From positions 1 to 41,484 of the forward strand of contig JAPOXY010000246.1 in assembly GCA_026706845.1 (NCBI GenBank): DNA of 41,484 nucleotides, in the 5' to 3' direction. A program made the position numbers and the translations under genes. The notes beneath the pieces were generated by a model. It searched no databases, was not told where the DNA came from, and saw nothing but the letters and a program-made list of their open reading frames with translations. The stretch is from Gemmatimonadota bacterium. Lineage in GTDB: Bacteria; Latescibacterota; UBA2968. This document shows positions 1-41,484 of this stretch, piece after piece. Numbering within the stretch: position 1 is the stretch's first letter; each line of letters begins with the position of its first letter.

Positions 1-562
1 GTACAACACCCATATTACGGTCGAGAAGTGCGACATCGCGGGGTGTTTTGTAATTGGATTTGTGGCTGCCGGGAATGCAGGCAAATCCGCCATCGCCGGG
101 GTTGCAATCGGTGAGTACCCACGAGACTACGGTGAGGCCACAGCGCATGCGCCCGTTGTGAAATTGATAAAAGTGCGTCAGGTCGTCAGCGGTGCCGCCG
201 CCGTGCATGACATGGCCTTCGGCTCCTTTTTCCATGATGATGCCGTAGAGGTGGTCGAGACGACAGTCTTCGCGCAGCAATTCTGCGAGATAGGGCACGA
301 TGTTTGGATGGGCAAGTAAATCGCGGAAGGGTTGGCACCAGGGGTTGGGCCAGGTGAGCATGCCGCCCAAGTCGGTGCGCCCGTGTTTACCCCTGAGTGC
401 TCTGGATTCGCCGGAGAGGGATTGCTCTGGCGGGCGAATGCGCATCCTGTCGGGGTTGCTGTCAATGGCTTTGTTGCACGCGGCAATTTCTTCGGGTGTT
501 AAAGCGTTTTCGACGACGAGGTAGCCGTTGAGATCAAAGAAGAATTTTTCGTGTTCGTCCAT
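1..562 (-). CDS. Phytanoyl-CoA dioxygenase (PhyH) family protein, 3' end cut by window
   Basis: Reading in from the left edge on the minus strand gives 187 residues starting MDEHEKFFFDLNGY, with no stop before the window ends. The opening (NGYLVVENALTPEEI) and the GDGGF and IPGSHK motifs (about residues 157-168) are typical of PhyH-family Fe(II)/2-oxoglutarate oxygenases, which hydroxylate small organic substrates. The usual first metal motif HxD is not seen. In its place is MHGGG (119-123) followed by HFYQFHNG, a pattern I associate with a subfamily whose ligands may differ. The second metal His and the 2-oxoglutarate-binding Arg would lie beyond the window. The gene starts 39 bases downstream of a small membrane protein gene and probably shares its transcript. 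The ribosome site is weak. The substrate is unknown. Confidence 0.85.
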   Translation of the reverse strand, partial: MDEHEKFFFDLNGYLVVENALTPEEIAACNKAIDSNPDRMRIRPPEQSLSGESRALRGKHGRTDLGGMLTWPNPWCQPFRDLLAHPNIVPYLAELLREDCRLDHLYGIIMEKGAEGHVMHGGGTADDLTHFYQFHNGRMRCGLTVVSWVLTDCNPGDGGFACIPGSHKSNYKTPRDVALLDRNMGVV

Positions 563-601
563 GTTTGGGATTCCCAATTTAAATTTTTTGGAGAAGGCCG
601 G

Positions 602-808
602 TTAATCGTCTTCACCCTCATCCCGTCTCATCCGATAGCGACCAATCCGCCGTATCAAAATCCACACCAGTCCAATGAGTGCGATATATTGCACCATATC
701 CCAGATCCAGCCCTGCCAGCCCAGGATGCCCGGCCAGAGTGCCCCGATGCACAGGATGATAAATGCGTCTTCCAGAATTAGCCACAGCGGTCGCTCATTC
801 ATTTCCAT
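602..808 (-). CDS. Small membrane protein, unknown function
   Basis: This 68-residue protein begins MEMNERPLWLILEDAF. It has two hydrophobic stretches (roughly residues 7-27 and 33-54) and ends in a basic then acidic tail (RRIGRYRMRRDEGEDD), as expected for a small inner-membrane protein with a cytoplasmic C-terminus. The reading frame stays open upstream to 841, but the ATG at 808 limits overlap with the upstream transglycosylase gene to 14 bases. ATG at 802 is also possible. It sits between the transglycosylase and the PhyH-family gene on the same strand. I do not recognise the family. Position and composition support a real gene, but a shadow frame cannot be fully excluded. Confidence 0.55.
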   Translation of the reverse strand: MEMNERPLWLILEDAFIILCIGALWPGILGWQGWIWDMVQYIALIGLVWILIRRIGRYRMRRDEGEDD

Positions 809-2966
809 ATCCCAATGATATTTCCACCTCTGACTGTGCATTATTGAGGTAAGAATAAACGCGATAATTGCGATATACGAGTTTCACATAATTGCGGGTT
901 TCCCTATAGGGAATGCGCTCTATAAATTCATCGACGTCGTGCCTTGTCAGGGCTTTTGCCCATCGTTTTGCAGCATCCAGACCCGCGTTATAAGCCGATA
1001 GTGCCAAACTAAGTTGCCTGTGTTTATCTTTTCGAAATGCCTTCATGTGGTCGGAGAGATGTTTTCCGCCCAACAAAATTGACGTTTGGGGATCGTGCAG
1101 GTCCTCGGTTGAAAAATTTTTGAGCTTGACAAGTCGGGCCATGTCCCGTCCTGTTTGCGGCATCACTTGCATCAACCCGCGTGCGCCTGCGCGAGATACA
1201 GCGGTTGTATTAAACGCGCTTTCCTGCCGCATGATGGCAATCATGAGATTGGGATCAAGATTCATTTTTCGCGCTATCTGGTTGATCTCGCCCCAATAAT
1301 ACGTTGGGTATAACCGCCGGAATGAAGCCCGCGTCATGGATATCCCATGTACGCGTTCTAACATTACAATCTGTGCGGAAATTTGAAGTGCTTTGTGCAT
1401 GGCGCGGACGCGCTCGTAACGAGGTTTCAAATCATCCAGGGCAAACAAATTGCGCCCGAGAGTTTGCCGAGCGCGGTCGTATTCTCGCTCGGCATCTCGA
1501 TACAACCCGATAGACGCCAATATATCTCCTTTTGGGATATGCGTCGAAGGTGTATAGGATTGACCAACCGATAGGTGTTCGCCCGGTTGAGGTACCTCGA
1601 CATGAACATTTTCTGTTTTGCCCAGGACCGCACGTGCGCGTGCCGAGTAATAAGAGGTGGGGAAACCTTCAGAGGCGCGTTCAATCCAGAATCGCGCTTC
1701 TGCTTTTTGTCCCAATTTTTGATAACTTTTGCCCGCCCAGTAATACCCCTGATCGCGTAGATGGCTCGCAGTGGTCTGGCGCGATAGACGTAAAAAGGCT
1801 TTGGAAGCCGCCGTGTATTGCCGCGTTTGATAAAGCGCGAATCCCGCACGCCACGCAGCCTGATCGGCATAAGTGCTTTTGGGGTAGGTTTTTGCCAGTG
1901 CTATAAATAGTTTGCGCGCATCGCTGTGACGCCCTCGCCGCTCGTAGGCCATGGCGGCCTGCCAGAGTGCTTCGGGCGCGGTCTTTGCATTGGGATAGCG
2001 ACGCACAAATTCTCGAAATCGCGTTGTTCCCGTTAAATCGTGCCCGCGCTTGATGGCACAGCGGCCCAGATAAAACAGTGCTTCGGGGATGTGATATACT
2101 TTGAAGGCGCGATCAAATGCGTTTTCGGCTTTGAGATATTTTCGACTGCGATAATATACATGGCCCAGTTCGTATTGCGCTTTCCCCCGCCATGTGGCAT
2201 CTTGGGATTCATCGATCATGCGGCGCAATAGAACGATAGCCTGTTGATATTCTCCGGCATGCATACAGGTCACACCCGCGCAAAACAGTTCTTCAGCATC
2301 GCGCATATCACTGAGCGCGGGAAGCATTTTGTAAGCAGAGGGATGTTTGGGATAATTTTTGATCAATTTCAAGCGCGTCTCGCGCGCAGCAATAGTATCG
2401 CCCAGAGCCGTCCATACCTCGACCAGTCCGGCCAGTGCATCGCCTTCGTGCGGGCGCTTGTCAATAAGCGTTTGATAATATGCGATAGCACCTTCAGCAT
2501 TGCCCTGTGCAAGCGCGGTCCGCGCGGCATTGAGTGTGGCTTGATCGCCGAGCAAACTCGCTGGCGTCATGTGCAGAATTTTTGCATAGTGATTTTCAGC
2601 GTCTTTGGTTTGTCCCAGAGATTCGGCGCATTGTCCCATCCAAAAAGCCACGTAATCGGCAATTTCTGGGCGCGTGGTGCCCGAAGACTGAAAAATTGTC
2701 AGTGCGTCTGAGTATTTGCCCAGGTGCATCAGACAAATCGCGCGTTGTAGCTCAGCGGTGTGTACATCCCATGTATCGCGAGTGTCCATATTGTCGAGTG
2801 CAGATAATGCTTTGGAAAAATTTTGCCGTGCAATTAGTTCTGCAACCCGAAAAATGGGATCGCGTTGTTCTCCTACTCCCAAATAGCCAACTATTACGAA
2901 TACGGCGATAAAGGGGAAGGTGAATAGCGCGATACGGCTCACTAATCTGTTTTTAAAAAATGACAT
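795..2966 (-). CDS. Soluble-type lytic transglycosylase (Slt70-like) with TPR-rich N-terminal region and membrane anchor
   Basis: The 723-residue protein cleaves peptidoglycan glycan strands in the periplasm. It opens with a basic stretch and one hydrophobic segment (about 11-32) that is a signal anchor or uncleaved signal. A long helical region of TPR-like repeats follows (about 35-540; for example ALFYLGRCAIKRG and ALWQAAMAYERRGRHSDARKLF). The C-terminal SLT domain (about 565-705) has all family motifs: catalytic Glu582 in RQESAF, GLMQVMP, SAYNAG and IPYRETRNYV. The frame is open to 3017, but that start lies inside the spacer of a strong promoter. ATG at 2966, preceded by AAAGG eight bases upstream, is the likely start. 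Slt enzymes take part in wall turnover; the TPR superhelix could also bind partners. The family call is firm, the exact paralogue is not. Confidence 0.93.
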   Translation of the reverse strand: MSFFKNRLVSRIALFTFPFIAVFVIVGYLGVGEQRDPIFRVAELIARQNFSKALSALDNMDTRDTWDVHTAELQRAICLMHLGKYSDALTIFQSSGTTRPEIADYVAFWMGQCAESLGQTKDAENHYAKILHMTPASLLGDQATLNAARTALAQGNAEGAIAYYQTLIDKRPHEGDALAGLVEVWTALGDTIAARETRLKLIKNYPKHPSAYKMLPALSDMRDAEELFCAGVTCMHAGEYQQAIVLLRRMIDESQDATWRGKAQYELGHVYYRSRKYLKAENAFDRAFKVYHIPEALFYLGRCAIKRGHDLTGTTRFREFVRRYPNAKTAPEALWQAAMAYERRGRHSDARKLFIALAKTYPKSTYADQAAWRAGFALYQTRQYTAASKAFLRLSRQTTASHLRDQGYYWAGKSYQKLGQKAEARFWIERASEGFPTSYYSARARAVLGKTENVHVEVPQPGEHLSVGQSYTPSTHIPKGDILASIGLYRDAEREYDRARQTLGRNLFALDDLKPRYERVRAMHKALQISAQIVMLERVHGISMTRASFRRLYPTYYWGEINQIARKMNLDPNLMIAIMRQESAFNTTAVSRAGARGLMQVMPQTGRDMARLVKLKNFSTEDLHDPQTSILLGGKHLSDHMKAFRKDKHRQLSLALSAYNAGLDAAKRWAKALTRHDVDEFIERIPYRETRNYVKLVYRNYRVYSYLNNAQSEVEISLGYGNE

Positions 2967-2998
2967 TGTGAAAGCCTTTGCGATGAGGTCCTGAAAAA

Positions 2999-3027
2999 AT
3001 TGTAGTCCATAATGCACGCAATGTCAA
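2999..3027 (-). promoter_or_regulatory. Sigma70-like promoter for the lytic transglycosylase gene
   Basis: On the minus strand TTGACA (3027-3022) and TACAAT (3004-2999) are separated by exactly 17 bases, giving 6/6 and 5/6 matches to the consensus. The predicted start of transcription is near 2992, about 26 bases before the chosen ATG at 2966. This rules out the longer reading frame starting at 3017. The site lies in the gap between the transglycosylase and the divergent nucleotidyltransferase gene. Confidence 0.75.
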
Positions 3028-3055
3028 GATACAAACACTTTATCCCGGAGCTTTT

Positions 3056-4429
3056 ATGAAAGCACTGATTCTCGCGGCAGGAAAAGGCGAACGTTTTTTT
3101 CCATTTAATGTTTTTCGTCCCAAGCCGATGTTTCCAATATGCAATCGCCCGCTTTTAGAGTGGACGGTTTCGCGTCTGGTCGATGCGGGTATTGCCGATA
3201 TCGGCATTGTGGTGGGGGATCGAGGCGGTCGGGCGCGCAATTATTTTGGCGGTGGACAGCGATTTGACTGCCGCATTACTTATATCGAACAACCGCAGCC
3301 AAAAGGCACGGCGCATGCGGTGGGGCTGGCGTCTGATTTTATTGGTACTGATGACGTTCTGGTCATTTTCGGAGATGTTTTCTTTGGTGCGGATGCGGTC
3401 CCACACCTGTTAGATGTGTTTAGAGATAGAAACTGTTCTGGCGTCGCTGGTATTGTCCAGGTTGACGATCTCTCATCTCATATACGAGCACACGTCGAAA
3501 AGGACCAGAGCTTGTCTTCTTACACCTATAAACCCCGCGGTGGATCGGGACAGGCACTGTCTGGTCTCTATGTTTTTAAAAATGAAATTTTGTCCGATCT
3601 GGATAATACTTCCGATTTTGTGCCGCGAACCCAATATGGTATCTTTCCGCCCGAGGGCCAGGAAATTTGCGATGTTATCCCATTGCTCCACGGCGAAGGC
3701 CGTGCGCTTATTGCGGTCGATTTGCCCGGGCCGTGGTTCGATATGGACCTGCCCTGGCATCCGAAGAATGTCGCGCTTATGGCACTTGCTGAAATGGCTG
3801 ATGGACTTACAGAATCGGTTGTTGCGCCAACGGCTACGGTCGATCCCGACGCCCGCATTCGCGGTCCCATCTTTGTCGATGAAAATACCGCGATTGCCCG
3901 AGATGCTTATATTGAAGGACCGGTCTGGATTGGGAAAGATACGGAGATATTAGAAGGCTCTCACATCGCATCCCGTACTGTGATCGCCGATCGCTGTAAA
4001 ATTGGCCCTTTTGCCAAAGTATCGGGTACGGTAGATACCAACTGCCACATTACCTATTTGGGCGAGTTTAGCGGTATTATGCTCGAAGAAGGTCGCGTGA
4101 CCCATCAGATTCAGCTTTCGGGCATTTTTGGCGAGCGCGCAGAAATAGGTGCGGGTACACAGGTGGGCACGCTGCGCTTTGACGATGCGGAGATTGAGGT
4201 CGAAGTTCAGGGTATTCGTCGAAAAGCACCCGGTTTTACCGGGGTGTTGTTTGGGGATTACTCGCGTACGGGTATCGGCGCGATGATTATGCCCGGCCGC
4301 ATTGTGGGGCCATGTGCGATGGTGGGCGCGGGCGTGGTGCTGATGAAAAACGCGCCGCCGTACAAGGCCGTGCTCGTCAAACAGGAACTCGATGTCGTTG
4401 ACTGGTCTCCCGATATCTATGACAAATAA
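3056..4429 (+). CDS. GlmU/RmlA-like sugar-phosphate nucleotidyltransferase with left-handed beta-helix C-terminus
   Basis: At 457 residues it is the size of GlmU. The N-terminal nucleotidyltransferase domain (about 1-240) begins LILAAGKGERFFP and continues with PKPMFPICNRP, the signature that binds the nucleotide and metal, then VIFGDVFFG. From about residue 255 hexapeptide repeats form a left-handed beta-helix (IRGPIFVDENTAI, IGPFAKVSG, GDYSRTGIGAMIMPG). Such enzymes make nucleotide sugars from NTP and a sugar-1-phosphate; the helix domain can carry acetyltransferase activity or be structural. The layout resembles bifunctional archaeal-type GlmU proteins, but the sugar and the nucleotide cannot be read from sequence. 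A GGAG element precedes the ATG. It is the first gene of a plus-strand group, 11 bases before the helicase. Confidence 0.88.
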   Translation: MKALILAAGKGERFFPFNVFRPKPMFPICNRPLLEWTVSRLVDAGIADIGIVVGDRGGRARNYFGGGQRFDCRITYIEQPQPKGTAHAVGLASDFIGTDDVLVIFGDVFFGADAVPHLLDVFRDRNCSGVAGIVQVDDLSSHIRAHVEKDQSLSSYTYKPRGGSGQALSGLYVFKNEILSDLDNTSDFVPRTQYGIFPPEGQEICDVIPLLHGEGRALIAVDLPGPWFDMDLPWHPKNVALMALAEMADGLTESVVAPTATVDPDARIRGPIFVDENTAIARDAYIEGPVWIGKDTEILEGSHIASRTVIADRCKIGPFAKVSGTVDTNCHITYLGEFSGIMLEEGRVTHQIQLSGIFGERAEIGAGTQVGTLRFDDAEIEVEVQGIRRKAPGFTGVLFGDYSRTGIGAMIMPGRIVGPCAMVGAGVVLMKNAPPYKAVLVKQELDVVDWSPDIYDK

Positions 4430-4440
4430 GAATTTTATCT

Positions 4441-7437
4441 ATGCCAGACGATCCCATCACATTAAACGCACGCCAGCGCGAAGCCGTTACTGCGCCGATA
4501 GGTCCTGTTCTCGTGCTGGCCGGACCGGGCACGGGGAAGACGCGGGTGCTGACCGAACGCATTGCGTATCTGGTATCGCGGCGCGGCGTTCATCCGGAAA
4601 ATATCCTGGCGCTTACATTTACAAATAAGGCGGCGGCAGAACTGCAAATCCGCTTGTCGCGCACGTTGGGCAAAGAAACTGCGGATGCTATTACCGCAGG
4701 TACATTTCACAGGTTTTGTATCTCGATACTGCGCGAGCATCGAGAAACGGTTGGGTTGCCGCCGCATTTTGGCATTGCCGATGAAGATCTTCAGCGCACG
4801 CTGATCTATCGCGCATTTCCACGCCTGAATCCCAATGAAAGCAATTTGAATAATGTGATGCAAAATGTGAATCGCCTGAAGTGGCAACGGAGATACAAGC
4901 CACATGTTCCGATGAAAAAAGGGGATGCGGCATTGCTCGATCAGTACGAAGCCGAGCTTAAAAAAAACCGATTAATCGATTTTGACGATCTCATCTTTCT
5001 CGCGCATGACTTGCTTTATTCGCATCGCCAAATTCTGGGAGATTACCGCGCGCAGTTTCAGCACATTCTCGTCGATGAGTTTCAAGATACCGATCCGGTT
5101 CAATACGCCCTCGTTTGTTTGTTGGGCGCGGCTCATCGCAGTGTTTTTGTGGTTGCAGATGACGAGCAATCCATTTATGGGTGGCGCTATGCCAGGCCAG
5201 AACATATCGAACAATTTCGAGATGATTTTCTCAAAGGACGTCCGCCCATTTTTTTAGAGGAAAATTACCGATCATCCGCAGAAATTTTGCGGCTGGCACG
5301 CGTGTTTATCGCCAATAATGACGTATTGTTTGAACGCAGCATCCACACCCAGAGATCGGGACGCCGCGTGCGGGGGATGGCGTTTGATACGTTTGAGGAA
5401 GAGGGCCAGTTTATTGCGGGCGATATCTGGGATCGCATCCGGGAAACGCCCGATCTGATTCACCGGGATATTGCGGTGCTTTATCCCCAACACGCAATAG
5501 GCAGCGAACTCGAGCGCATTTTTATGCGCGCCAATGTCCCCTGTCTGATGGCTCATCGCAGGGGCTTGTTCGACCAGCCCGTGATCCGCCGCGCCTTGTC
5601 CGTGTTGCGCTATGCTCTCGATGGCGCAAATGACGCGAGTCTCGAGTTGTTTTTGCGGCGCGAACTCGAAGCAGTGGATCCCAAATTATACCCGGCGGTG
5701 CGTGGATTCCAGAAACAAAAAAATATTGGGAGTTTCAAACAGGCGGCTTTTCTGTATCCGCGAACGGTTTCGGAAGCAGAGGGCGTGGATGTAGAACGCG
5801 CACTGGGGCTGGCAGGTGTGGTACACAATGCCGTGCAAAGAGGCGCGGTCGCATCTTTGCCGCATCTGGTGGATGATATTCTGGATCAATTGAATACATC
5901 GGAATTGCCTTCCCTGAAAAATCATCTCGATGATATTGTAGATCCGCTCGAACTCTCGGATCTCAATACCGCTCTAAATCGCGTGTTGCCACTCTGGCGC
6001 AGGGGCGGTACCTTATATGTGGCGTGTCGAGACGAGGTGCTGCGGCATATGCTCACAACTCTGATCCGGGATGCACTGGCGCGGCCGGGGCTCATCATAC
6101 GAGAGGCTGTGCCCGGTAGCCGATTGGATGTTTTATCCGATACCCTAATTTTGTCATTCGACGAAGATCCGCCGAAAACACCCGAACACTTTTTACATTT
6201 GGGAGGCCTGGCGTGTGGTGCAATGCTCGCTGCTCTCAAATTATGTCAGGCGATCCACTGCGCAGATTTGCCAGCGTATATGCCGGAATACACTGCATTT
6301 GCGCTGGAAACAGCGGGTGACGATCCCGAGCATGCACAGATCACAGCTCTAGGGGCTGTGCGCGTGCGAGATGGGCGCGTTGTCGATACATTTTATTCGC
6401 CCGTGCGCCTGCGAGAGGACAAAGGCACGGATCCTACATTTCAGGAAATTTATCTCGCGTTTCAGGCATTTGTCGGTATTGACATTCTGGTCGCACACAA
6501 TGGCTATGCGTTCGACTTTCAGGTTTTGCACCGCGAAGCCCGTCGCAATGGCAGGTCTCGCATGCCCAATCCGACGGTTGATATTTTGCCTATGGCGCGA
6601 AGCTATAGTGCGACCGCAGGGCGCGGTCTGCGTCCTCTTTGCGAGCGGTATGATATTGCGTCAGATCCAAACGATCCGCCAGCACGCGCGCGGGCATTGG
6701 CTTTGTATCGCGTGTTTGAAGCTATGAAGAAGGAGCGCGCCTCTCGCTACCGGCGCATGACGCATGAACGCCTTTTGGATCACGTTGCTCTGGGCTTGCT
6801 TTTTCGCGCGCGCGATGGTGTAAGAGATACGGAATTTTCCCGCGAAGAACACGTGCATTTCAACCTGGGGGCACAGCGTCTTTTGGGGCCGGCCAATTTG
6901 TGTATTCGCAATCTCGTGCAGCACTACCCTCGATTGGATGCCGACCGGCTGCGGGGGCAGACGAGGATGTTGCTCGGCGAATATCCTCGTCCGGAGGTGC
7001 TCGCATTGCACGCCCCCGATCAGATTCAGCGTTTTCGAGATCTTTGCGAACGCCACGGTGCTGCGGCACCATCTCTTCAGGAGGGCATTCGCAATTTGCT
7101 CGATTTTGCCGATCTCTACAAAGTCGAAATGGATACCCCAGACCGCGATGCCGTGCATTTGCTGACGTTGCACGCGGCAAAGGGGCTTGAGTTTCGAGAG
7201 GTCTATATTTGCGGTCTCGAAGATCGCATTTTGCCCAATGCACGCGCCCTGAACAGTGCGGATTTAGCCGAACAACGCAGGTTGTTGTACGTGGGAATCA
7301 CCCGCGCAATGGATCGCCTCACGCTTTCCTGTGTGGGGCATCGTCCGGGCAGAAATATGGCGCCTTCTCGATTCTGGGATGAACTGGGATTAGAACGCGA
7401 AGGGGCGATTCAACGAATTCCCGATTCTGAATCATGA
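4441..7437 (+). CDS. UvrD/PcrA-type superfamily 1 DNA helicase with an inserted, probably inactive DnaQ-like exonuclease domain
   Basis: This is a 998-residue SF1A helicase, longer than the usual 650-750 for UvrD/PcrA. The helicase motifs are complete: Q-motif LNARQREAV, Walker A GPGTGKT (28-34), motif II VDEFQDTD (about 211-218), motif III DDEQSIYGWR, motif IV EENYRS, motif V LHAAKGLEF (910-918) and motif VI YVGITRAMDRL (about 950-960). Between motifs IV and V a DEDDh-type 3'-5' exonuclease-like domain (about 615-765) is inserted. Its first catalytic Asp is Ala (FALETAG, Ala621; Glu623 kept). Exo II is kept (HNGYAFDF, Asp692). The Exo III His/Asp pair is not visible around 741-760. The helicase should unwind DNA in repair or replication; the insert is more likely a docking or regulatory fold than a nuclease. 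The stop overlaps the next start by ATGA. Confidence 0.92.
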   Translation: MPDDPITLNARQREAVTAPIGPVLVLAGPGTGKTRVLTERIAYLVSRRGVHPENILALTFTNKAAAELQIRLSRTLGKETADAITAGTFHRFCISILREHRETVGLPPHFGIADEDLQRTLIYRAFPRLNPNESNLNNVMQNVNRLKWQRRYKPHVPMKKGDAALLDQYEAELKKNRLIDFDDLIFLAHDLLYSHRQILGDYRAQFQHILVDEFQDTDPVQYALVCLLGAAHRSVFVVADDEQSIYGWRYARPEHIEQFRDDFLKGRPPIFLEENYRSSAEILRLARVFIANNDVLFERSIHTQRSGRRVRGMAFDTFEEEGQFIAGDIWDRIRETPDLIHRDIAVLYPQHAIGSELERIFMRANVPCLMAHRRGLFDQPVIRRALSVLRYALDGANDASLELFLRRELEAVDPKLYPAVRGFQKQKNIGSFKQAAFLYPRTVSEAEGVDVERALGLAGVVHNAVQRGAVASLPHLVDDILDQLNTSELPSLKNHLDDIVDPLELSDLNTALNRVLPLWRRGGTLYVACRDEVLRHMLTTLIRDALARPGLIIREAVPGSRLDVLSDTLILSFDEDPPKTPEHFLHLGGLACGAMLAALKLCQAIHCADLPAYMPEYTAFALETAGDDPEHAQITALGAVRVRDGRVVDTFYSPVRLREDKGTDPTFQEIYLAFQAFVGIDILVAHNGYAFDFQVLHREARRNGRSRMPNPTVDILPMARSYSATAGRGLRPLCERYDIASDPNDPPARARALALYRVFEAMKKERASRYRRMTHERLLDHVALGLLFRARDGVRDTEFSREEHVHFNLGAQRLLGPANLCIRNLVQHYPRLDADRLRGQTRMLLGEYPRPEVLALHAPDQIQRFRDLCERHGAAAPSLQEGIRNLLDFADLYKVEMDTPDRDAVHLLTLHAAKGLEFREVYICGLEDRILPNARALNSADLAEQRRLLYVGITRAMDRLTLSCVGHRPGRNMAPSRFWDELGLEREGAIQRIPDSES

Positions 7438-8225
7438 AAAAAGACAAAGTTTATTTTATTTCTGACGCGCATATAGGTGGAGGCAAATATATCCGTCCAC
7501 CGCGCGTTCGAGAAGACGCGCTGATTGATTTTTTGCGCGCTATTCGCAAAGATGCCGAGTGTCTGTACATTGTGGGCGATTTGTTCGATTTCTGGTTTGA
7601 ATATCGATCTGTCGTTCCCGCACATGGCGCGCGCGTGATCTTTGAACTCTACCATCTCGTTCAAAGTGGAACGCGCGTCATTTATCTGCCGGGCAATCAC
7701 GATAGCTGGCTGGGGGACTATTTATCAGGGCAGGTAGGGATGGAGCTTCCCGGGCCTTTTTGCGATGTCGTACACCAGAATCGCCGTTTGTATGTGACAC
7801 ACGGCGATATTTTTCAGCAAAATTGGAAATTTGCGTTGCGGCGACGCATTTTGAAGCATCCACTGTGTATCGCCCTGTTTCGGTGGTTACATCCAGATAT
7901 CGGCGCTTATGTGGCGCGTATTGTGTCGCGGTCTTCGGACGTTGGCATCAAAAAAGGGACGCGAAAGACAAAGAGAACATATTTACCTTTGTATTTTATT
8001 AAAAGCGCGGCAGAGAAATTTGCCGAGGGATTTGATTTTGTGATTTGTGGACATTATCACGCGCTGAGTGTTGAGCCGATGGACGGCGGGACACTTGTTG
8101 TGTTGGGCGATTGGCTGAGATACGATGCTTATGCTGTGCTCGAAAATAGCGAGATTGCATTAAAGCACTGGCATACAGCACCGGAAAAGCCGCTGCTGAC
8201 TACTGATACAGGAGATCGCAAATGA
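7434..8225 (+). CDS. lpxH: LpxH-like UDP-2,3-diacylglucosamine diphosphatase (calcineurin-like metallophosphoesterase)
   Basis: The 263-residue protein carries all the metallophosphoesterase metal motifs: SDAHIG (Asp11, His13), GDLFDFWFEY (Asp49), GNHDSW (87-92), HGD (123-125) and CGHYH (His207, His209). The pattern GDLFDFWFEY, HPDIG and GDWLRYDAY closely matches the LpxH form found in Bacteroidetes rather than the E. coli form. LpxH removes UMP from UDP-2,3-diacylglucosamine in lipid A synthesis at the inner face of the cytoplasmic membrane, so its presence implies an LPS-bearing outer membrane. The start overlaps the helicase stop and the stop overlaps the glpK start, both as ATGA, which suggests translational coupling. 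A different phosphoesterase substrate remains possible. Confidence 0.8.
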   Translation: MKKDKVYFISDAHIGGGKYIRPPRVREDALIDFLRAIRKDAECLYIVGDLFDFWFEYRSVVPAHGARVIFELYHLVQSGTRVIYLPGNHDSWLGDYLSGQVGMELPGPFCDVVHQNRRLYVTHGDIFQQNWKFALRRRILKHPLCIALFRWLHPDIGAYVARIVSRSSDVGIKKGTRKTKRTYLPLYFIKSAAEKFAEGFDFVICGHYHALSVEPMDGGTLVVLGDWLRYDAYAVLENSEIALKHWHTAPEKPLLTTDTGDRK

Positions 8226-9700
8226 TTTTGAGTATTGATCAGGGCACTACGGGGACAACTGCGTTGGTGTTGGATTCTCAGGGAGAAATTTTGGGACGGG
8301 GATATTCGGAGTTTCGACAAATTTTTCCGCGTCCCGGATGGGTATCGCACGATGCAACGGAGATATGGGATACGACACTGAAAGTTATTGGCCTCGCAAT
8401 CGCAGAGGCGGGGATAGATGCCTCAGACGTAAAAGGCATTGGTATTGCCAATCAGCGCGAGACGACTGTCTTATGGGACCGGAGAACGGGTGAACCCGTT
8501 CACGACGCGATTGTCTGGCAGTGTCGGCGCACGGCGGATTTGTGTGCCCTATATCGCGCAGATGGTCTCGAAGACATGGTCCGTGAAAAGACGGGACTGG
8601 TCATTGATGCTTATTTTTCGGCGAGTAAGATCGTGTGGTTGCTCGATCGCGTCTATGGCCTGCGCGAGGGGGCAGAGCAGGGTGAGGTGTGTTTTGGCAC
8701 TGTGGATAGTTTTTTGTTGTACAAACTCACGGGGGGGACTGTTCACGCGACTGATTATACCAATGCATCGCGCACGATGATTTACAATATTCACAAGAGG
8801 AAGTGGGATGACGAGCTGTTGGAGATTTTTGATATTCCCGAGGGCATACTTCCCAAAGTGCGATCATCGTCTGGCGACTTTGGAACCACTGTGGATTTGG
8901 GCATCTTGCCTGCGGGCATTCCCATTGGCGGGATTGCAGGCGATCAGCAAGCCGCGCTTTTTGGGCAACGCGGCGTTTTCAAAGGCGATATTAAAAATAC
9001 GTATGGCACGGGGTGTTTTACACTTTTTCAAACGGGAGATCGGGCTGTACAATCCGCGCATGGTCTGTTGACGACGCTTGCGTGTGGGCCTTCTGGACGC
9101 GTATCCCACGCACTTGAGGGCGCGGTGTTCAGCGCGGGCGCAACGGTTCAATGGCTGCGCGATGGTTTGGGGATTATTGATACCGCTGCTGAGACCGAGG
9201 CCTGGTCCCAGGCGATTGACGATACGGGAGGTGTGTATTTTGTTCCCGCATTTACTGGTTTGGGTGCGCCGCACTGGGATGCGGATGCACGGGGGATGAT
9301 TGTGGGGATTACGCGGGGCACAGGGCGCGCTCACCTCGCGCGCGCAGCCCTGGAGTCCATTGCCTATCAGTCCACCGATCTCGTCCATGCGATGGCTGCC
9401 GATGCCGGTCAGTCTGTGGCGAGTTTGCTCGTGGATGGAGGAGCTGTGGTGAATGATTTTTTAATGCAGTTTCAGGCAGATATTCTGGATGTGCCGGTGA
9501 TTCGTCCAAAGCAGGTGGAGACGACCGCGTTGGGGGCGGGGATGCTGGCGGGATTGGCTACGGGCGTGTGGGATGATGCTGTAGCGCTTGCCGATATTAA
9601 CCCACCGCAACGCACCTTTGAGCCTGCGATGTCGCAGGATCGCCGCGAGGCATTGCTGGCTGGCTGGCACAAAGCAGTGGAGCGAACACTGTTGGCGTAA
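8222..9700 (+). CDS. glpK: Glycerol kinase
   Basis: The 492 residues match the usual length (about 500). FGGY-family features are present in order: N-terminal phosphate loop SIDQGTTGTTALVLD, the glycerol-binding ANQRETTVLWDRRTG, DAYFSASKIVWLLD, TNASRTMIYNI, catalytic AGDQQAALFGQ, NTYGTGCF, and the C-terminal adenine-binding region LLVDGGAVVNDFLMQFQAD. It phosphorylates glycerol to sn-glycerol-3-phosphate with ATP in the cytoplasm, feeding phospholipid synthesis or glycolysis. No facilitator or GlpD gene is nearby; instead it follows lpxH with an ATGA overlap, so membrane-lipid supply is a reasonable context. It is the last gene of the plus-strand group and converges with a TPR gene 12 bases away; no clear terminator hairpin is seen there. 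Confidence 0.93.
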   Translation: MILSIDQGTTGTTALVLDSQGEILGRGYSEFRQIFPRPGWVSHDATEIWDTTLKVIGLAIAEAGIDASDVKGIGIANQRETTVLWDRRTGEPVHDAIVWQCRRTADLCALYRADGLEDMVREKTGLVIDAYFSASKIVWLLDRVYGLREGAEQGEVCFGTVDSFLLYKLTGGTVHATDYTNASRTMIYNIHKRKWDDELLEIFDIPEGILPKVRSSSGDFGTTVDLGILPAGIPIGGIAGDQQAALFGQRGVFKGDIKNTYGTGCFTLFQTGDRAVQSAHGLLTTLACGPSGRVSHALEGAVFSAGATVQWLRDGLGIIDTAAETEAWSQAIDDTGGVYFVPAFTGLGAPHWDADARGMIVGITRGTGRAHLARAALESIAYQSTDLVHAMAADAGQSVASLLVDGGAVVNDFLMQFQADILDVPVIRPKQVETTALGAGMLAGLATGVWDDAVALADINPPQRTFEPAMSQDRREALLAGWHKAVERTLLA

Positions 9701-9712
9701 CCTATAGACTGC

Positions 9713-10963
9713 TCATTGTATTTGTTTCAAATAGGCAAGATGGGTTTGGGCGGCTTTGTTTTCAGGATTGATGGCGAGCATATCGCGGTAGTGCTGACCA
9801 GCTACTGCGATATCGTTTTTTTGTTCCGCAATGATGGCCAATCCGTGTAGAATGCGGGTATTTTCCGGGCGCTGTTCTCGGATGTGTAACAGCAGTATTT
9901 CAACATCATCAATATAGTCGGGATAATGCAGCGCTTCCTTATTTTCTTGAGACAATGCCAGGAGATTTAACAAAGGATTCACACTGCCTGCAACGCCGCT
10001 ACCTCGACGCGGTTTGAGATCAATTTTATCCCCAATTTCGGGCAGACCGAGAACAATGGCTTCAATCAGGGATTCAGCCGCTTCATCTAACCGATCCAGT
10101 TCAATTAAAACATTGCCTCGATTATAATGCACAGCGAGATTATCGGGCACCAGTTCGGCTAAGATGTCGTAAATTTTCAGTTCTTGTTCGGAATTTTCTG
10201 TCTCGGCCAAATGTTCAGCCCGATCGTAGAGTTGCTCAATTTTAGTGCGATTTGTAGCAACGATCTCTTGCGCTTGCTTCTCCAATTCTGGATGTACCAG
10301 CAAGACGAGTTGTCCCTTTTGGTCTTGTGAAAACAGGGGCGTTTTGACTGTGTGCAGAATGTCGCCCAATTCCGAAATAATTTTGTTCAAAAACGCAGGT
10401 GATCGCGATTGAAAAACGGGTTTCCAGGTATTGAGATCATGCGATACGTCAACTGTCCACAATTCGAGAGATAAAAAACGCCTGAGCGTTGACTTCAACT
10501 GTTCTGTGGTATCAAAAAAGAACGACGTTGCGTCCCCCGCTTCTACATAGTGGTGAACGAGCCATTGACTGAATTCGCGCTGAATCACCCAGGCGTTCTC
10601 CAGACAATTGGTGAACGTGAGAATTGACCAGATCGGAATATCCGAATCTACTTTTGCAAGTGCCTGTTCAATGGTACACGGCTCACCGTCCCCATCATTC
10701 TGAGTTAGGTGAACATCGTCGATAAAGTTTTCTATGGACAATGCGCGTTTTTCTCGTTCTTTTTCTGCGATAACGAGAAAGGTCTCCTGGAAATTTTCTC
10801 TATCAATCGTCAGTGTGCGCACGAGTTCCCGATCGGTCATCACAGCACACTGTTGTATAACCCGGTCATTCATGTTCGCAAACTCAACGGTGATATGCCC
10901 GCAAAGACAAACGCTTTCGCGGGCGTTGGAAGCCTGTGGATTTTTCAGACACACTAACGTCAT
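9713..10963 (-). CDS. TPR-repeat protein with possible N-terminal cysteine motif
   Basis: From ATG 10963 the protein has 416 residues. The frame extends to a TTG at 10981, and another ATG at 10873 would remove the overlap with the upstream small gene, so the start is uncertain. If the 10963 start is right, the N-terminus has MTLVCLKNP and, 15 residues on, CLCGH, resembling half of a zinc ribbon. TPR-like helices lie near residues 265-300 (AVHYNRGNVLIELDRLDEAAE) and in the last 50 residues (HGLAIIAEQKNDIAVAGQHYRD). No signal peptide is seen, so it is probably cytoplasmic and a protein-protein interaction factor. It lies downstream of purC and a small membrane protein on the same strand. I do not recognise a specific family. 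Confidence 0.75.
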   Translation of the reverse strand: MTLVCLKNPQASNARESVCLCGHITVEFANMNDRVIQQCAVMTDRELVRTLTIDRENFQETFLVIAEKEREKRALSIENFIDDVHLTQNDGDGEPCTIEQALAKVDSDIPIWSILTFTNCLENAWVIQREFSQWLVHHYVEAGDATSFFFDTTEQLKSTLRRFLSLELWTVDVSHDLNTWKPVFQSRSPAFLNKIISELGDILHTVKTPLFSQDQKGQLVLLVHPELEKQAQEIVATNRTKIEQLYDRAEHLAETENSEQELKIYDILAELVPDNLAVHYNRGNVLIELDRLDEAAESLIEAIVLGLPEIGDKIDLKPRRGSGVAGSVNPLLNLLALSQENKEALHYPDYIDDVEILLLHIREQRPENTRILHGLAIIAEQKNDIAVAGQHYRDMLAINPENKAAQTHLAYLKQIQ

Positions 10964-11102
10964 TGCGCATCTTGCGACCAATCTTGCGGATCAGATGAAC
11001 ACCCCACCAGATTAGTGCCCCGATCACAGCCAGCACCATCCCAATGCTGCGACCACTGGCACTTTCAAGGGTCTTAAGCAAACTGTTAATTAGATCTTCC
11101 AC
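10884..11102 (-). CDS. Small single-pass membrane protein, unknown function
   Basis: The 72-residue protein starts with GTG 14 bases after the purC stop. It has an amphipathic start (EDLINSLLKTLESASG), one transmembrane segment (GMVLAVIGALIWWGVHLI, about 21-38) and a strongly basic tail. Its last 80 bases overlap the TPR gene if that gene starts at 10963, but there is no overlap if the latter starts at 10873. The tight spacing after purC and the clear membrane segment support a real gene. A weak purine-rich ribosome site precedes the GTG. No family is recognised. Confidence 0.5.
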   Translation of the reverse strand: MEDLINSLLKTLESASGRSIGMVLAVIGALIWWGVHLIRKIGRKMRNDVSVSEKSTGFQRPRKRLSLRAYHR

Positions 11103-11116
11103 TTTTGATCGCTTCT

Positions 11117-12082
11117 TTAAAAATACGGCTCGATATTTTTTTCAATGCGCTCGAGTATGGGCGTATCATCTACTTCAGTCTCAAATTGTTCGCCGGTTAC
11201 GCGCTCGAACAGGTCGATGTATCGCGCGGAGACTTGTGTGCGAATTTCGTCATCTAATTCGGGAATATTATCGTCGGAAATTCCCTTATCCACGAGCCAG
11301 AGGCGCAAAAATTCTTTGTCCAGGCTTTCGGGTTCTTCACCGCGTGCATGGAGGTCTTCATAAGAATCCAGGATCCAGTAGCGCGAGGAATCGGGCGTGT
11401 GGATCTCATCGGCAACGGTCAGATTGCCGTCTGGATCCAGGCCCATCTCGTATTTTGTATCTACCAGAATCAAACCGCGCTGTGCAGCTAATTCTGTTCC
11501 GCGTGCGAATAATTCCAGGGCTACTTTCTCGACTTCTGCCCATCTTTCTGCATCAACCAGGCCGCGCTCGACAATTTCCTCTGGCGAGATCGATTCGTCG
11601 TGATCTTCCGCTTTTGTCGTCGGCGTAATAATCGGTTCGTCAAATTTCTGATTTTTTATCATGCCATCGGGCAAATCTACGCCGCAAAATTTTCTCACAC
11701 CGTTATTGTAATTTGTCCATACTGAGGTGTCCGTGCTACCGGTCAGGTAGCGCCGCACGACGATTTCGACGAGTAGCATATCGAGTTCGCGTGCAACCGT
11801 CACATTGGGGTCGGGTACGTCAAGTACCTGATTGGGCACGATATCGGCGGTCTGATCAAACCAGTATTTTGCCGTTTTGTTCAATACTTGTCCCTTCAAG
11901 GGAATTGCGCCGAGCACATGGTCAAACGCACTTTGCCGATCTGTGGTGATGAGAATGCGCTTGTCTTCGAGCAGATAGATGTCCCGCACTTTCCCTTTCT
12001 GGTATTGATTCGTCCAGCGGTCAAATTTGGCCTCCAACAAACAGTTATTCAGTTGTGAACGGATTTGTGCTTGAGAAATCAT
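11117..12082 (-). CDS. purC: Phosphoribosylaminoimidazole-succinocarboxamide synthase (SAICAR synthetase)
   Basis: The 321-residue enzyme joins aspartate to CAIR using ATP in de novo purine synthesis. Family signatures are clear: GKVRDIYLLEDKRILITTDRQSAFD near the N-terminus, LKGQVLNKTAKYWF, VEIVVRRYLTGSTDTSVW, TPTTKAEDHD, LILVDTKYEMG and DEIHTPDSSRYW. It is longer than the E. coli enzyme (237 residues) and closer to the roughly 300-residue form found in yeast and many bacteria. The frame is open to 12118, but the ATG at 12082 follows AAAGGAG with a nine-base spacer and is the clear start. No other purine genes are adjacent. A small membrane protein gene follows on the same strand. Confidence 0.95.
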   Translation of the reverse strand: MISQAQIRSQLNNCLLEAKFDRWTNQYQKGKVRDIYLLEDKRILITTDRQSAFDHVLGAIPLKGQVLNKTAKYWFDQTADIVPNQVLDVPDPNVTVARELDMLLVEIVVRRYLTGSTDTSVWTNYNNGVRKFCGVDLPDGMIKNQKFDEPIITPTTKAEDHDESISPEEIVERGLVDAERWAEVEKVALELFARGTELAAQRGLILVDTKYEMGLDPDGNLTVADEIHTPDSSRYWILDSYEDLHARGEEPESLDKEFLRLWLVDKGISDDNIPELDDEIRTQVSARYIDLFERVTGEQFETEVDDTPILERIEKNIEPYF

Positions 12083-12110
12083 GGATATACACTCCTTTAA
12101 AAAAATAAAT

Positions 12111-12152
12111 GCAACCACCGATTAACACAGATGGACACGGATAATACGAATG
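12111..12152 (+). repeat. Dispersed repeat, copy A (downstream of the MazF-type toxin gene)
   Basis: The stretch starts GCAACCACCG and continues with a degenerate roughly 11-base periodic pattern (ACACAGATGGACACGG). The same pattern occurs inverted at 12882-12917 and again at 31671-31733, where it also begins GCAACCAC. It fills part of the 115-base gap between the toxin stop and the purC start. It encodes nothing visible and looks like a decayed dispersed repeat. Confidence 0.6.
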
Positions 12153-12197
12153 AATAGTTAGTGGGGGAGGGGATTGGTTTCATCTTCCAGCCATTCA

Positions 12198-12551
12198 TTA
12201 GAGTGCCAGCACCGCACGGAGTAGTCTATCTACTTCGACTTGCAATTGCGGACCAAGACTTCCGAGACGACGGATAATGATTGACCGTTCTACTGTAGCT
12301 AATTTGTGCATCCGGATGACGGACGTAACGCGCAAGCCTGTCGAGGTAAACTCCGGGTGATTAGACTCAACAGTGTAGTCGGTGGGAGCAAGCGTCCCGC
12401 GCACAACGCTGGAAATTGCCACGAGCACTATGTCATCTCCGAGTTGTCCCTGGGACACGATCACTGCGGGGCGAAGGGTAGTACCGGTCAAATCGGTAAA
12501 TGGAAACCGCGCCAGGACCACATTGCCACGAGAGAGCGTTGGGTGCGTCAC
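12198..12551 (-). CDS. MazF/PemK-type toxin (endoribonuclease family)
   Basis: The 117-residue protein has the compact PemK/MazF beta-barrel pattern. GNVVLARFPFTDLTGTTLRPAVIVSQ near the N-terminus carries the conserved Arg-Pro-Ala-Val-Ile-Val strand, followed by VLVAISSVV and GLRVTSVIRMHKLATVERSII. MazF toxins cut single-stranded RNA and arrest growth when free of antitoxin. It starts inside the end of the antitoxin gene (ATGA at 12548-12551), the normal antitoxin-first order with coupled translation. Direct evidence of activity is lacking, but no residue of the core pattern looks damaged. Confidence 0.88.
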   Translation of the reverse strand: MTHPTLSRGNVVLARFPFTDLTGTTLRPAVIVSQGQLGDDIVLVAISSVVRGTLAPTDYTVESNHPEFTSTGLRVTSVIRMHKLATVERSIIIRRLGSLGPQLQVEVDRLLRAVLAL

Positions 12552-12778
12552 ACTGGTTCCCCATCCTTAGAGGAGTAAATGTCTTCTCCTTCTTCATTCC
12601 AGAAGTCAAATGCGCCACTTTCTTCTGCGAGGCGCATAATATCCTCTGCTGTTACATCATCTTCCTGTCTCTGCACAGTAATATCTTCATAGCGCTGTGC
12701 CAGTTTTACCAGCAGTTCGAGTTCGCTTTGCGGAACTAGCACTTTCTCACCGATACATTGTATGTGAATCGTTGCCAT
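12548..12778 (-). CDS. Antitoxin of the MazF-type pair
   Basis: This 76-residue acidic protein begins MATIHIQCIGEKVLVPQSELELL and ends with FDFWNEEGEDIYSSKDGEPV. The Trp/Asn/Glu-Glu-Asp-Ile-Tyr-rich tail is the type of segment with which such antitoxins wrap and inhibit MazF. A perfect AGGAG lies five bases before the ATG, stronger than the toxin's own site, as expected where antitoxin must exceed toxin. It probably also represses its own promoter, although I see no clear operator. It is not a standard MazE/AbrB sequence by eye. Confidence 0.8.
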   Translation of the reverse strand: MATIHIQCIGEKVLVPQSELELLVKLAQRYEDITVQRQEDDVTAEDIMRLAEESGAFDFWNEEGEDIYSSKDGEPV

Positions 12779-12881
12779 TGTGGCTCCTGTTCAGGGTTTT
12801 AAGTACGCTTCACAAGATATCCATCTGGACAGGCTTTGTGGAAGCAAGCACTTTAAGCGCAGAGATTAGCGGATGTTTTTG

Positions 12882-12917
12882 CCTTCTATCTGTGTCCATC
12901 TGCGTCCATCTGCGGAT
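12882..12917 (-). repeat. Dispersed repeat, copy B (inverted, upstream of the antitoxin gene)
   Basis: Read on the minus strand this contains the pattern GCAGATGGACGCAGATGG followed by ACACAGATAG, the same periodic unit as copy A but in the opposite orientation. Copies A and B therefore flank the MazF-type toxin-antitoxin pair. It lies in the 144-base gap between the antitoxin start and the end of the DUF6785-type gene. Confidence 0.6.
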
Positions 12918-12922
12918 GCTCT

Positions 12923-14911
12923 TTAAGCCGCGCGGAAATGCACTGCGTGGCCCCTTTCTGGGAACCAGATTATATCCAGAATCATGGACAGGGCAACGCC
13001 CAGGACATAGCCGACGAGCAAGCCGATGAAAAAGGGTCTCGATTTGTGATAGACAGAGGGACCGCCCACTTTGAGCATCACCAGCTTGATCAGCCAGGCA
13101 ATAAATAATGTGAAACTGCTGGCGCGAATCAACGGGGTTCCCGAAAGCGCGAGGCCCACTGGATGCAGGGGCCACCACACAAACCTATGGCGCATAAAAA
13201 TGAGACCGATCATCGCCAGGCCGCCTATGCCGAAAAAGGCCAGATTTTCGGGGTAATCCACGTAAAAGGGCGGATTGTCGGCATTCTTGATCGCGTTGGC
13301 GGCAGGCCTAAAATAATTGCGCGCACTTCTGGGAATCTCGTGGACATTAAAATTAAATGCGCCTTCGTTATAGCCCAGGTTCAAAGTGAGAAAAATGCTC
13401 GTTACAAAACTTACCGCAAAAGCCATGTAAAGCGCTGCTATCAACTTGCGGCGGTTGTCGGTGATGCCCTCGGATAACTTGCCAACCTGTGCAGTCGCCG
13501 GCAAAAACAAGCCCTTGGCATTCCCCGTAATCAAATTGGCAAAGCGAAACGCCACATGCGTGGTGGGTGGAATTCCGACATTGCCGAAAAAAGGCGCCAC
13601 GTAATTCCAAGCAATCCCCGGTATCTGCGTGTAGGGCATGCCGGTGTCTGACAGAATTTTCGCCATTCCAATATATCCACACACACACGCCATTAGCAGC
13701 AGGGCACTGATGATGGGGTCCATGTTCATCTGCATCATCCAGATAAACAAAAACGCGAGGCCAGCTACCACACCGACCACGGCGGCGCGGTAGGACAATA
13801 GCTCATCGCGGTCATCTATGCTGTCGTCTTTGCCGAGGGCTTTCATGATCACATCCCGCAAATGTAGCCGCGCCACCCAGAACATCGAAATCACCAGCAC
13901 GACAAACGCGCCGCGCGTCTGCCATTGGTACACGCCGCGATAGGCAGCGGGGACCATGGATTTATATCCCAACTTATTGAGCCAGCCGCCTTCGACAATG
14001 AAGAGGAGATCGAATACCCATAAACTGAGTAGCACGTCGAGGCTGGCAAAATAGGAGAAAAAGATGGAAAACAAGCCCACCGATGCCCGAATGCGCGGGA
14101 ATTGTGGATCAATCATATGCCATCTGCCTCCGTGAATGGGAAAGCGCGGGAAATTTGGCAAAAAGTAATTGATACAATTCCAGGCGATCATGCCAAATGC
14201 CAGTGCGAATCCAACCCAGAACAGGCGATTGTACATAAAGCCGGGCAATGTGCGTTTGTCGCCTCCCGGTTCGGACATCATATTGATCAGGGGAGCCATG
14301 GCTGGATATGCCAGACGTTCGTTTTGCACCCACTGTTTTCTAAAAATGACGCCTATACAGACCAGTACCACAAACGCCGCCGTAAAAGCCATGAACCACC
14401 AGAACAGTGGTAGCACCCAGATATCCCAGGGGATGGGCGCGCCTTCGGGGCGGCCTTCGAAAAACCACGCTATTCCATTGCCCTCATTGGTGGGGATTAA
14501 AAAATCGGGCAGATGTGGGTGTAGCAATTCAGCCCAGTTGTTGTCTTCGGTCGCATAGAAATACGGCGCAGAAATATACCCGATTAAATAGCCTGTGCTG
14601 CCCCAGATCGGCATGGTTGCGCCCACGAGGCCCATCGACAAAATGGTGTGCCATTCCCCGGATTGAAGTGAGAATCGCGCAAGTCTGCCCAGCACTGCTA
14701 TTGCGATGAGCATGGTGATAAACACGATGAGCATGGCCATTGGAATGTGCGATAGCACCATGCGCGAGCCGTGATAATAAAACCGAACATAGACCGCAAT
14801 CACGTCCAGCAGGACCACCAGGAGCAGGCCCAAACCGATGGCTCGCGGCGTAATACCCCCGCGAGGGGATTGTTCGGATTCGCGCCTAATATTTGGTACT
14901 TGTGTTGCCAT
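12923..14911 (-). CDS. Polytopic membrane protein, DUF6785/DUF6784-like
   Basis: The 662-residue protein has some 12-14 hydrophobic segments. Examples are AIGLGLLLVVLLDVIAVYV near the start, VLPLFWWFMAFTAAFVVLVCIGVIF and RAAVVGVVAGLAFLFIWMM. Conserved-looking loops include NERLAYPAMAPLINMM and, near the end, RFVWWPLHPVGLALSGTPL. I associate this pattern with the DUF6785/DUF6784 family of uncharacterised membrane proteins common in Poribacteria-like and planctomycete-like genomes; the PLHPVG loop suggests a transporter but no substrate is known. AAGGA precedes the ATG by about nine bases. It lies 28 bases after a PhyH-family oxygenase, so the two are probably co-transcribed, perhaps importing the oxygenase substrate. 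Confidence 0.75.
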   Translation of the reverse strand: MATQVPNIRRESEQSPRGGITPRAIGLGLLLVVLLDVIAVYVRFYYHGSRMVLSHIPMAMLIVFITMLIAIAVLGRLARFSLQSGEWHTILSMGLVGATMPIWGSTGYLIGYISAPYFYATEDNNWAELLHPHLPDFLIPTNEGNGIAWFFEGRPEGAPIPWDIWVLPLFWWFMAFTAAFVVLVCIGVIFRKQWVQNERLAYPAMAPLINMMSEPGGDKRTLPGFMYNRLFWVGFALAFGMIAWNCINYFLPNFPRFPIHGGRWHMIDPQFPRIRASVGLFSIFFSYFASLDVLLSLWVFDLLFIVEGGWLNKLGYKSMVPAAYRGVYQWQTRGAFVVLVISMFWVARLHLRDVIMKALGKDDSIDDRDELLSYRAAVVGVVAGLAFLFIWMMQMNMDPIISALLLMACVCGYIGMAKILSDTGMPYTQIPGIAWNYVAPFFGNVGIPPTTHVAFRFANLITGNAKGLFLPATAQVGKLSEGITDNRRKLIAALYMAFAVSFVTSIFLTLNLGYNEGAFNFNVHEIPRSARNYFRPAANAIKNADNPPFYVDYPENLAFFGIGGLAMIGLIFMRHRFVWWPLHPVGLALSGTPLIRASSFTLFIAWLIKLVMLKVGGPSVYHKSRPFFIGLLVGYVLGVALSMILDIIWFPERGHAVHFRAA

Positions 14912-14939
14912 CCTCGATGTTCCTTAAAGAAATATGCAC

Positions 14940-15674
14940 CTACAGTGCGCGTCCGCGCAAAACCTCGCGGCATTGTCCTTCGCTATTGCCCGTCACATTA
15001 TAGGCAAAGGTATTCATACGGCGATCTCGATGCGATGTATTTGGTGCTGATCCATGGATGGTCAATGCGCTAAAAAAGACCCCATCACCCGGTTCCATCG
15101 CCACGGGTACCGCGTCTTCCCGATGGCGATAGTGCCCCGGCAAAAATACGCCAAAACTCGTTTGTGCGCGTTCGTGTTCTTGCAAGCCCCATTTGTGGCT
15201 GCCGGGGATGAATTGAATACATCCGTTTTCATCATCTGCGCCGTCAATGGCGAGTTGACAATTTACCATTAAAGGCCGATTGTCTTCGCGTTTCCAATAC
15301 GCGTAATCCTGATGCCAGGGTATTGCCGTGCCATCGCGCGAGGCTTTCATCAATAGCTTGCTGTGATACAGTGAGACATTCGGCCCGATCAGCCCTTCTA
15401 TGATATCCAACATATCATCGCAGCGCAATGCGCGATTTAATCCCTCGCTGATTACTTCGCTGTGCATCAACTGCCGGATGCGCCTGGGCAGGTGTTCATC
15501 CTCAAATTCTTCCCACGAGATCCCGATCCCGTCAGGCGTGTTTTCTGCCATTCGCTCGTGCAAGCCCGCAATCTCGCGTTCGATATGGGAAATTTCACAG
15601 GATGAAATCAGTCCCTTTTTTAACACATATCCATTTTTTTCGTAAAATGCCTTTTCTGCATCTGTTAGTCCCAT
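14940..15674 (-). CDS. Phytanoyl-CoA dioxygenase (PhyH) family Fe(II)/2-oxoglutarate oxygenase
   Basis: The 244-residue enzyme has an intact facial triad: HxD in WHQDYAYW (His121, Asp123) and the distal His in TIHGSAPN (His207), followed by the 2-oxoglutarate-binding Arg in HRDRRMNTFAY (Arg218 or Arg219). IPGSHKWG (157-163) and MEPGDGVFF are further family motifs. It should couple 2-oxoglutarate decarboxylation to hydroxylation of a small substrate in the cytoplasm. The frame is open to 15701, but ATG 15674 has AGGAG six bases upstream, matching the MGLTDAEKAFYEKNGY opening usual for the family. It is the first gene of an operon with the DUF6785-type membrane protein. Confidence 0.9.
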   Translation of the reverse strand: MGLTDAEKAFYEKNGYVLKKGLISSCEISHIEREIAGLHERMAENTPDGIGISWEEFEDEHLPRRIRQLMHSEVISEGLNRALRCDDMLDIIEGLIGPNVSLYHSKLLMKASRDGTAIPWHQDYAYWKREDNRPLMVNCQLAIDGADDENGCIQFIPGSHKWGLQEHERAQTSFGVFLPGHYRHREDAVPVAMEPGDGVFFSALTIHGSAPNTSHRDRRMNTFAYNVTGNSEGQCREVLRGRAL

Positions 15675-15704
15675 TGGATACTCCTGTGTAGTTTCAACCA
15701 ACCA

Positions 15705-15768
15705 TCTAATTTACAAATTATGACGCGCTCTTGCAAAATCATTTATATTGTATAGCGTGTAAATTAGA
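15705..15768. promoter_or_regulatory. 11-bp perfect inverted repeat between divergent genes, possible operator
   Basis: TCTAATTTACA (15705-15715) and its exact reverse complement TGTAAATTAGA (15758-15768) lie about 53 bases apart, near five helical turns. They sit in the gap between the PhyH-family oxygenase (minus strand) and the first propeller gene (plus strand). The segment between the arms is AT-rich and contains TACAAT-like hexamers on the minus strand. The arrangement would suit a dimeric regulator acting on one or both genes. No regulator gene is nearby. Confidence 0.4.
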
Positions 15769-15873
15769 AATAGGGAACAGAAATAGAGTGGTTGACGTAT
15801 AATTGAGATTGAGCGCGTTTTTTATGCTCCACTTTTTTCACCGCCCAATTGGGCACTAAAATAAGGAAAGCCG

Positions 15874-18030
15874 ATGAAGATACGTACTATTTTTGCTTTG
15901 TTGTTCTGTATCTCTCTTTTGGGAAGTATTTCCGAGGCGTCTGATTGGACGCACTGGCGCGGTCCCATGCAAAATGGCGCTTCGCCGGAGACGGGGCTTA
16001 TTTCTACATGGTCTCTGGAGGGGGAAAATCTGATCTGGCGCCGTGATTTTATCGGCAGATCTACACCGATTATTGTAAATGGGCGGGTTTATGTTATCGG
16101 GCGAACCGGCAAAGACATAACCGAGCAGGAGCACATCGCGTGTTTTGATGCGGAAACGGGCGATCTCATTTGGGAAAAGAAATTCAATGTCTGGCACTCA
16201 ACCATAACCTTCAATCGTCTGGGATGGGCAAGTCTGGGGGCCGATGGTGAGACCGGTAATATTTACGCCCATCTCGTCAGTGGGTTATTGATCTGTTTTG
16301 ATACCGATGGCTATGTCCAGTGGCAGCGGTCTCTAACTGAAGAATTTAACCGATTCTCCGGTTATGGCGGACGATTGCACACGCCCGTTGTCGATGGCGA
16401 TCTGGTTATCATCAGCATGGGCAATCGCGGATGGGCTGGTGTACCTCCTTCTCATCGGTATGTTGCCTTTAATAAACATACGGGTGAAACCGCGTGGATG
16501 GCTCGTCCAGGCGGCGGTGGGCAGGTTGATTTAACCGTTTACTCTACGCCTGTTGTCACGACAATTGACGGGCAGCGCGTGTTGGTTGCCGGCAATGGCA
16601 ATGGCGGTATTTTTGCCTTCAAAGTCGCAACGGGCGAAAAAGTATGGGGTTTTCCATTCAGTAAGCGCGGCATCAATACCTCGCCTGTTGTGGCTGATAA
16701 TCGCGTTTATGTCGCACATAGTGAAGAAAATGTCGATAATACCGCCCTGGGGCGCGTTACATGTCTGGATGCGCGTACGGGCAAAGAAATCTGGCGACAA
16801 GACGGTATGACCGCGGGCTATGCTTCGCCAGCGGTTCACGCGGGACGCGTCTATGTGATCGACAATTCGGCCAATGTGCATTGTTTAGACGCCAAAACGG
16901 GAAAGCAATATTGGGAGCAAAATATCGGCACTGTGGGCAAGGGATCGCCGACCTGGGCCGATGGAAAACTCTATGTTACTGAAGTCAATGGCGGCTTCCA
17001 GATTCTCAAAACGGACAATATGGGTGCGGAAGTGCTCGACAAAAAGAAAATAGCGATGCCCGAGGGCGGGCATGCCGAGATCTACGGATCGGCCGCTGTT
17101 GCGTATCGCCGTATCTATTTTGCGACCGAAGCCGGGTTGTTTTGTCTGGGCGATAAAAACGCGCGATTTGAAGTCACGCCTTCTGCTCATGCAAAGCACG
17201 AAAGCGCGCCTTCGGGTGCCGAACCAGCATCTATTCTTTCGATTCCGGCTGAGGCGACCATACAACAGGGCGAGGTACTGCCCCTGCGGGCAGAGGCTTA
17301 TGACGAGAAGGGGCGCTTGATCGGCAATGCCGACGCCGAGTGGTCGTTGAATGGTCTGGCTGGAGAAATAAAGAATAATCAGTTTGTTCCGTCCAGAGCG
17401 GGACAGGGCGGATGGATCACGGCCAAACTGGGGGAATTAACCCGACAAACCTGGGTGCGCGTGGTGCCCGATGTGCCCTGGACAGAGGATTTTGAAAATG
17501 TCGAAGCCGGCAAAAATCCATTGCACTGGGTGTGGGGGGGCAGGGGGTTTGTGGTGGAGGAAAAAGATGGCAACAAGGTGCTGGCAAAACCGCCGGCTGC
17601 ACGTGGCTTGGATCGCTCAAATCTCTATGTGGCGCCGTACAAACTCAGCGGTTATACTATTCAGGCCGATCTTATGGGTACGCAAAACAAGCGACGCCGT
17701 CCCGATATGGGGCTTGTCTCGCATCGCTATATTCTCGACCTTCAGGGCATTCACCAGCGCCTCGAAGTGCGGTCGTGGTCGTCGGATTTGCGCATGGCAA
17801 AACGCATCAATTTCCACTGGGATATGGGGGTGTGGTACACCATGAAAATGAGAGTTGATATCGAAGGCGGTAAAGCTATTGTTCGGGGCAAAGTTTGGGA
17901 AAAAGGCGATCCCGAACCCGATGCGTGGAGTATTGAAGTAGAAGATCCCTTGCCGATAGAAGAGGGCAGCCCCGCGCTTTACGGCTATTCACCCGCTACG
18001 ATTTACTACGATAATGTGAAAGTGTGGTAA
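15874..18030 (+). CDS. Exported PQQ-like beta-propeller protein with C-terminal laminin-G/jelly-roll-like domain
   Basis: The 718-residue protein has a signal peptide (cleavage probably after Ala22, SISEA-SDW). The mature start DWTHWRGPMQNGASPETGL is typical of secreted PQQ-like propellers in planctomycete-like bacteria. Blades repeat the tryptophan-docking pattern (CFDAETGDLIWEKKF, CLDARTGKEIWRQ, CLDAKTGKQYWEQ) to about residue 430. An Ig-like linker (SIPAEATIQQGEVLPLRAEA) follows, then a beta-sandwich of about 190 residues (FENVEAGKNPLHWVWGGRGF to IYYDNVKVW) like those that bind sugars. No vicinal Cys-Cys pair is present, so it is unlikely to be a PQQ-dependent dehydrogenase. A GGAAAG element precedes the ATG. 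It is probably co-transcribed with the next propeller gene 32 bases on. Confidence 0.85.
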   Translation: MKIRTIFALLFCISLLGSISEASDWTHWRGPMQNGASPETGLISTWSLEGENLIWRRDFIGRSTPIIVNGRVYVIGRTGKDITEQEHIACFDAETGDLIWEKKFNVWHSTITFNRLGWASLGADGETGNIYAHLVSGLLICFDTDGYVQWQRSLTEEFNRFSGYGGRLHTPVVDGDLVIISMGNRGWAGVPPSHRYVAFNKHTGETAWMARPGGGGQVDLTVYSTPVVTTIDGQRVLVAGNGNGGIFAFKVATGEKVWGFPFSKRGINTSPVVADNRVYVAHSEENVDNTALGRVTCLDARTGKEIWRQDGMTAGYASPAVHAGRVYVIDNSANVHCLDAKTGKQYWEQNIGTVGKGSPTWADGKLYVTEVNGGFQILKTDNMGAEVLDKKKIAMPEGGHAEIYGSAAVAYRRIYFATEAGLFCLGDKNARFEVTPSAHAKHESAPSGAEPASILSIPAEATIQQGEVLPLRAEAYDEKGRLIGNADAEWSLNGLAGEIKNNQFVPSRAGQGGWITAKLGELTRQTWVRVVPDVPWTEDFENVEAGKNPLHWVWGGRGFVVEEKDGNKVLAKPPAARGLDRSNLYVAPYKLSGYTIQADLMGTQNKRRRPDMGLVSHRYILDLQGIHQRLEVRSWSSDLRMAKRINFHWDMGVWYTMKMRVDIEGGKAIVRGKVWEKGDPEPDAWSIEVEDPLPIEEGSPALYGYSPATIYYDNVKVW

Positions 18031-18062
18031 TCTTCATAAACCCTTACAGATAAAGGAATAAA

Positions 18063-19490
18063 ATGAAATTGAAACGACTTTTTAGCGGATGTGTCATCGC
18101 TGGTTTGATCGTATCGACTGGTATTGCTGAAGAGGTTATGTGGGGATTTACTCCAGATCGCAACCTCGTGTCAGACGCAAAAAATTTGCCGTTGAACTGG
18201 AATGTAGAAACGGGTGAAAATATTGCCTGGAAAGCAGATCTCGGTTCGCAGTCCTACGCCGGTCCCATCAGGATCGGTGGAAAAATATTCATGGGTACAA
18301 ATAACCAGATTGAGCGCAATCCCAAAATTACGGGTGACAAGGGCGTGATCATGGCTTTTCGGGAATCCGATGGGAAATTTCTCTGGCAAGCAGCGCATCC
18401 CAAGCTGCCCGCGGGGCGCGTCAATGACTGGCCACAACAGGGCATTTGCTCTACGCCTTATATTCGCGGAGATCGGATGTATTATATCTCGAATCAATGT
18501 CGCGTGGTGTGTGCGGATACAGAGGGGTTTTTGGATGGGGAAAATGACGGTCCATATACCGGAGAAGAGGATACGAGCGACATCGGCGTGGATATTATCT
18601 GGGAATACGACATGATGGAAGAACTGGATGTGTTCCCTCACAATCTGGCGACCTGTTCGCCCGTGGGAGCGGGCAATCTCCTGTTTGTCATCACGGCTAA
18701 TGGTGTTGACGAGGGCCACATCGCCATCCCGTCGCCTCTGTCGCCCAGCTTTATTGCGGTTGATCTCAATACGGGCGAGCTGGTTTGGGAAAAAGCCTAT
18801 CCCGGTGAAAGTATCTTGCACGGGCAGTGGTCCAATCCCGCTTATGGCGTTATCAATGGCAAGCCGCAGGTGATTTGCCCCGGAGGCGATGGTTGGGTTT
18901 ATTCAGTGGAACCCGAGACTGGCGACCTGATCTGGAAATTTGACTGCAATCCAAAAGAATCTGTGTGGGAGTTGGGCGGACGCGGCACGCGCAATGCAAT
19001 TATTTCCACTCCCGTTATTTACGATAACAAGGTTTTTATCGGCGTTGGACAAGACCCGGAGCACGGCGAGGGCATTGGTCATTTGTGGGCTATTGACGCG
19101 ACGGGTACAGGGGATGTGACGGGAAGCCATGCGGTGTGGCACTTTGGCAATGAAGATTACAACCGGACTATTTCTACGGTGGGCATCAGCGATGGCCTGC
19201 TCTATGCGGCAGACCTCAGCGGTTTTGTCTATTGTCTCGATCTGAAAACCGGCACACAGCACTGGAAATACGATACATTTGCTGCGATATGGGGATCGCC
19301 TTTTGTCGCGGATGGGAAGGTGTATATCGGCGATGAAGACGGCGATGTGGCGATTTTGAAAGCCGGAACAGAATTTGAACTGATCAACGAAATCAATATG
19401 GGTAGCGCCGTATATACCACGCCTATTGCAAAAGATGGCATGCTCTACATTGGCACGCGCAATACGCTGTATGCGATTAAAGGCGAGTAG
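18063..19490 (+). CDS. Exported PQQ-like beta-propeller protein
   Basis: The 475-residue protein has a signal peptide (cleavage probably after Ala22, GIA-EEV). Its mature part starts MWGFTPDRNLVSDAKNLP and contains propeller blades such as AVDLNTGELVWEKAY, SVEPETGDLIWKFD and CLDLKTGTQHWKYDT. Several acidic loops (DGENDGPYTGEEDTSD; GDEDGDVAIL) could bind calcium. Four isolated Cys near the first third and no adjacent Cys pair argue against a classical quinoprotein dehydrogenase. AAGGAATAAA precedes the ATG. It lies between another propeller gene and the adenylating enzyme gene 13 bases downstream, so a shared transcript is likely. The ligand or partner is unknown. Confidence 0.85.
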   Translation: MKLKRLFSGCVIAGLIVSTGIAEEVMWGFTPDRNLVSDAKNLPLNWNVETGENIAWKADLGSQSYAGPIRIGGKIFMGTNNQIERNPKITGDKGVIMAFRESDGKFLWQAAHPKLPAGRVNDWPQQGICSTPYIRGDRMYYISNQCRVVCADTEGFLDGENDGPYTGEEDTSDIGVDIIWEYDMMEELDVFPHNLATCSPVGAGNLLFVITANGVDEGHIAIPSPLSPSFIAVDLNTGELVWEKAYPGESILHGQWSNPAYGVINGKPQVICPGGDGWVYSVEPETGDLIWKFDCNPKESVWELGGRGTRNAIISTPVIYDNKVFIGVGQDPEHGEGIGHLWAIDATGTGDVTGSHAVWHFGNEDYNRTISTVGISDGLLYAADLSGFVYCLDLKTGTQHWKYDTFAAIWGSPFVADGKVYIGDEDGDVAILKAGTEFELINEINMGSAVYTTPIAKDGMLYIGTRNTLYAIKGE

Positions 19491-19503
19491 GAGAGGTCAC
19501 AAT

Positions 19504-20592
19504 ATGGAAGTTCTGGCAACACCAGTGGCCGATAAGGTCAAAGAAGCGCGAGACAATCTCGATACCCAGGTGCGAGATATGGTCGCGTGGCATTTTAATC
19601 CCAGTACGGGATGTCCATTCTGGCTGGAATTTGCAGGAGAACTGGATTTTGATCCGCGGCGGGAGATCGGCGGGTACAGCGATTTGAAATACCTCGGACA
19701 TTTCCAGGACGAATGGCTGCGCGGCGGTCCCGTGCGACGATGGATACCGAGGGGTAGTGAGGGACAGCGGACTTATGTATTTGAGACGGGTGGCTCAACT
19801 GGGGTTCCCAAATATCGGATCAGCCAAAATGATTTTCAGATCGACTACGAAATGTTTAGCGAGCACCTCTCAGAAGAAACATTTCCGAAGGGAGCGGACT
19901 GGCTGATGCTGGGGCCAACAGGTCCCCGGCGATTGCGCCTGGCTGTCGAATATCTTTGTCAGATTCGCGGTGGGATTTGCTTTCTCGTGGATCTCGATCC
20001 CCGATGGGTCAACAAGCTGATCAAGCGCGGCGCGCTCCAGGAATTGGAACTCTACAAAGCCCATGTGATTGATCAGGCACTCACGATTCTGCGCGCCAAT
20101 GACAATGTGAAATGCATGTTCACGACGCCCAAGCTCCTCGAAGAATTGTGCGAAAAAATTTCTCTGCAAAAAGCCGGGATCAGCGGTATTTTCTGCGGGG
20201 GCACAGAGATGAACGCACAATTTAATAGATTTGCGAGAGAAGAGCTTATCCCGGGCATTGATTTTGTTCCTACCTACGGCAATACCCTGATGGGGCTGGC
20301 TTATTCCAAGCCGCTGGAACCCGAAGACAATTACGCGATTACGTATTATCCGCCCGTGCCCCGCGCGTTTATAGAATTGGTGAATTCAGATAATCCCGAT
20401 GAAGAGGTCGGTTACGACGAAGTCGGGCGCGTGATGCTGACGACGCTTACGAAAGAATTTTTCATGCCCCGCTTTCTCGAACGCGATGAAGCCGAACGCG
20501 CCAAACCGATTGAAGCCTATCCCTGGGATGGCGTGAGAAATCTGGGTCTGTTCTCTGAGTTGCAGGAATCCGTCGTGGTTGGGGTGTATTAA
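19504..20592 (+). CDS. ANL-superfamily adenylating enzyme lacking the C-terminal domain (EhpF/PaaK-like)
   Basis: The protein has 362 residues from ATG 19504, which follows GGAGAGG; the open frame extends further upstream into the previous gene. The phosphate-binding loop FETGGSTGVPK (93-103) is the A3 motif, and an aromatic-Gly-Asn-Thr motif (YGNTLMG) stands for A5. The chain ends at about the point where other ANL enzymes begin their C-terminal domain, so there is no Lys equivalent to the A10 lysine and no CoA-transfer half. EhpF of Pantoea agglomerans has the same short form and was proposed to make an acyl-AMP that a partner reduces. Here an aldehyde-dehydrogenase-fold gene is nearby, fitting that model. 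The substrate is unknown, perhaps an aryl carboxylate. Confidence 0.75.
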   Translation: MEVLATPVADKVKEARDNLDTQVRDMVAWHFNPSTGCPFWLEFAGELDFDPRREIGGYSDLKYLGHFQDEWLRGGPVRRWIPRGSEGQRTYVFETGGSTGVPKYRISQNDFQIDYEMFSEHLSEETFPKGADWLMLGPTGPRRLRLAVEYLCQIRGGICFLVDLDPRWVNKLIKRGALQELELYKAHVIDQALTILRANDNVKCMFTTPKLLEELCEKISLQKAGISGIFCGGTEMNAQFNRFAREELIPGIDFVPTYGNTLMGLAYSKPLEPEDNYAITYYPPVPRAFIELVNSDNPDEEVGYDEVGRVMLTTLTKEFFMPRFLERDEAERAKPIEAYPWDGVRNLGLFSELQESVVVGVY

Positions 20593-20614
20593 AACGGTGG
20601 ATTTTTTTATTTTT

Positions 20615-21754
20615 TCAGGGTAGTCCTAATTCACGACAGAAGGTAGAAAACGGTAGAACGCGGGTGTTGGTTGTTGCATTGCCAAAATCCTTTGTGCCCA
20701 GATGTACCTGGTAGAATCGCGGAATATCTGTTCTCTCTCTGAAGTACCTGCATGCGGGAGAAGTGCCGCGCTCGCCGGTTTTGCACTCGACGGCAAATTC
20801 AGCATATCCATCGCGGAGAACGACAAAATCTACCTCGCGTTTGTCGATATCTCGGATGAAGCGCAATTCCATGTTATATCCCTCTGTGTCTTCTATATAG
20901 TGGCAGTACTTCAACAAGTGTCCGGCTACCATGTTCTCAAACCGGGCACCGCGGTCTGCTACGCGCGACCAGTCCCAGAAATACAGTTTTTTTTCTTTGC
21001 GTACGGCCCTGATCCTCTTTGCTCCAAATGGTGGAATGCGGTAGCACATGTATAGCCTTTCAAAGATCGCAAGCCAGCGTTCGACGGTTTCGTAAGCCAC
21101 TTGTAAGAGTTTGCTGAGGCTGTTGACCGAAAGCGGGGATCCCACACAGGCGGGCAGGTGAGACAGCAACAGGTCCAGCATGGATACCTCTCGCACATTT
21201 TCCAGATCGCGGAGGTCTTCATAGATGACTCTTGCGGAATGCTCGCGTAGCCATCTGCGGTGAAATCGCGCCTCTCCTCTGAGAAATGGCTCGGGGAAAC
21301 CGCCAAATCTGAGCAATTGCGCCACGAGCGCGTTATCGGGCTTCTGCCCGCATTCCATCAGCGTGAAGGGATGAAGACGGTAGTAGTGATATCGTCCTTG
21401 CAAGGAGTCGCCGCCTTTGCGATAGTAGTCCAGCCGGGCCGAGCCGGTGACGATAAAAGAAACGGATGTCTTGTTTTTATCGAATAATCCCTTCATTAGA
21501 TTTCGCCATTGCGCGTACTTGTGAATTTCATCGAAAATGACGCGGGTCTGTCCCGAAGGGAGTCTTCCCGCCAGAATGTTCTCGCGGTCGGCCAGTACAT
21601 CCCAGTTCAGATAGGCCGGTGAGGATTCATTTCGTCCTTGCCCCAACAGTGAGATTGCGAGTGTTGTTTTTCCAACCTGGCGTGGGCCGCCGATGAATAT
21701 CATTCTGTCTGCGATATCTGCTTCAATATGATCCATGATGTAACGGGGTTCCAT
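20615..21754 (-). CDS. AAA-family ATPase with C-terminal DUF4143-type domain
   Basis: The 379-residue protein has Walker A GGPRQVGKT (22-30), Walker B RVIFDEIHKY, a sensor-like VTGSARLDYYR and, at the C-terminus, the DUF4143 pattern ending in a PD-(D/E)XK-like core (KREVDFVVLRDGYAEFAVECKT). Members are widespread and uncharacterised; nuclease-like or DNA-related roles have been inferred from the fold only. The frame opens at GTG 21763, but ATG 21754 has AAAGGTG at good spacing. It is the only minus-strand gene among the plus-strand accessory genes and separates the adenylating enzyme from the aldehyde-dehydrogenase-like gene, which suggests later insertion. Its promoter lies inside a 32-base tandem repeat. 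Confidence 0.88.
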   Translation of the reverse strand: MEPRYIMDHIEADIADRMIFIGGPRQVGKTTLAISLLGQGRNESSPAYLNWDVLADRENILAGRLPSGQTRVIFDEIHKYAQWRNLMKGLFDKNKTSVSFIVTGSARLDYYRKGGDSLQGRYHYYRLHPFTLMECGQKPDNALVAQLLRFGGFPEPFLRGEARFHRRWLREHSARVIYEDLRDLENVREVSMLDLLLSHLPACVGSPLSVNSLSKLLQVAYETVERWLAIFERLYMCYRIPPFGAKRIRAVRKEKKLYFWDWSRVADRGARFENMVAGHLLKYCHYIEDTEGYNMELRFIRDIDKREVDFVVLRDGYAEFAVECKTGERGTSPACRYFRERTDIPRFYQVHLGTKDFGNATTNTRVLPFSTFCRELGLP

Positions 21755-21775
21755 ACTTATCACCTTTCTCGCATG

Positions 21776-21844
21776 TCGTGAGTATTTTAGACTGAACCTT
21801 AATATACTCGTGAGTATTTTAGAGTCAATATGAAAATACTCATG
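21776..21844. repeat. Two 32-bp tandem units with alternating GAGTAT/ATACTC sites
   Basis: Two units, 21776-21807 and 21808-21839, share their first 16 bases exactly (TCGTGAGTATTTTAGA) and 26 of 32 overall; a partial third copy (TCATGTAT) follows. Within them GAGTAT (21780), ATACTC (21804), GAGTAT (21812) and ATACTC (21836) alternate, each class repeating at exactly 32 bases, about three helical turns. The middle pair forms a palindrome with a two-base centre (21804-21817). The array looks like a multi-site operator. Confidence 0.65.
21801..21828 (-). promoter_or_regulatory. Sigma70-like promoter for the AAA/DUF4143 ATPase, embedded in the tandem repeat
   Basis: On the minus strand TTGACT (21828-21823) and TATATT (21806-21801) are separated by 16 bases, each matching 5 of 6 consensus positions. 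The palindromic ATACTC-GT-GAGTAT site lies between the -35 and -10 elements and overlaps the -10, so a protein bound there would block transcription. The ATPase ATG lies about 40 bases downstream of the predicted start. Confidence 0.55.
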
Positions 21845-21966
21845 TATCTCATTGTGCTTGCTTTTACTGAGGAGAAAAGCTACTTTTTTATGCTAAACGC
21901 GAGTCAAAGCCACATCTCTGAATGTTGCAGGGAAGCGATAATTAGTCTTTCAAAGAGGCAAAATAT

Positions 21967-23391
21967 ATGATTCACTTACCCATTTTACGCGCGGGAAAAC
22001 CGTACACGAGTTTGAGCGTTCAGGAAGTGTCGCATATTCAAACTGGCGAGCCGCTCGTTCGGGTCAGTCAGGCAAACCGTGGGCTGGTCGCAAAAGACTT
22101 AAATGGGGCGGCGGCGAACAAACAGGTGCTCGACAGGCTGGGTGTACCTGAACTCGTAGGTATAACCCGCGAAGCTGCGCGCTTATTTGCAGAAGCCGAT
22201 TTGCCAATTGGTGACCATATCCAGACGCCCGATGACTATGTCAAACAGGTGTCTGGTACAACGGGTATGCCCGAAGCTCTCTGCCGCGCGAATATGGAAA
22301 AAATTCAACTCGTGTGTACGGAGATCGAAGCTATTTTAGGGGGTCTCACGCGCGGGTTAGACCTCGCTGTGCTCGATGAGGGCTGGCACGATCAGGATGG
22401 TCGCTCTCTCAGCTATATTTGCCAGGCCGATGCCCTCGGGGCGATATTGCCGAGCAATTCACCGGGGGTACACGCGCTGTGGGTTCCCTCCATACCGCTC
22501 AAAGTACCCCTCGTTCTCAAACCCGGGCGCGAAGAGCCATGGACGCCTTTCCGAATTGCACAGGCGTTTATCGAAGCCGGGTGCCCGCCAGAAGCGTTTG
22601 GGTTTTATCCGACGGACCACGGTGGTGCCACTGAAATTTTGCTTCGCTGCGGTCGCTCCATGCTCTTTGGAGGCGGGGCGACGGTCGCGCCCTGGCTGGG
22701 CGATCCCCGCGTGGAAATCCACGGGCCTGGGCAGAGTAAGGTTATTATTGGCGACGATGTGATAGACCGCTGGGAAGACTATCTCGACATCGCGGTTGCC
22801 TCGATTGCTGCAAATGGCGGTCGCTCCTGTATCAATGCGTCGGGTGTGTGGGTTCCCGCGCATGGTCGAGAAATTGCCGAAGCACTCGCAGAGCGATTGG
22901 CAAAAATTGTCGGGAGACCTCTGGATGATCCAGATGCGCAGATCGCGGCATTTACCAACCCCACATTCGCCGATCAAATTTCGACAGCGATAGACATTCA
23001 TCTGAAAACCCCGGGGGCTGAAGATCTGACAGAAGAATTGCGCGGGGATCGGCTGGTCGAGATCGATGGCTTGAAATTCTTAAATCCCACGGTTGTCTGG
23101 TGCGATGATTTTGAACATCCCCTTGCAAATACCGAATATTTGTTCCCATACGCGAGCGTAGTCGAGGTGCCACAGTCGGAAATTCTGGACAAGATTGGAC
23201 CGAGTCTCGTGGTGACAGCAATAACAGAAGACCGTGTATTTATCGACAAATTGCTCAATTCGCCCCATGTTGAAAGACTCAATGTGGGCGCGATTCCCAC
23301 GCCTCAGATTTCTTGGGATCAACCACACGAGGGCAATTTGTTCGAACACCTGTACCGGCAGCGTGCGCTGCAATGGGCAAAACAGGCTTAG
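21967..23391 (+). CDS. Aldehyde-dehydrogenase-fold reductase (EhpG/GriC-like acyl reductase candidate)
   Basis: The 474-residue protein has the aldehyde dehydrogenase layout. The nucleotide-binding region is PSNSPGVHALWVPSIPLKVP with LVLKPG, and the catalytic Cys is Cys288 in NGGRSCINASG. A region corresponding to the usual ELGG reads VEIHGPGQSKVIIG. The sequence is divergent from sugar or fatty aldehyde dehydrogenases. Together with a C-terminally short adenylating enzyme upstream and an iron alcohol dehydrogenase three bases downstream, it fits an NAD(P)H-dependent reductase of an activated carboxylate, as proposed for EhpG and for GriC. The reverse direction (aldehyde oxidation) is equally allowed by sequence. 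AAAGAGG precedes the ATG. Confidence 0.78.
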   Translation: MIHLPILRAGKPYTSLSVQEVSHIQTGEPLVRVSQANRGLVAKDLNGAAANKQVLDRLGVPELVGITREAARLFAEADLPIGDHIQTPDDYVKQVSGTTGMPEALCRANMEKIQLVCTEIEAILGGLTRGLDLAVLDEGWHDQDGRSLSYICQADALGAILPSNSPGVHALWVPSIPLKVPLVLKPGREEPWTPFRIAQAFIEAGCPPEAFGFYPTDHGGATEILLRCGRSMLFGGGATVAPWLGDPRVEIHGPGQSKVIIGDDVIDRWEDYLDIAVASIAANGGRSCINASGVWVPAHGREIAEALAERLAKIVGRPLDDPDAQIAAFTNPTFADQISTAIDIHLKTPGAEDLTEELRGDRLVEIDGLKFLNPTVVWCDDFEHPLANTEYLFPYASVVEVPQSEILDKIGPSLVVTAITEDRVFIDKLLNSPHVERLNVGAIPTPQISWDQPHEGNLFEHLYRQRALQWAKQA

Positions 23392-23394
23392 GAG

Positions 23395-24510
23395 ATGAAA
23401 GCATTTGATTTTTGTCCCACTACGCGCGTGGTATTTGGGGAAGGCACACTCGCGCAATTGGGAAAATTATCAAAAGAATTGGGCGGAAGCCGCATTCTTT
23501 TTGTGACCGATCCAGGGATTGTAAGTGCCGGGCTTGCAGACCGTGCGATTGCGCTACTTCAACGCGCTTCCGTGGATTTTTTTGTGTTTGATGGTGCAGG
23601 TGAAAATCCCACGACCGCGCATATAGATGCCGGAGTCGCGTTTGCAAAAGCACAGGGGAATATTGATCTGATTGTCGGGATGGGTGGGGGCAGTGCGATG
23701 GATTGCGCCAAGGGGATCAATTTTATCCTGACAAACGGCGGAGAGATAAAAGATTATTGGGGTATGGGACATGCGACAAAACCGATGTTGCCCTCTGTTG
23801 GAGTTCCAACGACTGCGGGCACGGGGAGCGAAGCGCAGTCCTACGCGCTTATTTCCGATGCAAAAACGCATGTCAAGATGGCCTGTGGCGATCTAAAGGC
23901 GCGATTTCGGAGTGTTATTCTCGATCCGTCACTGATTGAAAGTGTGCCGAGAGATGTCGCAGCAGCAGCGGGTATAGACGCCATCGCACACGCCATTGAA
24001 AGTTATGCTTGCACGCGCCGCAATGCTATTTCTATGATGTTTGCGCAAAAGGCGTGGCACTTGCTTTCATCGAGTTTTGAAAGCGTGCTGAAGGATGCTT
24101 CCGATAGCGAAGCGAGAAGTAAAATGCTTTTGGGCGCGCATTTTGCTGGCGCGGCTATTGAGAATGCCATGTTGGGTGCAGCCCATGCGTGTGCCAATCC
24201 ATTGACCGCGCATTTTGGTATTGTACATGGCGTCGCTGTGGCACTTATGCTGCCCGCTGTCGTCCAATTTAATGGAGAAACCGAAAGTGCGTGCTATCGT
24301 GGACTCGGATCCGATGTTGATGAACTCGTCGAGAAGATCGCTTTTTTGAAAGAATGTGCGAATTTGCCTTCTCGATTGCGCGACCTCGGTGTATCGCGTG
24401 ACAGCCTTTCCATGCTGGCAAGAGATGCAACTAAACAGTGGACGGGTGCTTTTAATCCGAGACCCGTGAATGAAGATGATTTTCTCGCGCTTTACGAATT
24501 TGTGTATTGA
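23395..24510 (+). CDS. Iron-containing alcohol dehydrogenase
   Basis: The 371-residue enzyme is a group III metal-dependent alcohol dehydrogenase. The cofactor loop is GMGGGSAMDCAKG (95-107), followed by PTTAGTGSE. The four metal ligands are in place: Asp195 and His199 (GIDAIAHAIES), His264 (GAAHACANPL) and His278 (HFGIVHGVAVAL), with the spacing of FucO. It interconverts an aldehyde and an alcohol with NAD(P)H in the cytoplasm. The start follows the previous stop by only three bases; the GGAG lies directly against the ATG, so translation probably depends on coupling. It would reduce the aldehyde made by the upstream pair, if that model holds. Confidence 0.92.
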   Translation: MKAFDFCPTTRVVFGEGTLAQLGKLSKELGGSRILFVTDPGIVSAGLADRAIALLQRASVDFFVFDGAGENPTTAHIDAGVAFAKAQGNIDLIVGMGGGSAMDCAKGINFILTNGGEIKDYWGMGHATKPMLPSVGVPTTAGTGSEAQSYALISDAKTHVKMACGDLKARFRSVILDPSLIESVPRDVAAAAGIDAIAHAIESYACTRRNAISMMFAQKAWHLLSSSFESVLKDASDSEARSKMLLGAHFAGAAIENAMLGAAHACANPLTAHFGIVHGVAVALMLPAVVQFNGETESACYRGLGSDVDELVEKIAFLKECANLPSRLRDLGVSRDSLSMLARDATKQWTGAFNPRPVNEDDFLALYEFVY

Positions 24511-24516
24511 TCCGCA

Positions 24517-25617
24517 ATGAGAATGATTCTTTTTTTTCTTGTTTTTTCTTTATTTTTAATTCCCGTCCAGGCAGAAGAATGGAGCCGGTTTCGCGGGGAT
24601 GCACAATCTTCGGGTGTTGCAAATAGTAACCTGCCCGCTGAACTGGATGTGTTGTGGACGGCACAGATCGAAATAGGGATTGAATCCACCGCCGCAATTT
24701 GGCAAGACGCGGTGTATGTGGGCGGATTGGATGAAAAGCTGTACGCTTTTGATTTTGATAGCGGTGTGCTCAAGTGGACGTATTCGGCTACGGGTGAGAT
24801 CAAATCGTCGCCATTGGTTTTCGAAAAAACCGTGTTTTTCGGCGATGGCAATGGCGTTTTTCACGCTGTTGATGCACAGACAGGTAAGGCATTGTGGACG
24901 TTTCAAACGGATGGGGAGATTATCTCGTCGGCAAATGCAACCGGGGGCCGCATCCTGTTTGGGTCTTATGATCAGTTCTTGTACTGCCTCGCGCCGGACG
25001 ACGGGTCTTTGTTGTGGAAGATAGAAACGGATGGTTATGTTCACGGGATGCCAGCTATCGCACAAGCGCATACACTGATCGCGGGTTGTGATGGTCTCTT
25101 GCGCGTTATCGATATTGCCAGTGGAAAAGAGCAATCGCAAATTGAACTCGGCGCTTATGTGGGGGCAAGTGCCGCTGTTCACCAGACGCGTGTTTATGTG
25201 GGGACTTATGAGAGCCAGGTTTTGTGCATTGATTTAAATGCAAAAGAGATTGTCTGGAGATACGAACATCCACAACGGCAATTTCCCTATGTTGCATCGC
25301 CATCCGTGACCCGAGAGCGGGTTATTGTTGCAGGGCGCGACAAGATGGTTCACGCGCTTGATCCCGATACGGGTGATGTTTTGTGGACTTATACATCCCG
25401 ATCCCGATTTGAAGCGTCTCCCGTTGTGGTGGGGGATCGCGTTTTTACAGGTACAATGGATGGAAAAATCGTGGCATTAAATCTCGAGACTGGCGAATCC
25501 GATTGGGAGTTTGTAACCGGATCGGGATTTATTGCTTCGCCCAGTGTTGCGCGCGAGCGGCTGATTATTGGCACAACAGATGGCACGTTATATTGTTTTG
25601 GAAAGGCGGAAGAATGA
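24517..25617 (+). CDS. Exported PQQ-like (BamB-like) beta-propeller protein
   Basis: The 366-residue protein has a signal peptide (cleavage probably after Ala19, PVQA-EEW). Mature residues WSRFRGDAQSSGVA begin a propeller with about seven or eight regular blades, for example AFDFDSGVLKWTYSATGEIKSSP, AVDAQTGKALWTFQTDGEIISS and ALDPDTGDVLWTY. It is the most regular of the propellers here and the closest to BamB in size, but it lacks a lipobox. ATG 24523 is an alternative start. It lies six bases after the iron alcohol dehydrogenase and overlaps the radical SAM gene by ATGA, placing it firmly in the same transcript. A scaffold or sensor role is more likely than catalysis. Confidence 0.87.
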   Translation: MRMILFFLVFSLFLIPVQAEEWSRFRGDAQSSGVANSNLPAELDVLWTAQIEIGIESTAAIWQDAVYVGGLDEKLYAFDFDSGVLKWTYSATGEIKSSPLVFEKTVFFGDGNGVFHAVDAQTGKALWTFQTDGEIISSANATGGRILFGSYDQFLYCLAPDDGSLLWKIETDGYVHGMPAIAQAHTLIAGCDGLLRVIDIASGKEQSQIELGAYVGASAAVHQTRVYVGTYESQVLCIDLNAKEIVWRYEHPQRQFPYVASPSVTRERVIVAGRDKMVHALDPDTGDVLWTYTSRSRFEASPVVVGDRVFTGTMDGKIVALNLETGESDWEFVTGSGFIASPSVARERLIIGTTDGTLYCFGKAEE

Positions 25618-26960
25618 GCGAGCAAATCCAGATTCCAGAGCCAGCGACAACCCGCAAAGTGTGGAAGGAGACAGATGTTGGTAGCGTGTTTGTTTCCAAT
25701 TATCCGCCTTACTCTTTCTGGCGCGATGAAAATACGGCGCGCATTGAAGAGATGTTGCACTCATCTGATTCGGAGGATAGAGAAACACCTCTCGGCCTTT
25801 ACCTGCATATTCCATTTTGCCGAAAACGGTGCAAGTTCTGTTATTTTCGGGTTTATACAGATCGCAATAGCGCGGAAATTCAGACGTATTTGGATGCCCT
25901 GACAAAAGAAGTGGAAGCTTATAGCACGTTGCCGCGTATTGCAGGGCGAAAATTGCACTTTGTTTATTTTGGCGGTGGCACGCCGTCTTATATCAGTGTC
26001 AAACATTTAAAGACATTGGTTGACCGGGTCAAGGCTGTGATGCCATGGGATGATGCGGAAGAAGTGGCATTTGAATGCGAACCGGGTACGCTGTCAGAAT
26101 CCAAAGTCGAGGCTATTCGAGAGATTGGCGTCACGCGTTTGAGCCTGGGATTGGAGAACTTAAACGACGATATTTTGCGGGAGAATGGTCGCGCACACGT
26201 CAGCAAAGAAATTTACAGGGCTATGCCGTGGGTCAAGGCGCAGGAATTTGTACAGGTCAATGTAGATTTAATCTCCGGTATGGTCGGAGAGACGTGGGAG
26301 ACGTGGCGAGATACGGTGCAGGGTACCATTGATCTCGACGCGGATAGCGTCACTATTTATCAGATGGAATTGCCGTTTAATACGACGTATTCAAAAGCGA
26401 TACGCGATGGGGGTGGTTTGCAGGTCGCAGATTGGGCTACCAAGCGCGCCTGGCACAATTATGCGATTGAAGAGTTTGCCAGCGCGGGCTATGAAACATC
26501 GAGTGCTTATACACTGGTGAAAAAAGGTCGTCTGAACAAATTCATCTATCGAGATGCCCTGTGGCGCAGCGCGGATCTCATCGGTGCGGGTGTGGCTTCT
26601 TTTTCACATGTGGGTGGTATGCATTTTCAAAACCAGACGCACTGGGATCCCTATATCGAAACCATTGACAAAGGACAACTTCCGATCAATCGATCTTTTG
26701 TGCCCACAAAAGACGAGCGGCTGATCAGAGAGATGATTTTGCAACTCAAGCTCGGGCGGATTGAAACAGCGTATTTTCAGGATAAATTTGGCGTCAATAT
26801 TTTGCACCAATTTGGTGATGCCTATCAGAAACTCAGGGAATACGAGATGCTGGATTTTGATTCGCAGAGTATCACTCTGAGCCGGGAGGGACTTTTGCGC
26901 GTCGATCAGTTGCTGCCCGAATTTTATCACGAAAAATATCGCAATTCGCGCTATACATAA
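25614..26960 (+). CDS. HemN/HemW-like radical SAM protein (coproporphyrinogen oxidase family)
   Basis: The protein has 448 residues from ATG 25614, which overlaps the previous stop (ATGA). The open frame begins earlier, but the overlap and the MSEQIQIPEP start are convincing. The radical SAM cluster motif is LHIPFCRKRCKFC (Cys69, Cys73, Cys76), followed by Tyr-Phe, as in HemW, without the fourth Cys of HemN. YFGGGTPSYIS, FECEPGTLS and RLSLGLEN are further HemN-family motifs. The C-terminal part has the HemN-type extension (LREYEMLDFDSQSITLSREG). Members include coproporphyrinogen oxidases, the heme chaperone HemW and heme-degrading ChuW/HutW. Its place among propellers and before a TonB receptor suggests a dedicated role. 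The reaction cannot be assigned. Confidence 0.85.
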   Translation: MSEQIQIPEPATTRKVWKETDVGSVFVSNYPPYSFWRDENTARIEEMLHSSDSEDRETPLGLYLHIPFCRKRCKFCYFRVYTDRNSAEIQTYLDALTKEVEAYSTLPRIAGRKLHFVYFGGGTPSYISVKHLKTLVDRVKAVMPWDDAEEVAFECEPGTLSESKVEAIREIGVTRLSLGLENLNDDILRENGRAHVSKEIYRAMPWVKAQEFVQVNVDLISGMVGETWETWRDTVQGTIDLDADSVTIYQMELPFNTTYSKAIRDGGGLQVADWATKRAWHNYAIEEFASAGYETSSAYTLVKKGRLNKFIYRDALWRSADLIGAGVASFSHVGGMHFQNQTHWDPYIETIDKGQLPINRSFVPTKDERLIREMILQLKLGRIETAYFQDKFGVNILHQFGDAYQKLREYEMLDFDSQSITLSREGLLRVDQLLPEFYHEKYRNSRYT

Positions 26961-26984
26961 ACAATTAATAACAATGGAGGATAT

Positions 26985-28226
26985 ATGAAATACAGGTATT
27001 ATTTGTCAATCGCCGTTGTGCTGTGCTTTTCTTCCGCACACGCGGATTGGCCTCAATGGTTGGGACCCAACCGAACGGGTATTTCTTCTGAAACGGGGTT
27101 GTTGACAACCTGGGCAAAAGAAGGGCCAAGGGTTGTGTGGGAAAAAGAACTCGGTGAGGGGTTTTCCGGTATCTCGGTCGCAGAGGGACGGGTCTATACT
27201 ATGTTCTCGGCTGGTGAAGATGAATTTGCCGTTTGCCTCGATGAAGAAACGGGTGAGGAAATCTGGCGTTTCAGGACCGGTGCCAAATACTATGAGCGGC
27301 AAGGTGGAAATGGCCCCCGTTCTCAGCCCACTGTAGATGGCGATCGGGTTTTTGTGCTCAGTGCAGAAGGCTGGTTGTACGCGCTCAATGCAAAAGATGG
27401 GAAAAAACTGTGGCTGGTCGATCTCTACGATGGATTGGGCAGTCGCGTGCCAAAATTTGGTTTTTCGACGTCGCCGCTGGTCGAAGGCGATTTGTTGCTT
27501 TTAGAGGTTGGCACACGGCAAGGGACGTTTATCGCTTTGAATAAGACAAATGGCGCTGTCAAGTGGGCGTCTCAAAACGACATCGTGTCTTATTCATCGC
27601 CTATTGCTGTAGATATTGCGGGTATTCGTCAGGTGGTTTTTATTTCGGGCGAAGCCGCGGTTGGGCTTTCTCCCACGGATGGCTCGCTCTTCTGGCGATT
27701 TCCCTGGTACACATCTTATGATCTGAATGTTGCTACGCCAATTTTAGTGCCTCCAGATCGCATATTTATTTCTTCGGGCTATGACCATGGGGCAGCTCTG
27801 TTGCAAATATCCCGGGAGGGAGATGGTCTGAGTGTAAAAAAGGTGTGGGAAAGCCGCGGTATGAAAAATCATTTTGGTACATCGCTTCTGATCGGCGACT
27901 ATATCTACGGTTTTGACAATGCAATTTTGAAATGTATTGAAGCAGAGACTGGCAAAGAACAGTGGAAACACCGGGGGTATGGCAAAGGGACGCTTATTTA
28001 TGCCGATGGACAGTTGATTATTTTGAGCGATAAAGGCAAACTCGCATTGGCAGACGCATCGCCCACAGAGTTTCGGGAAAAGGCCAGAGCACAAGTGCTA
28101 TCGGGCAAGTGCTGGACACCACCAACACTTGCCAATGGGAAAATTTTTGTGAGGGATATGCACAGGATTGTATGCATGAATGTATCGGGCATGCAGGCGA
28201 AACCTGTGGACACGGAGAGCGAATAA
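26985..28226 (+). CDS. Exported PQQ-like beta-propeller protein
   Basis: The 413-residue protein has a signal peptide (cleavage probably after Ala20, SSAHA-DWP). The mature start WPQWLGPNRTGISSETGLL is the classic opening of secreted propellers annotated as PQQ-like. Blades follow: CLDEETGEEIWRFRTG, ALNAKDGKKLWLVDLY, ALNKTNGAVKWASQ and CIEAETGKEQWKHRG. It shares layout and loop motifs (ISSGYDHGAALLQI; LALADASPTEF) with the membrane-anchored propeller at the right end (FVSTGYGIGSELIQI; VLVDASPDEH), so the two are paralogues. AATGGAGG precedes the ATG. It lies between the radical SAM and TonB-receptor genes. No vicinal Cys pair is seen. Confidence 0.87.
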   Translation: MKYRYYLSIAVVLCFSSAHADWPQWLGPNRTGISSETGLLTTWAKEGPRVVWEKELGEGFSGISVAEGRVYTMFSAGEDEFAVCLDEETGEEIWRFRTGAKYYERQGGNGPRSQPTVDGDRVFVLSAEGWLYALNAKDGKKLWLVDLYDGLGSRVPKFGFSTSPLVEGDLLLLEVGTRQGTFIALNKTNGAVKWASQNDIVSYSSPIAVDIAGIRQVVFISGEAAVGLSPTDGSLFWRFPWYTSYDLNVATPILVPPDRIFISSGYDHGAALLQISREGDGLSVKKVWESRGMKNHFGTSLLIGDYIYGFDNAILKCIEAETGKEQWKHRGYGKGTLIYADGQLIILSDKGKLALADASPTEFREKARAQVLSGKCWTPPTLANGKIFVRDMHRIVCMNVSGMQAKPVDTESE

Positions 28227-28271
28227 TAGTCGGAAAAGGCCGGGGGACAACCGATAACCGGAGAAGCCGCT

Positions 28272-30395
28272 ATGAATTATTTGCAACAGCTTTTGATTTT
28301 TGTCTGTGTTTTGAGCATGATTAGCAGTCCCATTTTTGCTGAGAATGCAGAAGAGGAGGGGAAGGAAGAGGAAGAACTGCCGGTTTATGCGGGGGAAGAG
28401 ATTGTGGTGACGGAGAGCAAGGAAAAAGTGCCTACCGTGAGCACTATTGCGACGAAGGTTCCCATTCCAATCCGCTTGACACCGGCGAGTATCGGTGTAG
28501 TCAATCACGGGTTGTTTCAACATCAAAGCGGCGTGGTTTTGGGAGATGCACTGCGAAATGTGAGCGGGGTCAATATCCAGACCGTATTTGGCGTTACGGA
28601 TTTCTTTGTCATTCGCGGATTCGATTCGCTTTCCAGCGGGCTGGTGCTCACCGATGGTGCATCGGAGCCGGAAGCCACGTTTTACAATCTTTACAATCTG
28701 GAGCGCGTGGAGGTGCTCAAGGGTCCGGGGGCATTTTTATATGGCGGTAACCCGCTTTCTGGATCGGTGAATCTGAGTCGCAAACAACCGATTTTTACAA
28801 ATGTGTTTCAGGTCGGAGGTTCTTACGGCCCGTACAGGACAGGGCGCGGAACAGTGGATGCAAATTGGGCGGATATCGATCAGGGTATTGCCCTGCGCGT
28901 CAATGCACTACGGCAGGTATCTGACAGCTATCGAGACGATAAAGACAGCGGTTTGTGGGCTGTGAATCCCGCAGTGACATGGCGGCCCAGTGACAAAACC
29001 ACAGTGACCGCCAATTTTGAATATGTCACCAGCAGGTACAAATCGGATTCGGGGCTGCCCATTATTAATGGGGCGGTCGCAGATGTGCCGCGTACACAAT
29101 CGTATCAATCGCCTTTTGATGCGTCAGATCAAGATATTTATCGGGCGCGCGTCGATCTTCAGTCGCGCTTATCGCAGCGGGCCACGCTTCGCAACAAGCT
29201 CTATTACACCGATTTTTCATGGGTGTCTCAGGGCACATTGTTCAGCGGCGTCTTTCCCAATGCCCAGGGGAGTCTGGACATCGTGCGCTCACTTGTTCTT
29301 CTGGACGACCGTCAGCAAGTGTTGGGCAATCAGTTTGAACTGCTTTCTACATTCCGCACGGGCCACGTAGAACACACCCTGCTTACCGGACTGGAATTGA
29401 TGCAGTGGAAAGACAAATTTACCTTAGATGTGGCTGCTTTGCCCAATATCGACGTGTTCAACCCCGTGGAGACCGCGAACACGAGCCAACCTCATTTTAT
29501 TATTCCAGGACAATCGCAGGGGGCGGATTCAAAAAGCCGCGTTGTCGCGCCTTATGTCGTGAATCGCATTGTTTTTTGTCCATGCTATCAGGCATTTGTG
29601 GGCGTGCGATACGACCGCATTGATTACGATGATCCCCTGACTTCCACGTCTCGCAATTACAACAAACTGAGTCCTATGGCTGGCATGGTGGTTTCTTTTA
29701 CGAAGGATCTCTCGTTTTACGCCAATGTCGGCAGAGCCTTTGCACCTCCTTCCAGTCAGGTAGCTGGCCCGAGAGAGACAGAAGAGAGTTTCCAGATGGA
29801 AGTGGGCGCGAAAAAATACCTGTTGGATAACCGCCTGCACGCGAGCCTCGCAGTTTATCATTTGACAAAAAACAATATTGGCATTCCCGATGCAACGGGT
29901 GTTACAAAACAAGATGGGGACCAGAGGTCTCGCGGTCTTGAGCTGGAAGTGATGATGCGCCCCGTGAGAAATTGGCACACATTTTTATCCTACTCATTTT
30001 CCAATGCCAAACTCACTCGCTTTGCCGAGTTTGTTCCCGTGTTCACGCAAACGGGAGTTACATACCAGCTTATGGATCGTTCGGGAAATAGGGCGGCTTT
30101 TTCGCCGCGTCATATTTTTAATGTGTGGACGGCGAGAGGATTTGACAACGGATTGGAATTTGGGATTGGCGCGCGCTATGTTGCCAGCCAGTTTATTGCC
30201 GAAGACAATCAATTTCAGATTGGGAATGTGCTGACGCTGGATGCCTCGGTGTCTTATGCGTACAGGCTGCTAAAATTTCGCATTAACGCCAAAAATTTGA
30301 CCAATCAGGAATACGAAACGCGCGGCTTTGGCTCCGCTTCAATTATTCCGGCCAATCCATTTGGCCTGTACTGTGCTTTTGAAGTCAATATTTGA
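28272..30395 (+). CDS. TonB-dependent outer-membrane receptor (siderophore-receptor-like)
   Basis: The 707-residue protein has a signal peptide (probably ending at Ala23), an acidic linker and a TonB-box-like EEIVVTES near residues 42-49. The plug domain follows (about 80-190): LGDALRNVSGVNIQ, FFVIRGFDS, LVLTDGASEP, LERVEVLKGPGAFLYGGNPLSGSVN. The rest forms a 22-strand barrel pattern with FVGVRYDRIDYDD, YANVGRAFAPP and INAKNLTNQEYETRGFG. This layout fits siderophore-type receptors (PF07715/PF00593), which take up iron complexes, cobalamin or other large ligands across the outer membrane. The last residue is Ile rather than the usual aromatic. No TonB/ExbBD or periplasmic binding protein lies nearby. 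GGAG precedes the ATG. Confidence 0.92.
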   Translation: MNYLQQLLIFVCVLSMISSPIFAENAEEEGKEEEELPVYAGEEIVVTESKEKVPTVSTIATKVPIPIRLTPASIGVVNHGLFQHQSGVVLGDALRNVSGVNIQTVFGVTDFFVIRGFDSLSSGLVLTDGASEPEATFYNLYNLERVEVLKGPGAFLYGGNPLSGSVNLSRKQPIFTNVFQVGGSYGPYRTGRGTVDANWADIDQGIALRVNALRQVSDSYRDDKDSGLWAVNPAVTWRPSDKTTVTANFEYVTSRYKSDSGLPIINGAVADVPRTQSYQSPFDASDQDIYRARVDLQSRLSQRATLRNKLYYTDFSWVSQGTLFSGVFPNAQGSLDIVRSLVLLDDRQQVLGNQFELLSTFRTGHVEHTLLTGLELMQWKDKFTLDVAALPNIDVFNPVETANTSQPHFIIPGQSQGADSKSRVVAPYVVNRIVFCPCYQAFVGVRYDRIDYDDPLTSTSRNYNKLSPMAGMVVSFTKDLSFYANVGRAFAPPSSQVAGPRETEESFQMEVGAKKYLLDNRLHASLAVYHLTKNNIGIPDATGVTKQDGDQRSRGLELEVMMRPVRNWHTFLSYSFSNAKLTRFAEFVPVFTQTGVTYQLMDRSGNRAAFSPRHIFNVWTARGFDNGLEFGIGARYVASQFIAEDNQFQIGNVLTLDASVSYAYRLLKFRINAKNLTNQEYETRGFGSASIIPANPFGLYCAFEVNI

Positions 30396-30398
30396 ACT

Positions 30399-31667
30399 AT
30401 GCCCGACTTGACCCCAGACCGAAATGCGCTTTGGCAGCGGCAGTTGAAGCGGTTGCGAGGTATGCTGTCTTCAGTGCTGAATGGCAATGATTTTTATCGC
30501 AATAAGTTGAATCGAGCGGGTATTTATCGACCCGAGGATATTCAGACGCGCGATGATTACAGGCGATTGCCCTTCACGACCAAAGAGGAATTTTCAGCAG
30601 ATCAGATGGCGTATCCTCCTTATGGCAGCAATCTGACGTTTCCGCCAGATCACTATGTCCGTGTCCATCAAACATCGGGGACTACGGGAGAGCCTTTGAA
30701 CTGGTTGGATACGGTAGAGAGTTGGGATTGGTTTGCGCGCTGCTGGACTTATGTGTATCGCGGGGCGGGCGTGACGGCAAATGACAGGATGTTTTTTGCC
30801 TTTTCCTTTGGCCCTTTTATCGGATTCTGGACCGGGCATGAGAGTGCGCGTTTAATGGGTGCAATGTCTATCTCTGGGGGATCTATGTCGTCGATCCAGC
30901 GTTTGCAGGCGATCCAGGATCATCGGGTTACTGTTCTGATCTGTACGCCGACGTATGCCCTGCATCTGGCAGAGGTGGCTGAGGCCGAAGGTTTTGATAT
31001 TGCAGGTGGGAGTGTTCAGACTACAATTCACGCAGGCGAACCCGGCGCGGGGTTGCCTGCGACCAGACGACGCATTGAGCAGGTCTGGGGCGCGCGTTGT
31101 TACGACCACGCCGGAGCGACTGAGGTGGGTGCGTGGGGATTTGAATGTGCGTTTCGAGATGGCATGCATATAAACGAATCTGAATTTATTTGCGAAGTGA
31201 TCGATCCCAATACGGGCGAACAAGCGAGAGAGGGTGAGTTGGTGCTCACCAATTTGGGACGCGCTGGCATGCCGGTTATTCGCTATCGCACGGGAGATCG
31301 CGTAAAGCTGCATGCGGGAATATGTGATTGCGGTTCGAGTTTCTCGCGTCTGGAAGGGGGCGTGATTGGACGTATCGACGATGCGTTGATTGTCCGCGGC
31401 GTCAATTTTTATCCCAGCGCGATTGAAAATATCGTGCGGGGATTTCCCGAAGTGACCGAGTTTGCAGTGGATATTTATCGACAACGCGAAATGGATGATA
31501 TGAAAATTCGCATCGAATTAAATGGCGGAGAGGCGGGTGCAATTTCCGAGGCGATAGGTAGAGAGGTGCGACATATTCTGGGCATACGCGCCAGCGTTCA
31601 AACCGTGCCGCACAATACGTTGCCGAGATTTGAACTTAAAGCGAGACGGTTTACAGATCATCGTTAA
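30399..31667 (+). CDS. Phenylacetate-CoA ligase (PaaK)-like acyl-CoA synthetase
   Basis: The 422-residue full-length ANL enzyme has the A3 loop QTSGTTGEP (92-99), HAGEPGAG, CYDHAGATEVG (A5), YRTGDRV (A7), GRIDDALIVRGVNFYPSAIE (hinge) and the C-terminal LPRFELKARRF whose Lys414 would catalyse adenylation. PaaK-type enzymes activate aryl or other carboxylates as CoA thioesters using ATP. A Cys pair in ICDCGSSF may bind zinc. Unlike the first adenylating enzyme in this window it keeps its C-terminal domain. Its ATG is three bases after the TonB-receptor stop and has no clear ribosome site, so coupling is likely. The substrate is not evident. Confidence 0.88.
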   Translation: MPDLTPDRNALWQRQLKRLRGMLSSVLNGNDFYRNKLNRAGIYRPEDIQTRDDYRRLPFTTKEEFSADQMAYPPYGSNLTFPPDHYVRVHQTSGTTGEPLNWLDTVESWDWFARCWTYVYRGAGVTANDRMFFAFSFGPFIGFWTGHESARLMGAMSISGGSMSSIQRLQAIQDHRVTVLICTPTYALHLAEVAEAEGFDIAGGSVQTTIHAGEPGAGLPATRRRIEQVWGARCYDHAGATEVGAWGFECAFRDGMHINESEFICEVIDPNTGEQAREGELVLTNLGRAGMPVIRYRTGDRVKLHAGICDCGSSFSRLEGGVIGRIDDALIVRGVNFYPSAIENIVRGFPEVTEFAVDIYRQREMDDMKIRIELNGGEAGAISEAIGREVRHILGIRASVQTVPHNTLPRFELKARRFTDHR

Positions 31668-31670
31668 AAA

Positions 31671-31733
31671 GCAACCACAGAAGAAACGCGAGTAATTTGA
31701 GCGTTTCACACGGATAAACATAGATAAAAGGAG
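31671..31733 (+). repeat. Dispersed repeat, copy C (immediately upstream of the RelBE-like pair)
   Basis: It begins GCAACCACAG and ends with CACACGGATAAACATAGATAA, matching copies A and B in type, with an unrelated insertion or strong divergence in the middle. Its 3' end supplies the AAGGAG ribosome site of the antitoxin gene. It fills most of the 74-base gap after the PaaK-like gene. Confidence 0.5.
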
Positions 31734-31741
31734 ATAAAGAT

Positions 31742-31960
31742 ATGACCGATCTTCTTACCAAAGCATTTAAAGAAGCGCAAAAACTTCCCGAAAAATCACA
31801 GGATGCACTTGCGGAGCAATTATTAAAAGATATTGAAGATGAGATTCGATGGGATGAATCTCTGGCAAAATCTCCCGATGTGCTTGCCGCACTTGCAGAT
31901 AAAGCTAGAGAGGAATATAGAGCGGGGCGTACAAAAGAAATGGGTTTTGATGAACTGTGA
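31742..31960 (+). CDS. RelB-like antitoxin
   Basis: This 72-residue acidic helical protein contains LPEKSQDALAEQLLKDIEDEIRWDESLA and ends EEYRAGRTKEMGFDEL. This is the standard pattern of small antitoxins paired with RelE/ParE toxins (sequence around LPxxxQDALAxxLL, then W-D-E, then EEYRAGRT). AAGGAG lies eight bases before the ATG. The stop overlaps the toxin GTG start as GTGA. Confidence 0.85.
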   Translation: MTDLLTKAFKEAQKLPEKSQDALAEQLLKDIEDEIRWDESLAKSPDVLAALADKAREEYRAGRTKEMGFDEL

Positions 31961-32226
31961 CTTCCCAACTAACACGAGACTTCATCAGGTGCTTCCAAAA
32001 ATTACCCGACAGAGTCAAGGTAATTGCGCGAAAAAATTATAAACTTTGGAAGGAAAATATAGCGCATCCCAGCCTTGAGTTTAAGCGAGTGCATCCAACG
32101 CAAGCAATCTACTCTGTAAGAATAGGAATGGGTTGGCGCGCGCTGGGCATTGTGGTAGATAATGTTATCCTGTGGTTCTGGATTGGACCACATAGTGAAT
32201 ACGACACATTAGTGAGGAACTTTTAG
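31957..32226 (+). CDS. RelE/ParE-superfamily toxin
   Basis: The 89-residue toxin starts with GTG overlapping the antitoxin stop. The pattern TRDFIRCFQKLPDRVKVIARKNYKLW, then HPSLEFKRVHPTQAIYSVRIGMGWRALGI, and the end FWIGPHSEYDTLV is typical of ParE/RelE-like small toxins related to HigB. RelE-type members cut mRNA on the ribosome; ParE-type members poison gyrase, and the sequence does not decide between them. The pair separates the PaaK-like gene from the flavoprotein gene and may be a passenger in the cluster. Confidence 0.87.
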   Translation: MTSQLTRDFIRCFQKLPDRVKVIARKNYKLWKENIAHPSLEFKRVHPTQAIYSVRIGMGWRALGIVVDNVILWFWIGPHSEYDTLVRNF

Positions 32227-32236
32227 GAACTATTTC

Positions 32237-33496
32237 ATGATCTCAGATCAATACGATGTCATTGTCATAGGCGGGGGACCTGCGGGAAGCACGACAGCCG
32301 CACTGGTCGCTGAATACGGTCACCGCGTGTTGTTGCTGGAGCGGGAGGAGTTTCCCAGGTTTCAGATTGGCGAGTCCCTGATGCCGGGTACTTACTGGTC
32401 ATTCAAGCGGTTGGGGCTGCTCGACAAGCTAAAAAAAAGTGCGTTTGTCAAAAAATACAGTGTTCAGTTTTTCAGCGGATCGGGAAAAGGCTCTGCGCCA
32501 TTTTATTTTCACTTACACGATCCCCACGAAAGTTCGATTACATATCAGGTGTTGCGCAGCGAATTTGATCTTATGATGATGGACAATGCCCGCGAGAAAG
32601 GCGCTGAGATCGTACAAGGGGCGAGTGTGCATCAGGTGCATTTTAGTGGAGAGCACGCAACGGGTGTTCAGGTAAGATGCCGCGATGGACGGATTCAAGA
32701 TGTATCTGCCAGTGTTATTGTAGATGCGACGGGGCGAAGCGCGCTTATTTCGCGAAGGCTAAAGACCAAGACGATTGAGCCAGAGCTAAAAAAGGCGTCT
32801 ATTTTCACGCACTACAAAGGCGCGTTCCGCGATGAGGGTATTGACGAAGGCGCAACGCTGATTTTACATACGCAAGACAAGGATTCCTGGTTCTGGTACA
32901 TCCCGCTGGCAGATGATGTGGTCAGCGTGGGTGTTGTTGGGGGATTGGATTATTTGTTACAGAACCGCAAGAGAACTCCCCAGGAAATTTTTGAAGAAGA
33001 GTTAGCAAAGTGTATCCGCATGCGAGAACGGCTCGCAGGGGCCGAGCAGCTATTTCCGATGAAAGTCACGCAGGACTTTTCATACCGATCCAATACTGTC
33101 GCGGGTGAGGGATGGGTGCTGGTAGGCGATGCTTTTGGTTTTATAGATCCCGTTTATTCTTCAGGTGTGTTTCTCGCACTCAAATCGGGCGAGATGGCCG
33201 CTGATGCGATCCACGAGGCCATTGAAAAACGCGATTTCTCTGCGGATCAACTCGGCAAATGGGGACCAGAATTTCTACCAGGTATGGAGGCGATTCGCAA
33301 ATTGGTCTATGCTTTTTATACCAAAGATTTCAGTTTTGCCAAATTTTTAAAAGCGCATCCAGAATGTATAGATGGCATTATCAATATCTTAAAAGGCAAT
33401 GTCTATCGCGAGGATGTCACTCCTATTTTTGAGCCTATGGGGCAAATGTGTGATCTGCCCGAGACTGTGGATCACTATGCTGAGGTATCCGCTTAA
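32237..33496 (+). CDS. FAD-dependent monooxygenase/halogenase-like flavoprotein with WxWxIP motif
   Basis: The 419-residue flavoprotein has the FAD-binding GxGxxG motif (IGGGPAGS, 11-18), PRFQIGESLMPG and, near residue 305, GDAFGFIDPVYSSGVFLALKSG. Residues 218-223 read WFWYIP, matching the WxWxIP signature of flavin-dependent halogenases, and Lys72 or Lys73 in FVKKYSVQF lies where the halogenase catalytic Lys is expected. Geranylgeranyl-reductase-like and other members of the same superfamily share parts of this pattern, so halogenation is a hypothesis. No flavin reductase gene is nearby. AGGAAC precedes the ATG by eight bases. It follows the toxin gene by ten bases and precedes a glycosyltransferase. 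Confidence 0.8.
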   Translation: MISDQYDVIVIGGGPAGSTTAALVAEYGHRVLLLEREEFPRFQIGESLMPGTYWSFKRLGLLDKLKKSAFVKKYSVQFFSGSGKGSAPFYFHLHDPHESSITYQVLRSEFDLMMMDNAREKGAEIVQGASVHQVHFSGEHATGVQVRCRDGRIQDVSASVIVDATGRSALISRRLKTKTIEPELKKASIFTHYKGAFRDEGIDEGATLILHTQDKDSWFWYIPLADDVVSVGVVGGLDYLLQNRKRTPQEIFEEELAKCIRMRERLAGAEQLFPMKVTQDFSYRSNTVAGEGWVLVGDAFGFIDPVYSSGVFLALKSGEMAADAIHEAIEKRDFSADQLGKWGPEFLPGMEAIRKLVYAFYTKDFSFAKFLKAHPECIDGIINILKGNVYREDVTPIFEPMGQMCDLPETVDHYAEVSA

Positions 33497-33511
33497 ACGG
33501 GATTGCTGTAT

Positions 33512-34810
33512 ATGCGAATTGCTTATATTGCCGCGGGTGCGGCGGGCATGTATTGTGGCAGTTGTATTCACGACAATGCGCTGGCCTCTGCGCTTCAGCG
33601 CAAGGGAATAGATTTTGCGCTTGTTCCGACGTACACGCCCCTGCGTACCGATGAACCGGGCGCGAGTATCGATCGGGTATTTTACGGCGGCATAAATGTT
33701 TATCTCCAGCAGAAAATGGGTATTTTTCGGCACACGCCCTCTTTTGTCGATAGATTATTGAATAGCCGAACGCTGCTCAATGGTATCGCCCGTTTTAGTG
33801 GATCAACACGCGCGGAAGACCTCGGCGCGCTCACTGTATCGGTTTTAGAGGGGGAAAATGGCGCGCAAAAAAAAGAACTCGCAAAGCTGGTGCGTTGGTT
33901 AAAAGAGGATTTTCGACCAGACCTCGTGCAATTGACCAATTCGATGTTTTTGGGCATGGCCAGAGAAATGAAACGGGAACTCGGTATTCCCGTTTTGTGT
34001 TCTCTACAAGGCGAGGATATCTTTCTCGAGGGATTGATAGAACCGTACAAATCAGAGGCGCGGCAGTGCTTGCGAGATCGGGCAAGGGATGTCGATGGAT
34101 TTGTCGCTACGTGTGATTATTATGCCGATTTTATGGCTGGTTATCTCGATGTGCCGCGCAATAGGATTCACGTTGCGCCTTTGGGTATCAAATTAGACGG
34201 ACATGGAGAAAGCAGTGTAAAGCCAGATCCGCTGCCTTTTACTATTGGTTATCTCGCCCGAATATGTCCCGAGAAGGGGTTGCATGTGCTGGTAGATGCG
34301 TTTCATCAACTGGCTGAGCAAGTTGGTGTGGAAAAGGTAAAACTCAATGTTGCCGGTTATCTCGGACAAAGAGATGCGCCGTATTTTCAGCAAGTGTGCG
34401 AACAAGTCGCATCCCGGGGGCTTTCCGATATTTTTGATTATCGCGGGGAAGTCAATCGACAAGAAAAAATTGCATTCCTGAATAGCATTCATATCTTGTC
34501 CGTGCCAACGCCTTATAGAGAACCCAAGGGGCTATCGCTGCTCGAAGCTATGGCCAATGGCGTTCCCGTTGTTCAGCCCCGGCACGGTATTTTTCCAGAA
34601 TGGATTGAAAAAACGGGTGGGGGAATTCTGGTAGAGCCAGATTCTTCAGAGGCTCTGGCGGCAGGGCTGCTGCGGATGATGAACGACAAAGAGGGGCGGG
34701 AGACGATGGGGCAAAAAGGCAAAGAAGCAGTACATCAAAATTTTAGCGACGACGATATGGCGGAAGCAACACTGGCGGTATATCGACAGTATGTGGGATT
34801 AAAAACTTAA
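33512..34810 (+). CDS. GT4-family glycosyltransferase
   Basis: The protein has 432 residues from ATG 33512 (a TTG nine bases upstream is also in frame). The N-terminal Rossmann domain (MRIAYIAAGAAGMYCGSCIHDNALASAL) belongs to the GT-B fold. FTIGYLARICPEKGLHVLVDAF is the typical start of the Glycos_transf_1 domain, and REPKGLSLLEAMANGVPVV contains the EX7E nucleotide-sugar-binding motif. Such enzymes transfer a sugar from a nucleotide sugar, usually with retention, at the cytoplasmic membrane face or in the cytosol. The acceptor is unknown. In context it could glycosylate the product of the flavoprotein. The GSC stretch at the N-terminus is unusual. Confidence 0.88.
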   Translation: MRIAYIAAGAAGMYCGSCIHDNALASALQRKGIDFALVPTYTPLRTDEPGASIDRVFYGGINVYLQQKMGIFRHTPSFVDRLLNSRTLLNGIARFSGSTRAEDLGALTVSVLEGENGAQKKELAKLVRWLKEDFRPDLVQLTNSMFLGMAREMKRELGIPVLCSLQGEDIFLEGLIEPYKSEARQCLRDRARDVDGFVATCDYYADFMAGYLDVPRNRIHVAPLGIKLDGHGESSVKPDPLPFTIGYLARICPEKGLHVLVDAFHQLAEQVGVEKVKLNVAGYLGQRDAPYFQQVCEQVASRGLSDIFDYRGEVNRQEKIAFLNSIHILSVPTPYREPKGLSLLEAMANGVPVVQPRHGIFPEWIEKTGGGILVEPDSSEALAAGLLRMMNDKEGRETMGQKGKEAVHQNFSDDDMAEATLAVYRQYVGLKT

Positions 34811-34823
34811 CACGGGAGGGCAA

Positions 34824-35315
34824 ATGCCGACTTCATCTTCTGGACTTACGTGGTTGATTTTTGCGTTGATGACTGTGGGGGCGTGGGGTTTATACGGGAT
34901 TTTTCTGCACACCGGACAGATCGCTATGGGCGATCCCGAAAATGGACGCTACAAAGCTTTTCTCTTTGTGGGCATTGCCTATCTTTTGACAGCTGTTATT
35001 GGCTCCCTCATTGTGCTGGCGATTAACGGGTCGGACTGGTCATTCCCGACAAAGGGGCTGACATGGTCGCTGCTGGCTGGCATTGTGGGGGCTATCGGTG
35101 CATTTGGCGTGCTCCTCGCCTTTGGTGCAAAAGGGACGCCACCCGTGGTTATGTCCATTGTTTTTGCCGGCGCGCCTATGGTCAATGCCGTCGTCTCCCT
35201 CATCTTGCATCCGCCAGCAGGTGGGTGGGGTGGTTTGAACTGGCAATTTGTGCTGGGTATTATACTGGCTGCGATGGGAGGTTGTCTGGTGACATTATTT
35301 AAACCTTCGTCTTGA
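34824..35315 (+). CDS. Small DMT/EamA-like membrane protein
   Basis: The 163-residue protein has about five hydrophobic segments (around 8-28, 45-67, 77-99, 105-125 and 140-158) and short hydrophilic loops. The pattern AFGAKGTPPVVMSIVFAGAPMVNAVVSL resembles half of a ten-helix drug/metabolite transporter of the EamA type. Half-size members may form dimers. GGGAGG precedes the ATG. The stop overlaps the next start as TGATG. The substrate is unknown. Confidence 0.75.
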   Translation: MPTSSSGLTWLIFALMTVGAWGLYGIFLHTGQIAMGDPENGRYKAFLFVGIAYLLTAVIGSLIVLAINGSDWSFPTKGLTWSLLAGIVGAIGAFGVLLAFGAKGTPPVVMSIVFAGAPMVNAVVSLILHPPAGGWGGLNWQFVLGIILAAMGGCLVTLFKPSS

Positions 35316-35746
35316 TGACGGATAGCACTATGCACAGTGATTTTCATACTACCCGCAGGGTTGCATTTTCCGATACGGATATGGCCGGGATTGTACACTT
35401 TTCCCGGTTTTTTGTGTTTATGGAAGCTGCCGAGCATGCTTTTTTGCGCGCGTTGGGTACGAGTGTTTCAACAGAATGGGATGGAAATAAAATCGGGTGG
35501 CCGCGATTGGAAGCGACATGTACATATCTCAGTCCAGCCGTATTTGAAGATGTGCTGGATATTCATCTGAGGGTGATACGCAAGGGCACAAAATCGCTGA
35601 CCTATCGGTTTGATTTTTTTCGCGGGGATACGGCTATTGCCCACGGAGAATTGAGCACGGTATGTTGTATATGCAATCCCGGCGAAAAAATCAGGTCCAT
35701 ACCGATTCCAGATTTTATTGCGGATCAAATACAGATCTTGAAATAG
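35315..35746 (+). CDS. Acyl-CoA thioesterase, 4HBT/YbgC-like
   Basis: The 143-residue hotdog-fold protein has the 4-hydroxybenzoyl-CoA thioesterase motif VAFSDTDMAGIVHFSRFFVFMEAAEHAFL with the catalytic Asp in DTD. The central strand region (VFEDVLDIHLRVIRKGTKSLTYRFDF) is also typical. It would hydrolyse an acyl- or aryl-CoA in the cytoplasm, plausibly one made by the PaaK-like ligase. ATG 35315 shares one base with the upstream stop; ATG 35330 is an alternative. It is the fourth gene in a run of closely packed genes with the flavoprotein, glycosyltransferase and small transporter-like protein. Confidence 0.88.
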   Translation: MTDSTMHSDFHTTRRVAFSDTDMAGIVHFSRFFVFMEAAEHAFLRALGTSVSTEWDGNKIGWPRLEATCTYLSPAVFEDVLDIHLRVIRKGTKSLTYRFDFFRGDTAIAHGELSTVCCICNPGEKIRSIPIPDFIADQIQILK

Positions 35747-35765
35747 TATATCTAAGAGGTTCAAG

Positions 35766-36419
35766 ATGGCACTAAAAGTTGAGAATCTTTCCAAACGCTT
35801 CGGCGATGTAAATGTGCTGCAGGATATATCTTTTGATATGGCGGCGGGGCAGTCGCTGAGTGTTATGGGGCCTTCGGGGTCGGGGAAGAGTACCTTGTTG
35901 CATGTGCTTGGTACGCTTGACCGGCCATCTGAAGGGAGTCTCGAAATTGAGGGAGAGGATCCCTTTGCACTGTCGGAAATCGAACTCGCGCGGTTTAGAA
36001 ATCAGGGGATTGGATTTGTATTTCAAGAGCACCATCTTTTGCCGCAATACTCGGTTTTGGAAAATGTTTTGATCCCGACGCTGGCATTTCGAAATGGCGA
36101 TGCGCGAGACCGCGCCCAGGAAATTATTGATCGCGTGGGCTTGTCGCATCGCATTGATCACCGGCCCGCTGAATTATCTGGCGGCGAGCGACAGCGCACA
36201 GCGGTTGCGCGTGCGCTTATCAATTCCCCGGCATTGCTCTTGTGCGACGAACCAACGGGTAGCCTGGATGGAGCACGAGCAGAAGAGATAGCCAATCTGC
36301 TGTTTGAATTGCACGAGCGAGAAAATAATATCCTGATCTGCGCGACGCACAGCACGGCACTGGCCCATCGCTTTGAGCGGCGGTTTGATCTGCAGGAGGG
36401 AACGTGCGTCGAAGTTTGA
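35766..36419 (+). CDS. ABC transporter ATP-binding protein (LolD/MacB-like)
   Basis: The 217-residue ATPase has Walker A GPSGSGKST (35-43), a Q-loop in FQEHHLLPQYSVLENV, signature LSGGERQR, Walker B LLLCDEPTGSLD and the H-loop His in CATHS. The FQEHHLLP and DEPTGSLD wording is typical of type VII (LolD, MacB, FtsE-like) ATPases that work as mechanotransmitters with FtsX-fold permeases. The next gene, overlapping by 16 bases, is such a permease. An AGAGG element precedes the ATG. Confidence 0.93.
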   Translation: MALKVENLSKRFGDVNVLQDISFDMAAGQSLSVMGPSGSGKSTLLHVLGTLDRPSEGSLEIEGEDPFALSEIELARFRNQGIGFVFQEHHLLPQYSVLENVLIPTLAFRNGDARDRAQEIIDRVGLSHRIDHRPAELSGGERQRTAVARALINSPALLLCDEPTGSLDGARAEEIANLLFELHERENNILICATHSTALAHRFERRFDLQEGTCVEV

Positions 36420-39400
36420 TCTATTTCTGGCGAATTAATCTGGCTGTTATGCTCGGCGTGGCAGTGGCGACTGCTGTTCTGACGGGTGCCTTGATCGTAG
36501 GCGATTCCGTGCGCGGCAGCTTGAGAGATTTGTCGCTGAGTCGCCTGGGCAAAATTGACCACGCCCTGGTATCCGAGCGTTTTTTCCGTGCGAGTCTGGC
36601 GCGCGATCTCGAGCGTGAACTCAACACCCAGGATGTTGTATCGGCCATCAGTCTGAGCGGAACGGCTGTTCACGCGAGATCGAATACGCGGGCTTCTCGC
36701 GTTCAAATTCAGGGTATTGACAATCGCTTTGCAAATCTGTTTGATCGAATATTGCCCGAGTTGACGAGCGAAGGCATATTTCCATCCGTTGTTGTCAACG
36801 AATCCCTCCGAAAAGAACTCAATGCACAGATTGGCGATGCCATTCTGTTGTCTTTTGAACAATCAGATGATATTCACCGCGAATCGCTATTTGGACGTGC
36901 CGATGGTGCGGTTCAAACAATTCGACTGACGCTCGCAGGTGTGCTCCCCGATAGGGGTATGGGACGCTTCGGCCTTTTCGCCCGTCAGACTGTTCCACTC
37001 AATGCATACCTGTCGTTGCCGGTTTTGCAAAAAGCATTGGGTCAAAGAGGCCGCGTGAATACATTGCTGGTATCTGGTGATCCAGATGCAGACGTTCAGG
37101 AAGCACTTTCCCGCGTTGTAACACCCGATGATCTCGGCATTGTCATCCGCCGAGAGATCGATTATTTCTCTATTGAGAGCACGCAGTTTATTCTCAAATC
37201 CCATATTGCGGAAACTGTTCAACAAGTATCTGCCGAATTAAACGCGCCCCACATGTCCATTCTCACCTATCTGGCGAATACCACACAGGTGGGGGAGAGA
37301 GAATTGCCCTATTCTACAATTTCTGCGTTAGATGTTGAGAATCTGGGGGCTTTTCAGCTTGTAGATGGATCACTGCAACTCGGAGAAGACGATATTTTGC
37401 TGAATACCTGGGCAGCTGAGGATTTGAACGCACGGGTTGGAGATGAGGTCAAAGTTGCCTATTACGAAGTCGCGCCTGGGGAAGAATTCCTGACCCGTTG
37501 GGCGATATTTCAACTCAAGGGTATTGTGGCAATGGCGGGATTGGGCGCAGATGAAAAATTGTCTCCCGATTATCCGGGCCTGGGTGATGCAAATAATATG
37601 GCCGATTGGGAAGCGCCTTTTCCCATAGACCTGAGTCGCGTTCGTCCGAAAGATGAAGATTATTGGGACGCCTATCGCGACGCGCCAAAAGCCTTTGTGT
37701 CCGCCGCGACTGGGCAGCGATTGTGGAAAAGTCGATTTGGCGTATTAACCACCATACGCATTGGGGCTGTTGCAGGAGAAGATATCGAAACAACAGCGAA
37801 GCGATTTGAGGATCGCTTGCTAAAAAATATCGCGCCCGAATCTGCTGGTCTGGCATTTCAGCCCGTCAAACAACAGGGCCTGGCTGCTTCTGCAGGGGCA
37901 ACGGACTTTAGCGGGCTGTTTATTGCATTCAGCCAATTTCTGATTATCTCCGCGGCTCTTCTGGTAGGTTTGTTATTTCGCCTGAGTGTGGAGCAGCGAG
38001 GCAGAGAAGTCGGCATGCGGATGGTGTCGGGATATACGGGAAAAAAAATCCGCCGCCTCTTTAGCTCCGAGGGCCTCATACTGGCGTGTGTAGGCGGTAT
38101 TTTGGGGCTGGTAGGCGGTGTTTTCTATGCCTATCTGATTATGGCGGGATTGCGTACTTATTGGGTGGGCGCGGTTGGTACGTCTGATCTCGCGCTCCAC
38201 ATCCACGCATCGAGTCTGTTGTTAGGCTATGCCATTTCACTAATTGTGATCCTGCTGGCAATCTGGCTCACACTGCGCCGTTTGGGCAATATTTCTGTTC
38301 GCGCATTATTATCGGGTATTACGGAAGTAGTGCGCGCAAAGTCGCGCGCAAAATGGTATGTTCTGGGCAGCCTCATCCTCGCCGCGTTCAGTCTGGGGGG
38401 AGCAGTGGCGGTGAATCCATCAGCGGGTACGGGTTTGTTTTTTATCAGTGGCGCGCTGTGGATGGTTTCGGGATTGTGCATTCTCTCGCTCTGGTTCAGG
38501 CGCGGGCATCGCGCCATAAGAGAGGGTATTATTGGGATGGGGGTGCAAAATAGCAAGCGGCAACCCGGGCGAAGTTTGCTGTGTGCCTCACTCATCGGGT
38601 GTGCGTGTTTTGTCATTGTTGCAGTAGGCGCAAATAGACGAACGGATTTGACTCAAAATATCGCGCAGGACAAAGCTTCTGGTACGGGGGGCTTTGCCCT
38701 CATCGCCGAAGTCGATGTGCCGATTTATTGGGATTTCAATTCAAAAGACGGGCAATTTGAACTCGGGTTCTCGCAAGCAGATGCAGATTTTCTGGATCAG
38801 GCGCGGTTCATTCCGATGCGCGTTTTGCCCGGTGAAGATGCGAGTTGTCTCAATCTTTACAAGCCCGAAAGCCCGCGCGTTTTGGGCGTTCCCGAAGCTC
38901 TGCGTCAGCGAGGAGGGTTTACATTTCAGCAAACGAGTACCCAGGTGAAAAATCCCTGGACTCTATTATCCGGGGATCTGGGCGCAGATGTGATCCCGGC
39001 AATTGGGGATTACAATTCGGCTATGTGGATCTTGCACAAGCAATTAGGCGATGATATTGTGTTGCAGAATGAGATGGGGGGGACCGTCAAGCTGAGATTG
39101 GTGGGCTTGCTAAAGACGAGTATTTTTCAAAGTGAATTGCTGATTTCCGAAGACAATTTTTTGCGGCACTTTCCCGACCAGAGCGGGTATGGCGCTTTTC
39201 TCATTGAAACGCAACAACCCGTTCAACTTACAGCGCTTGTGGAGAGCAGATTAAAAGATATCGGGTTAGACGCCGTATCTACAACGCAAAAACTCGCGCA
39301 TTTTCAGGAGGTCGAAAACACGTATCTCTCCACCTTTCAAACACTGGGGGGATTGGGACTGCTGTTGGGGACGCTTGGATTGGGAATCGTTCTATTGAGA

Positions 39401-39703
39401 AATGTGATTGAAAGGCGCGGTGAATTGGCGGTTCTTCGCGCCTTTGGATTTCGACGCGCTGTGCTGTCGCGGATGTTGCTTGCGGAGAATGGGTTTTTAA
39501 TGCTCGTGGGGCTGGCTATCGGTAGCATCTCCGCGCTTATTGCAGTAGCGCCCCATGTTATGAGCTATGGTGCGTTAATCCCCTGGGAATCGCTGGCTCT
39601 CACGCTTGTCATTATATACGGCGCGGGTCTCATCGCAAGCGCGATAGCTGTTTTCTTTGCCCTGCGAGCACCTTTATTGCCCGCGTTGAAACAGGAGGTG
39701 TGA
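36404..39703 (+). CDS. Type VII ABC transporter permease with duplicated FtsX domains
   Basis: The 1099-residue permease starts with GTG behind AGGAGGG inside the end of the ATPase gene. After an N-terminal membrane helix (about 10-33) comes a large periplasmic part (to about 495). The first FtsX domain has FLIISAALLVGLLFRLSVEQRGREVGMRMVSG (about 507-540) and three further helices. Several additional helices lie around 597-745, then a second periplasmic part, and the second FtsX domain at about 980-1095 (ERRGELAVLRAFGFRRAVLSRMLLAENG). Some ten helices and two repeated modules resemble BceB or related ten-helix type VII transporters. Likely roles are export of, or resistance to, a small molecule, or lipid/lipoprotein handling. 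It converges with a propeller gene six bases away. Confidence 0.88.
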   Translation: MRRSLIYFWRINLAVMLGVAVATAVLTGALIVGDSVRGSLRDLSLSRLGKIDHALVSERFFRASLARDLERELNTQDVVSAISLSGTAVHARSNTRASRVQIQGIDNRFANLFDRILPELTSEGIFPSVVVNESLRKELNAQIGDAILLSFEQSDDIHRESLFGRADGAVQTIRLTLAGVLPDRGMGRFGLFARQTVPLNAYLSLPVLQKALGQRGRVNTLLVSGDPDADVQEALSRVVTPDDLGIVIRREIDYFSIESTQFILKSHIAETVQQVSAELNAPHMSILTYLANTTQVGERELPYSTISALDVENLGAFQLVDGSLQLGEDDILLNTWAAEDLNARVGDEVKVAYYEVAPGEEFLTRWAIFQLKGIVAMAGLGADEKLSPDYPGLGDANNMADWEAPFPIDLSRVRPKDEDYWDAYRDAPKAFVSAATGQRLWKSRFGVLTTIRIGAVAGEDIETTAKRFEDRLLKNIAPESAGLAFQPVKQQGLAASAGATDFSGLFIAFSQFLIISAALLVGLLFRLSVEQRGREVGMRMVSGYTGKKIRRLFSSEGLILACVGGILGLVGGVFYAYLIMAGLRTYWVGAVGTSDLALHIHASSLLLGYAISLIVILLAIWLTLRRLGNISVRALLSGITEVVRAKSRAKWYVLGSLILAAFSLGGAVAVNPSAGTGLFFISGALWMVSGLCILSLWFRRGHRAIREGIIGMGVQNSKRQPGRSLLCASLIGCACFVIVAVGANRRTDLTQNIAQDKASGTGGFALIAEVDVPIYWDFNSKDGQFELGFSQADADFLDQARFIPMRVLPGEDASCLNLYKPESPRVLGVPEALRQRGGFTFQQTSTQVKNPWTLLSGDLGADVIPAIGDYNSAMWILHKQLGDDIVLQNEMGGTVKLRLVGLLKTSIFQSELLISEDNFLRHFPDQSGYGAFLIETQQPVQLTALVESRLKDIGLDAVSTTQKLAHFQEVENTYLSTFQTLGGLGLLLGTLGLGIVLLRNVIERRGELAVLRAFGFRRAVLSRMLLAENGFLMLVGLAIGSISALIAVAPHVMSYGALIPWESLALTLVIIYGAGLIASAIAVFFALRAPLLPALKQEV

Positions 39704-39709
39704 GGCGCG

Positions 39710-41245
39710 TTAATTTATCTTTTTGAGTGCGAGTTCATAACACACTGCTTCTCGATCATTTCGCACGAGCAGATAGGGCGCGGCAAATGTGGGTGCGTTC
39801 CAGGTGTGGTTGTCCAGAGCGGGAAAGCGCGCGCGTTCATTGTGTTCATCTGGTGATGCATCAACGAGGACGACATCGCCCGATTCGGTCTGGATGAGCA
39901 AGAGGTCATCTACGAGAATGAGTTGGCCGTGTCCGTAGCGCCCTTGCTTCCATTTGCGCTGTCCGTCCGCCAGGTCCAGACACACGAGGACGCCATCATC
40001 CAGCCCGTAAATATATCCGTCTTTATAGATCATATTGGCAAATTTGGCTTTGAGACGAGGGCTTTTCCATATCCGCTCGGCAGTAAATTCATCCCGACTG
40101 TTTTTCGCAATTTGAATCAATTCACTGCCGATACCATAACCTGTTGATACAAAGATGCTGTCTCCGGGCAGTGGAATGGGTTGGGCAACGTGTTGCGTCA
40201 TCCCACCAGTCCAGGGATATTCCCATAGCAACTTGCCGGAAATTGGATCGTGACCCGCAACCTGCCCCCTGTTAAAAATGAGTATTTGATCCATTCCTGC
40301 TATGGAGGCCAAACTGGGCGAGCTATGCCCCGCTCTTGTACGGCCACCTCCCCAGATAATAGCACCGGTTTCTTTGTCATAAGCCATCAGCGATTGCTCG
40401 TTTGACCCGCCCGGACTCACGATCACTTTGTCGTCTAAAATGAGAGGCGAACCGCTCATGCCCCATTCTTTAACGCGCGCATCGGTTTCTTTCACAGTAT
40501 CGCGTGACCAGATTTCTCGACCAGTTTCTAAATTGAGACAGGTGAGGATGCCGGTTGCGCCAAAAGAATAAACGCGATTGCCCGATATGGTGGGTGTGGC
40601 TCGCGGACCAATTCCGGCAATCGCGGTTTCATATCGCGCAGGCGCGCTGTGACGCCATTTCTCTTTTCCGGTCAAGAGGTCGTAACAGACCACGGTTTCG
40701 TCTTCGCCTTTTTGCTCTTGAGTTACGGCAGAGCGTCCAACAACGGCAAAGGCGGAATAGGCTTCACCAACGGGTACACGCCAGAGCAATTTGGGGGGAT
40801 TTTGATCCCAATCGGATTCCAGTTTTATTCCGTTGAGGATGGCGTTGCGGTGAGGACCCAAAAATTGCGGATAGTCTATGTCGGGGCCATTTGAAGATTG
40901 TCCCGCTACGGATATCGATGTGACAGAAGACCAGCGCCACTCTATCTTGGGAGCCAGGTCGCCCGTGAAACCGCGGATTTGGAATAGTGAAACTATCAGG
41001 ATGATCAGGAGTATAAGAATACTTAGACCCCGCAGGCGGATTTTGCGACTCGCTCGGGAAAAAGTAAAGAACCAGAGACAGAGTAAAAGAAATCCGACTG
41101 AGCAGACCAGTATCGTTGGCATAACCTGCATCTGACGGCTTGGCCTTTCGGGAATCCAGATTGCCGATAACACAATGAGCATCAATGCGGCGATAGCAAT
41201 AGCGGGCCACCAGCGAATGGATTTGGGATAAAGAGGAGCAGGCAT
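39710..41245 (-). CDS. Membrane-anchored PQQ-like beta-propeller protein
   Basis: The 511-residue protein has three N-terminal transmembrane segments (about 12-30, 42-61 and 73-91), then a propeller domain from about residue 125 (DYPQFLGPHRNAILNGIKL). Blades include CYDLLTGKEKWRHSA, CLNLETGREIWSRD, AYDKETGAIIWGGG and CLDLADGQRKWKQG. Three membrane passes at the N-terminus would leave the propeller in the periplasm if the N-terminus is cytoplasmic. Its loops (FVSTGYGIGSELIQI, VLVDASPDEH) mark it as a paralogue of the exported propeller at 26985-28226. AAGGA precedes the ATG by five bases. The ligand is unknown. It is transcribed toward the ABC permease gene and divergently from the lipoprotein gene. 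Confidence 0.85.
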   Translation of the reverse strand: MPAPLYPKSIRWWPAIAIAALMLIVLSAIWIPERPSRQMQVMPTILVCSVGFLLLCLWFFTFSRASRKIRLRGLSILILLIILIVSLFQIRGFTGDLAPKIEWRWSSVTSISVAGQSSNGPDIDYPQFLGPHRNAILNGIKLESDWDQNPPKLLWRVPVGEAYSAFAVVGRSAVTQEQKGEDETVVCYDLLTGKEKWRHSAPARYETAIAGIGPRATPTISGNRVYSFGATGILTCLNLETGREIWSRDTVKETDARVKEWGMSGSPLILDDKVIVSPGGSNEQSLMAYDKETGAIIWGGGRTRAGHSSPSLASIAGMDQILIFNRGQVAGHDPISGKLLWEYPWTGGMTQHVAQPIPLPGDSIFVSTGYGIGSELIQIAKNSRDEFTAERIWKSPRLKAKFANMIYKDGYIYGLDDGVLVCLDLADGQRKWKQGRYGHGQLILVDDLLLIQTESGDVVLVDASPDEHNERARFPALDNHTWNAPTFAAPYLLVRNDREAVCYELALKKIN

Positions 41246-41318
41246 AAAATTCCTTTTTTTAGTTGTTGGATGTCAGTCCGCCGAATCTCTATCTCCAACG
41301 TAAACAAAAAAGAAGGGT

Positions 41319-41347
41319 TTGACAACCATTCATTAAATGGATATTTT
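41319..41347 (+). promoter_or_regulatory. Sigma70-like promoter for the truncated lipoprotein gene
   Basis: TTGACA (41319-41324) and TATTTT (41342-41347) are separated by 17 bases. The predicted transcription start is near 41354, 39 bases before the ATG at 41393. The -10 element lies at the left edge of a palindrome (ATATTTTGCA and TGCAAAATAT around nine bases, 41341-41369). On the other strand the same spot gives TTGTCA with a weak TACGTT 17 bases away, which could serve the divergent propeller gene. Confidence 0.5.
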
Positions 41348-41484
41348 GCAGTTCTACATTGCAAAATATCACATCACAGAAAGGAGTTTGCGATGAAGAA
41401 ATGGCTTTTAATTTTGATGGGGCTATGTCTGATTCCAATTACAGGCTGTGATGTGATATTTTGCAATGTAGAACTGCAAAATAT
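41341..41484. repeat. 39-bp perfect inverted repeat ending at the window edge
   Basis: Bases 41446-41484 are the exact reverse complement of 41341-41379; the 66 bases between hold the ribosome site and first codons of the lipoprotein gene. Pairing stops sharply at the inner side (G against A). The outer limit cannot be seen because the window ends. Each arm also contains its own 10-base palindrome. This may be a genuine repeat, or a fold-back artefact at a contig end. Confidence 0.85.
41393..41484 (+). CDS. Putative lipoprotein, 3' end cut by window
   Basis: Thirty codons are visible. AAAGGAG lies six bases before the ATG. The protein starts MKKWLLILMGLCLIP and has a lipobox ITGC with Cys19 as the lipidation site. 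The signal peptide is convincing, but the codons from Cys19 onward fall inside the 39-base inverted repeat, and so the mature sequence shown may be artefactual. Nothing can be said about function. Confidence 0.6.
   Translation, partial: MKKWLLILMGLCLIPITGCDVIFCNVELQN

What the first reader, a model, noticed from the sequence alone, without database searches (positions are those of the whole stretch)
21776..21844. 32-bp tandem operator-like array wrapped around the ATPase promoter
Two units share 26 of 32 bases, and GAGTAT/ATACTC sites alternate with exact 32-base spacing, about three helical turns, so all lie on one face of the DNA. The central palindrome (21804-21817) covers the spacer and overlaps the -10 of a TTGACT-16-TATATT promoter reading into the AAA/DUF4143 ATPase. 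This looks like cooperative repression by a dimeric regulator, perhaps also affecting the divergent ALDH-like gene.
Basis: seen in the sequence. Interest (0 to 1): 0.55.

Follow-up and report, generated by a model that had tools for sequence, protein, structure and literature searches.

The report
Self-read operator of an ATPase–nuclease gene
The repeated palindrome in front of this ATPase gene looks like a real control site that has travelled with the gene between unrelated bacteria, and distant relatives often carry their own different palindrome in the same place, which suggests that this very common antiviral-candidate protein family regulates its own gene.

Summary
The array is real: two 32-bp units, 26/32 identical, never matched in 2000 shuffles. 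Its four GAGTAT/ATACTC half-sites enclose the -35 and -10 boxes of an AAA_14–DUF4143 gene that matches PADLOC's single-gene phage-defence candidate PDC-S01. The core occurs once in the 5.46-Mb assembly.

The array goes with the ATPase. The core ACTCATGAGT (≤1 mismatch) lies upstream of 32 of 55 homologues at ≥50% identity, from many phyla, and of 1 of 22 below; repeated cores are always 32n bp apart. Operator likeness follows ATPase likeness far more than host phylum; adjacent DNA shows none. Distant DUF4143 genes, including three paralogues in this genome, have other palindromes: 17 of 26, and 28 of 59 in a replicate, against 16 of 145 neighbouring genes.

Best explanation (inferred): the ATPase–winged-helix–PD-(D/E)XK protein represses its own promoter, dimers binding on one DNA face. 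An effect on ALDH is not supported: one congener has ALDH with neither ATPase nor array. Binding and repression are untested. What appears new is a gene-specific, co-evolving operator in a family called the fourth commonest prokaryotic defence system.

The parts
21776..21839 (.). two 32-bp direct repeat units of the operator array
   Evidence: 26/32 identity; conserved island in congeners
21780..21789 (+). half-site 1 GAGTATTTTA (outer half of unit 1, between promoter and ATPase start)
   Evidence: kept in all 7 aligned congeners
21800..21809 (-). half-site 2 TAATATACTC; overlaps the -10 box
   Evidence: only place in the own genome matching WWTACTCRYGAGTAWW; core found upstream of 32 of 55 homologues at >=50% identity
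21812..21821 (+). half-site 3 GAGTATTTTA, between -10 and -35
   Evidence: degenerate in L030
21832..21841 (-). half-site 4 GAAAATACTC, upstream of -35; with 21838-21847 a second, degenerate core 32 bp from the first
21823..21828 (-). -35 box TTGACT, lying in the spacer of unit 2
   Evidence: seen in sequence; TTGACTCTAAAA kept in L030
21801..21806 (-). -10 box TATATT inside half-site 2; transcript expected to start near 21794 (inferred)
   Evidence: seen in sequence
21760..21766 (-). Shine-Dalgarno-like AAGGTGA
   Evidence: seen in sequence
20615..21754 (-). AAA_14-DUF4143 ATPase (379 aa), PDC-S01 family
   Evidence: Pfam; PADLOC; orthologues
21260..21754 (-). AAA+ domain, residues 1-165; Walker A G28-K29-T30 and D75-E76 invariant in 64 sequences
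20978..21187 (-). predicted winged helix, residues 190-259, putative recognition helix 221-233
   Evidence: model; fold comparison; HTH Pfam hits in the Thermus homologue
20618..20953 (-). PD-(D/E)XK-like domain, residues 268-379; E307 and K325 invariant, D309 and E323 in at least 90% of 64 sequences
   Evidence: fold of this part barely tested by the fold searches
21967..23391 (+). divergent aldehyde-dehydrogenase-family gene, judged not to be the target of the array
   Evidence: Pfam; empty site in G012

Best explanation
The array is the autoregulatory operator of the ATPase gene. The ATPase carries a winged helix between its AAA+ domain and a PD-(D/E)XK nuclease-like domain. Dimers would bind the palindrome formed by facing GAGTAT/ATACTC half-sites, and neighbouring dimers, 32 bp (about three turns) apart on one face, would bind cooperatively. 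Because the -10 lies in half-site 2 and the -35 in the spacer of unit 2, bound protein would keep RNA polymerase out and hold the protein at a low level. Nucleotide state or engagement with a target elsewhere in the cell could release it and raise its own synthesis. Shown here: the sites, their conservation, their 32-bp phase, their co-variation with the ATPase and not with the host, different palindromes for different family members in one genome. Inferred: binding by the ATPase itself, dimers and cooperativity, repression, the release signal.
For: (1) The 32-bp repeat is beyond chance and conserved. (2) Core with <=1 mismatch in the 150 nt upstream of 34 of 78 loci, 36 hits in 11,692 nt against 8 in 435,678 nt of the rest of those loci, 168-fold; 32 of 55 at >=50% identity to the window ATPase under 11 of my host labels, 1 of 22 below 50%. 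(3) All 18 core-to-core spacings are 32, 64, 96 or 128, from 11 loci. (4) For pairs from different host labels with 60-70% ATPase identity the upstream 110 nt share a block (mean excess 8.4; 62.6% with excess >=5), while the DNA 160-270 nt upstream (0.16; 0%) and the DNA downstream (0.16; 0.6%) share none; same-label and different-label pairs are close at equal ATPase identity (9.4 against 8.1 at 60-70%). (5) More distant family members have other palindromes near the start: 17 of 26 scored, replicate 28 of 59, non-redundant replicate 19 of 35, against 16 of 145 intergenic upstreams of neighbouring genes. (6) Three paralogues of the same genome have three different inverted repeats, each with 0 of 60 shuffles as good (L010, L012, L013), which one common host regulator would not explain. 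(7) Winged helix in a confident model (pLDDT 91.4), fold matched over AAA+ and winged helix by archaeal STAND-type ATPases (2qen Z 14.5, 2fna Z 13.9) and by Orc/Cdc6 proteins (1w5t Z 10.5). (8) Between homologues with ACTCATGAGT-type and GCAAA-type operators the putative recognition helix falls to 27% identity (47% within the first class), against 53% (59%) in the AAA+ part and 44% (61%) in the nuclease part. (9) One core site per genome.
Against: No binding or expression data for this protein. Many homologues show no significant inverted repeat by my score (30 of 77 close, 9 of 26 distant, 31 of 59 replicate); some of these have direct repeats instead, and 13 of 55 homologues at >=50% identity have no core even at 2 mismatches. 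The sliding-window covariation test did not single out the winged helix: the highest partial correlation was at residues 301-315 (0.18), the window 181-195 reached 0.13. Two ATPase-less congeners keep one unit. The L013 palindrome is followed by a run of T and may be a terminator. Homologues and replicate genes are not phylogenetically independent.
Confidence: 0.72

Rival explanations
1. A separate transcription factor of the host binds the array and regulates the ATPase, which is only a target.
For: Palindromes bound by dimeric repressors encoded elsewhere are common, and none of the data shows which protein binds.
Against: Operator likeness follows ATPase likeness at similar strength within and between host labels; paralogues in one genome carry different palindromes; one core site in the genome, so no regulon; DNA beside the operator is not shared, so no regulator gene travels next to the upstream side or just downstream within the stretches compared.
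Confidence: 0.13
2. The array is not (only) an operator but a target of the ATPase-nuclease for replication, segregation, mobilisation or homing, as iterons or origin boxes are for initiators.
For: The AAA+ and winged-helix fold resembles Orc1/Cdc6 (1w5t Z 10.5, 2qby Z 9.7); regular 32-bp spacing is iteron-like; the gene is present or absent between near relatives.
Against: The boxes of the promoter lie inside the sites, the palindromes sit at the gene start in subfamilies with quite different sequences (median 8 nt from the ATG among the 28 significant replicate genes), many loci have a single site, and the empty site gave no evident target duplication on inspection.
Confidence: 0.09
3. The array regulates the divergent ALDH gene, alone or together with the ATPase gene.
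For: It lies between the two genes; one unit is retained next to ALDH in two congeners without the ATPase (L147, L150).
Against: G012 has ALDH without array; L035 has array and ATPase with another neighbour; the operator recurs before ATPase homologues in many hosts; the leftover units carry 1 to 3 changes, compatible with drift.
Confidence: 0.05
4. The repeat acts in RNA, as a hairpin in the 5' leader that controls translation or termination.
For: In several subfamilies the inverted repeat ends 0-3 nt before the ATG.
Against: In the window the inferred transcript start (about 21794) leaves only half-site 1 in the RNA; the spacing is kept at multiples of 32 bp, which DNA geometry explains and RNA folding does not; in the ten GCAAA-class loci the -10 lies 6 nt before the ATG, so the palindrome is untranscribed.
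Confidence: 0.04

Closest known systems
PDC-S01 (PADLOC single-gene phage-defence candidate; AAA_14-DUF4143)
   Same: The ATPase matches four PDC-S01 models at E 1e-21 or better; ATPase fused to PD-(D/E)XK as described for PDC-S01 in PMC12988326 (passages).
   Different: I found no mention of an upstream operator or of autoregulation for this family.
Autoregulatory winged-helix repressors (ArsR/MarR type), as a working principle
   Same: Palindrome over the promoter boxes of its own gene; winged helix in the encoded protein; a Spirosoma homologue is even annotated 'transcriptional regulator, ArsR family'.
Controller proteins of restriction-modification systems (recalled)
   Same: Self-set expression level of a potentially dangerous nuclease through a palindromic operator.
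   Different: There the controller is a separate small helix-turn-helix protein; here one polypeptide would be regulator and effector.
Orc1/Cdc6 initiators with origin recognition boxes
   Same: AAA+ ATPase plus winged helix, repeats next to the own gene (the latter recalled); fold match.
   Different: A nuclease-like domain is added, sites are on the promoter, and most loci are chromosomal single genes.
STAND ATPases (NLR, CED-4, Apaf-1, Avs5; archaeal 2qen, 2fna)
   Same: Same AAA+ and winged-helix arrangement in the model.
   Different: No repeat sensor domain in the 379 aa; PD-(D/E)XK-like C-terminus instead.
Thermus thermophilus HB27 TT_P0211
   Same: AAA_14-DUF4143 protein with HTH hits; the gene I identify with it has an inverted repeat over its start; RNA up 6.6-fold in wild type with plasmid (section 7 read).
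   Different: The rise was seen only with TtAgo present; the authors give no mechanism; identity of TT_P0211 with TT_RS11170 is my inference from position and domains.

Membership tests
PDC-S01 | match to the PADLOC PDC-S01 models | tested here: met
   E 2.2e-48 and 1.2e-43
PDC-S01 | antiphage activity | not testable with these tools
AAA_14-DUF4143 (Pfam PF13173 + PF13635) | both domains above the curated cut-off in one protein | tested here: met
   82.8 and 85.5 bits against cut-offs 27 and 28.1
AAA_14-DUF4143 (Pfam PF13173 + PF13635) | intact Walker A and B | tested here: met
   G28 K29 T30 and D75 E76 invariant in 64 sequences
PD-(D/E)XK nuclease-like | D...(D/E)xK on the expected strands | tested here: met
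   D309 and E323-x-K325 on consecutive strands 307-314 and 317-324
PD-(D/E)XK nuclease-like | fold match of that domain | tested here: inconclusive
   fold search rows mostly span residues 1-289; domain not searched alone
Autoregulatory repressor with palindromic operator | palindrome overlapping -35/-10 of its own gene | tested here: met
Autoregulatory repressor with palindromic operator | site co-varies with the protein, independent of host | tested here: met
Autoregulatory repressor with palindromic operator | DNA-recognition part of the protein co-varies with the site | tested here: inconclusive
   recognition helix differs most between operator classes, but the sliding-window test gave no clear peak there
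Autoregulatory repressor with palindromic operator | specific binding and repression | not testable with these tools
   needs gel shift and reporter
STAND/Orc-type AAA+ with winged helix | AAA+ followed by winged helix | tested here: met
   model and fold comparison
STAND/Orc-type AAA+ with winged helix | membership in a named STAND or Orc clade | not tested
   no tree made
Replication initiator with iterons | origin activity of the array | not testable with these tools
   none

The most novel reading that the evidence does not exclude
One polypeptide is sensor, repressor and effector of a defence: in quiet cells the ATPase-nuclease sits on its own palindromic array and keeps itself scarce; when invading DNA or a phage activity changes its nucleotide state or draws it away, the operator is freed, the protein accumulates and its nuclease domain acts. 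Each subfamily would have its own DNA password, diversified so that many copies in one genome do not cross-regulate. The 6.6-fold rise of a Thermus member with a plasmid, seen only with Argonaute present, fits but does not prove this.
Probability: 0.28. Interest if true: 0.85.

Novelty: new variant of a known kind. Interest (0 to 1): 0.64.

Why it matters
A paper on archaeal immunity (passages seen) calls PDC-S01 the fourth most common defence system across prokaryotes and says that validation is pending for most such candidates. If each member reads a palindrome at its own start, its DNA specificity can be predicted from sequence, gel shifts and reporters can be designed at once, and induction of the promoter gives a direct assay for what the system senses. 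It would also explain how many paralogous ATPase-nucleases (up to 27 DUF4143 matches in one genome) can coexist without cross-talk.

Tried and rejected
ALDH regulation: rejected as the main role. RNA hairpin: unlikely for the window (inferred transcript start inside unit 1). Genome-wide regulon: near-copies GAGTATTTTAGA with one mismatch occur 23 times, about as often as the reversed-pattern control (25 matches with up to one mismatch, including the two exact ones, against 21); the full core occurs once. GAGTATTTT absent from the own-genome paralogue loci L010-L014, which led to the finding that paralogues have other palindromes. Viral contigs: 64 stretches matched a pattern, none encodes a relative; phage records: 9 weak matches, at most 28% identity; plasmids: 87 records, all below 60% identity. 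The upstream regions of three plasmid homologues were only read by eye, not scored; the Spirosoma one has a near-perfect palindrome abutting the ATG. Localising the reading part of the protein by partial correlation was inconclusive. Sequence search for a solved relative gave none for the single protein and only RecA Walker matches for the profile. One pattern hit in a genome without DUF4143 match (G023, L033) sits before another kind of gene and looks like chance. Paper searches for the family gave 1 (DUF4143), 7 (COG1373; listing only), 3 (PDC-S01) papers; searches for AAA_14 and for autoregulation terms gave nothing on it (listings only).

L086, L117 and L135 have interrupted frames: left out of the protein alignment A2 but kept in the upstream counts. 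Control genes come from the loci of the first sets, not from the replicate loci.

Full report
What was checked. Units 21776-21807 and 21808-21839 agree at 26 of 32 bases, and no shuffle in 2000 came near (maximum 22). Reading the minus strand, TTGACT lies at 21828-21823 and TATATT at 21806-21801 with 16 nt between. The half-sites are GAGTATTTTA (21780-21789), TAATATACTC (21800-21809), GAGTATTTTA (21812-21821) and GAAAATACTC (21832-21841). So the -10 lies in half-site 2, the -35 in the spacer between half-sites 3 and 4, and a protein on either unit would meet RNA polymerase. The ATPase start is best placed at 21754 (minus), with AAGGTGA before it.

The gene. The ATPase has AAA_14 and DUF4143 and matches PADLOC's PDC-S01. 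In 64 homologues Walker A and B are invariant, E307 and K325 too, D309 and E323 at least 90%. AlphaFold gives pLDDT 91.4, pTM 0.92: AAA+ to about residue 165, winged helix about 190-259, then a domain whose strands carry D309 and E323-x-K325. VIA-align puts archaeal STAND-type ATPases first (2qen Z 14.5, rmsd 3.4 over 239; 2fna Z 13.9, rmsd 3.6 over 240), then NLRs and CED-4, and Orc2 at Z 10.5; these rows cover AAA+ and winged helix and barely test the C-terminal domain.

Conservation near home. Of 15 genomes of the family searched, 8 (the own one included, all in the genus, 8 of 11 there) have the orthologue. In the 7 relatives that cover the region the array is an island of near identity. 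The most distant, L030, keeps a perfect GAGTATTTTA-N10-TAAAATACTC as unit 1, with unit 2 degenerate. A relative in another family of the class (L035) has the ATPase, the single-unit operator AGTATTTTA-N10-TAAAATACT and a different neighbour gene. Three congeners lack the ATPase. In G012 the two flanking genes are direct neighbours, with 16 nt between the aligned blocks. In G009 and G011 the ATPase is gone, another gene lies on that side, and one 32-bp unit is left. Whether G012 shows the state before insertion or a deletion is open.

Conservation far away. A scan of GTDB genomes gave 374 relatives, of which the best 80 were kept. Their upstream DNA shows a shared core ACTCATGAGT. With at most one mismatch it lies within 150 nt upstream of 34 of 78 loci (window included), 168 times denser than in the rest of the same loci. 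By identity to the window ATPase: 32 of 55 at 50% or more, 1 of 22 below. The 32 loci fall under 11 of my host labels, from Latescibacterota and Bdellovibrio-like bacteria to Verrucomicrobia/Lentisphaerae, Acidobacteria, Spirochaetes, Marinimicrobia and Planctomycetes. Thirteen of the 55 have no core even at two mismatches. Where two or more cores (two mismatches allowed) occur, in 11 loci, all 18 pairwise spacings are 32, 64, 96 or 128; one locus (L092) gives six of them, and three of the loci are close relatives (window, L067, L068).

Co-variation with the ATPase, not the host. Among pairs with 60-70% ATPase identity the excess block score of the upstream 110 nt is 9.4 within a host label (23 pairs) and 8.1 between labels (159 pairs); at 45-50% it is 1.1 and 0.4. 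DNA 160-270 nt upstream and DNA just downstream of the gene show no excess between labels. So promoter and coding region have moved together and the operator has been kept while everything around it was lost.

Other members, other palindromes. For distant DUF4143 genes I scored the best inverted repeat in the 120 nt before the start against 60 dinucleotide shuffles. With at most 3 of 60 shuffles as good: 47 of 77 close homologues, 17 of 26 distant genes, and 16 of 145 intergenic upstreams of other genes in the same loci (18 of 202 without that filter). A replicate of 60 further genes gave 28 of 59, or 19 of 35 after removing similar N-termini. The significant repeats of the replicate end a median 8 nt before the ATG. 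The sequences differ by subfamily, for example ATTTACGATTCAATCGTAAAT, TCTTTACAAAATAGGAGTCTAAATCCTATATTGTAAAGA and ACTGACTGAATTAACGTTAATTCAGTCAGT. In the window's own genome, paralogues L010, L012 and L013 have three different ones; the last may double as a terminator. The two other paralogue hits, L011 and L014, are short frames and were not scored. About half of the genes do not pass; at least one such gene (L060) has direct repeats instead.

What reads it. Host regulators differ between these hosts, the flanks share no gene, one genome holds several different operators, and the protein itself carries a winged helix; so the simplest reading is that the ATPase binds its own operator. A test by region of the protein was inconclusive: the partial correlation with operator likeness is weakly positive over most of residues 171-235 but peaks at 301-315. 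Comparing operator classes, the putative recognition helix changes most (27% identity between, 47% within the first class). This is inference, not proof.

Link to defence. Passages of PMC12988326 call PDC-S01 the fourth most common defence across prokaryotes, with 29,494 bacterial and 9,986 archaeal systems, ATPase fused to PD-(D/E)XK. Section 7 of PMC4406477 reports TT_P0211 (AAA_14, DUF4143, HTH) of Thermus thermophilus up 6.6-fold in wild type with a plasmid, not in the ago deletion. The gene that I take to be TT_P0211 has a 19-nt inverted repeat, 74% complementary, over its start.

Verdict. The new element is the family-wide, gene-specific operator that co-evolves with an ATPase-nuclease, with autoregulation as the most likely mechanism (0.72).

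Noticed in passing
L123, L128, L129, L131-L135, L138, L143, upstream of the match start: In these 10 homologues TATAAT lies exactly 6 nt before the ATG, so their mRNAs should be leaderless; with one mismatch and 5-7 nt, 23 of 78 close loci against 2-8 at six control distances.
   Followed up: partly
L084, L092 upstream: The likely start codon lies inside an operator half-site (ACTCATG).
   Followed up: no
L148 (G012); L147 (G011), L150 (G009): Empty site in one congener; in two others the ATPase is gone and the array has shrunk to one 32-bp unit.
   Followed up: partly
L060 upstream (and similar MDA-starting members L169, L173, L175): L060 has tandem direct repeats (ATGGACGCTAATCTAACCGACAA, about 23 bp) instead of an inverted repeat before a DUF4143 gene; the others were scored without a significant inverted repeat.
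   Followed up: no
L012 upstream: A paralogue in the own genome has ATTTTACTCAATACATTGAGTAAAAT, like the ACTC/GAGT half-sites of this family but with a longer spacer.
   Followed up: no
L086, L117, L135: Homologues with interrupted reading frames.
   Followed up: no
L105, upstream of a neighbouring gene: A control gene has a long inverted repeat (score 16) of related look (GTAAATTTTAC...); the gene was not identified.
   Followed up: no
L222 (Spirosoma linguale pSLIN02): A DUF4143-type homologue is annotated 'transcriptional regulator, ArsR family' and has a long palindrome abutting its ATG.
   Followed up: no
G041: 27 DUF4143 matches in one genome of the class.
   Followed up: no
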